From: Pseudoxanthomonas sp. PXM02
GTDB lineage: Bacteria > Pseudomonadota > Gammaproteobacteria > Xanthomonadales > Xanthomonadaceae
Assembly (NCBI RefSeq): GCF_014851805.1
Contig: NZ_JACVAK010000001.1
Span: 1,426,001-1,490,000, forward strand
Direction of reading: 5' to 3'
DNA: 64,000 nucleotides
Part shown: positions 1 to 64,000 of the stretch, one piece after another
How positions within the stretch are numbered: the first letter of the stretch is position 1
How the letters are laid out: each line of letters opens with the position of its first letter
Position numbers and translations under genes: made by a program
The notes under the pieces: generated by a model
What the model saw: the letters and a program-made list of their open reading frames with translations, nothing else
Database searches by the model: none
Told to the model about the DNA's origin: nothing

Positions 1-168
1 ACGCACCACCGTGAAGCCTCGGATCGTGCCGCCGTCGACCATCTGCTGTACGCGCATGGCGACCGCCTGGCCGGTCAGGTGCACCTGGCGCCCCACCGCC
101 TGCCACGTCATGCGCGCATCGCGTGCCAGAGCCGCCAGGATGGTGCGGTCCATCTTGTCCAAGGGCAT
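1..168 (-). CDS. Lrp/AsnC-family transcriptional regulator, N-terminal fragment
   Basis: Reading down from an ATG at 166-168 gives 56 residues that run off the window edge, so only the N-terminus is visible. It begins MPLDKMDRTILAALARDARM and continues into a helix-turn-helix ending near the edge with GTIRGFTVVR. This matches the winged HTH at the start of AsnC/Lrp regulators; the ligand-binding RAM domain would lie outside. It is divergent from the cysteine hydrolase at 274, with 105 bp between the two starts, so it may regulate that gene, as neighbours of Lrp-type regulators often are. The family call is good; the effector cannot be told. Confidence 0.8.
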   Translation of the reverse strand, partial: MPLDKMDRTILAALARDARMTWQAVGRQVHLTGQAVAMRVQQMVDGGTIRGFTVVR

Positions 169-273
169 GTCTTTCGATCCTCAAGGAAAACGGTGCGGCT
201 TCTTGCGGACTGCAATTACCGCTGGCAAGGCCCGTCACTACGGTGTCGTACCCCTTCCTTCCCAAGGTACCCC

Positions 274-774
274 ATGACCACCGCCCTGCTCGTCATCGAC
301 GTACAGAACGACTATTTCCCCGGCGGTGCGCTCCCGCTGTGGAACGCCGACGCCACCCTCGATGCCATCGTCGCGGCCATCGGCCGGGCCCGCTCACGTG
401 GCGAACACGTCATGCTGGTCCAGCACATCGCCGCAGCCGCAGACAGTCCGCTGTTCCAGGCGGGCACCGACGGCGTCGCCCTCCATGCCCGGATCATTTC
501 CGCTGCGCCTGATGCTCCCGTGGTGGTGAAACGGCATACCGACAGCTTCCACCAGACCGATCTTTCCCGCGAACTGGACCGACTAGGCACCACCGACCTG
601 CGGCTCGCCGGCATGATGACGCAGAACTGCGTGGTCTTCACGGCGCTATCGCCCGCAGCGGCCCGCTATCGGGTCAGCGTGCTATCCGACTGCACGACCA
701 CCACGGACGGAATGATCCACGGGTTCGCCCTGCATGCCTTGACGACTCGTGTGGCGGTGCAACCTGACGCCTGA
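274..774 (+). CDS. Cysteine hydrolase (isochorismatase-like fold)
   Basis: A 166-residue single-domain hydrolase of the isochorismatase superfamily. The expected triad is visible: Asp9 in LLVIDVQND, Lys86 in VVVKRHTDSF, and Cys119 in MMTQNCVVF. Such enzymes cleave amide or similar C-N bonds in small metabolites; the substrate cannot be inferred. The ATG at 274 is preferred over an upstream start at 79 because the family motif begins six residues into the protein and the upstream part has no homologous look and overlaps the divergent regulator. The gene ends at a bidirectional terminator shared with gltA. The divergent Lrp/AsnC gene is the obvious candidate regulator. Confidence 0.85.
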   Translation: MTTALLVIDVQNDYFPGGALPLWNADATLDAIVAAIGRARSRGEHVMLVQHIAAAADSPLFQAGTDGVALHARIISAAPDAPVVVKRHTDSFHQTDLSRELDRLGTTDLRLAGMMTQNCVVFTALSPAAARYRVSVLSDCTTTTDGMIHGFALHALTTRVAVQPDA

Positions 775-785
775 TGCAGCCAAAG

Positions 786-811
786 AAAAAGGCCCCTTGC
801 GGGGCCTTTTT
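786..811. terminator. Bidirectional intrinsic terminator between cysteine hydrolase and gltA
   Basis: A perfect hairpin AAAAAGGCCCC-TTGC-GGGGCCTTTTT with T-runs on both strands. It lies between two convergent genes, 12 bp after the hydrolase stop and 16 bp after the gltA stop, and can serve both. Confidence 0.92.
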
Positions 812-827
812 CTTGTTGCTCGCGATA

Positions 828-2117
828 TCAGCGCTTGTCGTTCGGCACGTAGTCGCGCGGCGCGTAGCCGGTGTAGATCTGGCGCGGACGACCGATCTTC
901 GCTTCCGGATCGACCTGCTGCTCCAGCCAGTGCGACACCCAGCCGGCGGTGCGGCCGATGGCGAACATGACGGTGAACATTTCGGTCGGGATCTTCAGCG
1001 CCTTGTAGATGATGCCGCTGTAGAAGTCGACGTTCGGGTACAGCTTGCGCTGGATGAAGTACTCGTCCTTCAGCGCCGCCTCTTCCAGTCGCATCGCCAC
1101 TTCCAGCAGCGGATCGTCCACGCCCAGTTCGCCCAGCACCTTGTGGGTCATCTCGCGGATGATCTTGGCGCGCGGATCGAAGTTCTTGTAGACGCGGTGG
1201 CCAAAGCCCATCAGGCGGAAGCCCGATTCCTTGTCCTTGGCCTTGGCGACGGCAGACGCGACGTTCTTCGCATCGCCGATCTCTTCCAGCATCTTCAAAA
1301 CGGCTTCGTTGGCGCCGCCGTGTGCAGGACCCCACAGGGCGGTGATACCCGCGGCCACCGAGGCGTACGGGTTCGCACCCGTCGAACCGACCAGGCGCAC
1401 CGTCGAGGTCGACGCGTTCTGCTCGTGGTCGGCGTGCAGGATGAACAGCAGGTCCAGCGCCTTGGCGACGACCGGGTTCAGCTCCAGCGGCTCGCTCGGC
1501 ACTTCGAACATCATGTGCAGGAAGCGGTCGACGTAGTCGAGGTTGTTGCGCGGATAGCGGATCGGCCAGCCGATCGAGTAGCGGTACGCGGCGGCGGCCA
1601 GCGTCGGCATCTTGGCCAGCAGGCGGATGGCGGCCAGGCGGCGCTGCTCGGGGTCTTCCAGGTCCAGCGTGTCGTGGTAGAACGCCGACAGCGAGGCGAC
1701 CGTGCCGGCCAGCATGGCCATCGGGTGCGCGTCGTAGTGGAAACCGTGCAGGAAGTTCTTCAACGACTCATGCATCATCGTGTGATGCGTGACTTCGTGC
1801 TCGAACTTGGCGAATTCGGCCGGGGTCGGCAGCTCGCCGTTCATCAGCAGGTACGAGACTTCCAGGAAGTTCGAGTGCTGCGCCAGCTGTTCGATCGGGT
1901 AGCCGCGATACAGCAGTACGCCGTTGTCGCCATCGATGTAGGTGATGGCCGACTTGCAGCTGGCCGTGGCGGTGAAACCGGAGTCGTAGGTGAAAAGACC
2001 CGTTTCCTTGGTCAGCTTGGAAATGTCGACGCAGTCGTTGCCAAGCGTGGGTTTCAGGACTGGCAGGACGACGGATTTGTCGCCGGCATTCAGCGTGACC
2101 TGGTCAAGTTCGGACAC
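828..2117 (-). CDS. gltA: Citrate synthase (type II, hexameric class)
   Basis: A 429-residue citrate synthase that condenses oxaloacetate and acetyl-CoA at entry to the TCA cycle. The length matches the gammaproteobacterial hexameric class. Family blocks are present: [11 protein letters not shown] with the first catalytic His (about residue 265), [14 protein letters not shown] with the second (about 306), and [13 protein letters not shown] near the conserved Asp. The start is taken as GTG at 2115-2117 because the protein then begins [14 protein letters not shown] as in relatives, with GGAG about 8 bp upstream; the frame is open for another 60 codons without homologous sequence. The upstream gap of about 260 bp holds a likely extended -10 promoter. 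Confidence 0.97.
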
Positions 2118-2204
2118 AGTGTGCGCTCCTTCGTGGGGTAACGCCGGCCAGAGGTCCGGTCGGCGCGTGACGGGAGTCCAGGGAGTGAACCTTGGATGAG
2201 CCGA

Positions 2205-2213
2205 ATTATCGCA
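2205..2213 (-). promoter_or_regulatory. Putative extended -10 promoter of gltA
   Basis: On the minus strand the bases read TGCGATAAT, an extended -10 box one mismatch from TGnTATAAT. It is 88 bp upstream of the GTG start of gltA. No clear -35 box is visible at 16-18 bp, which is common for extended -10 promoters. Confidence 0.45.
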
Positions 2214-2326
2214 TAGCGGGTCTGGAGCCGTCGCTCGATACGACACCAAAGTCAGACCAAAGACTAAGGCCGCGGACGCAACCTTGCGTTCCGGCACGTC
2301 GCACGATGAGTACGCGCAAACGCGAA

Positions 2327-2349
2327 CGGCCGCGCACTAGGCGCGGCCG
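2327..2349 (-). terminator. GC-rich hairpin after rpmE2
   Basis: CGGCCGCGC-ACTAG-GCGCGGCCG forms a perfect 9-bp stem 29 bp past the L31 stop. It lacks a proper T-run, so termination strength is uncertain. Confidence 0.5.
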
Positions 2350-2377
2350 CAGGCGGATCAGGCGAACGACGGTTCGA

Positions 2378-2620
2378 TCAGCGCGCGTAGCGCTTCTGGA
2401 ACTTGTCGATACGGCCGCTGGTGTCGATGACCTTGTGCTTGCCCGTGTAGAACGGGTGCGAAGCCGAAGAGATTTCGACCTTGATCAGCGGGTACTCGTT
2501 GCCGTCTTCCCACTTCGTCGTTTCCTTGCTGCCCAGCGTGGAGCGCGTCAGGAACTTGAAATCGGAGGTCACGTCGTGGAAGACGACTTCGCGGTAATTC
2601 GGGTGGATGTCGGCCTTCAT
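2378..2620 (-). CDS. rpmE2: 50S ribosomal protein L31, type B (zinc-independent)
   Basis: An 80-residue L31 starting [16 protein letters not shown] and ending [12 protein letters not shown]. It has no cysteine at all, so it is the C-minus (YkgM/RpmE2) form that does not bind zinc. In bacteria with both forms it replaces the zinc-binding L31 under zinc starvation; whether this genome also has the other form cannot be seen. The ATG at 2620 is chosen because the 13 codons upstream are not part of the family. No zinc-uptake repressor site was recognised upstream. It stands between nucleoside hydrolase and gltA and probably has its own transcript. Confidence 0.93.
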
Positions 2621-2696
2621 GGCGGGAACACCGTGTAGCAGGGAATGGAAGAGCGGCATTGTAGACCGCCCTGCCCTGCCGGCGCAACCCGGCCCC

Positions 2697-3635
2697 TCAG
2701 CCAGCGGCCAGTGCCGCCTCGATCAGGGCCTCGAACCGGGCCTGGTCGTAACGCAGCAGGATGTTGGCCTGGTCGGGCCGCCCCCCTTCCCGGCGCCAAT
2801 CCACGATCGAGGCCCCGCGGGCATGGGCACCCTGCAGCTCGATGGCGAGGGGGCGCTCGGCCAGCTCCAGCGCGCCTTCCGGCGCCAACACGAACGCCAT
2901 GGCCAGCGCATCGGCGGCATACCAGTGGTCGCCGCGGCGGTCGGCGGACCACAGCCGGGTTTTCTCCGAGATCTGGTCGTAGAAACGGGCGCGGGCGGAA
3001 TCGGCCCGCAGCCAGCCCGCCACGCGTTCATGGTGCAACCCATGGGCGATGGTCGCCTCCCAGTCGGCCAGGTCGTAGCGGTCGAAGGCCTCGAGCACCA
3101 GGTGCGCCGCCTCCGGGTCGAAATAGAAATTGAACTCCGCCGCCGGGGTGATGTTGCCGTGGCAGGTGACCGCGCCGCCCATCACCACGAAGCGCGCTAT
3201 CCGCTGCGGCAGTGTCGGGTCCAGCTTGAGCGCCAGCGCGACGTTGGTCAGCGGCCCGAGCGCGACCAGCACCAGTCGGCCTGCATGTTCGTGCGACAGA
3301 CGCAGGATCGCCAGCGCCGCATGTTCGGCATCCACCTGGAGCGATGCCGGCGTGTAGCCGACATCGCCGAAGCCGTCCTGGCCGTGCACGTAGCCCGCAT
3401 CCGGCGACGGGTGCAGCAACGGCGCAGGCGCACCGGCGAACACGGGAATATCGTCGCGGCCCGCGACTTCGCACAGCTTCAATGCATTGCGCACGGTGTG
3501 CTGTAGGCCTACGTTGCCGGCCGCGATGGTCAGGCCGACGATGTGGTGGCGCGCATCGTTGAAGGCCATCAGCAGGGCCAGCGCATCGTCGACGCCCGGA
3601 TCGGTGTCGACCAGCAGGGGAATCCTGTCCGTCAT
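2697..3635 (-). CDS. Nucleoside hydrolase (inosine-uridine preferring type)
   Basis: A 312-residue N-ribohydrolase that cleaves nucleosides to base and ribose for salvage. The calcium-binding signature [13 protein letters not shown] is at residues 10-22, and the segment [21 protein letters not shown] is the conserved central block of the family. It follows recG by 78 bp on the same strand and may be read through from it, with no metabolic link to recombination. Substrate preference among purine and pyrimidine nucleosides cannot be set from sequence alone. Confidence 0.93.
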
Positions 3636-3713
3636 CTTCTTCTCTTCGTCTTCTTGGCCGCCGAGTCTCGCACCGCGGGCGATGCCATGGAAGCGCGACG
3701 ACCCGCGGGAGGG

Positions 3714-5819
3714 CTACGCAGACGCGTAACGCGCCGCCCCACCTACCCACCGATGGATCACCCAATCCGCCGCGGCAGGATCTTCGGTCATCAATCGCTC
3801 GGCCAATGCGTGCACCTGCGGCAACAGTCCCGCATCGCGCGCGAGATCGGCAACGCGGAAGGCCGCGAGTCCCGTTTGCCGCGTGCCCAGCAGCTCGCCC
3901 GGGCCGCGCAGTTCCAGATCCTTCTCGGCGATGACGAAGCCGTCATTGGTCTGCCGCATCGTCGCCAGCCGGTGTTTGGCCATCATCGACAGGGGCGCCT
4001 GGTACATCAGCACACAGGTGGATGCCGTGGCACCGCGGCCCACGCGACCGCGCAACTGGTGCAACTGGGCCAACCCCAGTCGCTCGGCGTTCTCGATGAT
4101 CATCAGCGACGCGTTGGGAACATCCACACCGACCTCGATCACCGTGGTCGCGACCAGCAGGTCGATCTCGCCCTGTTTGAAGCGGCGCATCGTGGCCTGC
4201 TTGTCGGCCGCCTTCATGCGCCCGTGCACCAGCGCGACCCGCAGCGCGGACAACGACGCGGACAGGGTCTCGAACGTGGTCTGCGCGGCCTGCGCGACCA
4301 CTTCGTCGCTGTCGTCGATCAGGGTGCAGACCCAGTACGCCTGCCGCCCTTCCGCGCACGCCATTCGGATGCGCTCGACCAGTTCCGGCCGTCGCTCGGC
4401 GCTCAGCGCAACCGTCTGCACCGGCGTGCGGCCAGGCGGCAGTTCGTCGATGGCCGATACGTCCAGGTCCGCGTAGGCCGCCATCGCCAGCGTGCGCGGG
4501 ATCGGTGTGGCAGTCATCACCAGCTGGTGCGGCACGTTGTCCCCGCCCGCCCCCTTGTCGCGCAGTGCGAGTCGCTGGTGCACACCGAAGCGATGCTGCT
4601 CGTCGACGATGGCCAAGCCCAGGTCATGGAAGACCACCGCTTCCTGCATCAGTGCATGAGTGCCAACCACGACCTGCGCTTCGCCCGACGCCACCTGCGC
4701 CAGCACGGTGGCGCGTGCCTTGCCGGTGACCTTGCCGGCCAACCACGCTACACGTACACCCAGCGGCTCCAACCAGGCACGCAGGTTGGCAAGATGCTGC
4801 TCGGCCAGCAGCTCGGTCGGCGCCGCCAGCGCCACCTGCTTGCCCGCTTCGACTGCCAGCATGCCTGCCAGCGCCGCGACGACGGTCTTGCCGCTACCCA
4901 CATCACCCTGCACCAGCCGCAGCATCGGTGAAAACTTGGCGATGTCTTCACGGATCTGGGTGAACACGCGCTGCTGCGCGCCGGTCAGCGTGAAGGGCAG
5001 CGCTTTCACCAGCGCCTTCACGAGTGTGCCCTTGCCTTTCAGCGCCGGCGCCTTGTGCTGCTGCAATGCAAGCCGCTGCCGGCGCAGGCTGAGGTGATGG
5101 GCGAGCAGTTCCTCGATCGCCAGGCGACGTTGTGCCGGATGCGTACCCAATGCAAGCGATGCGACATCCGCATCGCGGGGCGGGCGGTGCATGGTCAGCA
5201 GCGCCTGCCTCAGCGAGGGCAACCCCAGCCCTTCCAGCAGTCCGACGGGCAGCAGTTCCAGACGGTCGTCGCCCGGCAACCGGTCCAGCGCCTGGCCGAC
5301 CAGCTTGCGAATGCTCGCCGGGCCCAGTCCTTCGATGGCGGGATAGACCGGATCCAGCGCTTCACCCAGCGCCGCATCGTCGTCATCGCCCAGCACGCGA
5401 TAGCTGGGATGGATGATCTCCAGGCCGTTCTGCCCCGGCTTGGGCGTGCCGTAGCAGCGGATGCGAGCGCCGACCGCGAACTGCCCGACCTGCGCCGCGC
5501 GGAAATGGAAGAAGCGCAGCACCAGCGAGCCGCCCGCATCATCGGCCACGGCCACACGCAGCACCGGCCGGTAGCGGAAGCCGCGCTCGACCGCCTCCAC
5601 GCGTCCCTCGACCTGGGCCGGCACACCCGGCTGCAACAGGCGGATCGGCGTGATCGCGGTGCGGTCTTCGTAGCGCAGCGGCAGGTGCAGCCACAGGTCC
5701 TGCAAGGTCAACAGTCCACGTGCCGCGAGCTTCTCCGCCACGCGCGGGCCCACGCCGGCAAGGCGACTCAGGGGTTCGGCGGAAAGTTCGATGGACGGCG
5801 AGTCGCGACGTGCAGGCAT
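3714..5819 (-). CDS. recG: ATP-dependent DNA helicase RecG
   Basis: A 701-residue helicase that remodels stalled replication forks and branch-migrates Holliday junctions. An N-terminal wedge/OB region (about 1-260) precedes a superfamily 2 motor: Walker A GDVGSGKT near residue 305, a DEQH box in AIVDEQHRFG, MTATPIPRT as motif III, and HQLRGRVGRG as motif VI. Length is normal for RecG. In many gammaproteobacteria recG lies with gmk-rpoZ-spoT; here that cluster is 6 kb upstream, separated by the receptor/di-haem/beta-helix block. The downstream nucleoside hydrolase follows closely. Confidence 0.97.
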   Translation of the reverse strand: MPARRDSPSIELSAEPLSRLAGVGPRVAEKLAARGLLTLQDLWLHLPLRYEDRTAITPIRLLQPGVPAQVEGRVEAVERGFRYRPVLRVAVADDAGGSLVLRFFHFRAAQVGQFAVGARIRCYGTPKPGQNGLEIIHPSYRVLGDDDDAALGEALDPVYPAIEGLGPASIRKLVGQALDRLPGDDRLELLPVGLLEGLGLPSLRQALLTMHRPPRDADVASLALGTHPAQRRLAIEELLAHHLSLRRQRLALQQHKAPALKGKGTLVKALVKALPFTLTGAQQRVFTQIREDIAKFSPMLRLVQGDVGSGKTVVAALAGMLAVEAGKQVALAAPTELLAEQHLANLRAWLEPLGVRVAWLAGKVTGKARATVLAQVASGEAQVVVGTHALMQEAVVFHDLGLAIVDEQHRFGVHQRLALRDKGAGGDNVPHQLVMTATPIPRTLAMAAYADLDVSAIDELPPGRTPVQTVALSAERRPELVERIRMACAEGRQAYWVCTLIDDSDEVVAQAAQTTFETLSASLSALRVALVHGRMKAADKQATMRRFKQGEIDLLVATTVIEVGVDVPNASLMIIENAERLGLAQLHQLRGRVGRGATASTCVLMYQAPLSMMAKHRLATMRQTNDGFVIAEKDLELRGPGELLGTRQTGLAAFRVADLARDAGLLPQVHALAERLMTEDPAAADWVIHRWVGGAARYASA

Positions 5820-5846
5820 CGCACAAGGATGCCGGGAACGCCGCCA

Positions 5847-5878
5847 AACAAAAACCCCGGCATCTCACGATGCCGGGG
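5847..5878 (-). terminator. Intrinsic terminator of the TonB-receptor operon
   Basis: A 10-bp perfect stem CCCCGGCATC-TCAC-GATGCCGGGG followed on the minus strand by TTTTTGTTTG. It ends the operon that starts at the beta-helix gene and separates it from recG. Confidence 0.93.
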
Positions 5879-5905
5879 CCCACGTCCGTCACGTCGCCGC
5901 GCGGA

Positions 5906-8386
5906 TCAGAACTTCACGGCTACTTCCATGCCGTAGGTGCGCGGCTCGGTGATGGTGGCGCCCACCACGCCCAGCGGTCCCCGACCATAGGTGTTCAGCC
6001 CTTTCACGTACTGGTTGTCGAACACGTTGTTGCCGTAGATCGCCCAGCTCCAGTGCCCCTGCGGCGCGGTCCAGCCGATGCGCACGTCGGTACGGTCACG
6101 CGCTTCACCGATGTCGAGCAGTGCATTGACGCCACAGTCGCCCTGCAGGTCCGAGCCCGCATTGCAGCGGCTGCGTCCGCGGTACGCATGCCGCGCCGAG
6201 AAACGCAGCTCACCACGCTCGGACAGATCGACCTTGTACGCCGCGCCGACCGAGGCGGTGAAGCGCGGCTCGCCGGTCGGTTCGCCGTCCAGGTCCACGC
6301 CTTCCGGCGTCACGTAGTCCTTGTACTTGGAGTCGATCCACTCGGCCTGCGCATCCAGGGTGAAGCCGTCAGTCACCTTCCAGCGCAGGTCGACATCGAT
6401 GCCGGTGGCTTCCAGATCGCCAGTGTCGAAGACGAAACGCGGGATGTCGACCGGGTTGTTCGGGTCCGGATCGATCAGGCGCACCGACTGGCGGTTGTCG
6501 TAGCGGTAGTGGAACACCGAGGCGTTCCAGGCGAAGCGGCCGAGCGACTGCTTGATGCCGGCTTCCAGGTTCCAGACGTCCTCGTTCTCGAAGGCCGGAC
6601 CGATCTGCAGCGCGTTGAAGCCACCCGCCTTGTAGCCCTTGGCCAGCGAACCGAAGACCATGGTCTTGTCGTTGAGGTGGTAGTCCACCACGAAGCGCGG
6701 GCTGAAGTCGCTCCAGCTCTTCTTGTCACGATTGGTGATTCCCTTGTTGACGACCGCCGGCGGGTCGACGAAAGCCACCGACGTAGTGAGGGCGTACATG
6801 ATCTGGGCCGCCGCTTCCGGCGGAAGATCCGCCAGGAACATCTGCGGAATGCCGGCACCAAGGTACGCGTTTAGCACCGCATCGAACGTGGCTGCGTTGC
6901 GCGGCCCGTTGAACCAACTGAAGCTCTTCTCGTCGCGGGTGTAGCGCAGGCCGAAGGTAACGTTCAGCCTGTCGGTCGCACGCCAGATGACATCGCCAAA
7001 GGCCGCATAGGCGGTGGTTTCGAGGGTGTTGTTGAAGACTTCGTTCCAACCGTAGCCAAGCAGCGACGGCAAACCGTTCGCCTGCCCGATCTGCGACATG
7101 ACGAACAGCAAGGGGGTCCCTTCGGGCGCAAACGGAAAGCCCGCCGGCGCCGCGAACCCCTGGTTCGCCAGGATGCTTCCGAGCGCGGTCGTATTGGTGT
7201 TCACCTCACTGGTCTGCTCGGCGTCCTCCTTGAAATAGCTGGCGCCTGCCACCCAGTCCAGCCGCGCGCTGCTGCCGGAGAACTTGAACTCCTGGTAGAA
7301 CGTCTCGTTGCTTTCGGTGTTGACGGAATCGATGTAGAGATCGGTGCGGTTGGTGCCGTCTTCCTCGGTCTGGTTCTTCGAGTCGTACTCGCGCCACGAC
7401 GAGGTCGAGGTCAGGTTGCCCCAGGTGAAGGCGTGATCGACGATCACGTTGACGCCGTCGAACGTGCGCCACTCGGCATTCTCCGCATCGCTGTAGGTCG
7501 GCGTTTTGCGCGGGTCGAGGTAATCGTCAGGATCGACCGGCACAGGCGGCCGTTGCGGAAACGCAGGCAACGGCACGATGCCGGTGGTGACGCGCCCATT
7601 CTGGTCCAGGCTCTCGTGGTCCCAGCTCAGCAGCGCGGTGGTGTGGTCACCGATGCGCAGCTGCCATGCGGCACGCGCAGCCCACACGTTCTCGCCGCCC
7701 AGGTCCTTGCCGGTGGCGCCATCCTGGAACCAGCCGTCGCTGTGGTTGAACAGCGCGTTCACGCGGAACGCCGAGACATCGCTGACGGGGACATTCCACA
7801 TCGCATCCACGTACTGCTTGCCGTAGTTGCCGAGCCGCAGTCGCAGGCGGGCTTCGGTCTCGTCCTGCGGCCGCCGCGTCACCAGCGAGATCGCACCCGC
7901 GGCGGTGTTGCGGCCGAACAGCGTTCCTTGCGGCCCCTTCAGCACCTCGATGCGCTCGACATCGAGGAACGGCAGCAGCACCCCGCCGCCGCGACCGCCG
8001 TACACGCCATCGACGAAGATGCCGACGGCTGGGTCGGTGCCGATGCCGAAGTCGTTGGTCTCCACGCCACGCAGGCGGAAGGACGGCTGCGTGGGCTGCG
8101 CGGCATCCACCACCAGGCCCGGCACGAACGCGTCGATATCGCCCAGGTTCTCCGCCGCCACGTCATCGAGCAGTTGCTGGTCGACGACCTGCAGCGCGAT
8201 CGGCACGTCCTGCAATTCCTGCTGGCGGCTCTGGGCGGTGACGGTGATGGTGTCGAGGTTGGTGGCCTGCTGCTCGCCTTCCGGCGTCGCCTGGGCCCAG
8301 GCCGTCCCGCTCGCGCCCAACACCACGCAACTGCCGAACAGCGCGCGCCGAAGCCCTACGACCAGATTCCGTTGCATCACTCTCAT
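5906..8386 (-). CDS. TonB-dependent outer-membrane receptor
   Basis: An 826-residue receptor with a signal peptide ending near SGTAWAQA, a likely TonB box DTITVTA about 40 residues in, then a plug domain containing RLRGVETNDFGIG and ERIEVLKGPQGTLFGRNTAAGAI, and a long beta-barrel ending in a C-terminal Phe (MEVAVKF). It takes up a substrate across the outer membrane using TonB energy. The ATG at 8386 is preferred because GGGAGG sits about 6 bp upstream; GTG 8389 and ATG 8377 are alternatives. It is the last gene of an operon with a di-haem lipoprotein (35-bp gap) and a beta-helix lipoprotein. The substrate is unknown; the plug resembles receptors often tied to organic nutrients rather than a defined siderophore type. 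Confidence 0.93.
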   Translation of the reverse strand: MRVMQRNLVVGLRRALFGSCVVLGASGTAWAQATPEGEQQATNLDTITVTAQSRQQELQDVPIALQVVDQQLLDDVAAENLGDIDAFVPGLVVDAAQPTQPSFRLRGVETNDFGIGTDPAVGIFVDGVYGGRGGGVLLPFLDVERIEVLKGPQGTLFGRNTAAGAISLVTRRPQDETEARLRLRLGNYGKQYVDAMWNVPVSDVSAFRVNALFNHSDGWFQDGATGKDLGGENVWAARAAWQLRIGDHTTALLSWDHESLDQNGRVTTGIVPLPAFPQRPPVPVDPDDYLDPRKTPTYSDAENAEWRTFDGVNVIVDHAFTWGNLTSTSSWREYDSKNQTEEDGTNRTDLYIDSVNTESNETFYQEFKFSGSSARLDWVAGASYFKEDAEQTSEVNTNTTALGSILANQGFAAPAGFPFAPEGTPLLFVMSQIGQANGLPSLLGYGWNEVFNNTLETTAYAAFGDVIWRATDRLNVTFGLRYTRDEKSFSWFNGPRNAATFDAVLNAYLGAGIPQMFLADLPPEAAAQIMYALTTSVAFVDPPAVVNKGITNRDKKSWSDFSPRFVVDYHLNDKTMVFGSLAKGYKAGGFNALQIGPAFENEDVWNLEAGIKQSLGRFAWNASVFHYRYDNRQSVRLIDPDPNNPVDIPRFVFDTGDLEATGIDVDLRWKVTDGFTLDAQAEWIDSKYKDYVTPEGVDLDGEPTGEPRFTASVGAAYKVDLSERGELRFSARHAYRGRSRCNAGSDLQGDCGVNALLDIGEARDRTDVRIGWTAPQGHWSWAIYGNNVFDNQYVKGLNTYGRGPLGVVGATITEPRTYGMEVAVKF

Positions 8387-8421
8387 CACGCCCTCCCGGA
8401 AGCGTTGTGCGGATACCGGCC

Positions 8422-9597
8422 TCAGGTGGCCGGCGATGGTTCACTGCCTGTACCTGTCCCCGTATCGCAACTGCCCGCCTGCGCATTGATCCATGCCCGG
8501 ATCAGCTGCACCCCTTCGTGGTGGACGACCGAGCGCCCCAGCTCCGGCATCATGATCGCGGGGTCGTCACTGTCCAACCGGTAATCGAAGATGGAATCGG
8601 CCGCATGCCCCGGCACGATGTCGTAGCGCCGGTTGCCCGTGCCTTTGCCCGCGGCGATCGGCTGCTTGCAGAAGCCCAGCTTCAGCCGGTCCTGCGTCTG
8701 CGCATCCAGCCACAGGCCCGAGGTGATCGCCGGACCCGTGGCGCTGTGGCAATGGCCGCAATTGACGTCCAGGTAGGCGCGGGCGCGCGCATCAAGCGGC
8801 GCCTGCGTATCCATCGCATCGGCCAGTCGCGGCGGCGTGCTTGGTACGCCGGCCAGATAGCCGACACCCGCCAGATGGGCCAGCTGGTTCTGGCGACCGG
8901 ACGCATAGTCGAAATCGCGGTTCAGATGCCGTGCCTTCGGACCGATCGGCAGCAGCTTGCGCGACTTGTTGTCGGTGATGTGGCAGCCGCCACACTGGTT
9001 CTGGTCGGGCACCTGGTAGTTGGCGGCCTCGCGCCGCCCCTGTGTATCGACCAGTTCGAGGGCGACCAGGTCGCCTGTCCGTTTCAGTGTGGCTTCGGTC
9101 TGCGCATCGTTCCACACATAGGGCAGCGCGACCCAGCCCTCGGCGCGATGCACCAGCAGCCGGGTTTCAATCAGCCGCACCTTGGACAGATCCAGCGCCT
9201 CGCCTTCCAGTGATGACTGCGAAGGCGGTGTCCGCGCCACGGACTTGCCATCCCACGCCTGCCCTTCCGGCAGCGGGTAATAGAACGTCTTGCTGAGGAT
9301 GGTGCCGACCGGGAAGTCGAAACTCCGCTCCGGCTGGTACGTGGCCGAGGTGCCCTCCGGCATCCACACCGTGCGCAACTTGTGCGCGTAGTCGCTGAAG
9401 AGCGGCGTGTTGAGATCGTACGGCACCACGCCGTCGTTGAGGCGCAGGCGACCGTCCTCGATCCGCAATACGCCCCACTCTTCCAGCGAAGCTGGCTGGC
9501 CTTCCGCGAAGAAATGCACGCGTTGCGCGGGCCGGCACGCGGCCAGCACCATGCAGGCCGCCACGACCCCCAGCAACGCCATGACGCGATACCGCAT
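8422..9597 (-). CDS. SO2930-family di-haem c-type lipoprotein
   Basis: A 391-residue exported lipoprotein: an N-terminal hydrophobic segment and canonical lipobox LAAC with Cys21. Two c-type haem motifs are visible, CGGCH (about 201-205) and CGHCH (about 280-284), and Met residues near MMPELG could be an axial ligand. From memory, this family (TIGR03806, HNE_0200/SO2930) is nearly always paired with a parallel beta-helix protein (TIGR03805), and that partner is next door, 9 bp upstream. It should be a membrane-anchored periplasmic or outer-membrane redox protein. No function has been established for the pair as far as I know. The pairing with a TonB receptor suggests oxidative handling of an imported compound, which is inference. 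Confidence 0.85.
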   Translation of the reverse strand: MRYRVMALLGVVAACMVLAACRPAQRVHFFAEGQPASLEEWGVLRIEDGRLRLNDGVVPYDLNTPLFSDYAHKLRTVWMPEGTSATYQPERSFDFPVGTILSKTFYYPLPEGQAWDGKSVARTPPSQSSLEGEALDLSKVRLIETRLLVHRAEGWVALPYVWNDAQTEATLKRTGDLVALELVDTQGRREAANYQVPDQNQCGGCHITDNKSRKLLPIGPKARHLNRDFDYASGRQNQLAHLAGVGYLAGVPSTPPRLADAMDTQAPLDARARAYLDVNCGHCHSATGPAITSGLWLDAQTQDRLKLGFCKQPIAAGKGTGNRRYDIVPGHAADSIFDYRLDSDDPAIMMPELGRSVVHHEGVQLIRAWINAQAGSCDTGTGTGSEPSPAT

Positions 9598-9606
9598 GCG
9601 CCGTCC

Positions 9607-10842
9607 TCAACCGCGTTTCAGATCGACCGCCGGCAGCCGCGGCAGCTCGCAGTCGTGCACCTTGGCGTCCTTGCTCGGACTCTTGTAACCGCCCGGGCCG
9701 TCCGCGTTGACCACGCCGTTGACGTCGCGCAGGCAGATCTCCGGTCCCACCTTCTTACCGTCGACGACGCGCTCCTTGTTGAAGTAGCCATCCCACAGCA
9801 CGTCGGGGAAATTGCCGCGCAGGCCGTACGTGGCCACCTTCAGCGCCTTCAGGTCGAAGCCGTCCGGCGAATCGCCGCCACCGGACAGCGTGTTGCCGTG
9901 GACATGGATGCGCTCGGGATACGGATCGAAGTTCGGCGACGCGCTGCTGTCCTTGTAACCGGTGGAATAGACGCTGGACACGATGATGTTGGCGGTCGCG
10001 TTGTCGCGGATCTCGTTGCCGAACACTTCGATGTCGTCGTTGGAATTGATCACGATGCCCGACCCGGCCGGCACGCTGGCCACCGGGGTGCCCTTGGCGC
10101 CGAAGTTCTCGTGGTTGTTCGCGATCACCTTGTTCGCATAGACGCGGATGTTCCCACCCTGCTGCGACAGGCCCGGCATGTTGAAGACCAGGATGCCGCC
10201 GGTGTTGCCGGTAGCGACGTTCTCGTAGACGTCGGCGTTGATGGTGTTCTCGATCTCGATGCCGGCGACGTTCTGTTCGGCGCGGCTGCGGCGCACGATC
10301 ACGCCGTCGGACTGGCCTACGTAGATGCCCGCATCGGACGCACCGATCGACACGGTGTCTTCGATCAGCACGTTCTTGGTCAGCACCGGATAGATGCCAT
10401 AGGCGCCGTTCTTGGTGCTCGGGCCGCCGGTCCACTGCACCTTCACGCCACGGATCGTGATGTTCGACGACTCGCTGATCTTCAGGCCATCGCCCTTGGA
10501 GTCCTCGATGGTGAGGTTCTCGATAGTGAAGTCGTTTCCGTTGACCAGCAGCCCCTCGGCGCCGGCCTTCTGCCCTTTGAAGCTCAGCACGCTGCTGTCC
10601 ATGCCGGCCCCGCGGATGGTCACCCCGTCCGCGCGCAGGGTCAGGCTGCGGTCGAAGCTGTGGCGGCCGGCCGGAATCTCGATGACGTCGCCCGGCTTGG
10701 CGTCCAGTAGACGCTCCTGCAAGGTCGCGGCGAAGCCGGCGTCGGCGGCCGCCACGGCGGCGGTGTCCGGTGCTTTGGGTTGGCAGCCGGCGGCCATGAG
10801 CGCCAATGCGCCAGCCACTGCCACCGAAATGGTGCGCTGCAT
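9607..10842 (-). CDS. Parallel beta-helix repeat lipoprotein (partner of the di-haem protein)
   Basis: A 411-residue exported protein with N-terminal hydrophobic helix and Cys at the end of MAAGC, a likely but non-canonical lipobox. The rest is right-handed parallel beta-helix, shown by repeated short Asn/Val/Ile-rich rungs such as NDFTIENLTIEDSKGDGL, SSNITIRGVKVQW and NVLIEDTVSIGASDAGIYV. The fold is shared with polysaccharide lyases and C5 epimerases, but no catalytic set can be assigned. GGAGGGGAG lies 5 bp before the ATG and fixes the start. It is first in the three-gene operon and starts 119 bp from the divergent AraC-type gene. Confidence 0.85.
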   Translation of the reverse strand: MQRTISVAVAGALALMAAGCQPKAPDTAAVAAADAGFAATLQERLLDAKPGDVIEIPAGRHSFDRSLTLRADGVTIRGAGMDSSVLSFKGQKAGAEGLLVNGNDFTIENLTIEDSKGDGLKISESSNITIRGVKVQWTGGPSTKNGAYGIYPVLTKNVLIEDTVSIGASDAGIYVGQSDGVIVRRSRAEQNVAGIEIENTINADVYENVATGNTGGILVFNMPGLSQQGGNIRVYANKVIANNHENFGAKGTPVASVPAGSGIVINSNDDIEVFGNEIRDNATANIIVSSVYSTGYKDSSASPNFDPYPERIHVHGNTLSGGGDSPDGFDLKALKVATYGLRGNFPDVLWDGYFNKERVVDGKKVGPEICLRDVNGVVNADGPGGYKSPSKDAKVHDCELPRLPAVDLKRG

Positions 10843-10898
10843 GAGTCTCCCCTCCCATACGCCTGCGTAGTGCCAAGCAGTCTGGTGCGGCGGCCTAT

Positions 10899-10926
10899 GT
10901 GACACAGAGGGCGGGAGCGGCATACT
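10899..10926 (+). promoter_or_regulatory. Putative promoter of the AraC-type regulator
   Basis: GTGACA (10899-10904) and CATACT (10921-10926) are separated by 16 bp, each one or two bases from consensus. The start codon at 10962 lies 35 bp beyond. The region is the shared divergent control region with the beta-helix operon. Confidence 0.4.
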
Positions 10927-10961
10927 ACGGGGGGCAAAGCGGACAAGCTGGAGCGGCCTCG

Positions 10962-11999
10962 ATGCGCTGGAAAACCGGACTGGGCAATCGCCTCTCGATC
11001 GCCAACCTGCCCACCAACATGCTGTGCGGCCTGGTGCTGCTGGCCGGCGAATTCGGCGTGAATGCGGAAAGCTGGTTCGCCGGCATGCGGATGAACGTGC
11101 AGGAGATCCACGATCCGCTGGCGCGCGTGTCCTACCGCCAGGCCAGCGAGATCATCCGACGCGCCCTGCCCACCCTGCCGATCGACGGCGTGGGCCTGGC
11201 CATGGGCGAGAAGCAGAACGGCGGCAACTTCGGCCTGCTCGGGCTGGCGATGAAAACTGCGCCGACCTTCGGCGACGCCGTGCAGATCGGCCTCGAATAC
11301 CAGCGCAACCTCGGCCCGCTGATGGACCTGGACATGCAGGAGGGCGACGACGGTGCTTTGGCCGTCGTGGCCACCGCACCCGAGGAGGCGGCGGACCTGC
11401 TGCCCTTCCTGTGCGAAGAGATGTTCGCCAGCACGCTGATGCTGGCGCGCGAACTGGCCGGCCCCGAGTTCCGCCCCGTGCGGATGGACCTGGGGTATCC
11501 CGCGCCACGCTACGCGGCGCGTTACGGGGAACTGTTCGGCTGCGAGGTGCGCTTCGACCAGCCCCGGCACGCGATGGTCGTCGACCGGCGATGGTTGGAG
11601 CTGCCGTTCGCCAGCTACAACCCGGTGACCTCGCGACAGGCGCTGGCGCTGTGCCGCGCACAGCTGACCGCGATGTCATTGCGCGGCGAAACCACCGCCG
11701 CAGTCGAGCGCCAGTTGCGGCCACGCCTGCGCGACAACCCGCAGATGACGGATGTGGCCACCGCGCTGCACCTGAGCGAGCGCACGCTGCGCCGCCAGCT
11801 TGCCGAGGAAGGCACCAGCTTCAGCGCCGTGCACGACCGCGTGCGCACCGAACGCGCACTGGAACTTCTGCAGGACGCGGAAGTGACCATCGCCAGCGTC
11901 GGCAGCCAGATCGGTTTCAACGACGTGCGCGAGTTCCGTCGTGCGTTCAAGCGCTGGACCGGGCATACGCCGAGCGAGACCCGACGTAGTCCGGCCTGA
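10962..11999 (+). CDS. AraC-family transcriptional regulator with N-terminal sensor domain
   Basis: A 345-residue regulator. The N-terminal two thirds resemble the arabinose-binding-like domain found in OruR/ArgR-type AraC proteins (segment LGNRLSIANLPTNMLCGLV onward). The C-terminal 100 residues hold two HTH motifs, including VATALHLSERTLRRQLAEEG and IASVGSQIGFNDVREFRRAF followed by KRWTGHTPSETRR. The ATG at 10962 has GGAG 8 bp upstream; the frame is open to a GTG at 10899 but that part overlaps the predicted promoter. It is divergent from the beta-helix/di-haem/TonB-receptor operon, which it probably controls. Its effector is unknown and may be the transported compound. Confidence 0.88.
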   Translation: MRWKTGLGNRLSIANLPTNMLCGLVLLAGEFGVNAESWFAGMRMNVQEIHDPLARVSYRQASEIIRRALPTLPIDGVGLAMGEKQNGGNFGLLGLAMKTAPTFGDAVQIGLEYQRNLGPLMDLDMQEGDDGALAVVATAPEEAADLLPFLCEEMFASTLMLARELAGPEFRPVRMDLGYPAPRYAARYGELFGCEVRFDQPRHAMVVDRRWLELPFASYNPVTSRQALALCRAQLTAMSLRGETTAAVERQLRPRLRDNPQMTDVATALHLSERTLRRQLAEEGTSFSAVHDRVRTERALELLQDAEVTIASVGSQIGFNDVREFRRAFKRWTGHTPSETRRSPA

Positions 12000-12010
12000 G
12001 CGTCATCCGC

Positions 12011-12394
12011 TCAGTCGAGCAGCATCACCGCATCGACTTCGAACGCGGCGCCCTTCGGCAGGCCGGAAACTTCGATCGTCGAGCGTGCTGGATACGGCGC
12101 GGCGAAGTAATCCTGCATCACCGCATTGACCGCGGCGAACTGCGACAGATCGGTCAGGTACAGGCCCAGCCGCACGATGCGGTCGAGCGAACCGCCCGCG
12201 GCTTCCGCGACCGCCTTCAGGTTGTCGAACGCGCGGCGCGCCTGCACGGCGATGTCGCCATCGACCAGATTGCCGCTCGCCGGATCCAGCGGAATCTGCC
12301 CGGAGAAATACACCGTGTTGCCGGCTCGCACGGCCTGCGAATACGGCCCGATCGCGGCGGGCGCCTGGTCGGTGTGGATGATCTGCTTGGTCAT
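12011..12394 (-). CDS. ridA: RidA family enamine/imine deaminase
   Basis: A 127-residue YjgF/YER057c/UK114 protein that hydrolyses reactive enamines and imines made by PLP enzymes such as threonine dehydratase. Family signatures include PAAIGPYSQAVRAGNTVYFSG near the N-terminus, the substrate-binding Arg in PARSTIEVSGLPKGA, and EVDAVMLLD at the end. It follows spoT on the same strand, a common neighbour in gammaproteobacteria, but a 211-bp repeat-filled gap separates them. It is convergent with the AraC-type gene with only 11 bp between stops. Confidence 0.94.
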   Translation of the reverse strand: MTKQIIHTDQAPAAIGPYSQAVRAGNTVYFSGQIPLDPASGNLVDGDIAVQARRAFDNLKAVAEAAGGSLDRIVRLGLYLTDLSQFAAVNAVMQDYFAAPYPARSTIEVSGLPKGAAFEVDAVMLLD

Positions 12395-12424
12395 GGGCGA
12401 GCTCCAGTAAGAACCCGTGATTCT

Positions 12425-12606
12425 ACGTAGGGCGGGCCCAGGCCCGCCATCGCGACCACTCGGATTGCAGCGGCAATGATCGGCGTTGCAGCAGAGGCTT
12501 CAGCCCCAATGCTCTTTGCGCGATCCGATCGGCAGATCCCAAAGCCTCAGGGCTGAAGCCCCTCCTACAGGATCACCGCGACGGCGGGCCTGGGCCCGCC
12601 CTACGT
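12425..12606. repeat. Nested inverted repeats between ridA and spoT
   Basis: Two 24-bp perfect arms (12425-12448 and 12583-12606) beginning ACGTAGGGCGGGCCC form an outer inverted repeat. Inside lies a second, imperfect pair, AGGCTTCAGCCCC (from 12495) and GGCTGAAGCCCCTCCTAC (from 12551), of the same family as the elements at 15327 and 39815. The outer arm ends on the first base of the spoT stop codon complement. It fills almost the whole intergenic gap. Confidence 0.85.
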
Positions 12607-14777
12607 CACTGGCGACGCACGCCGTGTACGACGTTGAGGCGTCGCAGCCGGCGCATCACTTCCGCCAGATGGTTGCGGTCGCGCACCTGGATCGAGAAGC
12701 GCAGCACGGCGACGTTGATGTCGCGCTCGAGATATTCGACGCGCTCGATGTTCGACTGGCTCTTCGCCACCGCGGCGGCGACCTGCGCCAGCACGCCGGG
12801 ACGGTTTTCCACGTCGATCAGCAGCGCGGCGTCGTAGTCACCGGTGACCTTCGCATCCCACGCGATCGGCACCCAACGCTCCGGCGACTTGCGGAATTCG
12901 GTGACGTTGGGGCAGTCCAGACGGTGCACCACGATGCCCTTGCCGGCCGTGTGGTAGCCCATGATCTCGTCGCCCGGGATCGGCTGGCAGCATTGCGCGA
13001 AGCTGACCACGCCGCGCTCGCCGCCAGTGATCAGGATCTTTTCCTGCGAATGCTTCGAGTGTCCGCCCGCGCGAAGCTCGGCGAACGCCGTCAGCGCCTG
13101 CGCCGCCTGCGACGGCATCCAGTTGCCCAGCGCCACGTCGGCGAGGAAGGCCTCCAGGCGCGGGTACTTGTGCTCGGTGAGGAAGGCTTCGAGGCGCTGC
13201 TGCGGCAGCCGCTCCAGCGAGCTGTCGAGGTCTTCCAGCGCGCGGTCGAGCATGCGGTGGCCGAGCTGCACGGCGTCCTCGTGCTCCAGCTGCTTGAGCT
13301 GATGGCGGATCGCCGTACGCGCCTTGCTCGTCACCACGAATTCCAGCCACTGCGGCTTCGGGGCCGCGGACTTGGCGGTGATGATCTCCACGCTCTGTCC
13401 GCTGGCCAGCTTGGTGCGCAACGGCACCAGCTTCTTGTCCACGCGCGAAGCAACCGCCTGGTTGCCGACGTCGGTATGCACCGCATAGGCGAAATCCAAG
13501 GCAGTGGCATTGCGCGGCAGCGACAGGATCTTGCCCTTCGGCGTGAACAGGTAGACCTCGTCCGGGAACAGGTCGACCTTGACGTTGTCGAGGAACTCCA
13601 GCGACGAGCCGGCGGCGCGCTGGTTGTCGATCAGTTCCACGATCCAGGCATGCGCGCGGTTCTGCGCGCTGTTGGGCGAATCGGTGCCGAACTTGTAGGT
13701 CCAGTGCGCCGCGATACCGCGTTCGGCGACCAGGTCCATCTCGGTGGTTCGGATCTGCACTTCGATCGGCGAACCATAGGGCCCGAACAGCACGGTGTGC
13801 AGCGACTGGTAGCCGTTGGCCTTGGGGATGGCGATGAAATCGCGGAAGCGCCCGTCCAGCGGCTTGTACTGCGCATGCACCGCGCCGAGCGCGTGGTAGC
13901 AGTCCGGCACCGAATCGACGACGACGCGGAAGCCGAACACGTCCATCACCCGGTCGAAGCTTTTACCCTCGCCGCGCATCTTGTTGTAGATGCTCCAGGG
14001 CGTCTTCACCCGGCTGACCAAGCGGTGCTCGATGCCTTCCTTCGCCAGTCGCTGCGACAGGTGGGCCTCGATCTGCGCCATGGACTCGCGGCGCATCACC
14101 GGCTGGCTGCGGATGTGTTTCTCGACCACCGCGTGGCGCCAGGGATGCAGCGCCCGGAAGCCCAGGTCCTGCAGTTCCGACTTGACCAGGTTCATGCCCA
14201 GCCGCTGCGCGATGGGCGCGTAGATCTCCAGCGTCTCGCGGGCGATGCGTCCGCGCGCCTCGGCGCTCTGCGCGCCCAGCGTGCGCATGTTGTGCAGGCG
14301 GTCGGCCAGCTTGATCATGATCACGCGCAGGTCGCGCGACATGGCCAGCAGCATCTTGCGGAAGCTTTCGGCCGCCGCTTCCTGGCGGTCACGGAACTTC
14401 AGCTTGTCCAGCTTGGTGACGCCTTCGACCAGTTCCGCGACCGATTCGCCGAACTCGGCCGCGATGTCGGCGCCGGTCAGCGGCGTGTCCTCGATGGTGT
14501 CGTGCAGGATCGCCGCGATCAGCGTCTCGGCGTCCATCCCCAGTTCGGCCAGCACCCCGGCGACCGCCACGGGATGGGTGATGTACGGCTCGCCCGACTT
14601 GCGGGTCTGCCCCGCGTGCGCCGCCGCCCCCACTTCCCAGGCCCGCCGCAGCAGCGGCAGCTGCTCCTTCGGCAGGTACTTCGCCATCTTCTCGAACTGC
14701 ACCACGTACTCCGGCACGCCCTCGTCACGCGAAGAAGCGGGGCTGCGGAGTGCCTTGGCGGTGCGACCTGAATTCAT
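12606..14777 (-). CDS. spoT: Bifunctional (p)ppGpp synthetase/hydrolase SpoT
   Basis: A 723-residue RelA/SpoT-family enzyme of stringent control. The hydrolase HD domain is intact, with HDTIED at residues 92-97 and the following DRLHNMRTL block, so ppGpp breakdown is expected. The synthetase region contains RVMDVFGFRVVVDSV. A TGS domain (VYLFTPKGKILSLPRNATAL) and a C-terminal ACT domain follow. An active hydrolase and place after rpoZ argue for spoT rather than relA. A hairpin separates it from rpoZ, so it may have its own promoter or depend on read-through. Confidence 0.96.
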   Translation of the reverse strand: MNSGRTAKALRSPASSRDEGVPEYVVQFEKMAKYLPKEQLPLLRRAWEVGAAAHAGQTRKSGEPYITHPVAVAGVLAELGMDAETLIAAILHDTIEDTPLTGADIAAEFGESVAELVEGVTKLDKLKFRDRQEAAAESFRKMLLAMSRDLRVIMIKLADRLHNMRTLGAQSAEARGRIARETLEIYAPIAQRLGMNLVKSELQDLGFRALHPWRHAVVEKHIRSQPVMRRESMAQIEAHLSQRLAKEGIEHRLVSRVKTPWSIYNKMRGEGKSFDRVMDVFGFRVVVDSVPDCYHALGAVHAQYKPLDGRFRDFIAIPKANGYQSLHTVLFGPYGSPIEVQIRTTEMDLVAERGIAAHWTYKFGTDSPNSAQNRAHAWIVELIDNQRAAGSSLEFLDNVKVDLFPDEVYLFTPKGKILSLPRNATALDFAYAVHTDVGNQAVASRVDKKLVPLRTKLASGQSVEIITAKSAAPKPQWLEFVVTSKARTAIRHQLKQLEHEDAVQLGHRMLDRALEDLDSSLERLPQQRLEAFLTEHKYPRLEAFLADVALGNWMPSQAAQALTAFAELRAGGHSKHSQEKILITGGERGVVSFAQCCQPIPGDEIMGYHTAGKGIVVHRLDCPNVTEFRKSPERWVPIAWDAKVTGDYDAALLIDVENRPGVLAQVAAAVAKSQSNIERVEYLERDINVAVLRFSIQVRDRNHLAEVMRRLRRLNVVHGVRRQ

Positions 14778-14837
14778 GCCGCCAGACTATGCCAGTCACG
14801 TCGCCACGGCAACGCGGATCCGGGCTCCGGAAATGCA

Positions 14838-14861
14838 GAAAGCCCGCTTTCGCGGGCTTTC
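14838..14861 (-). terminator. Hairpin between rpoZ and spoT
   Basis: Perfect stem GAAAGCCCGC-TTTC-GCGGGCTTTC, 43 bp past the rpoZ stop. The T-run on the minus strand is short (TTTC then TGCATTT), so it may only attenuate transcription into spoT. Confidence 0.7.
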
Positions 14862-14904
14862 CGGCGATCGTCCGTTCCGATGGGAACGTCAGATGACGTT
14901 GATC

Positions 14905-15204
14905 TCAGTCGTCGCCCTTCGACAGGTCGTCGTCGGCCACCACTTCGGCGGCGGCCCACTCCAGCGCTTCGCGTTCGGCGCGCTCGCGCTCGGCCTTCTC
15001 GACGCGGTCGATCAGCTCGTTGTCGATCTTGCGCGCGGCGATTTCACGCAGCGCCAGCACGGTGGGCTTGTCCTGCGCTTCGGTGTTGTCGATCTGGGCC
15101 TCGACGCCGTTGGCCAGCTGGCGGGCGCGCTTGGCGGCCATGGTGACCAGCTCGAAACGGTTGTTGACGACTTCCAGGCAATCTTCGACGGTGATGCGGG
15201 CCAT
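14905..15204 (-). CDS. rpoZ: RNA polymerase omega subunit
   Basis: A 99-residue omega subunit starting [20 protein letters not shown], which helps assemble beta-prime and forms part of the ppGpp site on RNA polymerase. The conserved blocks [12 protein letters not shown] and [15 protein letters not shown] are present. The ATG at 15204 is chosen since the [10 protein letters not shown] start is invariant; the frame is open 27 codons further. It sits between gmk and spoT as in many gammaproteobacteria, and a 23-bp-arm inverted repeat occupies the gap from gmk. Confidence 0.97.
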
Positions 15205-15326
15205 GCGGGCTCCCGGCGACCGGCAGGTCGCCCAGTGAATACGGAAAGGGGCCGGGATTGTAGGCAGCCGGCCCCGGCAATGCAAGCCTTTCCTTGAAAA
15301 TCAAATACTTATTTTCGGAATCGTCT

Positions 15327-15398
15327 TAGGAGGGGCTTCAGCCCCGACCAAATCCCGTCAACGCAGCGGCTGTGCGGTCGGGGCTGAAGCCCCTCCTA
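15327..15398. repeat. Inverted repeat, TAGGAGGGGCTTCAG family, between rpoZ and gmk
   Basis: Perfect 23-bp arms at 15327-15349 and 15376-15398 (first arm begins TAGGAGGGGCTTCAGCCCCG), each itself partly palindromic, with a 26-bp spacer. The same family recurs at 39815-39873 and in part at 12495-12568. It lies inside the gmk-rpoZ gap and could fold in the mRNA. Confidence 0.9.
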
Positions 15399-15416
15399 CA
15401 ACCGCCCGGCGCGGCG

Positions 15417-16034
15417 CTATTCCGCCAGCAGGGCGGCGATCAGGTCCGCGTGGCGCACGTCCTGCGCCTCCCGGCGCAGGCGGCTGGCCGTGAAGATGGT
15501 GTGCATCTGCGCCACCGCGTCCTCGAACACGTCATTGACGATGACGTAATCGAACTCGGCGTAATGCGACATCTCCTCGCGGGCGGCGGCCAGGCGACGC
15601 TGGATGACCTCCTCGCTGTCCTGCCCGCGGGCACGCATGCGCTGCTCCAGCGCATCGCGCGAAGGCGGCAGGATGAATACGCTGACCGCATCCGGCACCT
15701 TCTCGCGCACCTGGCGCGCGCCCTGCCAGTCGATCTCGAGCAGTACGTCCTTGCCGGCATCGAGTTGCGGCTCGACCGACTGGCGCGCGGTGCCCTTCCA
15801 GTCGCCGTGGACTTCGGCGTACTCGAAGAAGTCGCCGGCACGGATCATCGCCTTGAATTCGTCCGCGCTGATGAAGTGGTAGTGCTGCGCATGCCGTTCG
15901 CCCGGGCGCGCGGCGCGCGAAGTGAACGAGATGGACAGCGCGATCTCGTTGTCGCGCGCCAGCACGGCGTTGACGATGCTGCTCTTGCCCGCGCCCGACG
16001 GCGCCGCGACGATGTAGAGGGTTCCGCGCTTCAT
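15417..16034 (-). CDS. gmk: Guanylate kinase
   Basis: A 205-residue enzyme that phosphorylates GMP to GDP. The P-loop GAGKSS is at residues 14-19, and the GMP-binding stretch TSRAARPGERHAQHYHFIS follows at about 40. The start is the ATG at 16032-16034, which overlaps the yicC stop in an ATGA, so the two are translationally coupled. Upstream in-frame sequence belongs to yicC in another frame. It heads toward rpoZ and spoT, a grouping that ties guanine nucleotide supply to ppGpp metabolism. Confidence 0.97.
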   Translation of the reverse strand: MKRGTLYIVAAPSGAGKSSIVNAVLARDNEIALSISFTSRAARPGERHAQHYHFISADEFKAMIRAGDFFEYAEVHGDWKGTARQSVEPQLDAGKDVLLEIDWQGARQVREKVPDAVSVFILPPSRDALEQRMRARGQDSEEVIQRRLAAAREEMSHYAEFDYVIVNDVFEDAVAQMHTIFTASRLRREAQDVRHADLIAALLAE

Positions 16035-16891
16035 TCGATGTTCTGCGCCTGTTCGCGGATCTGGTCGATCAGCACCTTCAGTTCCACCGCGATGTTGGTG
16101 GTGCGGATGTCGACGGACTTGGAACCCAGGGTGTTCGCCTCGCGGTTGAACTCCTGCAGCAGGAAGTCCAGCCGGCGGCCCTGCGGTTCCTTCTGGGTGA
16201 AGACGCGACGGATCTCCTTGACGTGGCTGTCGAGGCGGTCGAGCTCCTCGTCCACGTCCAGCTTCTGCAGCCACAGCACCAGTTCCTGCTCCAGCCGGCC
16301 CTGTTCCATGTTCTGCGCCACGTCGGCCATGCGCGCTTCGAGCTTCTGCCGCTGGCCGGCGCGGATCTGCGGGATCAGCGTGCGCACCTCCGCCGCGAGC
16401 GCGGCGATGCCGTCCACGCGCTCCAGGATCGCCGCCACCAGCTTGGCACCCTCGCGCTCACGCCCGGCGACGAACTGGTCGAGCACGGCGTCCAGCAACG
16501 CCAGCGCCTCGGCCTGCAGCGCCTCCATGTCCACGCCCTTGCTCTGCAGCACGCCGGGGAACTGCAGCAGGTCGGTCAGCTCGGTGCGCAGGTTGGGCAG
16601 GCGCGCGGACAGGTCCTGCGCCAGTTCGGACAGCTGCGCCACCACACGGGGATTCAACTGCAGCGCGCCGCCGCCTTCGGGCGCGCGCAGGCGCAGGGTC
16701 AGGTCCAGCTTGCCGCGCGACACGCGCGAGGCCACGCGCTCGCGCAGCGCCGGTTCCAGCACGCGCAGTTCGTCCGGCAGGCGCACGCCCAGTTCCAGGA
16801 AGCGGTGGTTGACTGCGCGCAGTTCGGCCGCCAGCGTGCCGCCGTCGGTGGCGCGTTCGGCGGTAGCGAACGCCGTCATGCTGCGGATCAT
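16031..16891 (-). CDS. YicC/YloC-family endoribonuclease
   Basis: A 286-residue protein of the YicC/YloC family, whose members have been shown to act as endoribonucleases. It starts MIRSMTAFA, the typical start of the family, has NHRFLELGVRLPDELR near residue 35, and ends with the conserved EVNTLGSKS-type block (EANTLGSKSVDIRTTNIAVELK). An ATG four codons upstream is possible. It overlaps gmk by 4 bp and is divergent from rph; pairing with gmk and closeness to rph are common in proteobacteria, in keeping with RNA metabolism. Confidence 0.92.
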   Translation of the reverse strand: MIRSMTAFATAERATDGGTLAAELRAVNHRFLELGVRLPDELRVLEPALRERVASRVSRGKLDLTLRLRAPEGGGALQLNPRVVAQLSELAQDLSARLPNLRTELTDLLQFPGVLQSKGVDMEALQAEALALLDAVLDQFVAGREREGAKLVAAILERVDGIAALAAEVRTLIPQIRAGQRQKLEARMADVAQNMEQGRLEQELVLWLQKLDVDEELDRLDSHVKEIRRVFTQKEPQGRRLDFLLQEFNREANTLGSKSVDIRTTNIAVELKVLIDQIREQAQNIE

Positions 16892-16966
16892 GCAGGTGCC
16901 CATCGGACCAGTGAGCGGCGCATCTTAGCAGCCCCCGCGCTGCCGGCCGGGCACGGCGGGCCGGGC

Positions 16967-16975
16967 TGGTAAACT
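16967..16975 (+). promoter_or_regulatory. Putative extended -10 promoter of rph
   Basis: TGGTAAACT matches the extended -10 pattern TGnTATAAT with one mismatch in the hexamer. The rph start is 26 bp downstream. It lies in the 110-bp divergent gap with yicC. Confidence 0.45.
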
Positions 16976-17001
16976 TCGCCCCCCTCATTGCGGATGCCCC
17001 C

Positions 17002-17727
17002 ATGTCCTTTTCCCGCCCCAGCGGCCGCCAGCCCGACCAGATGCGCGACGTCAGCATCCTGCGCAACTACACGCGCCACGCGGAGGGCTCGGTGCTGGTC
17101 AGCTTCGGCCATACGCGCGTGCTGTGCACGGCGACGGTGGAGAACAAGGTGCCGGGCTTCCTGCGCGGCAAGGGCGAAGGCTGGGTGACCGCCGAGTACG
17201 GCATGCTGCCGCGCTCCACCCACACGCGCAGCGATCGCGAAGCCTCGCGCGGCAAGCAGGGCGGGCGCACGCTGGAGATCCAGCGCCTGATCGGCCGCAC
17301 GTTGCGCGCCTGCGTCGACCGCGGCGCATTGGGCGAACGCACCATCACCCTGGACTGCGATGTACTGCAGGCCGATGGCGGCACCCGTACCGCCGCCATC
17401 ACCGGCGCCTACGTCGCACTGGTGGATGCGGTGAACTGGCTGAAGGCCCGCAACGAGATCAAGCGCGACGTGGTGCACGGCGCCGTCGCCGCGGTCTCGG
17501 TGGGCATCTACCGCGGCGAGCCGGTGCTGGACTTGGATTACGCCGAGGACAGCGACTGCGACACCGACATGAACCTGGTGATGAACGACGGCGGCGGCTT
17601 CATCGAGTTGCAGGGCACGGCCGAAGGCCATGCCTTCCGTCGCGACGAACTGGATGCGCTGCTCGCGCTCGGCGAGAAGGGCATCGGCGAACTGTTCGCC
17701 GCCCAGCGCGCGGCGCTGGCGGGCTGA
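17002..17727 (+). CDS. rph: Ribonuclease PH
   Basis: A 241-residue phosphorolytic 3'-5' exoribonuclease that trims tRNA 3' ends. It shows the family start [15 protein letters not shown], the phosphate-binding region around [17 protein letters not shown], and the active-site acidic block [15 protein letters not shown]. Full length, so not broken as in E. coli K-12. It heads the plus-strand run rph, VOC protein, rdgB, hemW with short gaps (4, 6 and 3 bp), a likely operon. Confidence 0.97.
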
Positions 17728-17731
17728 CGCC

Positions 17732-18121
17732 ATGGCCCTGCTGAGCCTGGTCACCCTGCTGGTCGACGACTACGACCGCGCCATCGCCCACTACCGCGAT
17801 GCGCTGGGTTTCGAACTGCGCGAGGACACCGACCTTGGCGGCGGCAAGCGCTGGGTGCGCGTGGCGCCGGCAGGCGAAGGCACCACCGACCTGCTGCTGG
17901 CAGTCGCGACCACCGACGAACAGCGCGCGCGCATCGGCGACCAGACCGGCGGTCGCGTGGGGTTCTTCCTGAAGACCGATGATTTCTGGCGCGATCACGC
18001 ACGGATGACGGCCGCGGGCGTCGAGTTCCTCGAGACACCGCGCGAAGAGATCTACGCCACTGTCGCCGTGTTCCGCGATGCCTACGGCAATCGCTGGGAC
18101 CTGCTGCAACCCAAGGGCTGA
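17732..18121 (+). CDS. VOC (glyoxalase/bleomycin resistance) family protein
   Basis: A 129-residue protein with the vicinal-oxygen-chelate fold: two beta-alpha-beta-beta-beta modules, one around LLVDDYDRAIAHYRDALGFE and one around YATVAVFRDAYGNRWDLLQP. Metal ligands appear partly conserved (Glu near the second strand is not obvious). Start ATG 17732 is 4 bp after the rph stop. It is placed between rph and rdgB; substrate unknown. Members range from glyoxalases to resistance proteins, so the name is only a fold-level call. Confidence 0.85.
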   Translation: MALLSLVTLLVDDYDRAIAHYRDALGFELREDTDLGGGKRWVRVAPAGEGTTDLLLAVATTDEQRARIGDQTGGRVGFFLKTDDFWRDHARMTAAGVEFLETPREEIYATVAVFRDAYGNRWDLLQPKG

Positions 18122-18127
18122 TCCACC

Positions 18128-18721
18128 ATGAAACTCGTCCTCGCCTCCTCCAACCAGGGCAAGCTGGAAGAACTCCGCGACCTGCTGGCCGATACCGGCA
18201 TCGAACTGGTTGCGCAGTCCGACCTGGGCGTGGAGGACGCCGACGAGACCGGCACCACCTTCGTCGAGAACGCATTGATCAAGGCGCGCCACGCCAGCCT
18301 GCAGACCCGCCTGCCCGCGCTGGCCGACGACTCCGGCATCTGCGTGGATGCGCTCAACGGCGCACCCGGCCTGTATTCGGCGCGCTATGCCGGCGGCCAC
18401 GGCGACGCGCAACGCAACATCGACAAGCTGCTGGACGCGCTGAAGGACGTCGCCGGCGAGCAACGCGGTGCGCACTTCTATTGCGTGCTGGTGCTGCTGC
18501 GCCACGCGCACGACCCGCAGCCGCTGATCGTGGAAGGCGAGTGGCGCGGCCGCATCCTGCATGAACGCCGCGGCCAAGGCGGCCACGGTTACGACCCGGT
18601 GTTCTTCGATCCGCAGCACGGGCAGTCCGCGGCAGAGATGCCGCTGGCGGAGAAGAACCGAATCAGCCATCGCGGCAAGGCGCTGGCCGGCCTGAAGCAA
18701 CGGTTGCTCGACCTGCCCTGA
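18128..18721 (+). CDS. rdgB: RdgB/HAM1 family non-canonical purine NTP pyrophosphatase
   Basis: A 197-residue enzyme that hydrolyses dITP, ITP and XTP to monophosphates and PPi, keeping them out of nucleic acids. Signatures are LASSNQGKLEEL at the N-terminus, ADDSGICVDALNGAPG in the middle, and GHGYDPVFF followed by KNRISHRGKAL near the C-terminus. It is 6 bp after the VOC gene and 3 bp before hemW; the rdgB-hemW order is widely conserved. Confidence 0.96.
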   Translation: MKLVLASSNQGKLEELRDLLADTGIELVAQSDLGVEDADETGTTFVENALIKARHASLQTRLPALADDSGICVDALNGAPGLYSARYAGGHGDAQRNIDKLLDALKDVAGEQRGAHFYCVLVLLRHAHDPQPLIVEGEWRGRILHERRGQGGHGYDPVFFDPQHGQSAAEMPLAEKNRISHRGKALAGLKQRLLDLP

Positions 18722-18724
18722 CCC

Positions 18725-19879
18725 ATGCTGATTCCCCCGCCCCTCTCGCTCTACGTGCACATGCCGTGGTGCGTGCGCAAATGCCCGTACTGCGACTTCA
18801 ATTCGCACCAGGGCAAGGGCGAACTGCCGTTCGACGACTACGTCGACGCGTTGCTGCGCGACCTGGACCACGACCTGCCGCTGGTGTGGGGACGCACCGT
18901 GCACAGCGTGTTCTTCGGCGGCGGCACGCCCAGCCTGTTCCCGCCGGTGGCGATCGACCGCTTCCTGCAGGGCGCGAGCAGCCGGCTGCGTTTCGCGCCG
19001 GGACTGGAAGTCACCCTGGAGACCAATCCCGGTACCGCCGAACACGGCCGCTTCGAGCACTACCGCGCCGCCGGGATCAACCGCATCAGCTTCGGCATCC
19101 AGAGTTTCGACGACGACAGCCTGAAGAAACTCGGCCGCATCCACGACAGCCATGAAGCCGAGTACGCGGTGAAGCTGGCGCAGGATGCCGGCTTCGACAA
19201 TTTCAACCTCGACCTGATGTACGCCCTGCCCGGGCAGACGCTGGCGATGGCCGAACACGACCTGCAGCGCGCGTTCGCCCTGCAGCCGGCACACATTTCG
19301 CACTACCAGCTGACGCTTGAACCGAACACGGTGTTCTTCGCGCGGCCGCCGCAGGGCATTCCCGACGACGACCACGCCTGGGACATGCAGGAGCACTGCC
19401 AGGCGCTGCTGGCCGACGCCGGCTACCAGCACTACGAAGTCAGCGCCTACGCGCGCCCGGGGCGCCGCTGCGCGCACAACGTCAACTACTGGCGTTATGG
19501 CGATTACATCGGCATCGGTGCCGGTGCGCACGGCAAGATCACCGTCGGCGCCACCCAGCAGGTCCTGCGCCGCTGGAAGATCAAGCACCCCACGGCCTAC
19601 CTGGCCGCGGCCGGTACGCCGGCGGCCATCGGTGGCGACGACGACATCACGCCCGAGCGGCGTCCGTTCGAGTTCATGCTCAACGCCCTGCGCCTGCAGG
19701 AAGGCTTTGCACTGGCCGACTTCACCGCGACGACCGGACTGCCGCTGTCGAGCATCGCGCCCGCTCTGGAACAGGCCTTGCAATCAGGCTGGCTGGAGGT
19801 GTCCGATACCCATGCGCGTCCCACCGCGCTGGGCCGGCGCTTCACCAACGATGTGATCGAACTGTTCCTGGACACCTGA
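18725..19879 (+). CDS. hemW: Radical SAM haem chaperone HemW
   Basis: A 384-residue radical SAM protein. The cluster-binding CxxxCxxC is C16, C20 and C23 in the segment PWCVRKCPYCDF. The extra Cys after them seen in true oxygen-independent coproporphyrinogen oxidase HemN is absent, the mark of HemW, which binds haem and delivers it to client enzymes. Conserved VFFGGGTPSL and GINRISFGIQSF blocks follow, with a C-terminal HemN-like domain. Last gene of the rph operon. Confidence 0.93.
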   Translation: MLIPPPLSLYVHMPWCVRKCPYCDFNSHQGKGELPFDDYVDALLRDLDHDLPLVWGRTVHSVFFGGGTPSLFPPVAIDRFLQGASSRLRFAPGLEVTLETNPGTAEHGRFEHYRAAGINRISFGIQSFDDDSLKKLGRIHDSHEAEYAVKLAQDAGFDNFNLDLMYALPGQTLAMAEHDLQRAFALQPAHISHYQLTLEPNTVFFARPPQGIPDDDHAWDMQEHCQALLADAGYQHYEVSAYARPGRRCAHNVNYWRYGDYIGIGAGAHGKITVGATQQVLRRWKIKHPTAYLAAAGTPAAIGGDDDITPERRPFEFMLNALRLQEGFALADFTATTGLPLSSIAPALEQALQSGWLEVSDTHARPTALGRRFTNDVIELFLDT

Positions 19880-19931
19880 CGTCCGCAGTGCCCGCGCCAC
19901 GGCGACGGATGGGTGCGCAGGCGATGCAGGG

Positions 19932-19940
19932 TGTGATAAT
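19932..19940 (+). promoter_or_regulatory. Putative extended -10 promoter of the DUF1631 gene
   Basis: TGTGATAAT fits an extended -10 element one base from consensus. The start codon is 31 bp downstream. No good -35 match is seen. Confidence 0.4.
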
Positions 19941-19970
19941 GATGCGGAGAGAGGGGAGCCCACTGCACCG

Positions 19971-22466
19971 ATGACCGCGACACGACCGCCGACGTCCGCT
20001 GCCGCGCCGACCACGATCGCATCGTCGGCCCTGCCGCCGCGCGTGCGGCGCGTGCTGCAAAACCTGTTCGACCACATCACCCCCGATTTCGTCGCCGCGT
20101 TGAACGGCATGCTGGTGGAGTTCGAGCAGCAGCTGTTCAAGCAGGCCGAACAGGCCCGCAGCAACCACGCGCAGACGCAGATCTTCGTCGACCTGCGCTC
20201 GCTGCAGAAGAACCGGGTCGAACTGGTCCCGCATTACATGTTCGCGCTGGAAGCGGAGCTGGCGGGCATCCGCAGCGCACGCGCAGCAGGCGAACAGGCG
20301 CAGGTGCGGCTCGACTACCAGACACTGACCCTGGTCGAAGACGCCGCGATGGACGAGGAGATCGTGCTGCGCGAAGTCGCGCGCCGGCACGAGCAGCGCG
20401 GCAATGCGCAGATCCTGATGCTGGGCCAGCGCTTCGGTGTACTCGCCTGCCGTCCGGCCTACGAGGCCGAGAACCTGCCGCTGGGCCCGCATCGCCTGAG
20501 TCACCTGCTGAAAGACGCCGCTGCGTGCCTGGAACTGTCCATCGACGCGCAGTTGGTGCTGTACCGCAGCTTCGACCACAAGGTGATGCTGAACTACACC
20601 GAGTGGGCCAACACGGTGAACCAGTTCCTCGCCCGCGAAGGCATCCTGCCGGGCCTGGCCTACATGCCGCGGCGCGTGCGCAACCTTGAAGTCGTGCGGC
20701 CGCCGAGCGACGAAGCCCGCGGCGGCGCACGCCCGATGACCGCCTGGCAGAGCCAGGCCGGCGCGTCGCACTGGGCCACGCTGACGCCCGAACAGTTGCA
20801 GGCGGTGGCGGGCGCACTGACCGGCACCACGCCGGGCACGGCAGCGCCGGCACCGGCCACGGCGGGTACCGCAGCCGGCACACCGGCCGAGGGCGCGGCG
20901 ACGGCCGGACAGGCATCGCAGGACATGGCGGGCTCGTTCGAAGTCCTGCAGAAACTGCTCTCCATCCGCCGCGGTGGCCTGCAGGCGGACGCGCTCGCCC
21001 GCGCGGGCGACATCGACTCGATCTCCGGTGACGCCGGTGGAAGCGCCGACGGCACTGGCGCGCCAGCCATGACGGATGCAGGTGCAGGCGCTGGCGGTGC
21101 CCCCGCCGCGCAGGGTGGCCAGGCCAGCGGAGGCGCGGGGAGTGCGCCGCGCCGCCTGCTGCCCACGCCCGACGTACTGAGCACACTGCAGACGCTGCAG
21201 ACCGCGCCGCTGCCCGCGCGCGCACCGGACCAGCCACGCCGCACCGTGGCGGACCTGCAGCAGTTGATGCTGGCTGAAGTCCGCGCCAAGCACGGCCCTG
21301 GCGCCGCGCTGGCCAGCGCGGATTCGGACACCTTCGAACTGCTCGACCTGCTCTACAACGAGATCGAGCGCGAAGTGCAGCACGATGCACCCGCCGCCGA
21401 CATGCTGGTGCGACTGCAGGTGCCAGTGGTACAGGCCGCGCTGCGCGACCGCAACTTCTTCCTGCGCGCGCAGCATCCCGCGCGCGACCTGCTCAATACG
21501 GTCGCCGAATCCGGCGCGACCTGGCTGGGCGACGAAGATGTCGATCCGCACCTGGTGCAGCGACTGCACAAGGCCGTCGAAACCGTCGTCGAGACGTATG
21601 AGGGCGACGAAGCCGTCTTCGAAGACGCCAACCGCGACGTGCAGCAGCACCTGCAGGCAGCGGCGCGCAAGGCCGAGCTGGCCGAACGCCGGCAGATCGA
21701 AGCCGCGCGCGGCAAGGACCGGCTGGAAATCGCCAAGCAGCGCGCGGCCGACACCATCGAGTCGGCGATGGCCGAGGCCAAGCCGCAGAAGTTCGTGCAG
21801 GCGCTGCTCAGCCAGGCGTGGGCCGACGTGCTCACGCTGACCCAGCTGCGCAACGGCGAGTCGTCCACGGAGTGGGCCGAGCAGCTGCAGACCACGCTGG
21901 AAATCGTCGCCGCCACGACGGCCAACCAGCCGCCCGATCCGGCGCTGGCCAGCAAGATCGAGAAATCGCTGGTGCAGGTGGGCTACCACGAGGACGAAGC
22001 GGCCGCGATCTCGCGCCGCCTGTCCAGCGCCGAAGAAGACGAGAGCACTTCGCGCACCGAGCTGACCGCACGCCTGAAAGCACGCGCGCGTCTCGGCGGC
22101 CAGGGTGAGGTCAAGAAGAAGCCCACCCAGCCGCGCACGCCGCAGGAACAGGAGTGCTACGACTACCTGCGCTCGCTGCCGTTCGGCACGTGGTTCGAGT
22201 TCACCCGCAACCAGCAGGGCGACGTGCAGCGCCAGCGCCTGTCGTGGTTCAGTCCGGTCACCGGCAATGCGCTGTTCGTCAACCAGCGCGGCCAGCGCGT
22301 CGGCGAACACTCGCTGGACACGCTGGCGCACCTGATGGCCAAGGGCCAGGCGCAGGTGGTCACCGAGGACCGCGGCCGCCTGATCGACCGCGCCTGGAAC
22401 GCCACCCTCAACGCGCTGCGCAGCCTCACCGGCCGCAGCGGCGAACCCGCAGGAGACGCCGCATGA
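19971..22466 (+). CDS. DUF1631 domain protein
   Basis: An 831-residue protein of the DUF1631 family, found mainly in beta- and gammaproteobacteria and without an assigned reaction. No signal peptide or membrane segment is seen, so it is probably cytoplasmic. The N-terminal 260 residues and the C-terminal 450 are helical and well conserved in look; between them (about 285-400) lies a low-complexity Ala/Gly/Thr/Pro linker. The N-terminus contains NLFDHITPDFVAALNGMLVE and the C-terminus LRSLPFGTWFEFT followed by RLSWFSPVTGNALFVNQRG, which looks like a compact PilZ-like or SH3-like end. Its stop overlaps the PilZ gene start, so the two are likely coupled in cyclic-di-GMP response. Confidence 0.85.
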   Translation: MTATRPPTSAAAPTTIASSALPPRVRRVLQNLFDHITPDFVAALNGMLVEFEQQLFKQAEQARSNHAQTQIFVDLRSLQKNRVELVPHYMFALEAELAGIRSARAAGEQAQVRLDYQTLTLVEDAAMDEEIVLREVARRHEQRGNAQILMLGQRFGVLACRPAYEAENLPLGPHRLSHLLKDAAACLELSIDAQLVLYRSFDHKVMLNYTEWANTVNQFLAREGILPGLAYMPRRVRNLEVVRPPSDEARGGARPMTAWQSQAGASHWATLTPEQLQAVAGALTGTTPGTAAPAPATAGTAAGTPAEGAATAGQASQDMAGSFEVLQKLLSIRRGGLQADALARAGDIDSISGDAGGSADGTGAPAMTDAGAGAGGAPAAQGGQASGGAGSAPRRLLPTPDVLSTLQTLQTAPLPARAPDQPRRTVADLQQLMLAEVRAKHGPGAALASADSDTFELLDLLYNEIEREVQHDAPAADMLVRLQVPVVQAALRDRNFFLRAQHPARDLLNTVAESGATWLGDEDVDPHLVQRLHKAVETVVETYEGDEAVFEDANRDVQQHLQAAARKAELAERRQIEAARGKDRLEIAKQRAADTIESAMAEAKPQKFVQALLSQAWADVLTLTQLRNGESSTEWAEQLQTTLEIVAATTANQPPDPALASKIEKSLVQVGYHEDEAAAISRRLSSAEEDESTSRTELTARLKARARLGGQGEVKKKPTQPRTPQEQECYDYLRSLPFGTWFEFTRNQQGDVQRQRLSWFSPVTGNALFVNQRGQRVGEHSLDTLAHLMAKGQAQVVTEDRGRLIDRAWNATLNALRSLTGRSGEPAGDAA

Positions 22467-22810
22467 TGCGCGAGTTCCGCCGCGCCCGCCGGCGCGCCGT
22501 GCCGAAACCGGTGCCGGTGTTCGACCTGATGACCGAACAGGTCATCGGCCGGCTGGGCAACCTGTCCGAATCCGGCATGCTGCTGGTCGCCACCGAACCC
22601 GTGGTCGACGATGCGCTGTACCAGCTGCGCTTCCACCTGCAGGACGAACGCGGCCAGGACCAGCCGATCGACGTGGGCGCGCACCTGGTGTGGTCCGCCG
22701 CCGCGAACACGCCCGGCCAGGCCTTCGCCGGCCTGCGCTTCCTGACCATCGACCGCGAACCGCTGGAGCGCCTGCGCCAGTGGGTGAACGCCGGCCCGGA
22801 AGCCGAATAG
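22463..22810 (+). CDS. PilZ domain protein
   Basis: A 115-residue single-domain PilZ protein. The cyclic-di-GMP contact motifs are both present: an RxxxR stretch in RRARRRAVPKP and NLSESG matching [D/N]xSxxG, so binding is expected. AGGAG lies 6 bp before the ATG at 22463, which overlaps the DUF1631 stop by 4 bp; a second ATG follows at once. It is the likely signal-binding partner of the DUF1631 protein. The target process (motility, surface attachment, other) cannot be read from the sequence. Confidence 0.88.
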   Translation: MMREFRRARRRAVPKPVPVFDLMTEQVIGRLGNLSESGMLLVATEPVVDDALYQLRFHLQDERGQDQPIDVGAHLVWSAAANTPGQAFAGLRFLTIDREPLERLRQWVNAGPEAE

Positions 22811-22889
22811 CGCGCAAGGCGACCGTCCGCGCAACGCCCGTGCCGGACGATTGCGGCAAAATGGCGGCTCATTCGCACGAGCCGCCGCC

Positions 22890-24227
22890 ATGAACGCCCC
22901 CGCCTCCTTCGACACCGACCTCGTCCCGCTGTACGCCGACCACCTGGCGGCGATGAAGCGCCGTGCGGACGAAGCCTTGGCGCGCGGCGGCTTCGACCAC
23001 TTGGTCGTGCCCAGCGGCACGCAGCACTGGCAGGTGTTCGACGACCGCGATTACCCGTACGCGGTGAATCCGCAGTTCAAGGCCTGGCTGCCGCTCACGC
23101 GCCTGCCTTACAGCTGGCTGGTCTACACGCCGGGCGAGCGGCCTAAGGTGATCTTCTACCAGCCGTTCGACTACTGGCACGTGGTGCCGGATGCGCCCAG
23201 CGGCTGGTGGGTGGACCACTTCGACATCCACATCATCCGCACGCCGGAAGACGCGGGCCCGCTGCTGCCCACCGCAACGCACAGCGCCATCCTCGGCGAG
23301 CCGCAGAGCGCGCTCGGCGGGCACGTGCCGAACAATCCCGAGCCGGTGATCCAGTACCTGGAATACCAGCGCTCGTACAAGACGCCCTACGAGATCGCGC
23401 TGATGCGGCAGGCGCAGCGCCTGGCCGTGCGCGGGCATCGCGCGGCGGAAGCGGCCTTCCGTGCCGGCCAGAGCGAGTTCGGCATCCACATGGCCTATTG
23501 CGCCGCCGTCGGCCAGGACGCCAACGACCTGCCCTACGGCAACATCATCGGCCTCAACGAACACGCCGCCGTGCTGCACTACATGGAGCTGCAGCGCGTG
23601 GCGCCCGATCCGCTTCGCAGCTTCCTGATCGACGCCGGCGCCAGCTTCCACGGCTACGCCAGCGACATCACCCGCACGTACGCCTACGACACCGGCAGCG
23701 AGTTCCAGGCGTTGATCGATGCGGTGGACGCCGCCCAGCAGCAGATGTGCGCCGGCGTCCGCGCGAACGTGGACTACAAGCAGCTGCACGTGCAGGCACA
23801 CCACACGCTGATGGGCATCCTGAAGGACTTCGGCGTCATCACGGTGTCGCCGGAAGCGGCGGTCGCCACCGGCGTCAGCGCGGCATTCTTCCCGCACGGC
23901 CTGGGCCATCCCATCGGCCTGCAGGTGCACGACGTCGCCGGCTTCGCCGCCAGCGACCGCGGCGGCCGCATCGAGCGTCCCGCCGGCCACCCCTACCTGC
24001 GTATGACCCGCGTGCTGGAACCCGGCATGGTGGTGACGATCGAACCGGGCCTGTACTTCATCGACATGCTGCTGGACGAGGTGAAGAAGAACGGCCACGC
24101 CGCCAGCATCGACTGGGCACGCGTCGACGCGTTCCGTCCCTATGGCGGCATCCGCATCGAAGACGAAGTGCGGTGCACGGACGGCGATGCGGACAACCTG
24201 ACGCGGCCGGCGTTCGCGGAAGCGTGA
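22890..24227 (+). CDS. pepQ: Xaa-Pro dipeptidase
   Basis: A 445-residue M24B metallopeptidase that cleaves Xaa-Pro dipeptides. The pita-bread metal ligands can be placed: Asp in FLIDAGASFHGY, Asp in ASDITRTY, His in GLGHPIGLQVHD, Glu in VTIEPGLYF and Glu in GGIRIEDEV. Start ATG 22890 gives MNAPASFDTDLVPLY; the frame is open 13 codons upstream. It follows the PilZ gene by 79 bp and is probably independent. Homologues include organophosphate-hydrolysing prolidases, a side activity. Confidence 0.94.
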   Translation: MNAPASFDTDLVPLYADHLAAMKRRADEALARGGFDHLVVPSGTQHWQVFDDRDYPYAVNPQFKAWLPLTRLPYSWLVYTPGERPKVIFYQPFDYWHVVPDAPSGWWVDHFDIHIIRTPEDAGPLLPTATHSAILGEPQSALGGHVPNNPEPVIQYLEYQRSYKTPYEIALMRQAQRLAVRGHRAAEAAFRAGQSEFGIHMAYCAAVGQDANDLPYGNIIGLNEHAAVLHYMELQRVAPDPLRSFLIDAGASFHGYASDITRTYAYDTGSEFQALIDAVDAAQQQMCAGVRANVDYKQLHVQAHHTLMGILKDFGVITVSPEAAVATGVSAAFFPHGLGHPIGLQVHDVAGFAASDRGGRIERPAGHPYLRMTRVLEPGMVVTIEPGLYFIDMLLDEVKKNGHAASIDWARVDAFRPYGGIRIEDEVRCTDGDADNLTRPAFAEA

Positions 24228-24247
24228 TCCGGAAGTTCAGAACGACA

Positions 24248-24279
24248 TAGGTTGGGGTGAGCAACGCGAACCCCAACAT
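24248..24279. repeat. REP palindrome, left flank of RAYT
   Basis: A 32-base element starting TAGGTTGGGGTGAGCAACG and ending in ACCCCAACAT. GTTGGGGT and ACCCCAAC form the stem. It ends 2 bp before the RAYT stop codon and is inverted relative to the copy at 24829-24859. Confidence 0.9.
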
Positions 24280-24281
24280 CG

Positions 24282-24809
24282 TCATCCCTCACCGACAAGC
24301 GAGCTCCGATCCACCTGCGCCGCCCAGTCCATCGACATCACGCCGGATCGAATGTGGCGGTGGATGGAGCTGTACGGCCAATCCGACGCACGCACAACAT
24401 GACCATGCTTCACCGGATTGATGTGCACATAGTCCACATGATGCCCAAGATCGGCTTTGTCGACGATCAGGTGTTCCCAGAACCGGCGCTGCCATAACCC
24501 GCGCTCGCCCTTGCGAAGACGCGTGGCGCTTATCCGCTCTCCCTTTGGAACGGCGCGCGAGAACCCGGCCTTGATCAACATCCAGCGGGTAGCGCAGTCG
24601 CCGTCACCTTCGGGCAGCGTCCAGACCGCATGCAGATGGTCTGGCAGCACGACCCACGCCACGATATCGAAGGGATGCCGTCGCTTGACGGTGCGAACCG
24701 CATTGCGCAGATCATCGATGCGATCCACGAGCAAGGTGCTGGAACGATCAGCGAGGTTGACGGTAAAGAAATACGTGCCGCCTTCCTGGCGGGTGCGTCG
24801 ATAGTCCAT
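24282..24809 (-). CDS. REP-associated tyrosine transposase (RAYT), Y1/IS200-like
   Basis: A 175-residue single-strand DNA transposase of the REP-associated group. The HUH-type metal motif is H58-L-H60 in LPDHLHAVWTLP, and the likely catalytic Tyr is Y127 in HHVDYVHINPVKHG. Length and the YVHINPVKHG signature are typical of RAYTs, which are vertically kept, single-copy genes thought to spread REP palindromes. Inverted REPs lie 2 bp after the stop and 19 bp before the start, a normal layout. No target duplication or extra cargo is seen. Confidence 0.92.
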   Translation of the reverse strand: MDYRRTRQEGGTYFFTVNLADRSSTLLVDRIDDLRNAVRTVKRRHPFDIVAWVVLPDHLHAVWTLPEGDGDCATRWMLIKAGFSRAVPKGERISATRLRKGERGLWQRRFWEHLIVDKADLGHHVDYVHINPVKHGHVVRASDWPYSSIHRHIRSGVMSMDWAAQVDRSSLVGEG

Positions 24810-24828
24810 GACTCATCATCGTCCCCGC

Positions 24829-24859
24829 ATGTTGGGGTTCGCAAGCTCACCCCAACCTA
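24829..24859. repeat. REP palindrome, right flank of RAYT
   Basis: A 31-base element; its reverse complement starts TAGGTTGGGGTGAGCTTGCG and differs from the left copy only in the loop. Stem GTTGGGGT/ACCCCAAC is the same. Confidence 0.9.
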
Positions 24860-25003
24860 TGGCGTACCGCACCGCAGCCCGTCGTCGCCCGGGCAAGGCC
24901 GACGGACACGCCCAGGGGATCCCGTCCGTTGCCTGTAAAACCTCCCGGGTGCGCTACGCTTACCCGGGCCACGCTTGCCTCACCCCTCGAACGTAAAGCC
25001 TCC

Positions 25004-25438
25004 ATGGACACAGATCTGATCTTCATTACCTCAGTGACCGGTCTGGCCGCCATCGCCGTGGTGATCGTGGTTCTGCTACCTGCGTGGATTGCATGGATGA
25101 TCGCGTGGCGATCCGGGATGCCGACGGCGTACCGGCGCTCATTCGCGCTGGTCTGCCTTCTGTTGAGCTACGGCTTCATCATGCTGGCAGGTGCTCTGCT
25201 GTTGCCGCTGGATATCTTCAAGACGTTCATCGCTCCCGACCTGCACGATCGTGGGCATGTGGTGCTCGGCAACACCATCTTCGTTCTCGCGGAGCAGGGT
25301 GCACCGATCATCTCCTTTGCGGCGGGCCTGGTCGCTGCGATTCTCATTCCCCTCAGGCTGAGCAGGCATTGGATCGCGATCACGGGCTTCATCCGGCCTG
25401 ACGCGGCTCCGCCCCCCGCCCAGCGCGACATGGCGTGA
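25004..25438 (+). CDS. Membrane protein of unknown function (three predicted helices)
   Basis: A 144-residue protein I do not recognise. Hydrophobic stretches at about 8-30 (SVTGLAAIAVVIVVLLPAWI), 46-68 (ALVCLLLSYGFIMLAGALLL) and 95-120 predict three inner-membrane helices, with a short Pro/Ala-rich tail. Start ATG 25004 is used because the 25 upstream codons have no hydrophobic or homologous look. First of a series of short plus-strand genes, 25 bp before the next. It lies just beyond the RAYT element. Confidence 0.65.
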   Translation: MDTDLIFITSVTGLAAIAVVIVVLLPAWIAWMIAWRSGMPTAYRRSFALVCLLLSYGFIMLAGALLLPLDIFKTFIAPDLHDRGHVVLGNTIFVLAEQGAPIISFAAGLVAAILIPLRLSRHWIAITGFIRPDAAPPPAQRDMA

Positions 25439-25463
25439 TTCCAGCTCCCGCTAAGGAAATTCG

Positions 25464-25757
25464 ATGACACTCATGCTGATCGTTGCCCTGGTGCTGCTGT
25501 CGACGCTGAACATCGTCACGTCCGTCGCCATCCTGCGCAGCCCGTTCTTCAACGGTTCGCAGCGCACCCTTCAGATCCTCGCGGTCTGCTTGATTCCCGT
25601 GGTGGGCGCCATCGTCTGCTTCGTCTTCCTGGCATCGCAATCGCGCGACGAAGCCGCTGGCCTGGACAGGACGGCCTTCGTCGATGGCCCCTGCGCCGTG
25701 GACGGAAAGCCCGATGGAGAGCACGGCTGTGGGGGCGGCGGCGACGGCGGCGACTGA
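25464..25757 (+). CDS. Small membrane protein, possibly PLDc_N-like, with Gly/Cys-rich tail
   Basis: A 97-residue protein with two hydrophobic helices (about 3-22 and 36-58). The second helix segment RTLQILAVCLIPVVGAIVCF has the pattern of the PLDc_N (cardiolipin-synthase N-terminal) domain, but no nuclease domain follows. The C-terminus is unusual: HGCGGGGDGGD. It is plausible as a small integral protein; function unknown. It shares strand and spacing with the genes around it. Confidence 0.6.
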   Translation: MTLMLIVALVLLSTLNIVTSVAILRSPFFNGSQRTLQILAVCLIPVVGAIVCFVFLASQSRDEAAGLDRTAFVDGPCAVDGKPDGEHGCGGGGDGGD

Positions 25758-25877
25758 ATCGCCACCATTGCCCGGCTCCACCCGGGCCTGTTCTTGCGGG
25801 TTTGACGCCATCGCGGCACCCCCACAGAATCCCGTCGACTTCCGAGTAACCGGCATGCCCGCAACAGGACTGCACGC

Positions 25878-26210
25878 ATGATGTTCATGATCGGCCAGGG
25901 CGAACGCGTGGTGCCGGTGGGCGAACCCGAGCCGCAGCATTGCCCGCGCTGCGACCAGGAGCGCGACTTCCAGCCGCAGCTCACCTACAAGTACGGCGAA
26001 TTCGACCTGCTGTTCGGCTTCGTCTACGGCAGGCGCTACCAACTGGCCTGTCCCGAGTGCCACCACGGCTGGCGACTGGATCGCCGGCTGGCCGAACAGC
26101 GCTACGGCAAGCCGGACATCCCGTTCCGCCTCCGCTTCGGCCTGGTCATCCTGCTGGGTCTGTTCGCTGCGCTCGGCGCGGCCTACGTGGCGAACGGACC
26201 CCTGGCATGA
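25878..26210 (+). CDS. Zinc-ribbon membrane protein of unknown function
   Basis: A 110-residue protein with two Cys pairs, CPRCDQ near residue 22 and CPECHHGW near 58, which form a zinc ribbon, then one C-terminal membrane helix (FGLVILLGLFAALGAAYVA). The cytoplasmic ribbon plus single helix is a design seen in small bacterial membrane proteins of unknown role. Its stop overlaps the MAPEG start as ATGA, so the two are coupled. Confidence 0.65.
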   Translation: MMFMIGQGERVVPVGEPEPQHCPRCDQERDFQPQLTYKYGEFDLLFGFVYGRRYQLACPECHHGWRLDRRLAEQRYGKPDIPFRLRFGLVILLGLFAALGAAYVANGPLA

Positions 26211-26632
26211 CCATCGGCGCGACGGCCCTGGACACGACGCTGCTTCTGCCGATGACCGCGCACATCGCGCTCGCGGCCTTCCTCTACGTCCTGCTGACCG
26301 TCGCGCGTGCCCCGGCGATCTGGGGCATCGGCCGTCGCGCGGACGGCAGCAATCCGTGGGCGAAGATCGAGCCGCGCATCAGCGCCAACCTGTCCAACCA
26401 GTTCGAGTGGCCGCTGTTCTTCCACATCGCCTGCGTGCTGCTGATGCTGCTGGGCACCGGCACGACGGCGGTCGTATTCGCCTGGGCCTTCGTCGGCGGC
26501 CGCCTGCTCCACAGCGGCGTGCAGGTGCTCACGACGAACGTGCGCCTGCGCGGCCTGGTGTTCACGGTGAACTTCCTCGCCGTGCTCGGCCTGTGGGGCC
26601 TGCTGCTGCGGGCCGCCATCGAACACGCATAA
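26207..26632 (+). CDS. MAPEG-family membrane protein
   Basis: A 141-residue membrane protein with four hydrophobic segments. The block RISANLSNQFEWPLFFHIAC is the glutathione-binding pattern of the MAPEG family (membrane-associated proteins in eicosanoid and glutathione metabolism). Such bacterial members are usually annotated as MAPEG without proven activity. Start ATG 26207 overlaps the preceding stop. The nearby GFA-family gene is also tied by family name to glutathione chemistry, a weak thematic link. Confidence 0.85.
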   Translation: MTIGATALDTTLLLPMTAHIALAAFLYVLLTVARAPAIWGIGRRADGSNPWAKIEPRISANLSNQFEWPLFFHIACVLLMLLGTGTTAVVFAWAFVGGRLLHSGVQVLTTNVRLRGLVFTVNFLAVLGLWGLLLRAAIEHA

Positions 26633-26659
26633 TCGTCCGACAGGGACAGAGGAGCGCGC

Positions 26660-26893
26660 ATGCCATTGGGAGACATCGCAGGCGAAGCGCTGGGCGGCGT
26701 GTTCCGCTTCATCGCGCGGGTTGTTTTCGAGATCGTGGTCGAGTGGTTGCTGCGCGGCACCGGCGCGCTGATCCTGCGGCTCATCCGTCCGCGGCACGAG
26801 CCGGACGACGCAACGGCGATCCTGACCGGGCTGGTGTTCTGGATCGCCATGATCGCGCTGGGCTTCTGGGTCTATGAGCAGGCCGCCCCGTGA
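26660..26893 (+). CDS. Small membrane protein of unknown function
   Basis: A 77-residue protein starting MPLGDIAGEALGGVFRFIA, with two hydrophobic segments (about 12-38 and 52-72) and a basic loop RLIRPRHEPDD between them. GGAG is 8-10 bp upstream. The stop overlaps the next gene by 4 bp, which supports real translation. No family recognised. Confidence 0.6.
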   Translation: MPLGDIAGEALGGVFRFIARVVFEIVVEWLLRGTGALILRLIRPRHEPDDATAILTGLVFWIAMIALGFWVYEQAAP

Positions 26894-27270
26894 ACGACTG
26901 CCCCGTGTGTTGCGGCCCGCTGAGCCGCATCGAGGTGGCGCCCTGCTTCGACTGCGGGCATGTCCCTCGCGAGCTGGACGAGTGCCGGCGTGGTGAGCAC
27001 GAGTACCACGTGTTCGAATTGTGGGGCCGCGAGCTGGTGCTCTGCGATTTCTGCGATGCGGATTTCGGTTCCTACCTCCCCGATTACTGGGGCCTGCCCG
27101 CAGGACCCCTGCCCGATTACCCGTTGCAGCTGATCCGACGGGTCGCGCACCCGTACATCGCCCAGGACCTGTACTGCGCGGCCTGCCGGAAGCGCCTGGC
27201 CTTCCTCCTGTTCCGGCATCATGCGCTGGCGCGGAACGCCGGCGAACCCTCCTCCAGGACGCTCCCATGA
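26890..27270 (+). CDS. Cys-rich (zinc-ribbon-like) protein of unknown function
   Basis: A 126-residue soluble protein with four cysteine pairs: CPVC at 4-7, CFDC near 19-22, CDFC near 52-55, and CAAC near 97-100. Two zinc ribbons are likely. Between them is YWGLPAGPLPDYPLQLIRRV. Start GTG at 26890 within GTGA overlaps the previous stop, and its own stop overlaps the YciI gene, so it is embedded in a coupled chain. Similar short Cys-rich ORFs occur in xanthomonads without function. Confidence 0.6.
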   Translation: MNDCPVCCGPLSRIEVAPCFDCGHVPRELDECRRGEHEYHVFELWGRELVLCDFCDADFGSYLPDYWGLPAGPLPDYPLQLIRRVAHPYIAQDLYCAACRKRLAFLLFRHHALARNAGEPSSRTLP

Positions 27271-27662
27271 CAACCTCCGACTACCTCCTCATCTCCCGCG
27301 GCCAGTGGGACGAATCGGCCTCGAAGGAAGACGTGCAGGACGCGATCGACCGTTTCTACGTCTGGTACGAGCAAGGGCTGGCCGACGGTGTGCTGAAGCC
27401 CGGCAGCCGGCTGGAGCACCGCGGCAAGCAGGTGTCGCGCAGCGGGATCACCGACGGACCGTTCGCCGAGGCGAAGGAGCTGGTGGGCGGCTACTGGTTC
27501 ATCGTCGCCGACTCGCTGGACCACGCCGCGCAGATCGCCGCGCAGAATCCCTGCCTCGCGTTCGGCCTGACGCTGGAGATCCGTCCGCTGGAAGCCGCAC
27601 GGGCGCGCGCGGAAGTCGTCACCAACGAAACGCCGGCGGCGTGGCGTGCTGACGCCGGCTGA
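27267..27662 (+). CDS. YciI-like (YCII/DGPF domain) protein
   Basis: A 131-residue protein of the YCII/DGPF superfamily. The DGPF-like core is visible in SGITDGPFAEAKELVGGYWFI, and a dimeric ferredoxin-like fold is expected. Members related to this type are often encoded beside ECF41-type sigma factors; none is adjacent here. Start ATG overlaps the previous stop. Function is not established. Confidence 0.82.
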   Translation: MTTSDYLLISRGQWDESASKEDVQDAIDRFYVWYEQGLADGVLKPGSRLEHRGKQVSRSGITDGPFAEAKELVGGYWFIVADSLDHAAQIAAQNPCLAFGLTLEIRPLEAARARAEVVTNETPAAWRADAG

Positions 27663-27671
27663 GCCGCGTCG

Positions 27672-28112
27672 ATGACGGCCGGGATTCCGCTGCTGGAAGG
27701 CGGTTGCCACTGCGGCGCGATCACCCTCGCCTTCTCCACTGCGCTTGTGCCCGCGTCTACGGCGGCGCGCGCCTGCGATTGCAGCTTCTGCCGTGCGCAT
27801 GGGGCCGCCTGGCTGTCGGACGCGAACGCGAACGCGCAGTTGATCGTCCACGCCCACCGTCCGGAGCATCTTCGGCGCTACCGGCAGGGATCGGAGACCG
27901 CACAGTTCCTGCTGTGCGGCGCGTGCGGCGTGCTGGTGGCGGTCGTGTTCGACGAGGACGGCGACACGTACGCGGCCGTCAACGCCGGATGCCTGGCCGC
28001 GCGCGAGACGTTCGCGCCCGCCGTGACCGCCTCGCCGCAGACGCTGGCGCCGGCTGAAAAGACGGCGCGGTGGCGGCAGCTGTGGATTCGCGACGTGCAG
28101 ATACAGGCGTGA
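27672..28112 (+). CDS. GFA-family (glutathione-dependent formaldehyde-activating-like) protein
   Basis: A 146-residue protein with the zinc-binding layout of the GFA fold: GGCHCGAITL with C12 and C14, a CDCSFCRAHG cluster at about 35-40, and LCGACGVLV near 77-80. The founding member was thought to catalyse S-hydroxymethylglutathione formation, but most homologues are uncharacterised. It ends the run of short plus-strand genes; the 513 bp after it contain no gene. Confidence 0.88.
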   Translation: MTAGIPLLEGGCHCGAITLAFSTALVPASTAARACDCSFCRAHGAAWLSDANANAQLIVHAHRPEHLRRYRQGSETAQFLLCGACGVLVAVVFDEDGDTYAAVNAGCLAARETFAPAVTASPQTLAPAEKTARWRQLWIRDVQIQA

Positions 28113-28167
28113 GTGGCGCCGCCTGACGCGTCGCAAGGTTCCGATTCCCTACCTCCGACCGCGGACA

Positions 28168-28570
28168 CTCGCGCGCAAGGCGTCGAGGCTTGCGCGCAAG
28201 CATGAAGGTGAGACACGCAAGCGGCCGAACCTTGTCGGCTCAAGCCGTCAGGAGTGGCGCGCGGGTATGGGCGCCTTGCGGGCAAGCCCCGGCGCCTTGT
28301 GCGCAACCCTCCGTCAATCGGGCGCAAGTCTTTCCGCCTTGCGCGCAACACGGTGGAACCCCGCGCGCAAGGCGTTACGTGTCGCGCGCAAGGTGCGCCC
28401 GTCTCGCGTGTCGGATGCCGAGGCTTGCGCGCACGTCTCAATGTGAGAGAGGCGAGCCTCCGCGTCTTGTGCGCAAGGCGCAGAGACTTGCGCGCAAGAT
28501 CGATCGGCTTGCGTCCGGGCTGCGCAGGCTTGTCAGCCGCCCTGCCCGGGTCGCCGCCGGTGCGTGTCAC
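28168..28570. repeat. Array of imperfect palindromes with a 21-bp period
   Basis: The gap 28113-28625 between the GFA gene and pepP is filled by about 19 units of 21 bp. Each unit carries a version of the 12-bp palindrome CTTGCGCGCAAG followed by a variable 9-bp stretch. Perfect copies are at 28189 and 28487; copies with one mismatch are at 28168, 28275, 28338, 28424 and 28466; other units are more decayed (such as 28317, 28381, 28508). Unit starts fall at 28168, 28189, 28210, 28231, then after a 2-bp shift 28275, 28296, 28317, 28338, then a 1-bp shift 28360, 28381, then 28424, 28445, 28466, 28487, 28508, 28529, 28550. Because 21 is a multiple of three, several frames stay open, but no coding case is convincing. 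Confidence 0.88.
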
Positions 28571-28625
28571 TCCCCCTCTGGCACCGACCGATACAGCGCG
28601 CGCGCATCCGGAACCGACGGAAGGG

Positions 28626-29951
28626 TCAACCCGCCGCCATCGCCGCTTCGATCTCGTCGGCGCTGCGCGCCAGTGCATCGGTCAGCACCACCGGCTCGCC
28701 GGCGGTGACCAGCACGTCGTCTTCGGTGCGGATGCCGATGCCGCGCCACTTCACATCGACGGTGTCGTCGTCGTGGCCGATGTAGAGGCCGGGCTCGATG
28801 GTGAACACCATGCCGGCTTCCAGCAGGCGCGATTCGCCGTCGATCCGGTAGTCGCCCACGTCGTGCACGTCCAGGCCCAGCCAGTGGCCGGTCTTGTGGC
28901 GGTAGAAGCGGCGGTAGGTGCCTTCGGCAAGGTTCTTTTCCAGCCTGCCCTTCAGCAGGCCGAGCCTGAGCAGGCCTTCGGTCAGCGTCTCGACGGCGGC
29001 CACGTGGCCGGCTTCGTACGGCACGCCAACGCGTGCACAGGACAGGGCGGCCTTCTGCGCTTCACCGACGAGGTCGTGCAGCGCCCGCTGCGCAGGGGTG
29101 AAGCGGCCGTTGACCGGGAACGTGCGGGTGATGTCGGCCGCATAGCCGCGGTATTCGGCACCGGCATCGATCAGCACCAGTTCGCCGTCGCGCGCCTGCG
29201 CGGTGTTGGCGCGGTAATGCAGCACGCAGGCGTTGTGGCCGGCGCCGACGATGCTGTTGTACGCCGGCCACGCGTCATTGGCGCGGAACACGCGCTCCAG
29301 GTCGGCCTGCAGTTCGTACTCGCGGATGCCGGGGCGGGCCGCGCGCATGGCGGCGCGATGCGCATCGACACTGATGTCGGCGGCGCGCTGCATCAGCTTG
29401 ATCTCGTCCTTCGACTTGAACAGGCGCAGGTCGTGCAGCAGGTGGCCGAGTTCGAGGAATTCGTGCGGCGGCTGCGCGCCCTGCTTCACGTGCGCGCGCA
29501 CGTGGCGCACCCAGCCGATCAGCTTGAGGTCGAAGTCGGCATCGCGGCCGAAGTGGTAGTAGACGCGCGAGCGGCCTTCCAGCAGGCCGGGCAGGATCTC
29601 GTCCAGGTCGTCGATGGGATAGGCGTCGTCCATCCCGTAGTCGTTGACGGCGCCGTCCTGGCCGGCGCGCGGACCGTCCCAGCCTTCGCGCTCGGGGTCG
29701 CGTTCGCGGCAGAACAGGATGGTCTCGCCGTGCTTGCGGCCGGGCACCAGCACCAGCACCGCGTCCGGCTCGGGAAAGCCGCTGAGGTACCAGAAGTCCG
29801 AGTCCTGCCGGTACGGATAGTGCGTGTCGTGGCTGCGCACGCGCTCGGCGGCGGCCGGCAGCACCAGGATCGCGTCGTTGCCGGCCAGGCGCATCAGTTG
29901 CTTGCGGCGGCGGGCGAACTCCGCGGCGCTGATGCCGGCGACGGCCTTCAT
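28626..29951 (-). CDS. pepP: Xaa-Pro aminopeptidase
   Basis: A 441-residue M24 aminopeptidase P that removes N-terminal residues before proline. Metal-binding landmarks are LVLIDAGAEYRGYAADITRTF, HKTGHWLGLDVHD, FTIEPGLYIG and GIGIRTEDDVLV. The N-terminal creatinase-like domain has YRQDSDFWYLSGFPEPDAV. Start ATG 29951 overlaps the YgfB-like stop by one base (TGATG), giving coupling. The ygfB-pepP order matches E. coli, where ubiH follows; here ubiH is missing and the 21-bp array comes next. Confidence 0.95.
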   Translation of the reverse strand: MKAVAGISAAEFARRRKQLMRLAGNDAILVLPAAAERVRSHDTHYPYRQDSDFWYLSGFPEPDAVLVLVPGRKHGETILFCRERDPEREGWDGPRAGQDGAVNDYGMDDAYPIDDLDEILPGLLEGRSRVYYHFGRDADFDLKLIGWVRHVRAHVKQGAQPPHEFLELGHLLHDLRLFKSKDEIKLMQRAADISVDAHRAAMRAARPGIREYELQADLERVFRANDAWPAYNSIVGAGHNACVLHYRANTAQARDGELVLIDAGAEYRGYAADITRTFPVNGRFTPAQRALHDLVGEAQKAALSCARVGVPYEAGHVAAVETLTEGLLRLGLLKGRLEKNLAEGTYRRFYRHKTGHWLGLDVHDVGDYRIDGESRLLEAGMVFTIEPGLYIGHDDDTVDVKWRGIGIRTEDDVLVTAGEPVVLTDALARSADEIEAAMAAG

Positions 29952-30493
29952 CAGTTCAGGCTCCGGCGGTGCCGGGGCCCGAGCACGCAATCGCCATGGA
30001 GCAGCAGGACGGCGACGCGGACGAACTCTTCCAGTTCGGCCAGTGCGTCCTCGTCTTCCTCATCGTCGCTGCTCTCGGCCGAGGCCTGCGCCAACCGCGC
30101 CAGATCCTGCAGCGCTTCCTGGCCTTCCTCGGACAGCGGCGGCGATGCACCCGCGGCGAGTCCGAAGGCGCCCAGGAATCCCTGGCACCAGCCGAACAGC
30201 GCTTCGGCACGCTCGTCGAGCGGACGGTCGGCCGCAGGCAGCAGCAGGTCGAAGGCGAAGCTGCGGTCTTCCAGCTGGGCGACGGCACACGCACGCAGTT
30301 GGTCCAGCGCACTGCCTGCCGCAGGCGCGGGCAGCTGGTCGTCGGCCAGCGCGCGGGCCAGCCAGGTGTCGTCGGCAGTGCCGCCGCCGGCCAGCCAGCC
30401 GCACAGCGCGCCGTGCAGTTCCGAGGCGTCCATGGCCAGGCCGAGCTGGCGGGAAGCGGCCGCCACGTCGGCGATATCGGGAAGGTCGGGCAT
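29951..30493 (-). CDS. YgfB/YecA (UPF0149) family protein
   Basis: A 180-residue protein of the UPF0149 family. Typical sequence: ASELHGALCGWLAGGG near the N-terminus, PLDERAEALFGWCQGFLGAFG in the middle, and an acidic C-terminus with EEDEDALAELEEFVRVAVLL. Its E. coli and Pseudomonas relatives sit upstream of pepP; the Pseudomonas one has been linked to regulation of a beta-lactamase regulator. Start ATG 30493 is chosen because the preceding frame is not family-like. It is coupled to pepP by a 1-bp overlap. Confidence 0.9.
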   Translation of the reverse strand: MPDLPDIADVAAASRQLGLAMDASELHGALCGWLAGGGTADDTWLARALADDQLPAPAAGSALDQLRACAVAQLEDRSFAFDLLLPAADRPLDERAEALFGWCQGFLGAFGLAAGASPPLSEEGQEALQDLARLAQASAESSDDEEDEDALAELEEFVRVAVLLLHGDCVLGPRHRRSLN

Positions 30494-30630
30494 AGAAGAA
30501 CGCAATCCGTCAGGGGTTTCGGACAACCCCGTCAGTGTACCAACGAAAACCCGCCTCCCTCCTTGTTGTGCATGTGTACGCATGCCTACACTCGCATATT
30601 GCCTACGCTCCGGGCGCCCGTCCTCCCTCC

Positions 30631-32889
30631 ATGCACGCCTCTTCTGTCGCTGCAATCCTGGCAACGGCTTCCCCGCTGTCGTCCCGGCTGGCCATGGGAC
30701 TGGCGGGCGTGGTGCTGCTGGGCGTGGTGGTGATCGGCACGCGGCGCTGGTGGCAGGCCTGGCTGGAAAGCCGCCAGGCGCCGCAGGAACCGTTGCGGAG
30801 CGAGTCGCTGCGCAACCGTGACGAGCGCCTGAAGCTGGCGCTGTGGGCCTCGGGCGAACAGTTCTGGGACTACGACCTGGGCCAGCGCCGCCTGTACCGC
30901 ATGCGTGCCGACGAGACCGCCGTGCAGACCGCCGACATCACCGTGCTCACGCGCCAGGGCGAAGTGCCGACGATCCACGCGGAAGACCTGCCGATGGTGC
31001 AGGAGCGCCTGCGCCTGCACCTGCAGGGCAAGACGCCGCTCTTCATGTCCGAGCACCGCATGGACATGCAGGGCAACGGCACCTGGGTGTGGGTGCGCGC
31101 ACGCGGCCGCGTGGTCGAGCGCGACGGCGAAGGCCAGCCGATCCGCATTGCCGGTACCGCGCGCGATATCACCGCCAGCCGCAATGCCGAGTACGAACAC
31201 CGCATCGCCGGCGAGGTGATGCGCAGCATGAACGAGGCCGTGGCCGTGCTGGACTGGGCGCACCAGTTCATCACCATCAACCCGGCCTTCACCCGCATCA
31301 CCGGCTATGCGGAAGAGGAAATCATCGGCCAGCCGATGACGATGCTGGACAGCGACCAGCACGAGGACGCCTTCTTCGAGCGGATGAACCGCGAGCTGCG
31401 CCTCACCGGGCGCTGGTCGGGCGAGGTATGGAAGGTCCGCAAGGACGGCGAGGAGATCCTCTGCCGCATCGAGACCAACGTGGTGCCCGACGCCAGCGGC
31501 GAACGTCCGCTGTACGTGCAGGTGCTCACCGACATCACCGAGCAGAAGCGCGCCGAACAGGAACTGCGCTACCTGGCCAACTACGACACGCTGACCAGCC
31601 TGCCCAACCGTTCGCTGCTGTCGGAGCGGCTGTCGCGCGCGATCGTGCGGGCGCGTCGCGAGCACGGGCACGTCGCAGTGCTGTTCATCGACCTGGACCG
31701 CTTCAAGGACATCAACGACTCGCTCGGCCACGCCACCGGCGACCGCATCCTGCGCTCTGCCGCGGCACGCGTGCAGCAGACGGTGGGCACGCAGCACACG
31801 GTGGCGCGCCTGAGCGGCGACGAGTTCACCGTGGTGCTGGAAGACATCAACGGCATGCCGGACGCCGAAGAGGTCGCACAGCGCATCATCCAGGCCTTCC
31901 GCGCACCGCTGAACTTCGGTGAGCGACTGGAACTGGCGGTGTCGCCGTCGATCGGCATCAGCCTCTATCCCGAGCACGCGCAGGTACCGACCGAATTGCT
32001 GAAGCACGCCGACACCGCGATGTACCAGGCCAAGGCGATGGGCCGGCACACCTACCAGGTGTATTCGGAGTCGATGGACGAGAAGAACCGCCATCGCGCC
32101 ATCCTCGCCAGCGCGCTGCGTCGCGCGATCGACCGCAACGAACTGTCGCTGGTGTTCCAGCCGCGCCTGTCGATCTCGCGCCAGCGGATCACCGGCGTCG
32201 AGGCGCTGCTGCGCTGGGACAGCAAGGAATTCGGCATGGTCTCGCCGGCCCAGTTCATTCCGCTCGCCGAAGAGTCCGGCATGATCCTCGAACTGGGCGC
32301 CTGGGCCCTGCGCCACGCCTGCATGACGATGCGCGAGTGGCACGACGCCGGCCTGGAAGAGCTCAGCGTGGCGGTGAACGTCTCCGCCACGCAGTTGCAG
32401 CGCGGCGACCTGCAGACCGTCGTGGCGCGCACGCTGGAGGAAACCGGCGTGCCGGCCAACCGGCTGGAGCTGGAGCTGACCGAGAGCGTGGTCATGGCCA
32501 GCCCCGAGCAGAACGCCGACACACTGCGCGCCTGCCGCCGCCTGGGCATCTCGCTGGCGATCGACGACTTCGGCACCGGTTACTCGTCGCTGGCGTACCT
32601 GAAGCGCCTGCCGCTGACCACGCTGAAGATCGACCGCGAATTCATCAGCGACCTGACCCACGACACCGACGACGAGGCGATCACCAGCACCATCATCACG
32701 ATGGGCCAGTCGCTGGCGCTGAAGGTGGTGGCCGAAGGCGTGGAGACCTGGGACCAGTACGAGTTCCTGCGCAACCACGGCTGCGACGAAGTGCAGGGCC
32801 ACTGGGTCTCGCAGGCGCTGAGCGCCGACCAGTGCCTGCGCTTCATCCGCGACTATTACCCCGGTTCAGGCATGCGCGTCGCCTCCTGA
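30631..32889 (+). CDS. PAS-GGDEF-EAL cyclic-di-GMP enzyme
   Basis: A 752-residue membrane-anchored signalling protein. One membrane helix lies at about 20-40 (MGLAGVVLLGVVVIG). Two PAS-type sensor modules follow, the second with PAFTRITGYAEEEIIGQPMT. The GGDEF domain has SGDEF at 395-399 (first Gly to Ser, seen in some active cyclases). The EAL domain has EALLRWD at 524, LTESVVM, DDFGTGYSSLAYL, KIDREFI and AEGVET, so phosphodiesterase residues look intact. It may act both ways. Start ATG 30631 is preferred over 30535 because the extra 32 residues lie in the divergent promoter gap with the YgfB gene. Confidence 0.92.
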   Translation: MHASSVAAILATASPLSSRLAMGLAGVVLLGVVVIGTRRWWQAWLESRQAPQEPLRSESLRNRDERLKLALWASGEQFWDYDLGQRRLYRMRADETAVQTADITVLTRQGEVPTIHAEDLPMVQERLRLHLQGKTPLFMSEHRMDMQGNGTWVWVRARGRVVERDGEGQPIRIAGTARDITASRNAEYEHRIAGEVMRSMNEAVAVLDWAHQFITINPAFTRITGYAEEEIIGQPMTMLDSDQHEDAFFERMNRELRLTGRWSGEVWKVRKDGEEILCRIETNVVPDASGERPLYVQVLTDITEQKRAEQELRYLANYDTLTSLPNRSLLSERLSRAIVRARREHGHVAVLFIDLDRFKDINDSLGHATGDRILRSAAARVQQTVGTQHTVARLSGDEFTVVLEDINGMPDAEEVAQRIIQAFRAPLNFGERLELAVSPSIGISLYPEHAQVPTELLKHADTAMYQAKAMGRHTYQVYSESMDEKNRHRAILASALRRAIDRNELSLVFQPRLSISRQRITGVEALLRWDSKEFGMVSPAQFIPLAEESGMILELGAWALRHACMTMREWHDAGLEELSVAVNVSATQLQRGDLQTVVARTLEETGVPANRLELELTESVVMASPEQNADTLRACRRLGISLAIDDFGTGYSSLAYLKRLPLTTLKIDREFISDLTHDTDDEAITSTIITMGQSLALKVVAEGVETWDQYEFLRNHGCDEVQGHWVSQALSADQCLRFIRDYYPGSGMRVAS

Positions 32890-32893
32890 ACTC

Positions 32894-32942
32894 GTGAGGG
32901 AGCGACGTCGGTCGCGATACCGGGCCCTTAATCGCGACCGAC
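32894..32942. repeat. Inverted repeat after the GGDEF-EAL gene
   Basis: GTCGGTCGCGAT (32907-32918) is the inverse of ATCGCGACCGAC (32931-32942), preceded by GTGAGGGAGCGAC. It resembles the GGGAGCGAC family also at 38826-38898. It may act as a terminator but has no T-run. Confidence 0.7.
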
Positions 32943-32993
32943 CTGCCCACCTGCCCTTGACCCGCCCTCGGGCGCATGCCTATCGTGGCCGCC

Positions 32994-33215
32994 ATGGATA
33001 CCGCCGACCTCCTCGACCAGCTCCGCGCACTCAGCACGCGCATCCAGGACCTGGCCGACCGGTGCCAGCGTCTTACGGATGAAAACCGCAGCCTGCGCCA
33101 GCAGCAGGAACATCTGGTGGGCGAACGCTCGCAGTTGCTGGCGAAGAACGAGCAGGCGCGTTCGCGGGTAGAAGCGATGATCAGCCGCCTCAAGTCCCTG
33201 GAGCAGCACACGTGA
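32994..33215 (+). CDS. TIGR02449-type small coiled-coil protein
   Basis: A 73-residue protein, almost entirely coiled coil, starting MDTADLLDQLRALSTRIQDL and rich in Glu/Gln/Arg/Leu heptads (DENRSLRQQQEHLVGERSQLL). It matches the TIGR02449 family usually found just upstream of zapA and is ZapB-like in build. The stop overlaps the GTG of zapA. A role at the division ring with ZapA is plausible by place and shape but not proven. Confidence 0.85.
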   Translation: MDTADLLDQLRALSTRIQDLADRCQRLTDENRSLRQQQEHLVGERSQLLAKNEQARSRVEAMISRLKSLEQHT

Positions 33216-33508
33216 GCGCCAACGAACCGGTCAGCGTCCATATCCTGGACCGCGAATACACCGTGGGCGTCGCACCGGACGAACGCTCCAGCCTGATGGC
33301 CGCCGCCAAGCTGCTCGACAGCCGCATGCGCGAAGTGCGTGGCAGCAACCGCATGGCCGCCGTCGATCGCGTCGCCGTGCTGGCCGCGCTGAATCTGGCA
33401 CATGAATTGCAGCAGCTGCGCGACGAGCAGCACGCACGCAACCGCGAGGTCGAACGCACCTTGCAGAATCTGCATCGCAAGCTCGATGGCGCGCTCGGCA
33501 CGCCATAA
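33212..33508 (+). CDS. zapA: Cell division protein ZapA
   Basis: A 98-residue ZapA that binds and bundles FtsZ. Family start VSVHILDREYTVGVAPDERSSL and the C-terminal helix DRVAVLAALNLAHELQQLRDE are present. The start is GTG 33212 in GTGA, overlapping the upstream stop. Downstream is the 6S RNA gene and ygfA, the same order as in E. coli (zapA-ssrS-ygfA), a strong synteny check. Confidence 0.95.
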   Translation: MSANEPVSVHILDREYTVGVAPDERSSLMAAAKLLDSRMREVRGSNRMAAVDRVAVLAALNLAHELQQLRDEQHARNREVERTLQNLHRKLDGALGTP

Positions 33509-33557
33509 CTTCCTGCGCACGTCGCCGACTGCGCACTGAATCCGCCGACGAACGGGC

Positions 33558-33585
33558 TAGGCAAAAAATCCTCACTCGCTATACT
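33558..33585 (+). promoter_or_regulatory. Putative ssrS promoter
   Basis: TATACT (33580-33585) is a near-perfect -10; TAGGCA (33558-33563) at 16 bp is a fair -35. The predicted start is at about 33592, matching the 5' end required by the 6S RNA closing stem. Confidence 0.65.
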
Positions 33586-33593
33586 GGCCCTGC

Positions 33594-33776
33594 GTCCTCT
33601 GCTGTACTCGACAGTGAGCGCAAACATTCGCCTTGTCCCTTAATGACGACCACGGGATGGTGACGTAACCGGGAGTGCAGGTCTGCCTCGCAGCGGAAAG
33701 CCCGATGGTTGCCCAACCTTCCCACTTGAACCCCGGGTTCAAGGTCGTTTCGCGAACATCGTGCATGGCGGAGGAC
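33594..33776 (+). ncRNA. ssrS: 6S RNA
   Basis: A 183-nt RNA between zapA and ygfA. The ends pair (GUCCUCUGC with GCGGAGGAC, one G-U), giving the closing stem. The conserved internal segment CTTGAACCCCGGGTTCAAGG (33725-33744) matches the well known 6S hairpin near the 3' side of the bubble. Length is near the E. coli 184 nt. 6S RNA mimics an open promoter and sequesters housekeeping RNA polymerase in stationary phase. A T-run lies just after the 3' end at 33779-33785. Exact ends are within a few bases. Confidence 0.93.
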
Positions 33777-33946
33777 GTATTTTTCCCGCGGCAGCGGCAT
33801 CAGCCGCGACCCGGCCGGTCCTGTTGCACCCGCCCTTGAGCGGGATGACTTCGAAACGAAGCCGACTGCACTAGGGATCCGACGCACAGGGCCGTGACTG
33901 ACGCCGCTCCCGCGGTCCCACGCCGGCAACACCGGTGCGCATGCCG

Positions 33947-33952
33947 TAAAAT
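33947..33952 (+). promoter_or_regulatory. Putative -10 box of ygfA
   Basis: TAAAAT, 32 bp before the ATG of ygfA, in the 208-bp gap after 6S RNA. No convincing -35. The gene may also be expressed by read-through from ssrS as in E. coli. Confidence 0.3.
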
Positions 33953-33984
33953 TCGCGCATGCCTTCCCCCTCTCCTTCTTCGCC

Positions 33985-34587
33985 ATGACCGTCGAGCGCG
34001 ATGCGCTGCGGCGCGAACTGCGTGCGCGTCGCCGCGCCCTGCCGGCCGCCGAACGGATCGCCGGTGCCGACGCGCTGGCGGCACGCCTGTTCGCACTGCC
34101 GTTCTTCCCGGCCACGGGCTACGTCGCCGGCTACTGGGCGATGGATGGCGAGATCGGCCTGCACAGCTGGCAATTGCGGTTGCCGACAGGCGTGGTCTAT
34201 TGCCTGCCGGTGCTGGCCGATGACGAAACGCTGCGCTTCGCGCCCTGGCGACCCGGCGACGAACTGGTGACCAACCGCTACGGCATTCCCGAACCAGACG
34301 TCGATCCGCGCTCCGGACTGCCGGCCGCCGACATGTCCCTGATCGTGGTGCCCTTGGTGGGTTTCGACGCCGCAGGGCATCGCCTCGGCATGGGCGGCGG
34401 CTGGTACGACCGCACGCTGGCCGCGCGTCTGCAGCGGCCCGCACCGCCCTGGCTGGTCGGCGTGGGCTTCGAGACACAGCGTGTCGAATCGATCGGCGCG
34501 CAAGCGTGGGACGTGCCGCTGGATGCCATCTGCACCGAGCGCGACACGTTGCTTCCCTCCCCTTCTCCGCTGGACGTCCTGCAATGA
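33985..34587 (+). CDS. ygfA: 5-formyltetrahydrofolate cyclo-ligase
   Basis: A 200-residue ATP-dependent enzyme that converts 5-formyl-THF to 5,10-methenyl-THF. Signatures: ATGYVAGYWAMDGEI, LIVVPLVGFDAAGHRLGMGG and GWYDRTLAA, then GVGFETQRVESI. In E. coli this gene is cotranscribed with 6S RNA and linked to persister formation; the same order holds here. The stop overlaps the EVE gene by 4 bp. Confidence 0.94.
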   Translation: MTVERDALRRELRARRRALPAAERIAGADALAARLFALPFFPATGYVAGYWAMDGEIGLHSWQLRLPTGVVYCLPVLADDETLRFAPWRPGDELVTNRYGIPEPDVDPRSGLPAADMSLIVVPLVGFDAAGHRLGMGGGWYDRTLAARLQRPAPPWLVGVGFETQRVESIGAQAWDVPLDAICTERDTLLPSPSPLDVLQ

Positions 34588-35051
34588 CCGCGCGCAAGCA
34601 CTACTGGCTGATGAAGTCCGAACCGGATGCCTTCTCCATCGACAACCTGAAGAAGGTCGGCACCGAGCCGTGGAACGGCGTACGCAACTACCAGGCGCGA
34701 AATTTCATGCGCGCCATGCAGGTCGGCGACGGCGTGCTGTTCTACCACTCCAACTGCAAGGAACCGGGCATCGTCGGTACCGCCACCGTAGCGGCAACGG
34801 CGTACCCGGATGAGACCCAGTTCGATCCCAAGTCCGATTACCACGATCCCAAAAGCACGCGCGAAGAACCGCGCTGGTCGCTGGTGGAAGTGAAGTTCGA
34901 ACGCAAGCTCAAGCGCACCATCACGCTGGACGAGATCAAGCAGCACGCGGACGACCTGGGCGAGGGCTTTGCGCTGATCCAGCGCGGCAGCCGCCTGTCG
35001 GTGCTGCCGGTCACCGCCGCGCAATGGAAATTCCTGCTGGCGCTGGAATGA
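34584..35051 (+). CDS. EVE domain protein
   Basis: A 155-residue EVE (PUA-like) protein, starting MTARKHYWLMKSEPDAFSID, with the conserved WNGVRNYQARNFMRAMQVGD and GDGVLFYHSNC blocks. EVE domains bind modified bases in RNA or DNA, and some serve in defence; small stand-alone ones like this are widespread and are often found beside ygfA or rpiA. Start ATG 34584 overlaps the ygfA stop, so the two are coupled. Confidence 0.92.
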   Translation: MTARKHYWLMKSEPDAFSIDNLKKVGTEPWNGVRNYQARNFMRAMQVGDGVLFYHSNCKEPGIVGTATVAATAYPDETQFDPKSDYHDPKSTREEPRWSLVEVKFERKLKRTITLDEIKQHADDLGEGFALIQRGSRLSVLPVTAAQWKFLLALE

Positions 35052-35084
35052 CCTCCCCTTTTCTTTCCTGATACTGCGATCCCC

Positions 35085-35735
35085 ATGAGCGAAGCAAAGC
35101 GCCTGGCCGGCGAGAAGGCCATCGAATTCGTCGAAGACGGCATGATCGTCGGCGTCGGCACCGGCTCCACCGTGGCCTACTTCATCGACGCGCTGGGCGG
35201 CATCAAGGACCGCATCAAGGGCGCGGTGTCCAGCTCCGAACAGAGCACGGCACGCCTGAAGCAGCACGGCATCGAGGTGCTGGACCTCAACCACACCGGC
35301 ACGCTGTCGCTGTACGTCGACGGCGCGGACGAATGCGATCCGCACAAGCGCCTGATCAAGGGCGGCGGCGCCGCGCTGACGCGCGAGAAGATCATCGCCG
35401 AAGCCAGCAAGCAGTTCGTCTGCATCGTCGACCCCAGCAAGCAGGTGCCGGTGCTCGGCAAGTTCCCGTTGCCGGTGGAAGTGATTCCGATGGCACGCAG
35501 TCTGGTCGCGCGCGAGATTCTCGCCCTGACCGGCGGCCAGCCGGTGTGGCGCGACGGCGTGACCACCGATAACGGCAATGTGGTGCTGGACATCCATAAC
35601 CTGTCGATCACCGACCCGGTGGCGATGGAGCGCGAGATCAACCAGATCCCCGGCGTCGTCGCCGTGGGCCTGTTCGCCCGCCGCCCGGCGGACATCGTCA
35701 TCGTCGGCGGCGAGCCGCCGATCGTGCTGACCTGA
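35085..35735 (+). CDS. rpiA: Ribose-5-phosphate isomerase A
   Basis: A 216-residue RpiA that interconverts ribose 5-phosphate and ribulose 5-phosphate. Motifs: [36 protein letters not shown] with the catalytic Asp/Glu set, and [18 protein letters not shown]. Full length and normal. It follows the EVE gene by 33 bp in the ygfA-EVE-rpiA series and precedes an exported SH3-like protein by 14 bp. Confidence 0.97.
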
Positions 35736-35749
35736 GCGGATTCCTTTCC

Positions 35750-36412
35750 ATGTCCGCCGCGCGCATCCTGCTTTTCGCCGTCCTGATGGCGGCCGGCACC
35801 GTCGCGGCGGGCAACGATCCCGTCCTCGCGCCACCGACGGGTCCCTTGCCGCCGGCGATCCAGGCGATGCGTGACGACCTGCAACGGATCGTGGCAGCAC
35901 GCGATCTAAAGGCCCTGCGTGCACACGTGCGCGAGGACACCACGCTGAGCTTCGGCGGCGACACGGGACCGGAAGGCTTCGATGCCGTCTGGCTCAGCGA
36001 TCCCGTCACGACACGCGAGCTGTGGCGCGTGCTGGACGCCCTGCTTGCCCTGCCGGGCGTCGCACAGCAGGAAGACGGCAAGGACCTCTATTGCGCGCCG
36101 TACGTCTTCTGCCTGCCCTACCCGGCAGACATCGATGTGTTCGACGCGCAGGTCGTACTGGGTCGCGATGTCGCCCTCAGGGCGCAGCCGGATCTGCAGT
36201 CCTCGATCGTCACGCGCGTCAGCCATGCCGTACTGACGCGCGTCGATGACCCGGCCGACTCCGCCATCGGTTGGGTGCGCGTACGCCGGGCCTCGGGCCA
36301 GGAGGGATATATCGCCACACCGCTGCTGCGGAGTCCGATTGACTACCGGCTATCGCTCGTCCGCGAGGACGACGGCGGCTGGGGCATCCAGTACTTCGTC
36401 GCCGGCGACTGA
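35750..36412 (+). CDS. Exported protein with SH3-like domain
   Basis: A 220-residue protein with a signal peptide (MSAARILLFAVLMAAGTVAAG). The middle has LSFGGDTGPEGFDAVWLS, seen in unnamed xanthomonad exported proteins. The last 90 residues, from QVVLGRDVALRAQPDLQSS to GWVRVRRASGQEGYIATPLL, look like a bacterial SH3 domain. Probably periplasmic; the ligand (peptidoglycan is usual for SH3b) is inference. Not assigned to a known pathway. Confidence 0.75.
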   Translation: MSAARILLFAVLMAAGTVAAGNDPVLAPPTGPLPPAIQAMRDDLQRIVAARDLKALRAHVREDTTLSFGGDTGPEGFDAVWLSDPVTTRELWRVLDALLALPGVAQQEDGKDLYCAPYVFCLPYPADIDVFDAQVVLGRDVALRAQPDLQSSIVTRVSHAVLTRVDDPADSAIGWVRVRRASGQEGYIATPLLRSPIDYRLSLVREDDGGWGIQYFVAGD

Positions 36413-36428
36413 GCGCGCGGCGGCATGC

Positions 36429-36818
36429 TCAGCCGTTGTCCGAAAGTGCCTTGACCAGGTCGCCGACCAGTTCCCGCTTTTTCGGTGGCAATTGCAGGAA
36501 CGTATCGATCACCTGACGCTCGCGACTGCCGACGCCGGCAGGCCAGACCGCACGGGGCTCCGCGACGCGTGAGCGGGCCGATGCACCGAAACGCAAGGTG
36601 TGCGGTTCCATACCCAGCAGATCCGCGATCACCTGCAACTTGTCCTGGGCCGGCATCGCCTGCCCGCTCAGCCAGCGTGACGTCGTCTGGGCCGTGACCG
36701 AGCGACCACGATAGTTCGTGTTGAACAGACGGAACAGAACGGAAGGGCGAGGCTCATAGCCCGCCTGCTGCATGGCGTGTGCGAGTCGCTGCGAGAATTT
36801 TTCATGCTCGTTGCCCAT
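36429..36818 (-). CDS. XRE-like helix-turn-helix regulator
   Basis: A 129-residue protein with a phage-repressor-type HTH: RGRSVTAQTTSRWLSGQAMPAQDKLQVIADLLGMEP around residues 37-73. The C-terminal part (SRERQVIDTFLQLPPKKRELVGDLVKAL) resembles the end of small DNA-binding proteins often found in prophage and xanthomonad genomes. It is divergent from the small gene at 36980; the AT-rich gap between them (36819-36979) holds a likely operator, suggesting autoregulation. No phage genes lie near. Confidence 0.8.
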   Translation of the reverse strand: MGNEHEKFSQRLAHAMQQAGYEPRPSVLFRLFNTNYRGRSVTAQTTSRWLSGQAMPAQDKLQVIADLLGMEPHTLRFGASARSRVAEPRAVWPAGVGSRERQVIDTFLQLPPKKRELVGDLVKALSDNG

Positions 36819-36855
36819 GGCGACAACGTTAGCGACGGCGACTCACACTTATTCA

Positions 36856-36894
36856 CTAGTTAAGTTAATTGACTGGAACTTATCGAGTTACTAG
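36856..36894. promoter_or_regulatory. Possible operator: inverted CTAGTTAAG half-sites
   Basis: CTAGTTAAG (36856-36864) and AGTTACTAG (36886-36894, reading CTAGTAACT on the other strand) form an imperfect inverted pair in an unusually AT-rich gap. It overlaps the predicted promoter of the downstream plus-strand gene. A target of the divergent XRE-like regulator is likely but unproven. Confidence 0.45.
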
Positions 36895-36897
36895 AGT
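36869..36897 (+). promoter_or_regulatory. Putative promoter of the 36980 gene
   Basis: TTGACT (36869-36874) and TAGAGT (36892-36897) at 17-bp spacing. The two boxes overlap the inverted half-sites, so repression there would be effective. Confidence 0.45.
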
Positions 36898-36979
36898 CGA
36901 GCCGCGTCGCGATTGCCGGATGCGCTGCCACAGGCCACGGGATTTCGCGTCACGTTTCCGCCGACAGAAGGAGATGTCG

Positions 36980-37408
36980 ATGTCGCTCGACGAGACCCCC
37001 GCGCATGATGCGCCCCCGCCCTCTGCCGCCCGTCCTGCGGCAGAGGCTTCACCTCCCCTCGTGCCGCTCGACGACGCCCTGCACCTGCTGCAGGCCGATC
37101 CCGGCCACAGCCTCGCGGACCCCGGCCTCGCACGACTGACGCCCGCAGGCCTCGACCGCCTGTTCCTCGCCGCCCGTCGCCAGGCCGAGCGCAACCACGA
37201 CGGCATCCTGCTGCTGCTCGATCTGCTGCAGCTCGCACAGCATGCCGAGGGTGGACACCCACGACGGTTGATGCCCGAGGTAGTCCGCCAGTTGCGCCAT
37301 CACGTGGAGGACCAGCATCGCTGGCAGGCATTGGCCGACAACGCGGCCTACTACCGCGACAACCGGCAGGTGGCGGAGCGTATCGCCGCAAGGCTCCGGC
37401 CGGACTGA
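36980..37408 (+). CDS. Hypothetical protein
   Basis: A 142-residue cytoplasmic protein I do not recognise. It starts MSLDETPAHDAPPPSAARPA with a Pro/Ala-rich tail, then a helical Leu-rich body (LARLTPAGLDRLFLAARRQA, DGILLLLDLLQLAQHAEGG). AAGGAG lies 7 bp before the ATG at 36980; an ATG at 36974 would leave no spacing. It pairs with the divergent XRE-like regulator and may be its regulated partner. Charged helices with Trp and His near VEDQHRWQALADNAAYYRD. Confidence 0.6.
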   Translation: MSLDETPAHDAPPPSAARPAAEASPPLVPLDDALHLLQADPGHSLADPGLARLTPAGLDRLFLAARRQAERNHDGILLLLDLLQLAQHAEGGHPRRLMPEVVRQLRHHVEDQHRWQALADNAAYYRDNRQVAERIAARLRPD

Positions 37409-37469
37409 CCACGGCCACGCGATGGAGGCGGCGCTACACTACGCCCCTTCTTCGATGCGGGATCCCGAC

Positions 37470-37916
37470 ATGCGTCTTTCACAGTGGTCCGTCCTCGCCG
37501 CCACCCTCCTCCTCAGCGCCTGCGCCAACGGCGGCCCATGGGTTGAAGTCGGTGGTGAACGGTTCGCGGTGGAGATCGCCGACGACGACACCGAGCGCGC
37601 GCGTGGACTGATGTTTCGTGACGAGCTGGCGGCCGGCACCGGCATGCTCTTCATCCACGACGCCGAAGAGCCGCAGGCGTACTGGATGAAGAACACCCGC
37701 ATTCCGCTGGACATCCTGTACTTCGACAATGCCCGCAAGCTGGTGACCCAGCAGCGCAACGTCCCGCCCTGCTCCGGCGGCGACCAGTGCCCGTCCTATC
37801 CCAGCGACAAGCCGGCCCGTTACGTGCTGGAACTCAACGCTGGCGAGGCCGAACGGCTGAAGCTGCAGGACGGTGCGGAGATGGGCTTCGGCAAGGGCAT
37901 TCCGCCCGTCCGCTGA
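37470..37916 (+). CDS. DUF192 lipoprotein
   Basis: A 148-residue DUF192 protein with a lipoprotein signal (LLLSAC; Cys near residue 18). The domain shows ERARGLMFRDELAAGTGMLF, YWMKNTRIPLDILYFD and ARYVLELNAGEAERL. Function of the family is open; it often sits near periplasmic or secretion genes. Start ATG 37470 is taken since the 16 upstream codons do not fit a signal peptide. A TACACT -10-like box sits at 37435-37440. Confidence 0.88.
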   Translation: MRLSQWSVLAATLLLSACANGGPWVEVGGERFAVEIADDDTERARGLMFRDELAAGTGMLFIHDAEEPQAYWMKNTRIPLDILYFDNARKLVTQQRNVPPCSGGDQCPSYPSDKPARYVLELNAGEAERLKLQDGAEMGFGKGIPPVR

Positions 37917-37954
37917 GGCTTGATTGTGGGGGCGATTGGCCGCAGTCTGTGGCC

Positions 37955-38803
37955 ATGGGGGATCGACTGACATTGCCGGAATGGAATGCGTTGGCCAGCC
38001 AGGCGGATGAAACCGTGCCGCTGCTGGAAACCGCGCTGCTGATCGCGCGCGACGAATACCCCGATCTGGACGCCGACCTGTACGACACCCTGGTCCAGAG
38101 CCACGCCGAGCACCTGCGCCACGAGATCGCCACCATCGAGCCGTGGCCGTTGAAGATGGCCGCCATCAACCGGCACCTGTTCGACGAACTCGGTTACACC
38201 GGCAACCACGACGAGTACTACGACCCGCGCAACAGCTACCTCAACCAGGTGTTCGAACGACGTCTGGGCAATCCGGTATCGCTGGCGATGGTGCAGATCG
38301 AGGTCGCTCGCCGATTGGGTGTGCCACTGGACGGCGTGTCCTTCCCGGGCCACTTCCTGGTGCGGCTGCCGGTCGACGATGGCCTGCTGGTGATGGACCC
38401 GTTCAACGGCGGCCGACCCTTGGGCGTGGATGAGCTGCGCGAACGCGCCAAGCCGCATCTCGGCGGCGATATCCCGGACGATGCCGCGCTGCTGCACATC
38501 CTCAATCCTGCGTCGCCGCGCGCGATCCTGGTACGCACGCTACGCAACCTGCACGGCGTCTACGCCGAGCGCGAGGAATGGGATCGCGCCGCACGCAGCG
38601 CCGACCGCGTGCTGAAGCTGACGCCCGATCAGCCAGAAGCCTTGCGCGATCGCGGCCTGGCCTATCTGAAGATGGACTACAAGGCGGGCGCCCAGCGCGA
38701 CCTGGCCCGCTACCTGCACCTGTCACCGGATGCCAAGGACGCGCCCGACTTGCGCGAGCAACTGGTGGAGATCAATGCGGTGCGCACGTCGCGGATGCAT
38801 TGA
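37955..38803 (+). CDS. SirB1-like transglutaminase/TPR protein
   Basis: A 282-residue protein. The N-terminal part is a SirB1-type transglutaminase-like domain with YYDPRNSYLNQVFERRLGNP and GVSFPGHFLVRLP; the C-terminal part (from about 185) has TPR-like helices ending AGAQRDLARYLHLSPDA. No membrane segment. The Cys of true transglutaminases is replaced (SFPGHF), so enzymatic action is doubtful. Related genes often lie near prfA/hemK in other bacteria; not here. Confidence 0.85.
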   Translation: MGDRLTLPEWNALASQADETVPLLETALLIARDEYPDLDADLYDTLVQSHAEHLRHEIATIEPWPLKMAAINRHLFDELGYTGNHDEYYDPRNSYLNQVFERRLGNPVSLAMVQIEVARRLGVPLDGVSFPGHFLVRLPVDDGLLVMDPFNGGRPLGVDELRERAKPHLGGDIPDDAALLHILNPASPRAILVRTLRNLHGVYAEREEWDRAARSADRVLKLTPDQPEALRDRGLAYLKMDYKAGAQRDLARYLHLSPDAKDAPDLREQLVEINAVRTSRMH

Positions 38804-38825
38804 GGCAGTATTAATGGCAATAGGT

Positions 38826-38898
38826 GTGGGAGCGACTTAAGTCGCGATGACCACCCGCAAGGATTCTTGGAGTCCTTGGCGACTTACGTCGCTCCCAC
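38826..38898. repeat. Inverted repeat, GTGGGAGCGACTTA family
   Basis: Arms GTGGGAGCGACTTAAGTCGC (38826-38845) and GCGACTTACGTCGCTCCCAC (38879-38898) pair with one mismatch. The element fills most of the gap between the SirB1-like gene and rubredoxin and likely serves as terminator by accident. A shorter relative is at 32894. Confidence 0.85.
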
Positions 38899-38915
38899 AG
38901 GATGCAGCAAGAGGT

Positions 38916-39110
38916 TCAGTCCTCCAGTTCCACCATCTCGAAATCGTCCTTGCCCACGCCGCAATCAGGGCAGGTCCAGTCGGCCGGGATGTCTTCCCAA
39001 CGCGTACCCGGGGCGATGCCTTCTTCGGGAAGCCCATCGGCCTCGTCGTAGATGAAACCGCAGACCACGCACATCCAGGTGCGGAACATGGTGTCGGTGG
39101 CGTCGGTCAC
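38916..39110 (-). CDS. Rubredoxin
   Basis: A small iron-sulfur electron carrier. The two CxxCG loops that hold the single iron are CVVCG and CPDCG, with the aromatic/Pro spacing [19 protein letters not shown]. The start is uncertain: GTG 39110 gives 64 residues beginning [12 protein letters not shown], close to relatives; ATG 39089 gives a 57-residue core, ATG 39140 a longer form that would overlap more of the thiE control region. It is divergent from thiE. Partner reductase not visible in the window. Confidence 0.9.
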
Positions 39111-39112
39111 GG

Positions 39113-39118
39113 GATAAT
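39113..39118 (+). promoter_or_regulatory. Putative -10 box of thiE
   Basis: GATAAT, 58 bp before the thiE start codon at 39176, lying over the N-terminal region of divergent rubredoxin. No clear -35; no thiamin riboswitch motif is seen in the short leader. Confidence 0.35.
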
Positions 39119-39175
39119 GCCGGCTTGGAGGAGCGGTCATTGTCCCATCGCCGCCCACGCACCGGAAGTTCGCCG

Positions 39176-39817
39176 ATGACATCCCTGCCGCCGTCCGTCC
39201 GCAATGCCCGCGGGCTGTACCTGATCACCCCGGAGGAACCCGACACCGACCGCCTGCTGGCACGCGTGTCTGCGGTGCTGCCGCAGGCGACCTGGCTGCA
39301 GTACCGACAGAAGGTGGCGGACAGCGCACGCCGCCACGCACAGGCAACGGCGCTGCAGGCGTTGTGCGCCCAAGCCGGCGTGCCGCTGATCATCAACGAT
39401 GATGTCGCCCTCGCCGACGCTGTGGGTGCCGCTGGCGTGCACTTGGGCGAAGACGATGGCGATATCGCCGCCGCGCGCGCGCGCCTCGGCGAACACGCCA
39501 TCGTCGGCGCCTCGTGCTACGACGACGCGCTCCTCGCCGAGCGCGCCGTGTCGGCCGGTGCCAGCTATGTGGCGTTCGGCGCTTTCTTCCCCACCACCAG
39601 CAAGGTCACGACGCGCCGCGCGACGCCTGAGCTGCTGGCCGGCGCCATGGCTTTGGACGTCCCGCGGGTGGCGATAGGGGGCATTACCCCGGACAATATG
39701 AGCCCGCTGGTGGCTGCCGGCGCCGATCTGGTCGCCGTGATCGGCGGCGTGTTCGAAGCGCCCGATCCGGTGGCGGCAGCGATCGCCTACCGGCAGGGCT
39801 TCCGACCCGTCCTGTAG
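39176..39817 (+). CDS. thiE: Thiamine-phosphate synthase
   Basis: A 213-residue TIM-barrel enzyme that joins the pyrimidine and thiazole phosphates to make thiamin phosphate. Landmarks: [50 protein letters not shown], and [15 protein letters not shown]. Start ATG 39176 ([13 protein letters not shown]) is used. The TAG stop codon is the first three bases of a dispersed inverted repeat, so the 3' end of the gene is set by the repeat. It stands upstream of hemL, an arrangement common in xanthomonads. Confidence 0.95.
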
Positions 39818-39873
39818 GAGGGGCTTCAGCCCCGACAGCACATCCAGAAAGGCCGGGGCTGAAGCCCCTCCTA
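39815..39873. repeat. Inverted repeat, TAGGAGGGGCTTCAG family, between thiE and hemL
   Basis: Perfect 20-bp arms at 39815-39834 and 39854-39873 with a 19-bp spacer, same family as 15327-15398. The first three bases are the thiE stop codon. Confidence 0.92.
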
Positions 39874-39892
39874 CATCTCCCCAGGAATGCCC

Positions 39893-41185
39893 ATGAAACG
39901 CGACCAGTCCCACGCCCTCTTCGCCCGCGCCCAGCAGCTGCTGCCTGGCGGCGTCAATTCGCCGGTGCGCGCGTTCAAGTCGGTGGGGGGCGAGCCGTTC
40001 TTCGTGCAGCGCGCCGACGGCGCCTACCTGCACGACGTCGATGGCAACCGCTACATCGACTATGTCGGCTCGTGGGGCCCGATGATCGTCGGCCACAATC
40101 ATCCGGCCGTGCGCGACGCGGTACAGGGCGCGATCCAGAACGGCCTGTCGTATGGCGCACCGTGCCCGGCCGAAGTGACGATGGCGGAAACCATCACCCG
40201 GCTGGTGCCGTCCTGCGAGATGGTGCGCATGGTCAACTCCGGCACCGAAGCCACGCTGTCGGCAATCCGCCTGGCCCGCGGCGCCACCGGGCGCAACCGC
40301 ATCGTCAAGTTCGAGGGCTGCTACCACGGCCATGGCGACTCGTTCCTGGTCAAGGCCGGCAGCGGCATGCTGACGCTGGGCGTGCCGACCTCACCCGGCG
40401 TCCCGGCGGGCCTCAGCGAACTGACGCTGACGCTGAGCTACAACGACGTCGACGGCGCGACCGCGCTGTTCGAGCAGTACGGCAGCGAGATCGCCTGCCT
40501 GATCATCGAACCTGTCGTCGGCAACGCCAACTGCCTGCCGCCGCGCGAAGGCTATCTGCAGCACCTGCGCGCGCTGTGCACGCAGCACGGTGCGCTGCTG
40601 ATCTTCGACGAGGTGATGACCGGCTTCCGCGTCGCGCTCGGCGGCGCACAGGCGCACTACGGCATCACGCCGGACCTGACCACGTTCGGCAAGATCATCG
40701 GCGGCGGCATGCCGGTAGGCGCCTATGGCGGTCGCCGCGACCTGATGCAGCAGATCGCACCCGCGGGCCCGATCTACCAGGCCGGCACGCTGAGCGGCAA
40801 TCCGGTGGCGATGGCCGCCGGCCTGGCGATGCTGGAGCTGATCCAGGCGCCAGGCTTCCACGACGGCCTCGCTGCCGCAACCGATGCACTGTGCGAAGGC
40901 ATGGAGGCCGCCGCACGCGAAGCCGGCGTGCCGCTGACCACGACCCGCGTCGGCGCGATGTTTGGCCTGTTCTTCACCGACCAGCACGTCGACACCTACG
41001 CGCAAGCCGTGGCCTGCGACACCGCCGCGTTCAACCGCTTCTTCCACGCGATGCTGGAGCGCGGTGTGTACCTGGCGCCGTCGGCATTCGAGGCCGGCTT
41101 CATGTCCAGCGCGCACACGCCGGATGTGATCGAAGCGACGATCGCCGCCGCCCGCGAGGCGTTCAAGGTCGTCGCCGCGGGATGA
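39893..41185 (+). CDS. hemL: Glutamate-1-semialdehyde 2,1-aminomutase
   Basis: A 430-residue class III PLP enzyme that makes 5-aminolevulinate from glutamate semialdehyde in the C5 haem pathway. The PLP lysine is K267 in [18 protein letters not shown]; other blocks are [34 protein letters not shown] and [12 protein letters not shown]. Start ATG 39893 is preferred to 39887 since AGGA is 6 bp upstream. The stop overlaps the HAD gene by 4 bp. It lies 75 bp after thiE with the repeat between them. Confidence 0.97.
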
Positions 41186-41811
41186 AGCCCCGCATCCACC
41201 AGGTGCTGTTCGATTTCGACGGCGTCCTGGCGCATTACCGGCACGAGGTGCGCATCGCGCACCTCGCGGCGCATGCCGGTTGCGAACACGAGCATGTGCG
41301 CGACGCCCTGTTCGTCTCCGGGCTGGAAACCGAGTACGACAGCGGTGCCATCGACACCGCGACTTACCTGCGCCGGCTTGGCGACGGCATCGGCGCGGCG
41401 ATCGATGAAGAGACATGGATCGCCTCGCGCATGGCCGGCAGCACCGCCATCGACGACGTACTGGTCCGGATCGTCGCCATCCACCCGGACGTGGCGATGG
41501 GCGTCCTGACCAACAACGGCGCGCTGATGATGCAGGCCATCCCGCGCATCGTCGCGCCGGTGGCGGCCCGCATCGAAGGCCGCGTACTGACCAGTGGCGG
41601 CCTGCAGCGGCGCAAGCCGCTGCCGTCGACGTTTACCCACGCGCTCGACCTGCTGGGCTGGGATGCCGCCAGTACGCTGTTCGTCGACGATCTGTTCACC
41701 AACGTGCAGGGGGCGCGCGAGGCCGGCCTGCATGCGGAGACCGTCATCGATGGGCGCAGCCTCGGCAAGGCGCTGAAGCGGTACGTGTTCGGGCCGCAGA
41801 CCGGCTGGTGA
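41182..41811 (+). CDS. HAD-family hydrolase
   Basis: A 209-residue haloacid-dehalogenase-type phosphatase. Motif I DFDGVL holds the nucleophile D11 and general acid D13; motif II is LTNNG, the Lys is in QRRKPLPS, and motif IV is [19 protein letters not shown] helical cap lies between. The substrate is unknown. Overlaps the hemL stop by 4 bp (ATGA), so it is likely made with hemL, perhaps as a house-cleaning phosphatase. Confidence 0.88.
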
Positions 41812-41881
41812 GCCGCGCCGTTTGAAACTTGATTGATGCCGCGACGGGAGACTGGTGTCCATTCACCGGAGACCTGTCGCC

Positions 41882-43000
41882 ATGTCCTTCATCACCCGCA
41901 TCCTGCTGAGTGGCCTGCTGCTCGCCGCCACGACCACCCCGCTCCATGCCAGCGAGACTGGCCGGATCCTCATCGTCGTCAGCGGCGAAGGCCGCGACCA
42001 GGGCAAGACGCGTCCCGGCTACGAGTTCGACGAACTGTCGCAGGCGTGGCTGATCTTCAAGGCGAACGGCTTTGCCGTCGATGTCGCCAGTCCGCAGGGC
42101 GGCGCGGTCGACGCCGACAAGTACAACGCGCAGGAACCCTTCAATGCCGCCCTGCTGGCCGATACGGACGCCATGCGCACGCTGGCCGACACACGGAAGA
42201 CCGGCGAGGTGAAAGCGACCGACTACGCGGCCATCTACGTTGTCGGCGGCAAGGGCGCGATGTTCGATCTACCCCAGGATCGAGCACTTCGGACACTGCT
42301 CGCCGACGCGTACGATCACGGCGCCGTGATCGGTGCGGTCTGCCATGGCCCCGCTGCGTTCGTGGACGTGCGTCTTGGCGACGGCACGCTGCTCGTGCAA
42401 GGCAAGACGATGACCGGTTTCACCAACGAGGAAGAAGCCCTGTTCGGCAAGCGCTGGATGAAGGAATTTCCATGGTTGCTGGAAGACCGGCTGCGTGGCG
42501 ATGGGGCACACTGGCAGGAAGCGCCACTGATGATGTCGAAGGTGGTCGTCGATGGACGCTTGGTCACCGGGCAGAACCCCTATTCCACGCCGGGCGTCGC
42601 CGATGCCATCGTCCGTGCGACGGGACGCACCCCGGCCGCGCGTACACCGTGGCGCGATGAACTGACGATGGCGCTGGCGGCCGAGGCACGCGATGGTCGT
42701 GTGCAGGACGTCGCCACTGCACTCGCCAAGGACACGGCCCGTTACCACGTCGACCTGCTCGGCCTGCTGGGCTACTACCAGGCCCAGGCCGCTACCGGCG
42801 ATGACAACGTGCGACATGCGCTGCAGCTGATGCAACTGGCGATGCCGTACATGACGGCGCCCCAGCTGAAACTTGGCGCGGCGGAAGCGCATCTTCGGCT
42901 GGGCGAACGGGATCAGGCGAAGGCGCTGGTGCAGCGCGTGCTGGCCGCCATGCCCGACATGGCGGAAGCTAAGGCCCTCCTGCAACGCATCGACGGTTGA
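41882..43000 (+). CDS. Exported DJ-1/PfpI-type protein with helical C-terminal extension
   Basis: A 372-residue protein with a signal peptide (ILLSGLLLAATTTPLHA) and a class I glutamine-amidotransferase-like (DJ-1/PfpI, Hsp31-like) domain. The nucleophile elbow is AVCHGPAA with C154 and H155, and E48 in PGYEFDEL is a likely third residue. The last about 110 residues are helical, TPR-like (TAPQLKLGAAEAHLRLGERD), an extension unusual for the fold. The export signal puts it in the periplasm. It ends at the base before the response-regulator start, tying it to the two-component system. Confidence 0.85.
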   Translation: MSFITRILLSGLLLAATTTPLHASETGRILIVVSGEGRDQGKTRPGYEFDELSQAWLIFKANGFAVDVASPQGGAVDADKYNAQEPFNAALLADTDAMRTLADTRKTGEVKATDYAAIYVVGGKGAMFDLPQDRALRTLLADAYDHGAVIGAVCHGPAAFVDVRLGDGTLLVQGKTMTGFTNEEEALFGKRWMKEFPWLLEDRLRGDGAHWQEAPLMMSKVVVDGRLVTGQNPYSTPGVADAIVRATGRTPAARTPWRDELTMALAAEARDGRVQDVATALAKDTARYHVDLLGLLGYYQAQAATGDDNVRHALQLMQLAMPYMTAPQLKLGAAEAHLRLGERDQAKALVQRVLAAMPDMAEAKALLQRIDG

Positions 43001-43693
43001 ATGATGACGGCTTCCCCCTTGCGTCTGCTGGTGATCGAAGACAACCCGCTGCTGCGCACACAACTCGAAGGGCTGCTGGTGGCGGAGGGCATCGAGGTCG
43101 AGTTCGCGGGCGATGGCTTGAGCGGGCTGCAGATGGCGCTGGCTTCGCCACCGGATGTACTGGTGCTCGATCTGGGCCTGCCCGGCCTGGATGGTCTGCG
43201 TCTGTGCGAACGGTTACGCGCCGAGGCCGACCGGCATGTGCCGGTGCTGATGCTGACCGCGCGCGACGCACTGGAAGACAAGCTGCAAGGCTTTCGCGCG
43301 GGCGCCGATGACTACCTGGTCAAACCCTTCGCCGGCGCGGAGCTGCTGGCGCGCTGTATCGCGCTCTCGCAGCGCCATCGCAGCGGGCAGACGCATGTGC
43401 TGCGGATCGGTACGCTGCAGATCGATCGCCGCCACGGCGTCGCACTGCGGGACGGCCGCCCGCTCGACCTCCACGCCACCAGCTACCAGATCCTGCTGGC
43501 ACTGGCTGAGGCCTGGCCGCGCACGCTGACGCGCAGCGAACTGATCCAGCGCCTGTGGAACGACGCGCCACCGGAATCGGACCCGCTGCGCACGCACCTG
43601 TACTTCCTGCGGCAGGCGCTGGACAAACCGTTCGCCACGCCGATGCTGAAGACCGTGCACGGCGTCGGCTTCCGGCTGGAGGCCGACGCATGA
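43001..43693 (+). CDS. OmpR-family response regulator
   Basis: A 230-residue regulator. The receiver has the acidic pair in VIEDN, phosphate acceptor D57 in VLVLDLGLPG, Thr in LMLTARD and Lys in YLVKPFAG. The C-terminal winged helix (RTLTRSELIQRLW, LKTVHGVGFRLE) binds DNA. It starts directly after the DJ-1-like stop and overlaps the histidine kinase by 4 bp. Target genes unknown; the adjacent exported protein is a likely regulon member or input. Confidence 0.94.
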   Translation: MMTASPLRLLVIEDNPLLRTQLEGLLVAEGIEVEFAGDGLSGLQMALASPPDVLVLDLGLPGLDGLRLCERLRAEADRHVPVLMLTARDALEDKLQGFRAGADDYLVKPFAGAELLARCIALSQRHRSGQTHVLRIGTLQIDRRHGVALRDGRPLDLHATSYQILLALAEAWPRTLTRSELIQRLWNDAPPESDPLRTHLYFLRQALDKPFATPMLKTVHGVGFRLEADA

Positions 43694-44973
43694 CGCACAC
43701 TCCCGCATCGCCGCGCCGGCATCTGCGCAACCGCCTGATGCTGGCATTCGCCGGCTTCACCTTCCTGGTCGCTGCGCTGTTCGCGCTGTACGTGGTGCTA
43801 TTCGTCTACACGGTCGAAGACCAGCTGTTCGAGTCCATGCTGGACCGCGAGGTCGCTGCACAGCAGGCGTACCACGCCGGACACGGCCGCTGGACCACGC
43901 CACGCGACGGCTTCATGTCCGTGGTGGCGACGGCATCGGACCTGCCGGACGGCATCGGCGACGTGCTTCACGAGGAGCCGCGGCGACGCGAGTTCGCGGG
44001 TGCGGAAGGTCGCCACTATCACCTGCGTGTCCTGCAATCAGACGATGCGAACGAACCGCCGTCGTGGCTGGTCGCAGAGGTGAGCGCCCTGCTAGTGGTA
44101 CGGCCGATGCGCGCGAAGATGCTGCAACTGCTCGCCTGGTCCGGCGTCGCCATGGTGGCGCTGGCGCTGCTGCTCGGCGGTTGGCTGGCCCGCCGCACCA
44201 CCGCGCCGCTGTCGCGGCTGGCCGATGCGGTCGGCGACGCGACGCCGGACCGGCTGCCCCCCGGCTTCGCCGACAGCTTCCCGGACGATGAAGTAGGCGT
44301 GGTCGCGCGCCGGCTCGACGACCTGATCGCGCGCGTCAGGGACTTTGTCGAACGCGAGCGCGAGTTCACGCGCGACGCCAGCCACGAGCTGCGCACACCG
44401 CTGACGGTCATCCGCACGGCGACCGAGCGGCTCGGCATGGAGGCCGGTCTGTCGGACACCGCACGGCGTCATCTGGACCATATCGCGCAGTCGTCCCGCC
44501 AGATGGAGCAGACCGTCGTGCTGCTGCTGTCGCTGGCGCGTGAGCAAGCTTCGCTCGAAGCAGAGATGGCGACGCCGGTGTTGCCGGTGCTGGAACGCGT
44601 CATCGTCGAGCAGTCGCCGCTGCTGGAACGCAAGCCGGTGGAGGTGCAGGTCGACGTCGCCAGCGACGTCTTCACCACGCTGCCGGCGTCCGTATTGAAC
44701 GTCCTGCTGTCGAATCTCGTTGGCAACGCATTCGCGCATACACGCGAGGGCCGCATCATCATCGACATGGAAGCGCGGACACTGCGCATCGCCAATCCCG
44801 GTGGCGACGTCCATCAAAGCGACTTCGAACCTTTCGCCAAAGGGGCCGACAGCAGCGGCTTCGGCCTGGGCCTGTCGATCGTGCAACGGCTCTGCGAGCG
44901 CCACGGTATCGCGCTGCGGATCGACAGCGCTTCCGGCCGGACGGTCGCGCGCTTCACGCTGCCCGCGGCCTGA
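43690..44973 (+). CDS. Sensor histidine kinase
   Basis: A 427-residue membrane kinase. Two membrane helices (about 17-40 and 146-166) enclose a 105-residue periplasmic domain. A HAMP-like linker follows (RRTTAPLSRLADAVGD). The phospho-acceptor is H232 in DASHELRTPLTVIRTATERL; N-box NLVGNAFAHT and G-box SGFGLGLSIVQRLCERHG complete the ATPase domain. Coupled by ATGA to the response regulator. The signal sensed is not known. Confidence 0.94.
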   Translation: MTHTPASPRRHLRNRLMLAFAGFTFLVAALFALYVVLFVYTVEDQLFESMLDREVAAQQAYHAGHGRWTTPRDGFMSVVATASDLPDGIGDVLHEEPRRREFAGAEGRHYHLRVLQSDDANEPPSWLVAEVSALLVVRPMRAKMLQLLAWSGVAMVALALLLGGWLARRTTAPLSRLADAVGDATPDRLPPGFADSFPDDEVGVVARRLDDLIARVRDFVEREREFTRDASHELRTPLTVIRTATERLGMEAGLSDTARRHLDHIAQSSRQMEQTVVLLLSLAREQASLEAEMATPVLPVLERVIVEQSPLLERKPVEVQVDVASDVFTTLPASVLNVLLSNLVGNAFAHTREGRIIIDMEARTLRIANPGGDVHQSDFEPFAKGADSSGFGLGLSIVQRLCERHGIALRIDSASGRTVARFTLPAA

Positions 44974-44985
44974 TCACGCCATCGA

Positions 44986-46209
44986 TCAGGTCGCGAACGC
45001 GCGCAGCGCCGCATGCAGGCGCTTCAGGCTTTCGGCGACTTCCGCATCGGTGATGTTGAGCGACGGCACGAAGCGCAGCACGTCCGGGCCGGCCTGCAGC
45101 ATCAGCAGGCCCTGCGCAGCCGCCAGGTCCAGCACTTCGCCGGCGCGTCCGGCGTATTTGGTATTCAACACTGCGCCCAACATCAGGCCCCGACCGCGTA
45201 CCTGCGAGAACAGGCCGAGCTCGGCGTTGATCGTATCCAGGCCCTTGCGCAGCGCCGCCGACTGGCGCGCCACGTTGTTGGCGATCTGCGGCGAGGCCAG
45301 CTTGCGCAGCGCCACGCGCGCCACCGCTGCGGCCAGCGGATTGCCGCCGAACGTGGTGCCGTGTGCGCCGAACTGCATCACCTCGGCCACCTTGGGGCCG
45401 GCCAGCATCGCGCCGATCGGGAAGCCGCCACCCAGCGCCTTCGCCAGCGTGACGATGTCGGGTACCACGCCGTCCTGCCAGTGCGCGAACAGCGTGCCGG
45501 TGCGGCCCATGCCGGCCTGGATCTCGTCCAGCACCAGCAGCGCGCCGTGGTGGTCGCACAGTTCGCGCACGCTGCGCAGGAAGCCCGATGCGGCTGGCAT
45601 CACACCGCCCTCGCCCTGCACCGGCTCCACCATCACCGCGGCCACGTCGCCGCAGGACATCGCGATCTCGAGCTGGGTCAGGTCGTTGAAGTCTACGTAG
45701 CGGAAGCCCCCGGGCAGCGGCTCGTAGCCTTCCTGGTACTTGGGCTGCGCGGTCGCGGTGACCGCGGCCAGCGTGCGGCCATGGAAGCTGCCGCGGAAGG
45801 TCACGATGACACGCTGGTCGGGCGCACGGCCCTGCGAGGATGCCCACTTGCGCACCAGCTTGATCGCCGCCTCGTTGGCCTCCGCACCGGAGTTGCACAG
45901 GAACACGCGCTCGGCGAAGCGCGAAGCGGTGACCAGTTCCTCGGCCAGCCGCAGCGGCGGTTCACTGTAGAAGACGTTGCTGGTATGCCAGAGCTTGCCG
46001 GCCTGTTCGGTCAGCGCAGCCACCAGGTCCGGATCGTTGTGACCCAGCCCGCAGACGGCGATGCCGGCCGACAGGTCCAGATACTCGCGACCCTCGCTGT
46101 CCCAGACGCGCGCGCCCTGGCCGCGCTCCAGGATCACCTCGCGCGGACGGTAGACCGGCAGGTAGTAGCGCTGTCCGTTCGACAGCAGGTCGGGGGTCGT
46201 GGCGCTCAT
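44986..46209 (-). CDS. argD: Acetylornithine/aspartate-family aminotransferase
   Basis: A 407-residue class III PLP aminotransferase. The start LLSNGQRYYLPVYRPREVIL, the PLP-lysine region DIVTLAKALGGGFPIGAML, and LLVLDEIQAGMGRTG match acetylornithine transaminases of arginine synthesis, which may also act on succinyl-ornithine or succinyl-diaminopimelate. The symbol argD is the best guess; astC-like use cannot be excluded. It stands alone on the minus strand, convergent with the kinase gene (12 bp between stops). Confidence 0.88.
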   Translation of the reverse strand: MSATTPDLLSNGQRYYLPVYRPREVILERGQGARVWDSEGREYLDLSAGIAVCGLGHNDPDLVAALTEQAGKLWHTSNVFYSEPPLRLAEELVTASRFAERVFLCNSGAEANEAAIKLVRKWASSQGRAPDQRVIVTFRGSFHGRTLAAVTATAQPKYQEGYEPLPGGFRYVDFNDLTQLEIAMSCGDVAAVMVEPVQGEGGVMPAASGFLRSVRELCDHHGALLVLDEIQAGMGRTGTLFAHWQDGVVPDIVTLAKALGGGFPIGAMLAGPKVAEVMQFGAHGTTFGGNPLAAAVARVALRKLASPQIANNVARQSAALRKGLDTINAELGLFSQVRGRGLMLGAVLNTKYAGRAGEVLDLAAAQGLLMLQAGPDVLRFVPSLNITDAEVAESLKRLHAALRAFAT

Positions 46210-46291
46210 GGCGACGGCTCGGCGGCGGAAGGGGCCGCGTATTGTCGCTCATCGCGCCGCCCGCACCAGCGGGCGGTGCAGCACGCCGGAC

Positions 46292-46822
46292 TCAGCCGGC
46301 GAAGGCGATCCCGTCGGCCGGCAGCGCGCGGATGCCCACGCCGAAGCTGCGGATCGCCGGCAGCGTGGCGTTGTGGTGGGCGCGGATCTGCGCCGCGTCG
46401 GCATGCGCCTTGTCATGCGTGGTGTGCGCATCGGCGGCCAGCACCACGTGGTAGCCGTGCGCGGCCGCACTGCGGGTGGTGGTGTCCACGCAGAACTCGG
46501 TGGCATAGCCGCACAGCACCACGCCTTCCACACCACAGAACGACAGCACCTCGTCCAGCCCGGTGCGCAGGAACGAATCCGGCGTGGTCTTGCGGATGCG
46601 ATGGTCGCCCTCGACGACGCGCAGCGCCGGATGCAGCGCCCAGCCGGACGATTCCGCTTCCAGGTCGCCCGCCCGCTCGTGCTGCACGAAAACCACCGGC
46701 GCGGCGGCCTCGCGCGCCTTGTCCGCCAGTGCGTTGATCCGCTCGATCACCGCATCGGCATCCGGCGGCGATGGCTCGAACAGGCCACGTTGCACGTCGA
46801 TCACCACCAGGGCGAGATTCAT
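46292..46822 (-). CDS. Cysteine hydrolase (isochorismatase-like), second copy type
   Basis: A 176-residue relative of the protein at 274. Triad: D9 in LVVIDVQRG, K78 in RIRKTTPDSF, C111 in GYATEFCVDTT. The ATEFCVDTT signature is that of the YcaC/nicotinamidase-like subgroup. Substrate not inferred. Independent minus-strand gene with a weak upstream region. Confidence 0.88.
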   Translation of the reverse strand: MNLALVVIDVQRGLFEPSPPDADAVIERINALADKAREAAAPVVFVQHERAGDLEAESSGWALHPALRVVEGDHRIRKTTPDSFLRTGLDEVLSFCGVEGVVLCGYATEFCVDTTTRSAAAHGYHVVLAADAHTTHDKAHADAAQIRAHHNATLPAIRSFGVGIRALPADGIAFAG

Positions 46823-46937
46823 CGGTCACCTGCGAAACGGGAACAGGCCACCAGCTTCCCTCATCGCGCCCGCACTGCCAAGGTGCGGGCGCGATGATCG
46901 TTCACTTCCTCATCATCCGCGGGACCGCGTGGGGTCC

Positions 46938-47603
46938 TCAGTCGGCGAGTTGCGCGATGTTGCGGGCCAGCAACGCATCCCCTGCGACCCCTTGTCGCGC
47001 CTCGACCGCGAGGCGTCCCGCGTCGGTAGCACGCTGGTCTGCCTGCGCCACCAGCGCGGCGGCGAAGCGCATCGAGGCGTCGCTGGGGCGCAATGCCAAT
47101 GCCTGTGCGATCCGCGCGCTGCCATCCTCGCCCGCCAGGTGCGCGCGCAGCGCGGCCACGTCGACACGGCCGGTCCGCGGCATGTCGTAGGTCTGCAATC
47201 GCAACAGGTCCTGCAGCGTCTCGCGGAAGTAGCCGGCATCGAACAGCGCCAACGCACGGGACGACGTGCCGGTAGCGGTCGCAACGCGCGCTTCCAGTCG
47301 CGTCGACAGGTCACGCAGGAGGGCACCATCGCGGCTGGCGTAGATCGCGGCACGGCGCAGCGTCTCCATGCGCGCGATGATCGGCGTATCGGCCGCCAGC
47401 AGCCGCTGGGTATCCGCGACCAGGTGGTCGAGACCGTAATCGGGCGACGGTGTGTTCCAGCCCGTGCCCCAGGGCAGCGACGGCGCGCCTGCCGTGTCGA
47501 ACGGTTCGCAGAGCAGGGGCGGACCGGCATGCGCCGGCATGGACAACAGCGAAAGTCCCAGCAGGACAGCGCAGGCGCGGGCCTGCAGTGCGAATGTCTT
47601 CAT
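46938..47603 (-). CDS. Exported hypothetical protein
   Basis: A 221-residue protein with a signal peptide (ACAVLLGLSLLSMPAHAG) and mature start GPPLLCEPFDTAGAPSLPWGTGWN. The rest is helical, with weak repeats resembling HEAT/TPR helices (FRETLQDLLRLQTYDMPRTG). I do not recognise a family. Downstream of the FecR-like gene by 92 bp on the same strand, so it may be the exported member of the sigma-factor unit. Confidence 0.7.
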   Translation of the reverse strand: MKTFALQARACAVLLGLSLLSMPAHAGPPLLCEPFDTAGAPSLPWGTGWNTPSPDYGLDHLVADTQRLLAADTPIIARMETLRRAAIYASRDGALLRDLSTRLEARVATATGTSSRALALFDAGYFRETLQDLLRLQTYDMPRTGRVDVAALRAHLAGEDGSARIAQALALRPSDASMRFAAALVAQADQRATDAGRLAVEARQGVAGDALLARNIAQLAD

Positions 47604-47695
47604 GACGAATCTCCGTAGGGAAGACCGCGCCGTGCGGCGGGCCGCGCGACGTCGCCGCGCTGGAAGAGGACGCCATGCGCGGGCGCTGCGTTAAC

Positions 47696-48808
47696 TCATC
47701 GATCCGGTGATCGCGTCCCGGCGGGTTCCTGCTGCAACAGCGCATCTGCATCGGCGTGCGCGTCGAACACGTCCGGCCACTGCATCCACCACCGCTTGAT
47801 GCGCGGATACGGCAAGGCATCCCACCATGGCGACAACGCCGATGCACCGGATGCCCGGATCGCCGCGCGGGTCACGCGTGCATCCGCGGGCAGGAACGAC
47901 GACAGTCGATCGAACACCGGTCCTTCGGCCAGCACCGGATGCGCCTGCAGCAGCGACAGCAGGCTGATCGCGTCCTGTGGCCGTGCGTGTTCGATCAGGC
48001 GTGCGACGGCAGCGCCCGCCGGTTGCCGCTGTGCGGGATCCTCATCGACTTCGCGCAGCGCCGACAGGAAGGCCGCACTGGCACCGGCGTCGTAGGGAAT
48101 GCCGGGGCGGCCACCGGGCCCGAAGTCGACGCGTGCGCCCTGCGGCACCAGCACCTCGCGCCACGCGTTGTCCACCTGCACCCAGCCGCTGCGCACGGCC
48201 AACGAGCCCGCGCCCTGCGGTCCTGCGTCGAGAACGAATTCGCACCCCAGGTCGAAGACATCGCCCGCCGGCGTCGCAATGCCGAACGACCCGGGCGGCG
48301 CCCAGATGCGCGCCCACAGCCTGCCGTGTTCGAGCTGCGTGCGATGGCGGCCACTGCGCGTTTCCACCAGCCGCAAGCGCGCGCCTTCGCCCAGGACCAT
48401 TTCACCGATGCGCGCCACGCGGACGCGAACGTGCGCGCCCTGCCCCGTCTCGAGGACGCTGCCTGTGTCGAGCGTCGCGTGCGCATCGGCGGGCGCACCG
48501 TCGACCCGGACCGCTCCGCTGACCGACGCGATCTGCCACGCCTGTCCCGCCGGCCAGCGCAGGCGATGCTCGTAGCCTCCATACAGGCCGACGGCCAGGA
48601 CGGCGAGCGCGGCGGCCATGGCCCAGCGGACGCGGGGACGCAGGCGGCGTTGCGGTGGCGGATCGGTGCGCACGGCCTGGCGCAGCGGTGCGCGGCGCCA
48701 CCGGTGTGCTGACAGCTGCCGTTCCAGTCGCGCCACCTGGTCATCGACAGGACCATTGCGGTCCCACAGATAGTCGTCGTCGCGCGGTGCATCATCGTTC
48801 GGGTTCAT
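47696..48808 (-). CDS. FecR-domain transmembrane protein (putative anti-sigma/regulator)
   Basis: A 370-residue protein. A basic cytoplasmic N-terminus (about 1-60) is followed by one membrane helix (WAMAAALAVLAVGLYGGY) and a FecR domain with WQIASVSGAVRVDGAPA, LGEGARLRLVETRSGRHRTQLEHG and FGIATPAGDVFDLGCEFVLD. The last 140 residues are helical. The N-terminal region probably restrains the ECF sigma factor encoded just upstream (4-bp overlap). No TonB receptor lies next to it, unlike true FecIR systems. Confidence 0.88.
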   Translation of the reverse strand: MNPNDDAPRDDDYLWDRNGPVDDQVARLERQLSAHRWRRAPLRQAVRTDPPPQRRLRPRVRWAMAAALAVLAVGLYGGYEHRLRWPAGQAWQIASVSGAVRVDGAPADAHATLDTGSVLETGQGAHVRVRVARIGEMVLGEGARLRLVETRSGRHRTQLEHGRLWARIWAPPGSFGIATPAGDVFDLGCEFVLDAGPQGAGSLAVRSGWVQVDNAWREVLVPQGARVDFGPGGRPGIPYDAGASAAFLSALREVDEDPAQRQPAGAAVARLIEHARPQDAISLLSLLQAHPVLAEGPVFDRLSSFLPADARVTRAAIRASGASALSPWWDALPYPRIKRWWMQWPDVFDAHADADALLQQEPAGTRSPDR

Positions 48809-49341
48809 GTCGATGCTCCTCGTGCCGGTGTCGACAAGGCGGTTCGCAGCAAGGCCATGCCGCGATGCAGGTTCACCCGCACGCTGCCGGGTGCCAGCCC
48901 GGTGCGCTCGGCGATCTCCGGCCCGGTCATCCCCTCGACCAGTCGCAGCAGCAGGGTCTCGCGATAGGCATCGGGCAGCGTGCGGATCGCCTCCAGCGAG
49001 CGCTGCGCCTCCACGCGTTCCTCGACGTCCGCGCTATCCGCCACCTCGTCCATCGCCACGCCCGTCAACGGTGTGCGTCGCCGCGCGGCGTCCAGTGCGG
49101 CGTGGCGGGCGATGCTGACGATCCAGCCCGGGAACGCGGCGTCCTCGCGCAGCGAAGGCAGCCGCGTAAGCGCGGTCTCGAACACGTCCTGGGTCAGGTC
49201 ATCGGCATCGGCCGGCTCCAGGCGCGCCAGCAGGATGCCGTGCACCACGGGCGCGAAACGACGGAACAGGTCCTCCAGCGCCGCGCGCTGTCCCGTCCGT
49301 GCCGCCTTCACCAGTGCCGCCAGGGTCTCGGTTGCGTCCAC
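48805..49341 (-). CDS. ECF-type RNA polymerase sigma factor
   Basis: A 178-residue extracytoplasmic-function sigma factor. Region 2 has RLEPADADDLTQDVFETAL and region 4 YRETLLLRLVEGMTGPEIAERTGLAPGSVRVNLHRGM. Overlaps the FecR-like gene by 4 bp, so the pair is a regulatory unit. The regulon cannot be told; autoregulation is usual. Confidence 0.93.
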   Translation of the reverse strand: MDATETLAALVKAARTGQRAALEDLFRRFAPVVHGILLARLEPADADDLTQDVFETALTRLPSLREDAAFPGWIVSIARHAALDAARRRTPLTGVAMDEVADSADVEERVEAQRSLEAIRTLPDAYRETLLLRLVEGMTGPEIAERTGLAPGSVRVNLHRGMALLRTALSTPARGAST

Positions 49342-49433
49342 GCCACTCCTTGCCTGTCTCCACTACCAAGGACGCGACGACGGGTGCAGGTGTTAACAGG
49401 CCACGCGCATCGACACGCCGGGGCCTGCGGGCG

Positions 49434-49871
49434 TCACCAGGCGCCGGTGTTCGGCATCGACAGCCAGGGCTCCTGCGGCGGCAGCGCGCTGCCCTTCTGC
49501 AGCAGCTCAATGGAGATCAGGTCCGGCGTGCGCACGAAGGCCATGCGTCCGTCGCGCGGCGGGCGGTTGATGGTGATGCCCTGCGACTGCAGGTGCGTGC
49601 AGAGCGCATAGATGTCGTCGACCTCGAAGGCGAGGTGGCCGAAGTTGCGCGCGCTGCCGTAGTCCTCGGCCGGCGCGCCGTCTTCCGGCGGCCAGTTGTA
49701 GGTCAGTTCGACCTCGGCTTCCGGATTGGCCGGGGCACCGAAATACACCAGCGTGAAGCGGCCCTGCGGGCTTTCCATGCGACGGGTTTCGGTCAGGCCC
49801 AGGCCTTCGGTAAGGAAGCGGCTGGTCGCGTCCAGGTCGTGGACACGGATCATGGCGTGCAGGTACTTCAT
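49434..49871 (-). CDS. VOC-family protein, glyoxalase I-like
   Basis: A 145-residue VOC protein resembling lactoylglutathione lyase: [62 protein letters not shown] and [11 protein letters not shown]. Metal-site residues (His near MIRV region, Glu in VELTYN, His in FGHLAF, Glu in ISIELL) are present, so glyoxalase I activity is plausible. Start ATG 49871 fits the family. It follows the DoxX gene by 7 bp. Confidence 0.88.
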
Positions 49872-49878
49872 GGCAACC

Positions 49879-50286
49879 TCATGTGGGAAGGGAAGCACGC
49901 GGGCGATGCGCCCACGCGTTGGCCAGCAGGCAGGCCAGGATCAGCACGCTGTACTCCACGCCGTTGCGACCCAGGCCCACGACGAACCAGCCGGCCTGTG
50001 CATGCACCAGCCAGATGCCGCAGGTGTAGATGGCCGCGAACACCAGCGCGATCGGCGTGACCCATCGGCCCGCCGCGAATACCGGGGCCGCGACCAGTTC
50101 GAACACGGTGACGAACCACGCGATGCCCAGCCCGAATGGAAAGTCCTGCGCCTCCAGGAAGGCTCCGAAGGGCGTGACGCCCTCAGCCAGCACGCGCGCC
50201 ACGCCATGGATGAAGAGCAGCGTGGCCAGGGCCATGCGGATGAAGGCCAGTGACTGGCGTGCCGAGGGTTCCATGGACGACATCAT
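49879..50286 (-). CDS. DoxX-family membrane protein
   Basis: A 135-residue DoxX-like protein with four predicted membrane helices: [52 protein letters not shown] and [14 protein letters not shown]. Family members take part in redox or sulfur metabolism in a few cases; function here unknown. In one minus-strand operon with the SDR upstream and VOC downstream. Confidence 0.85.
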
Positions 50287-50322
50287 CGTGGCTCCTGGTG
50301 GGAGAACAGCGGTGGCCGAGGA

Positions 50323-51144
50323 TCAGGGATCGAGAAACAGGTCGGGCAACAGCGTCTTCGAAGGGTCGACGGCGTACGGCGCGAAGTCGGTGACGCCCGC
50401 CTCGCGCAGCACGTCTTCGTCGATCAGGAACTGGCCGTGGAAACCACGCGCCTCGCGCACCAGCACGGCATGCGCGGCATCGGCCACGATCTCCGGCGTG
50501 CGGCAGCGAGGAATCTCCACGCCGGGGATCATGTTCAACGCATCGGTGGCGACGATCGTGCGCGGCCACAGCGCGTTGACGGCAATGCCCTGCGGGCCGA
50601 ACTCGCCGGCCAGCCCCAGCGTCACGAAACTCATGCCCATCTTCGCCAGCGTGTAGCCGGTGTGCGGCGCCCACCATTTCGGATCCAGCGACGGCGGCGG
50701 TGCCAGCGTCAGGATGTGCGGGTTCGCGGCTTGCTTCAGGTACGGCAGGCAGGCCTGCGCACACAGGAAGCTGCCGCGCGCGTTGACCTGCTGCATCAGA
50801 TCGAAGCGCTTCATCGGCGTGTCCAGCGCGCCGGCCAGCCAGATGGCGCTGGCGTTGTTGACCAGGATGTCGATGCCGCCGAACGCATCGGCGGTAGCCG
50901 CCATCGCGGCCTTTACCTCGTCCTCTTCACGGATGTCGCACTTCAGCGCCAGTCCGCGGCCACCCGCATCATTCACCGCCTGCGCGGCGGTGTGGATGGT
51001 GCCGGGCAGTTTCGGATTGGGCACCGACGACTTGGCGGCGATCGCCACGTTGGCGCCATCGCGTGCGGCACGCAGGGCGATGGCCAGGCCGATGCCGCGC
51101 GAGGCGCCGGTGATGAAAAGGGTCTTGCCGGCGAGGGTGGTCAT
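50323..51144 (-). CDS. SDR oxidoreductase, HSDL2-like
   Basis: A 273-residue short-chain dehydrogenase. NAD(P)-binding TGASRGIG at residues 13-20 and NNASAIW are standard. The Tyr/Lys pair is in GYTLAKMGMS; the catalytic Ser region is LAPPPSL, the pattern of the hydroxysteroid dehydrogenase-like 2 group. Substrate unknown. Start ATG 51144 gives MTTLAGKTLFITGASRG. Heads the SDR-DoxX-VOC operon; a perfect-arm palindrome lies upstream. Confidence 0.92.
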   Translation of the reverse strand: MTTLAGKTLFITGASRGIGLAIALRAARDGANVAIAAKSSVPNPKLPGTIHTAAQAVNDAGGRGLALKCDIREEDEVKAAMAATADAFGGIDILVNNASAIWLAGALDTPMKRFDLMQQVNARGSFLCAQACLPYLKQAANPHILTLAPPPSLDPKWWAPHTGYTLAKMGMSFVTLGLAGEFGPQGIAVNALWPRTIVATDALNMIPGVEIPRCRTPEIVADAAHAVLVREARGFHGQFLIDEDVLREAGVTDFAPYAVDPSKTLLPDLFLDP

Positions 51145-51204
51145 GGTGGTTCCTTGGTATCCGGATTCGCGTGCGACTTCCGAGAAAACTGAAAATAGGT
51201 TTAC

Positions 51205-51303
51205 CGTCATCCCAGCGAATGCTGGGATCCATTTTGACTTTGCTCTTCGCTTGCACATTGAAAAGCAAGATCAAGATGGATCCCAGCATTCGCTGGGATG
51301 ACG
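51205..51303. repeat. 99-bp palindromic element with perfect 28-bp arms
   Basis: Arms 51205-51232 and 51276-51303 are exact reverse complements (first arm begins CGTCATCCCAGCGAATGCTG). Central 43 bp is AT-richer. The size and ends look like a small non-autonomous mobile palindrome (MITE-like). It lies between the SDR start and the kinase-like stop. Confidence 0.88.
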
Positions 51304-51331
51304 AAACGATTATTGCGGCGTGAAGACGGCA

Positions 51332-51994
51332 TCACGGCTTCGGCCCCTGCCCTTCGTTGTCTTCCCACTTCAGCAGGCGACGGGTGATGAAGCGATACAC
51401 CGGCTTGCCGGTGCGGAACCACAGGTCGCGCAGCCAGGATGTGCGCTTCAGCACGCGCTTCTCGACCGGCGTCAGCGAGGCGCCGCAGTACATGCGCTTG
51501 TGCTTGAGCAGATGGCGCAGGTCCTGCCGCGCGAGCAGGCGCATCCAGCGCGAGCGCGGGTCGCCGCGGGTGGCGAGCTGGAAATCGATGATCGCCGGGC
51601 GCCCGTCGGCCAAGACCAGCCAGTTGGCTTCCTTCGCCAGATCGTTGTGCGCGATGCCGCGACGGTGCAACTGCTGCAACAACCGACGCGCCGCGCGGAA
51701 GTACGCCAGGTCGCCGCGCGGCGGACGCTGGTACATGGCAGCACCTTCCATGTAGCTGCGATCGAGGCGACGGCCGGTCCAGTCCAGCAACTGGGGGACA
51801 TCGGCCATGCCGTCGACCTTGCGCAAGGCCAGTGCCTCGCGTCGCGCCAGCCACCATGCCGGCAGCCGCAGCCACAGCGGAACGTGCGCGAGGTCACGCC
51901 GCACGAACGGGCCCTCGGCCCCTTGCATCAATGAGATACGGCCGAAGCTGTCGGCCTTGAGTGCGGTGATTTCGGAAGGCGAGCGCAAGTCCAC
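51332..51994 (-). CDS. Small kinase-like protein (RIO/Kdo-kinase-type)
   Basis: A 220-residue protein with the catalytic loop HNDLAKEANWLV (Asp and Asn as in HRDxxxxN kinases) and metal loop IIDFQLA in place of DFG. The glycine-rich loop is poorly formed and the usual beta-3 Lys is not clear, so the N-lobe is short. Comparable xanthomonad proteins are called serine/threonine kinase or lipopolysaccharide kinase-like. Substrate unknown. Divergent from the DedA-PAP2 gene, 63 bp apart. Confidence 0.8.
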   Translation of the reverse strand: MDLRSPSEITALKADSFGRISLMQGAEGPFVRRDLAHVPLWLRLPAWWLARREALALRKVDGMADVPQLLDWTGRRLDRSYMEGAAMYQRPPRGDLAYFRAARRLLQQLHRRGIAHNDLAKEANWLVLADGRPAIIDFQLATRGDPRSRWMRLLARQDLRHLLKHKRMYCGASLTPVEKRVLKRTSWLRDLWFRTGKPVYRFITRRLLKWEDNEGQGPKP

Positions 51995-52045
51995 GACGTC
52001 ATTCTACCGTCCATAGGTCGCAGACGCCGGTCAGGTGGCCCCGCC

Positions 52046-52051
52046 TATAAT
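52046..52051 (+). promoter_or_regulatory. Perfect TATAAT box just before the DedA-PAP2 start
   Basis: The consensus -10 lies 6 bp before the ATG at 52058, so transcription would begin at or next to the A of the start codon, giving a leaderless mRNA. No Shine-Dalgarno is visible. Confidence 0.55.
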
Positions 52052-52057
52052 CCGCCG

Positions 52058-54067
52058 ATGGAAGCCTCCTGGTTCGACAACCTGCTGGCCTGGATCAGCG
52101 CACATCCCGTGGCCGCGGGCCTGGTGATCTTCGCGATCGCGTTCTGCGATGCGGTGATCATCCTGGGCGCGATCGTGCCGGCGCTGCCCCTGCTGTTCGC
52201 AGTCGGCGTGCTGATCGGGCTGGGCGAGATCTCCGGTCCCTACGCCGTCATCTGCGCCACGCTCGGCGCGCTGGTCGGCGATGCGACCAGCTACTGGGTC
52301 GGCCACCGCTGGGGCCAGCAACTGCGCACCGTGTGGCCGTTCCGCAAGTACCCGCAACTGCTGGACCGCGGCGAGCTGCTGTTCCGCCGCAACGCATGGA
52401 AGAGCATCTTCATCGCGCGCTTCGTAGGCCCTATCCGCCCGTTCGTGCCCGCGGTCGCGGGCATTTCGCGCATGCCGATGCGGCGGTACCTGGTCGCCAG
52501 CGGTGCGGCCTGCGTGGCGTGGGCCGCCGCGTTCCTGCTACCGGGCTGGGTGCTGGGGCATGCCTACGACGCCGTTGCGGCGGTCGCCGGCCGGCTGGCG
52601 CTGGTGCTCGGCCTCATGGTGGTGGTGCTGGCCGTGGCGTGGGCGCTGGTGCTGTACACCTACCGCTGGTTTGCCGCGCATGCGGACGCGCTGCTGGCGC
52701 GGGCACTGGCGTGGTCGCATGCGCACCCCGTGCTTGGTCGCTACACGGCCGCGGTGTTCGAACCCACGCGGCGCGAGTCGGTGCCGCTGGCACTGCTGGC
52801 GATCCTGCTGCTGGCCATCGTGTGGGTCTGGTTCGCCTTCCTGGTCATCGTGATCGGCCACGGTGAGCCGCTGGCGGCCGACCTGTGGGTCTACGAACTG
52901 ATGCGCGCGCTGCGCAACCCGCTGGCGGACTACCCGCTCGCGGCGATCGCGTCGCTCGGCGACGAACAGGTGCTGGCCCCGGCATCGCTGCTGGTGCTCG
53001 GTTACCTGTGCTGGCGCAAGCGCTGGATGGCGGCCGGGCACTGGCTGGCGGCGCTGGCGTTCGGTCTCGCCCTGACCGCATGGCTGGGTGCATCGGTCGA
53101 CATTCCGAAGCCGCCCAGCGTCAGCAGCGGCTTCGGCTTCCCGTCCATCGCGGTGACGATGTCGACGATCACCTTCGGCTTCTTCGCCGTGCTGATCGCG
53201 CGCGAACTGCCGGGCCGCACGCGGGTGTGGCCCTATCTGGTGTCAGGCCTGGTGGTGGCGCTGATCGGCTTCGCCCGCATCTACCTGGGCGCCCACTGGC
53301 TGAGCGACATCATCGGCGGCATGTTGTTCGGCCTGGTGTGGCTGCTGGTGCTGGGCATCGCCTACCGGCGCCGCATGGTGCGCTCGTTCTGGATCAAGCC
53401 GATCGCCTGGCTGTTCTATGGCAGCTTCGTGCTGGCCGGCCTGTGGCACGCGCCGCGCAACGTCGAGCACATGCTGGCGCAGTTCCAGGCGCCGGTGATC
53501 GAGGGCCGCGTCGCGCTGCAGGACTGGTGGAACGAGGGCTGGCAGTCATTGCCCGCGCGCCGCAACGAATTCGATGACGAACAGCGCTGGCCGCTCGACG
53601 TGCAGGTCGCCGGCCCGCTGGCGCCGCTGAAGGCAACGCTGACTGCCGCTGGCTGGCGCGAGCAGCCGCAGGCGGGGTGGCAGGACGCATTGAACCTACT
53701 GGACAGCGACCTGTCCGACGACGAACAGCCCGTGCTGCCCGCCACGCTGGATACGCGTGCCGAGAGCCTGCTGATGGTGCGCCAGGGCGACCAGCCCGGC
53801 GAGGTCTACGTGCTGCGTCTGTGGCCGGCCGATACGCGCCTGCAACCCGGCGACGTGCCGCTATGGATCGGCAGCGCGCAGGTATTGCAGCAGCAGCGCG
53901 CGTTCAACCTGGTGCGCCTGTGGCGGCCGCTGCGCGAAGCACGGACCGCGCTGGATGCGGTGACGAAGGCCACCTCGGACCTCGATCATGCGATCGCGCC
54001 GCACCCGGATTCCGGGCTGCCGGTGCTGCGCCTGCGTACGGACGGCGAACAGGTTCCACCTCCCTGA
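52058..54067 (+). CDS. DedA-PAP2-LssY fusion membrane protein
   Basis: A 669-residue inner-membrane protein. Residues 1-210 are a DedA (SNARE-associated, lipid scramblase-type) domain with FVGPIRPFVPAVAGISRMP. About 230-445 is a PAP2 phosphatase-like domain: the third motif RIYLGAHWLSDIIGG is intact, but the PSGH motif reads FPSIAV, lacking its catalytic His, and the first motif is also weak. The C-terminal 200 residues are LssY-like. The fusion is known in several proteobacteria; phosphatase activity is doubtful in this copy. It may work in undecaprenyl or phospholipid flipping. Confidence 0.9.
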   Translation: MEASWFDNLLAWISAHPVAAGLVIFAIAFCDAVIILGAIVPALPLLFAVGVLIGLGEISGPYAVICATLGALVGDATSYWVGHRWGQQLRTVWPFRKYPQLLDRGELLFRRNAWKSIFIARFVGPIRPFVPAVAGISRMPMRRYLVASGAACVAWAAAFLLPGWVLGHAYDAVAAVAGRLALVLGLMVVVLAVAWALVLYTYRWFAAHADALLARALAWSHAHPVLGRYTAAVFEPTRRESVPLALLAILLLAIVWVWFAFLVIVIGHGEPLAADLWVYELMRALRNPLADYPLAAIASLGDEQVLAPASLLVLGYLCWRKRWMAAGHWLAALAFGLALTAWLGASVDIPKPPSVSSGFGFPSIAVTMSTITFGFFAVLIARELPGRTRVWPYLVSGLVVALIGFARIYLGAHWLSDIIGGMLFGLVWLLVLGIAYRRRMVRSFWIKPIAWLFYGSFVLAGLWHAPRNVEHMLAQFQAPVIEGRVALQDWWNEGWQSLPARRNEFDDEQRWPLDVQVAGPLAPLKATLTAAGWREQPQAGWQDALNLLDSDLSDDEQPVLPATLDTRAESLLMVRQGDQPGEVYVLRLWPADTRLQPGDVPLWIGSAQVLQQQRAFNLVRLWRPLREARTALDAVTKATSDLDHAIAPHPDSGLPVLRLRTDGEQVPPP

Positions 54068-54082
54068 ACCTTCCGAAGCGAA

Positions 54083-54161
54083 CGTAGAGCGGGGCTTGCT
54101 CCGCTTGCCTGTGCGAGCGATCGGCCGAGTCCGTCCGCGGAGCCGGGCAAGCCCGGCTCTA
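54083..54161. repeat. Inverted repeat, GTAGAGC...GGCTCTAC type
   Basis: An arm beginning GTAGAGCGGGGCTTGCTCCGC (54083-54103) pairs imperfectly with GGAGCCGGGCAAGCCCGGC and CTCTAC (54138-54161). Placed between two convergent genes (DedA-PAP2 and the Lon-N protein), it may help end both transcripts. Confidence 0.8.
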
Positions 54162-54172
54162 CGGCCGTGGCG

Positions 54173-54748
54173 TCAGTCGATCCACTCCAGCAGGCGCTGC
54201 AGGCGGGCGTTCACGTCGTCCTCCTGCAGCAGCGACACGCGCTGTTCCGGGGTGATGGGGAGCACCTGCGCCAGCCGCCAGCCCACCCAGCCTGCGTGTT
54301 CGAAGACACGCGCAGGCAGCTTGCTCACGTCTGTGCCCACCTTCTCCATCATGGTCTGCAGCAACGTGCCGAGCAGCGCGTGCTCGGGAAGGATTTCGAA
54401 GTCTTCGTCCTTGCTCAGCCACTCCACGTCCGCCATCACCAGCCCGTTGTCGCGCACCCGTGTGCGCAGTACATGGAAGCGCCGGTGGCCGCGCACGCGC
54501 AGCGACAGCAGACCATCCTCGCCCATGTCGAAGTTCTCGATCAGCGCTTCGACGCCATAGGCTGCCGGCGTGGCCGGCGCACCGGCCTCGTTGCCTTCCA
54601 GAATCAGGCAGACGCCGAAGCCGCCACCGGACCGCCCGCAGTCGCGGACCAGGTCCAGGTAGCGGCGCTCGAAGATGCGCAGGTCCATCGCCGCACCGGG
54701 CAGCAACACCTTGTGCAGCGGGAACAGCGGCAGCGACTCGTGCGCCAT
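54173..54748 (-). CDS. Lon substrate-binding-domain protein
   Basis: A 191-residue stand-alone Lon N-terminal (LON-SB) domain: LPLFPLHKVLLPGAAMDLRIFE at the start, RYLDLVRDC, and DEDFEILPEHALLGTLLQTMM later. No protease domain. Stand-alone forms are common in gammaproteobacteria and their role is unclear. It follows mpl by 8 bp on the same strand. Confidence 0.92.
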   Translation of the reverse strand: MAHESLPLFPLHKVLLPGAAMDLRIFERRYLDLVRDCGRSGGGFGVCLILEGNEAGAPATPAAYGVEALIENFDMGEDGLLSLRVRGHRRFHVLRTRVRDNGLVMADVEWLSKDEDFEILPEHALLGTLLQTMMEKVGTDVSKLPARVFEHAGWVGWRLAQVLPITPEQRVSLLQEDDVNARLQRLLEWID

Positions 54749-54756
54749 GCCGGACC

Positions 54757-56115
54757 TCAGCCCTGAAGGGCCGCCAGGAAGCGGCGCGGTGCGCCGTCGA
54801 AGCCACCGTTCGACATGAACACCACGTGGTCACCTGGGCGCGCGAGCGTCTTCAGCGCAGCGATCAGCGCATCGGCATCCGGCACGGTGCGTGCGTCGCC
54901 CCGGATCGCGGCGACCACCTTGCCCGCATCCCACGCCAGTTCCGGACGATGCAGGAACACCACGCCGTCGGCGATGTCGAGCGAGGGCGCGAGCGCCTCG
55001 GCGTGCGCGCCGGAGCGCATCGAGTTGCTGCGCGGCTCCATCGCCACCAGGATGCGCGCCGCACCGACCCGCGCACGCAGGCCTTCCAGCGTGGTGTGGA
55101 TGGCGGTGGGATGATGGGCGAAATCGTCGTAGATGGTGATGCCGTCGTGCTGGCCGATCACTTCCAGTCGCCGCTTCACGCTGCGGAAGGCCCCCAGGGA
55201 CGACAGCACGGTGGCGACATCGACGCCGACCGCATGACAGGCGGCGAGCGCGGCGAGGCCGTTCAGCACGTTGTGGCGACCCAGCATCGGCCAGTTCACT
55301 TCGCCGATCTCGACACCGTTGTGGCGCACGGCGAACGCACTGCCGTCCTCGCGGATCAGGCGCGCGCTCCATTCCAGCGAGGCATCGAAGCCGAATCGCT
55401 CCACCGGCGTCCAGCACCCCATCGCCAGCACTTCGGCCAGCCGTGCATCCTCGCCATTGACGATCAGACGGCCGCGACGCGGCACGGTGCGCACCAGATG
55501 GTGGAACTGGCGCTGGATCGCGGCCACGTCCGGGAAGATGTCGGCGTGGTCGTATTCCAGGTTGTTGAGGATGGCGACCAGCGGGCGGTAGTGGACGAAC
55601 TTGCTGCGCTTGTCGAAGAACGCGGTGTCGTACTCGTCCGCCTCGACGACGAACTCGCGCCCGCCGCCGATGCGCGCGGACGCGCCGAAATCCTCGGCCA
55701 CGCCGCCGATCAGGAAACCGGGCGAGCGGCCTGCCGCATCCAGCAGGTACGTCAGGATGGTCGTGGTGGTGGTCTTGCCGTGCGTGCCGGCCACCGCGAG
55801 CGTGTCGCGACCCGGCAGCACGCGTTCGGACAGCCATTGCGCGCCGGAGATGTAGCGGCGCCCCTGGTCCAGCACGGCTTCCACTGCGGGATTGCCGCGC
55901 GACAGCGCGTTGCCGATGACGATATCGTCGCAGTCCGGTGCGATGTTCTGCGGCTGGTAGCCCTGCGCCAGTGCGATGCCCAGTTTTTCGAGCTGCGTCG
56001 ACATGGGCGGATAGATGGCCTGGTCGCTACCTTCGACCGTGTGGCCGAGTTCGCGTGCCAGCGCGGCGACGCCGCCCATGAACGTACCGGCGATGCCAAG
56101 AATGTGAATCTTCAA
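54757..56115 (-). CDS. mpl: UDP-N-acetylmuramate:tripeptide ligase
   Basis: A 452-residue Mur-ligase-family enzyme that recycles the cell-wall tripeptide L-Ala-gamma-D-Glu-meso-DAP by joining it to UDP-MurNAc. ATP loop GTHGKTTT is at 110-117; VVEADEYDTAFFDKRSKF and ILNNLEYDHADIF are the central domain marks that separate Mpl from MurC. Normal length. Coupled in tight array with the downstream Lon-N gene. Confidence 0.95.
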   Translation of the reverse strand: MKIHILGIAGTFMGGVAALARELGHTVEGSDQAIYPPMSTQLEKLGIALAQGYQPQNIAPDCDDIVIGNALSRGNPAVEAVLDQGRRYISGAQWLSERVLPGRDTLAVAGTHGKTTTTTILTYLLDAAGRSPGFLIGGVAEDFGASARIGGGREFVVEADEYDTAFFDKRSKFVHYRPLVAILNNLEYDHADIFPDVAAIQRQFHHLVRTVPRRGRLIVNGEDARLAEVLAMGCWTPVERFGFDASLEWSARLIREDGSAFAVRHNGVEIGEVNWPMLGRHNVLNGLAALAACHAVGVDVATVLSSLGAFRSVKRRLEVIGQHDGITIYDDFAHHPTAIHTTLEGLRARVGAARILVAMEPRSNSMRSGAHAEALAPSLDIADGVVFLHRPELAWDAGKVVAAIRGDARTVPDADALIAALKTLARPGDHVVFMSNGGFDGAPRRFLAALQG

Positions 56116-56191
56116 GACGGGACTTCCGTGGAAACTGCGCAGACTGTAGCGGAGCGCGCGCGGTTCGGCACGCCTCCGATCTGTGAGAGGT

Positions 56192-57901
56192 TCAGCGGGA
56201 GAAGCGCAGCGCCTGCAGGTCCATGCTGCCGCCTTCGCCCTTCACCACCAGCGTGTTGCGCCCTGGCGCCAGCAACAGCCCGCGGAAGCCGCGCGCGCGG
56301 TCGACCGCCTTCACCGGCATACCGTTGAGCAGCAGCGAGACACGTCCCTCGCCACGCCCGTCCAGCGCCAGGCGGTAGTTGCCGCCGGCGCCGGCATCGA
56401 ACGTGTATTTCAGCCATTCGCCGCGCTGCAAGCCAGCGACGTGCAGCTGGCCGTCCGCCCCCTTGCCGAGATCGACGCCGTCGTTGCGGTAGGTCATGGC
56501 GGGATTCCAGACCACCCGCTCGCCGCCGTCGGAGATGTGGTGGTTGGCCGGCGTCAGGTCGTGGTAAGCGACGCCGTTGCGGCCCATGTCGAAGTCGATG
56601 GCGGCGATCGTGCCGCCCGCCTCGCCGATCACGTGCGCCTTGAACGGCACCGACTGGTCCGAATGCGGCGCGCGGAACAGCGCATCGATCACGTCCGGAT
56701 GCTGCACGTTGTTCTCGTAGCGCACGTCCTCGCGGGCAAAGCGCATCAGGGCGGCTTCGGCCTCCTCCGCCGACGGCTTCGGGCCTTCGCCCTTCCAGTA
56801 GGCCAGCACCTGGCGGTAGCCGTCGTTGGGCATGACCTGCAGCGGGTTGTTGTAGCGGATCTTCTTCAGCGGCCACCACGCCCAGCCGATGCCCTCGCCT
56901 TCCACCAGCGCCACGGTGCGCGCGAACCAGTCGTTGGAGTTCTCGCCGGTCTCGCCCAGCCAAAGCGGCATGCGGTGCTTGTCGCGCAGGGCAAGCGAGT
57001 CCGCGATGCTTTCGCGCGTGGTGACGTTCCAGTACTTGTGGAAGCTGATCACCAGATTGTCGTCCCACGGGCCGTCGTCGAGCACGCCCCGGTAGTTGTT
57101 GCCCCAGCAGTTGCCCTCGATGACGATGATGTGGCGTTTGTCGACCTCGCGGATGGCGCGGGTGGTGCGCACCAGCAGGTCCTTCAGCGGCCCGTTGCCT
57201 TCCTCCTTGCAACCGTTGCTGTCGGCCTTGTCGGCGAAGCCCCAGTTCGGCTCGTTGATGATGTCGAAGGCGGCGATGTACGGCTCGTCCTTGTAGCGCT
57301 GCGCCAGCCTCTTCCACAGCGCGACCATCTTGTCCTGGTGGCGCCGGTCGTCCCACAGCGAAGGTTTCGTGGGGTCGCGATCGGCGATGTTGTTGTCGTT
57401 GCCTTGGCCGCCCGGCGCGGCATGCAGATCGAGGATCAGATAGAGATCGTTCGCCTTCGCCCAGGCCAGCAGCTCGTCGGTGCGGCGGAAGCCCTCCTCC
57501 ACCCAGGTTTGCCGGCCGGCGACAGGCTCCTGTTCCACCGGCAGCGTGTACAGCGCGTAGTGCATCGGCAGGCGTACCGAGTTGAAACCCCAGCGCCCCA
57601 TCGCGTCGATGTCGGCCTTGGTGGTGTGGTTGTCGCGCCAGGCCTGGTAGAACGCGTCGGCTTTCTCCGGTCCGATCAGTTCGGCGATGCGCGCATGGAT
57701 GCTGCGCTGCGTGCCCACGCCGTCAATGTCCAGCATGTAGCCTTCCTGCAGCATCCAGCCGCCCAGGCCCATGCCGCGCAGGATCACCGGCTTGCCGCTG
57801 GCATCGACGATCTGCGTGCCCTGCGTGCGCAGGAAGTCCTTGGCCTGCACGATGGGCGATGCGGCAAGGCAGGCAAGCAGCAGGCAGGCGATGCGCTTCA
57901 T
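56192..57901 (-). CDS. Secreted GH5 glycoside hydrolase with C-terminal carbohydrate-binding module
   Basis: A 569-residue secreted protein. Signal peptide IACLLLACLAASPIVQAK. GH5 catalytic domain (about 35-400) has RLPMHYALY, FDIINEPNWGF with the acid/base Glu (about 217), and WLGETGENSNDWF with the nucleophile Glu (about 319). A C-terminal beta-rich module (about 425-569, with WLKYTFDAGAGGNYRLALDG and NTLVVKGEGGSMDLQALRF) looks like CBM6/CBM35. Likely a beta-glucanase or mannanase; exact substrate unset. Start ATG 57901 gives the best signal sequence. Confidence 0.9.
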   Translation of the reverse strand: MKRIACLLLACLAASPIVQAKDFLRTQGTQIVDASGKPVILRGMGLGGWMLQEGYMLDIDGVGTQRSIHARIAELIGPEKADAFYQAWRDNHTTKADIDAMGRWGFNSVRLPMHYALYTLPVEQEPVAGRQTWVEEGFRRTDELLAWAKANDLYLILDLHAAPGGQGNDNNIADRDPTKPSLWDDRRHQDKMVALWKRLAQRYKDEPYIAAFDIINEPNWGFADKADSNGCKEEGNGPLKDLLVRTTRAIREVDKRHIIVIEGNCWGNNYRGVLDDGPWDDNLVISFHKYWNVTTRESIADSLALRDKHRMPLWLGETGENSNDWFARTVALVEGEGIGWAWWPLKKIRYNNPLQVMPNDGYRQVLAYWKGEGPKPSAEEAEAALMRFAREDVRYENNVQHPDVIDALFRAPHSDQSVPFKAHVIGEAGGTIAAIDFDMGRNGVAYHDLTPANHHISDGGERVVWNPAMTYRNDGVDLGKGADGQLHVAGLQRGEWLKYTFDAGAGGNYRLALDGRGEGRVSLLLNGMPVKAVDRARGFRGLLLAPGRNTLVVKGEGGSMDLQALRFSR

Positions 57902-57987
57902 CGACGACTCCGGGCGATCCCTCGGGACCCGGACCATATCAGCCGCAACGTCGTCCCAGCGCAGCCCGCCATCACACCCCCGGAAAG

Positions 57988-58015
57988 CAGAAGCCCCGCA
58001 TGGGCGGGGCTTCTG
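57988..58015. terminator. Intrinsic terminator between adk and the GH5 gene
   Basis: Perfect 12-bp stem CAGAAGCCCCGC-ATGG-GCGGGGCTTCTG, 27 bp past the adk stop. The run after it is CTTTCC, a weak T-tract. Confidence 0.75.
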
Positions 58016-58042
58016 AGGGTCATGCGCAGTGCGGAACGGGCG

Positions 58043-58621
58043 TCAGCCCACTTCCTTCGCCGGCGCCAGCGCCTCGGTGATGCGGGTGAATACCTCGTCC
58101 AGCGAGCCGACGCCATCGACGACGGTCAGTTCGCCCTGCTGGCGGTAGAAGTCGATGACTGGCGCGGTCTGGTCGGTGTAGACCTGCAGGCGCTTGCGCA
58201 CGGATTCCGGATTGTCGTCGGCGCGGCCTTCGGCCTTGGCACGACCGGCGATACGCTCGACCAGCAGCTCGGTCGGCACTTCCAGCTGTACGGCGAAATC
58301 GAACTTCTGCCCCAGCTTGGCGAGCAACTGGCCCAACGCGGCCGCCTGCACCAGGTTGCGCGGGTAGCCGTCGAGGATGAAGCCGGCCTTGGTGTCGTCG
58401 CGGGAGAAACGGTCTTCCAGCATGCCCAGCAGGATGTCGTCGCTGACCAGCTCGCCGCGCGCCATCACTTCCTTCGCCTGCAGGCCCAGCGGGCTGCCGG
58501 CGGCGACTTCGGCGCGCAGCAGGTCGCCGGTGGAGATGTGCGGTACCTGCAGGTAGTCCTTCAGGCGCGCTGCCTGAGTGCCCTTGCCCGACCCGGGTGG
58601 GCCCAGTAGAACCAATCGCAT
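58043..58621 (-). CDS. adk: Adenylate kinase, short form
   Basis: A 192-residue adenylate kinase balancing ATP, ADP and AMP. P-loop GPPGSGKGTQ at 7-16; DGYPRN in the core. The LID is the short type (GRADDNPESVRKRL), lacking the 25-residue insertion of the E. coli enzyme. Start ATG 58621 is fixed by the invariant MRLVLLGPPGSGKG start. Divergent from pfp with 122 bp between. Confidence 0.96.
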   Translation of the reverse strand: MRLVLLGPPGSGKGTQAARLKDYLQVPHISTGDLLRAEVAAGSPLGLQAKEVMARGELVSDDILLGMLEDRFSRDDTKAGFILDGYPRNLVQAAALGQLLAKLGQKFDFAVQLEVPTELLVERIAGRAKAEGRADDNPESVRKRLQVYTDQTAPVIDFYRQQGELTVVDGVGSLDEVFTRITEALAPAKEVG

Positions 58622-58743
58622 GCTGTAACTCTCCCGAACTAGAATCCTGCGGGCGGTGCATGGCGCCAGGCGCCAGGCGCCGCGCTGCATCGCGTCATCT
58701 GTGTGAAGCTTACCGCATCCCGGCAACCCGGAACGAACCCCAC

Positions 58744-60000
58744 ATGGCTACTGGCACCCTACTTTATGCGCAGTCCGGCGGCGTCACCGCCGTCATCAAC
58801 GCCTCCGCCTCGGCGGTCATCACCGAAGCCCGCGCCCGCAAAATCAAGGTCTTGGCGGCGCGCAACGGCATCCTCGGCGCCCTGCGCGAGGAGCTGATCG
58901 ACACCAGCAAGGAGTCGGCGGCGGCCATCCGCGCCCTCGCCCACACGCCCGGCGGCGCCTTCGGCAGCTGCCGGGTGAAGCTGAAATCGCTGGAAGCCGA
59001 CCGCGCCAAGTACGAGCGCCTGCTGGCGGTGCTGAAGGCGCACGACGTGCGCTACTTCCTCTACAACGGCGGCAACGATTCGGCCGATACGGCGTGGAAG
59101 GTCTCGCAGTTGGCGCGGGCCTTCGACTACCCGCTGACCTGCATCGGTGTCCCGAAGACGGTCGACAACGACCTCGCCGTCACCGACACCTGCCCGGGCT
59201 TCGGTTCGGCCGCCAAGTACACCGCCGTGTCGGTGCGCGAAGCCGCGCTGGATGTCGCCGCGATGGCCGAGACCTCGACCAAGGTATTCGTCTACGAAGC
59301 CATGGGCCGGCATGCCGGCTGGCTGGCGGCCGCGGCCGGCCTGGCCGGGCAGACGCGCGATGAGGCGCCGCACCTGATCCTGTTCCCCGAGCGTCCGTAC
59401 GACGAAGCCGACTTCCTCGCCCAGGTGAAGAAGACCGTCGATCGCGTGGGCTGGTGCGTGGTGGTGGCCAGCGAAGGCATCCAGTACGCCGATGGCCGCT
59501 TCGTGGCCGATGCCGGCGGCGGCAAGGATTCGTTCGGCCATACGCAACTCGGTGGCGTGGCGTCCTATCTGGCCGGGCGCGTCAAGGACCAGCTCGGCAT
59601 GAAGGTGCACTGGACCCTGCCCGACTACCTGCAGCGTTCGGCACGCCACATCGCCTCGAAGACCGACTGGGAACAGGCGCAGGCGGTCGGCAAGGCTGCC
59701 GTGCAGTACGCGCTGAAGGGACAGAACGCGGTGATGCCGGTGATCGTGCGCACCTCCGATGCGCCGTTCCGCTGGAAGATCGAAGCCGCACCGCTGTCGA
59801 AGGTCGCCAACCACGAGAAGAAATTCCCACCCGCCTTTATCCGTAAAGATGGTTACGGCATCACGGACAAGGCGCGCACCTACCTGCAGCCACTGATCCG
59901 CGGCGAAGCCTATCCGCCGTACGGCACGGATGGCCTGCCCAAATACGTGGCGCTGAAGAACGTGGCGGTGAAGAAGAAGCTACCTGCGTGGGAAGGCTGA
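58744..60000 (+). CDS. pfp: 6-phosphofructokinase, PPi-dependent type
   Basis: A 418-residue phosphofructokinase. The nucleotide signature is GGND at 109-112: Asp112 stands at the position where ATP-type enzymes have Gly, a known mark of pyrophosphate use. PKTVDND at 137-143 is the PPi-type active-site form. The reaction interconverts fructose 6-phosphate and fructose 1,6-bisphosphate with PPi/Pi and is reversible. Upstream of DUF488 (7-bp gap). A membrane pyrophosphatase lies 1.4 kb downstream, which suits a PPi-based energy economy. Confidence 0.93.
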   Translation: MATGTLLYAQSGGVTAVINASASAVITEARARKIKVLAARNGILGALREELIDTSKESAAAIRALAHTPGGAFGSCRVKLKSLEADRAKYERLLAVLKAHDVRYFLYNGGNDSADTAWKVSQLARAFDYPLTCIGVPKTVDNDLAVTDTCPGFGSAAKYTAVSVREAALDVAAMAETSTKVFVYEAMGRHAGWLAAAAGLAGQTRDEAPHLILFPERPYDEADFLAQVKKTVDRVGWCVVVASEGIQYADGRFVADAGGGKDSFGHTQLGGVASYLAGRVKDQLGMKVHWTLPDYLQRSARHIASKTDWEQAQAVGKAAVQYALKGQNAVMPVIVRTSDAPFRWKIEAAPLSKVANHEKKFPPAFIRKDGYGITDKARTYLQPLIRGEAYPPYGTDGLPKYVALKNVAVKKKLPAWEG

Positions 60001-60007
60001 CGGACGG

Positions 60008-60400
60008 ATGTCCGTCCGCATCGTCCGTCTCGGCAGTCCGCGCGCGAAAGACGAAGGCCTGCGCATCGGCACGGTGCGCCGGCCACCGCGTGGCGTGCCC
60101 AAGTCCGAGTTCGCGGCACAGGACTGGTACGACGTCTGGTACCCCAACCTCGCGCCCAGTGCCGAGTTGGTGAAGGAAGCGCAGGACGCGACCACGCCCA
60201 AGTCGTGGGCCGCCTTCGTGAAGAAATACCGCACCGAGATGGCGACGCCCGACAATGCGCGCACGCTGGACCTGCTCGCCGCGCTGTCGCACGGCAGCGA
60301 TTTCTCTGTCGGCTGCTATTGCGAGGATGAAGCGCACTGCCATCGCTCGGTCTTGCGCGACCTGCTTGCCGAGCGCGGCGCCCGCCTCAAGGCAGGGTGA
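60008..60400 (+). CDS. DUF488 family protein
   Basis: A 130-residue DUF488 protein: RIVRLGSPRAKDEGLRIGT start, WYDVWYPNLAPS, and the Cys-rich end VGCYCEDEAHCHRSVLRDLL with a Cys/His cluster typical of the family. Function unknown. It starts 7 bp after pfp and is probably cotranscribed. Confidence 0.88.
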   Translation: MSVRIVRLGSPRAKDEGLRIGTVRRPPRGVPKSEFAAQDWYDVWYPNLAPSAELVKEAQDATTPKSWAAFVKKYRTEMATPDNARTLDLLAALSHGSDFSVGCYCEDEAHCHRSVLRDLLAERGARLKAG

Positions 60401-60469
60401 CCTCAGGCACCGTTGCGGCGTGCACGGCGGTGCTAGCGTGGCATTCGTCGCCACAACGGGATCCACCCC

Positions 60470-60598
60470 ATGTTCCGAAAACTGGTAATCGGCGTGCTCG
60501 CCATCGCCATCGGACTCGCGGTAGCCGGCGCCGGCTATCGCTTCGGGCAATACCTGTCGCACAAGGACGCGGCGCCGACCGCGGGCACCAAGGCCTGA
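60470..60598 (+). CDS. 42-residue small membrane protein
   Basis: A short reading frame ATG 60470 to TGA 60598: MFRKLVIGVLAIAIGLAVAG then AGYRFGQYLSHKDAAPTAGT and KA. One membrane helix after a basic start, with small-residue (Gly/Ala) spacing, and a soluble tail. It lies between DUF488 and the convergent exported gene; coding is likely because the hydropathy and codon use suit a real peptide. Function unknown. Confidence 0.55.
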   Translation: MFRKLVIGVLAIAIGLAVAGAGYRFGQYLSHKDAAPTAGTKA

Positions 60599-60649
60599 GC
60601 GATCTTCCTCTCGACTAGCGTGGGGCGATAGACGATCGCCGGCCGGTTC

Positions 60650-61171
60650 CTAGCGACAGGCTTTGCCTTCCACATCCAGCTTCGCCGCGAACAGCGTCAG
60701 TGACGGCGCCTGCGCCGCAGTACCGGCCTGCTGCTTCGCGTCCTGCAGGTAGATGCGCGACTGTCCCTGGCCATCGAGCGGCGGCGGTGTCGCGCTGCCG
60801 GGCTTGCGCCACACGCGTACGACCGCCTGCTGCGACGGACACGCGGCATTCGGCACGCGGATCACGTCGTTGAGTTTCCAGCCCGCGGCAACGGACGGCT
60901 TCGCCTTGTCGAAGTCGACGAAGCGCGCCCGCGGCTGGCATTGCGGACTGGTGCGCACGGGTGCGTAGCGATAGGGCTGCGCCGCGTCGCCGGTGAACGC
61001 ACCTTCCAGACGCGCGCACGCCTCGGGAATCTGCCGCAGGCTGTGCACCGCACCGACGGCCTGCGGCGTACCGGCTGGACGCTGGATCTCCGGCGCAGGC
61101 TCGGCTGCGCGCAGCGGCGACACCGCCAGCAAGCACGCGGCGAGCAAGGGAAGTGCGACGGTCTGGCGCAT
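60650..61171 (-). CDS. Exported hypothetical protein
   Basis: A 173-residue protein with a signal peptide ([20 protein letters not shown]). It contains [20 protein letters not shown] and [17 protein letters not shown], with a few Cys that may pair. A weakly known xanthomonad exported family; no assigned function. Convergent with the small membrane gene and divergent from hppA, with 260 bp between starts. Confidence 0.8.
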
Positions 61172-61431
61172 GGCAACTCCTTGAAACGGATGCGGAAACA
61201 GGATCAGGGCCGCAAGGCTGGCACGGAAAGCCTGAACCGGCCCGTCACCGCTGGCGGCGCGCAGCGCATCCGGTCATACTCGGGCCAGCTCCAGGGATGT
61301 CTGAACAAGGGTTTCGTGCTGCAGTCCATCGCAGCGGTCGAGTGCGCTCAATCGTTCAACAGGCTCCACCGGGATTGGGTTGCGTGTTCATGCGTTTCGC
61401 TGGACGACATCCATCTACCTTGGGAGGGGTC

Positions 61432-63855
<2,424 letters not shown>

Positions 63856-63877
63856 CGCGTCGCACGATGCGGAACGA

Positions 63878-63910
63878 CGAAGGGCGGCCCATGGGCCGCC
63901 CTTCTTTCTT
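63878..63910 (+). terminator. Intrinsic terminator of hppA
   Basis: Perfect palindrome GAAGGGCGGCCCATGGGCCG with its completing CCCTTC, then a T-rich tail CTTTCTT. It lies between hppA and the convergent gene at the window end. Confidence 0.9.
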
Positions 63911-63927
63911 CAGACGCCGGGAAACGA

Positions 63928-64000
63928 TCAGGACGTGGGCTGCAACGCCACCACGCGCACGTCGACATCCTTGCAGGCGTCGTCCTTGCAGATGCCGTTT
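63928..64000 (-). CDS. C-terminal fragment of an unknown protein
   Basis: Reading down from the edge gives a short tail ending CKDDACKDVDVRVVALQPTS and TGA at 63928-63930. Two Cys within eight residues suggest an exported protein. Position after a convergent terminator supports a real gene end, but too little is visible for a name. Confidence 0.4.
   Translation of the reverse strand, partial: NGICKDDACKDVDVRVVALQPTS

Follow-up and report, generated by a model that had tools for sequence, protein, structure and literature searches.

The window that we analysed, a 64 kb stretch of Pseudoxanthomonas sp. PXM02 (NZ_JACVAK010000001.1:1,426,001-1,490,000, contig label C4; GCF_014851805.1, genome 4.34 Mb), contains an array of units phased at 21 bp that is real and larger than first noted. 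It is one of a family of arrays that keep a common register, are strand-symmetric, include a class of interchangeable units (class I), are short of indels and lie between genes, often just past stop codons. A multi-site binding platform, listed in the initial annotation among several possibilities, is now a leading one in view of this phasing, strand symmetry, unit exchangeability and indel shortage. Our preferred, still tentative reading is that the array is a lattice of half-sites in helical phase, to which putative two-fold-symmetric DNA-binding proteins would bind.

A phased 21-bp array between two convergent genes

The array extends over 28133-28540, with no strand assigned, and comprises ~19 units of the class I vocabulary (TTGCGCGCAA type), its edges being accurate to about one unit on either side; the true start lies ~35 bp further left than initially placed. 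It takes up the greater part of the interval between the stop codon (28112) of a gene for a GFA-family protein (27672-28112, plus strand; Pfam GFA, E 3.4e-12), which precedes it by ~20 bp, and the stop codon (28626) of the convergent Xaa-Pro aminopeptidase gene pepP (28626-29951, minus strand; Pfam Peptidase_M24 and AMP_N; start codon uncertain, with the ORF extending to 29990). The only Rfam match at gathering score in the whole window is the 6S RNA gene (33593-33778, plus strand; RF00013, 77.6 bits), and the array itself has no match to an RNA family. An ORF resembling a RAYT-type (REP-associated) transposase is found at 24282-24809 on the minus strand, 3.3 kb from the array (Y1_Tnp E 0.01, below the Pfam cut-off).

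The 21 bp period withstood a formal autocorrelation: relative to 500 first-order Markov sequences, the region 28131-28560 gave z=5.6 at lag 21, 4.7 at lag 42 and 4.0 at lag 63, and lag 128 was also raised (z=4.6). Taken alone, autocorrelation at lag 21 has no specificity, a coding stretch at 16.1-16.7 kb equalling the score of the array. This stretch (16101-16700) holds a long open frame on the reverse strand, and all lags that are multiples of 3 are elevated there. Tandem Repeats Finder (minimum score 40), one of the checks suggested at the outset, returned no entry at 28133-28540. In a search with the consensus CTTGCGCGCAAG, allowing up to 2 mismatches, the window has 16 matches where 10.5 are expected, a mild excess that 4 of 100 shuffles attain; the array accounts for 10 of the 16. 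Since the motif is only mildly frequent, the improbable feature is the phasing and not the motif.

A cyclic 21-state HMM trained on the window array and three other arrays, its register search seeded with a near-palindromic consensus, laid out the region 28151-28545 as 18 units plus a partial first unit, with one +2 and two +1 steps. The units begin at 28166, 28187, 28208 and 28229 (together 28166-28251), then, after 2 additional bp, at 28252, 28273, 28294, 28315, 28336, 28358 and 28379 (28252-28400), and finally at 28401, 28422, 28443, 28464, 28485, 28506 and 28527 (28401-28540), none of them stranded; the +1 bp insertions lie inside units 28336 and 28379. Among the phase shifts described initially, the +2 before 28252 and the +1 before 28358 are thus reproduced, but the third, a +1, falls before 28401 and not near 28422. 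Two elements sit in the frame of the array, an exact match to the pattern TCTCACATTGAG at 28437-28448 on the minus strand and a degenerate GTGAGA element, GTGAGACACGCA, placed by the cyclic HMM at 28208-28219 on the plus strand. The higher-order resemblance recognised from the beginning is present, 28168-28235 and 28403-28470 being 71% identical. A CRISPR had rightly been dismissed, as the unit is 21 bp with a variable linker of only 5-6 bp. A local HMM run over the 64-kb window found 28133-28500 as the sole segment of at least 40 bases (score 55.9) and none in 60 Markov sequences modelled on 27001-30000, scores that are not independent of the window array because the training set includes it.

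Nine arrays and two unit vocabularies in one genome

Weak BLAST matches of the window array against its own genome group at five further places. R1, a 63-position profile built from ten close genomes, brings the arrays found in this genome to nine when its matches are grouped by hand: 473.5k, 582k, 1454k (the window array) and 1709k on C4, 436k, 561k and 1045k on C5, C6:367k and C8:72.5k. A general model fits all nine into one 21-bp frame; under the first, class I model alone the array at C6:367k had a negative score. Four arrays were assigned to class I (TTGCGCGCAA-like), four to class II (CCATCGATGG-like) and one was mixed, the assignment being made by eye before similarities were calculated.

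Class I units have a similarity of 0.546 within an array, 0.548 to the opposite strand and 0.547 between arrays; they are interchangeable between dispersed arrays and between strands. The corresponding values for class II are 0.537, 0.504 and 0.512, and similarity between the two classes is 0.313. Class I units behave as though sampled from one common weight matrix, which is what trans-acting recognition would predict, and the similarities look as one would expect of sites from a shared recognition matrix, not of recent tandem copies. Maintenance of an array-specific vocabulary by exchange within arrays was considered and rejected for this genome, where the two classes provide the explanation instead. 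A single shared vocabulary is found among the arrays examined in G008 (0.532 within and 0.506 between arrays), G028 (0.521 and 0.518) and G021 (0.542 and 0.539). Similarity between arrays falls below that within arrays in G000 (0.408 against 0.531), G015 (0.408 against 0.479) and G018 (0.493 against 0.601), a divergence resolved into classes for G000 only.

The six exact copies of TCTCACATTGAG in this genome all lie inside arrays. The pattern is exact in 11 of 61 relatives, all from a single genus, the lone copy in G023 lying outside arrays, and its reversed control occurs once among the 61 genomes. Adjoining the C4:582k array, at L049:2336-2480, is an inverted pair of REP-like sequences (GATGGGTTGAGCCGCAGGCGATACCCATC), of a form known from RAYT-linked REPs.

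Anatomy of the unit

Unit structure was derived from 44 arrays, 30 from close Pseudoxanthomonas genomes and G301 and 14 others, with L206 and short segments of G018 and G005 left out. Their median length is 366 bp (range 204-500), and the 704 unit steps measure 21 bp in 591 cases, 22 bp in 93, 23 bp in 16 and 20 bp in 4, with a mean of 21.17. The two dyads (positions 5-9 and 15-19, picked after the counts were seen) take 100 of 125 inserted bases, and the remaining 11 positions take 25. Given this concentration, the bodies of the half-sites look rigid and the linkers flexible.

The palindromic character attributed to the units holds for the profile and less so for the single unit. The profile has two axes of symmetry, at positions 7.5 and 18, about which it coincides with its reverse complement; the pooled correlation of 0.995 is helped by pooling arrays of random orientation. 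For 30 single arrays the correlation of the profile with its own reverse complement averages 0.879 (range 0.593-0.954), compared with 0.694 between arrays. Individual units are not strict palindromes, their halves varying nearly independently: mirror covariation within arrays is weak (z 5.2 for the central pair, 2.3 at 0/15 and between -1.4 and 1.8 at the other pairs; of 280 control pairs, 12.5% have a z above 2 and the highest reaches 7.4), and in this genome the self-complementarity of a unit is slightly above the between-unit value of the same array (0.560 vs 0.515). Because the two halves are almost independent, the elementary unit looks like a ~5-bp half-site that is inverted each helical turn. 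The arrays hold helically phased, two-fold symmetric sites in number, as expected of parS-like or operator arrays.

The symmetry would also be expected of a nucleic-acid structure, in which self-complementary units, either reached by transcription of flanking genes or extruded in supercoiled DNA, pair promiscuously to form a bulky hairpin cluster that might end or insulate transcription or protect mRNA ends. The correlation of 0.88 that single-array profiles reach on average with their own reverse complement (30 arrays) agrees with such pairing, and so does the folding energy, which is better than that of column-shuffled arrays in 22 of 22 cases and on both strands. However, the energy is no better than after unit-order or half-unit shuffling (mean z -0.2 to -0.3, n=20), mirror covariation inside arrays is weak as described, and no intrinsic terminator is visible in the window array. 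We consider this explanation unlikely. One form of it, a specific RNA fold, was rejected since column shuffles are beaten while unit and half-unit shuffles are not.

Over lags 1-8 the similarity of units in the 44 arrays is 0.557, 0.585, 0.557, 0.578, 0.564, 0.577, 0.555 and 0.578, without decay. The decayed tandem repeat initially suggested is therefore disfavoured in its ordinary sense, as unit similarity stays flat with distance. Even lags are slightly higher (lag 2, 0.585 vs lag 1, 0.557), a hint of alternating unit types. A purine/pyrimidine (R/Y) period of 10.5 bp was not seen in the close Pseudoxanthomonas set. An R/Y sub-period of 7 bp is present in these and in the other-genus arrays and absent in G018; it could arise from the placement of a few constrained positions.

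Genomic context and coding potential

The context survey covered 48 loci, of which one had no segment and one was unclassifiable, leaving 46 sites: 29 codirectional, 14 convergent and 3 divergent. Set against 154 gaps of at least 40 bp, drawn from ten stretches and including the array gaps, the sites show an excess of convergent arrangements (14/46 vs 19/154, p=0.006) and no significant depletion of divergent ones (3/46 vs 28/154, p=0.064); these p-values are optimistic since orthologous sites recur in the list. Among the 29 codirectional arrays, 20 start within 56 bp after the upstream stop codon and 21 end 97-173 bp ahead of the next start codon. The proximity to upstream stops and the excess of convergent sites would suit hairpins formed at transcript ends, but in 20 of these 29 arrays the sense strand is less stable than the antisense strand. 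A sense-strand hairpin at mRNA 3′ ends was rejected on account of this lower stability.

The alternative first proposed for the 21 bp period, seven codons of a heptad-repeat protein of the Leu-Ala-Arg-Lys type, fares poorly. It is true that stop codons are scarce in the arrays, with 430 in six frames against 500 expected from first-order Markov sequences and 67 fully open frames against 52 (44 arrays), or 214 stops against 331 and 36 open frames against 16 in column shuffles (24 arrays). Yet in three orthologue pairs the substitutions at the three codon positions number 11/8/3, 21/16/13 and 23/22/15, a distribution in which no frame has the third-position excess of coding sequence, stops interrupt 15 of the 18 frames of three orthologous arrays, and steps of 22, 23 and 20 bp break the frame within arrays. 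Moreover, a called gene overlaps none of 47 arrays by >60 bp. The substitution pattern, the frame-shifting steps and the zero overlap lead us to reject the coding reading, which we regard as extremely improbable, and the array can be called non-coding as originally described.

Evolution of orthologous arrays

At one orthologous site, which adjoins a gene without Pfam match, G015, G008 and G022 form a gapless alignment of 418 bp, of which 338 bp are array, at 77-89% identity. Here 26 of 28 changes at unit positions 0, 3, 5, 8, 9, 10, 12 and 15 are transitions, and positions 4 and 11 (16/16) and 6 (4/4) changed by transversions only, 20 of 20 in total; these positions were picked afterwards, from three orthologues forming three overlapping pairs. 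The transversions at position 6 do not suit a strict purine/pyrimidine rule.

Indels are scarce in the arrays. Three non-overlapping pairs, with a second gene caller, have 3 indels per 176 substitutions in arrays, 41 per 586 in intergenic and 41 per 1401 in coding sequence, an approximately 4-fold shortage relative to intergenic DNA (one-sided Fisher p=0.005), the intergenic control being imperfect since the gene caller misses genes there (coding fraction 0.47-0.83). A first, leaky gene caller gave 5/624 in arrays vs 89/1282 in intergenic sequence for ten overlapping pairs, in which one event is counted several times. The substitution rate itself is similar to that of intergenic sequence and not reduced, divergence being above intergenic in 6 of 10 pairs and below in 4, so that constraint shows itself chiefly in how the units are spaced and in which kinds of change occur.

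This unreduced rate is what one would expect if the arrays were a functionless, old and dispersed repeat family, seeded by unit copying and now drifting, with a low local indel rate and exchange keeping the register. In line with this, 12 of 68 gap runs in array alignments have lengths of 20, 21, 42 or 43 bp, that is one or two units (37 are of 1 bp, 6 of 20-21 bp and 6 of 42-43 bp; the pairs are non-independent). Arrays at the pepP site, judged by eye, are also lacking in some close relatives, present in 8 and empty in 6 of 14 close genomes, and unrelated array types occur at pepP in close genomes. The array of G015 is 0.60 identical to the window array there, while G008 and G030 carry a different type (0.45 identity with that of G015), although fourfold sites of pepP in G015 are 0.93-0.94 identical to both, a comparison that excludes the G027 and G029 pairs (wrong frame). 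At the pepP 3′ end, the loci of G015 and of G008 and G030 (L008, L014, L009) differ in array type and in left neighbours, as would result from recombinational exchange of the flank. At the pepP locus of G036 (L016) we observed, by eye, that the pepP 3′ end is duplicated locally together with its flank, next to a repeat with GTAAGTCGC or GTAAGTCGCG. Mere drift is nevertheless difficult to reconcile with unit similarity that does not decay with distance, with class I units exchangeable between arrays and strands, with restricted types of change and fewer indels than in intergenic sequence, or with other genera sharing the 21-bp register in different letters. We judge it somewhat unlikely.

Substitutions over time also bear on the pairing of self-complementary units. 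Mirror partners co-change more often than partners about four control axes (ratio 1.49-1.56 vs 1.15-1.26), Watson-Crick pairing is restored in 54 of 194 and 45 of 193 double changes as against 10-15 of 99-178 in the controls, and positions limited to transitions suit G-U pairs. The Watson-Crick share of mirror pairs is, on the other hand, only about half (0.533 and 0.489).

Distribution among genomes

At E<=0.001 R1 matches 15 of 61 genomes, comprising 13 of 14 close genomes (this one counted) and G005 and G018 of the same genus, and none of 24 genomes from other families of the order. Since R1 was built from them, matches in its ten source genomes are expected by construction; those in G005, G018, G019, G020, G030, G301 and other genera are not. 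At E<=1e-4, 20 of 297 genomes of the family match, from 6 of 54 genera (five besides its own). A 299-genome sample of the order gave 5 R1 matches, all within the family, and a 369-genome sample of the class gave this genome and one false match. The latter, outside the family in G885 (L219), is a 58-bp stretch resembling coding sequence and was rejected as an array.

When one locus from each of 11 other-genus genomes was inspected, ten proved to be arrays of 204-500 bp with an identical frame and different letters, e.g. GCCTCATCGATGAGGC with a 5-bp linker; the eleventh (L206) covers only 77 bp. Three of the other-genus arrays (L199, L202 and L204) are very regular, with a lag-21 identity of up to 0.84 in L199, and in L204 alternating TTTTT and mostly TCGGA linkers create a 42-bp higher-order unit. 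Searching named genomes for an array-specific pattern yielded six stretches, one in P. mexicana DSM 17121, three in Pseudoxanthomonas sp. PXM03 and one each in two MAGs, the first of Pseudoxanthomonas and the second, on a 3.4-kb contig, of Polyangia. The array family is seemingly undescribed, as our searches of open-access papers turned up none that describes phased 21-bp arrays from Xanthomonadaceae.

The model detected no array in the close relative G014, within a detection limit that lets arrays with other letters escape (at the pepP site the HMM found 4 of 14, and inspection by eye 8 of 14 close genomes). With G014 and the six empty pepP sites, any single array appears to be dispensable. 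This patchiness at orthologous sites, the dispersal of the arrays and their rather even lengths (median 366 bp, range 204-500) would fit a mobile element that inserts after genes and of which the arrays are remnants or cargo. Against this, the arrays of this genome have, by eye, neither common ends nor a common unit order, and a sensitive blastn search of one array against plasmid and phage collections gave no match, which makes a mobile origin quite improbable. The array pattern search gave two matches in viral contigs.

A wider and more doubtful proposal than the binding lattice itself is that the arrays represent a chromosomal element class of several genera of one family in which nothing but the register, the strand symmetry and a loose skeleton of letters has been kept. 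Its vocabularies, at least two in this genome, would each have their own putative trans-acting symmetric protein, specificity changing between genera while the 21-bp lattice stays constant.

A putative docking platform and its relation to known systems

In the binding lattice that we favour, half-sites of ~5 bp would each be inverted relative to the previous one and lie one helical turn away, which would place all of them on the same face of the helix with a repeat of two turns. A two-fold symmetric protein would then dock side by side, perhaps as an oligomer, with one dimer per 21-22 bp, and the two vocabularies of this genome may correspond to two recognition specificities. The cellular role might be to insulate neighbouring transcription units or to organise or mark the chromosome. 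This arrangement explains most of the evidence on the arrays. The unreduced substitution rate, G014, the absent 10.5-bp R/Y period and the transversions at position 6 fit it poorly, as does mirror compensation over time, which pairing also predicts.

Should this reading be right, several genera of one family have docking platforms on their chromosomes that escape both motif searches and repeat finders, because what is kept is the spacing and not the sequence. The platforms would represent a chromosomal, dispersed counterpart of arrays that serve plasmid partition or act as operators, and an example of helical phase being under selection while the sequence drifts almost neutrally. As two vocabularies in one genome provide matched baits, the putative reader proteins should be directly findable by DNA-affinity capture.

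Among the closest parallels are the parS sites of plasmid pSM19035, which consist of 7-10 consecutive 7-bp repeats of which at least 4 contiguous ones are required (PMC9499535). Common to both are contiguous short sites in both orientations, read there by a dimeric protein, the RHH ParB/Omega, and the heptads of parS recall the 7-bp R/Y sub-period of the close Pseudoxanthomonas and other-genus arrays. The parS site is plasmid-borne and its 7-bp consensus repeats overlap promoters, whereas the present arrays are chromosomal (nine found), often follow stop codons and consist of 21-bp units that are ~55% alike.

REPs are palindromes of 20-40 bp, most with a GTAG or CGTC tag at one end (PMC3733652). 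Like REPs, BIMEs and REPINs with their RAYTs, the arrays are dispersed, extragenic and palindromic, and the window array has a weak RAYT-like gene at a distance of 3.3 kb. Their units differ in forming long phased arrays without a constant tag, none of the GTAG/CGTC type being seen by eye in the unit tables. The GGGAATC heptameric repeats of Xanthomonas, a relative of Pseudoxanthomonas, are G-rich simple repeats of 7 nt that could form quadruplexes, in contrast to 21-bp strand-symmetric units with two dyads. Finally, the iterons of plasmid origins are repeats of about two helical turns whose initiator proteins are bound on one face; they are direct, well conserved and confined to the origin. 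The arrays resemble them in the repeat of about two turns and depart from them in units that are inverted each turn, degenerate and dispersed.
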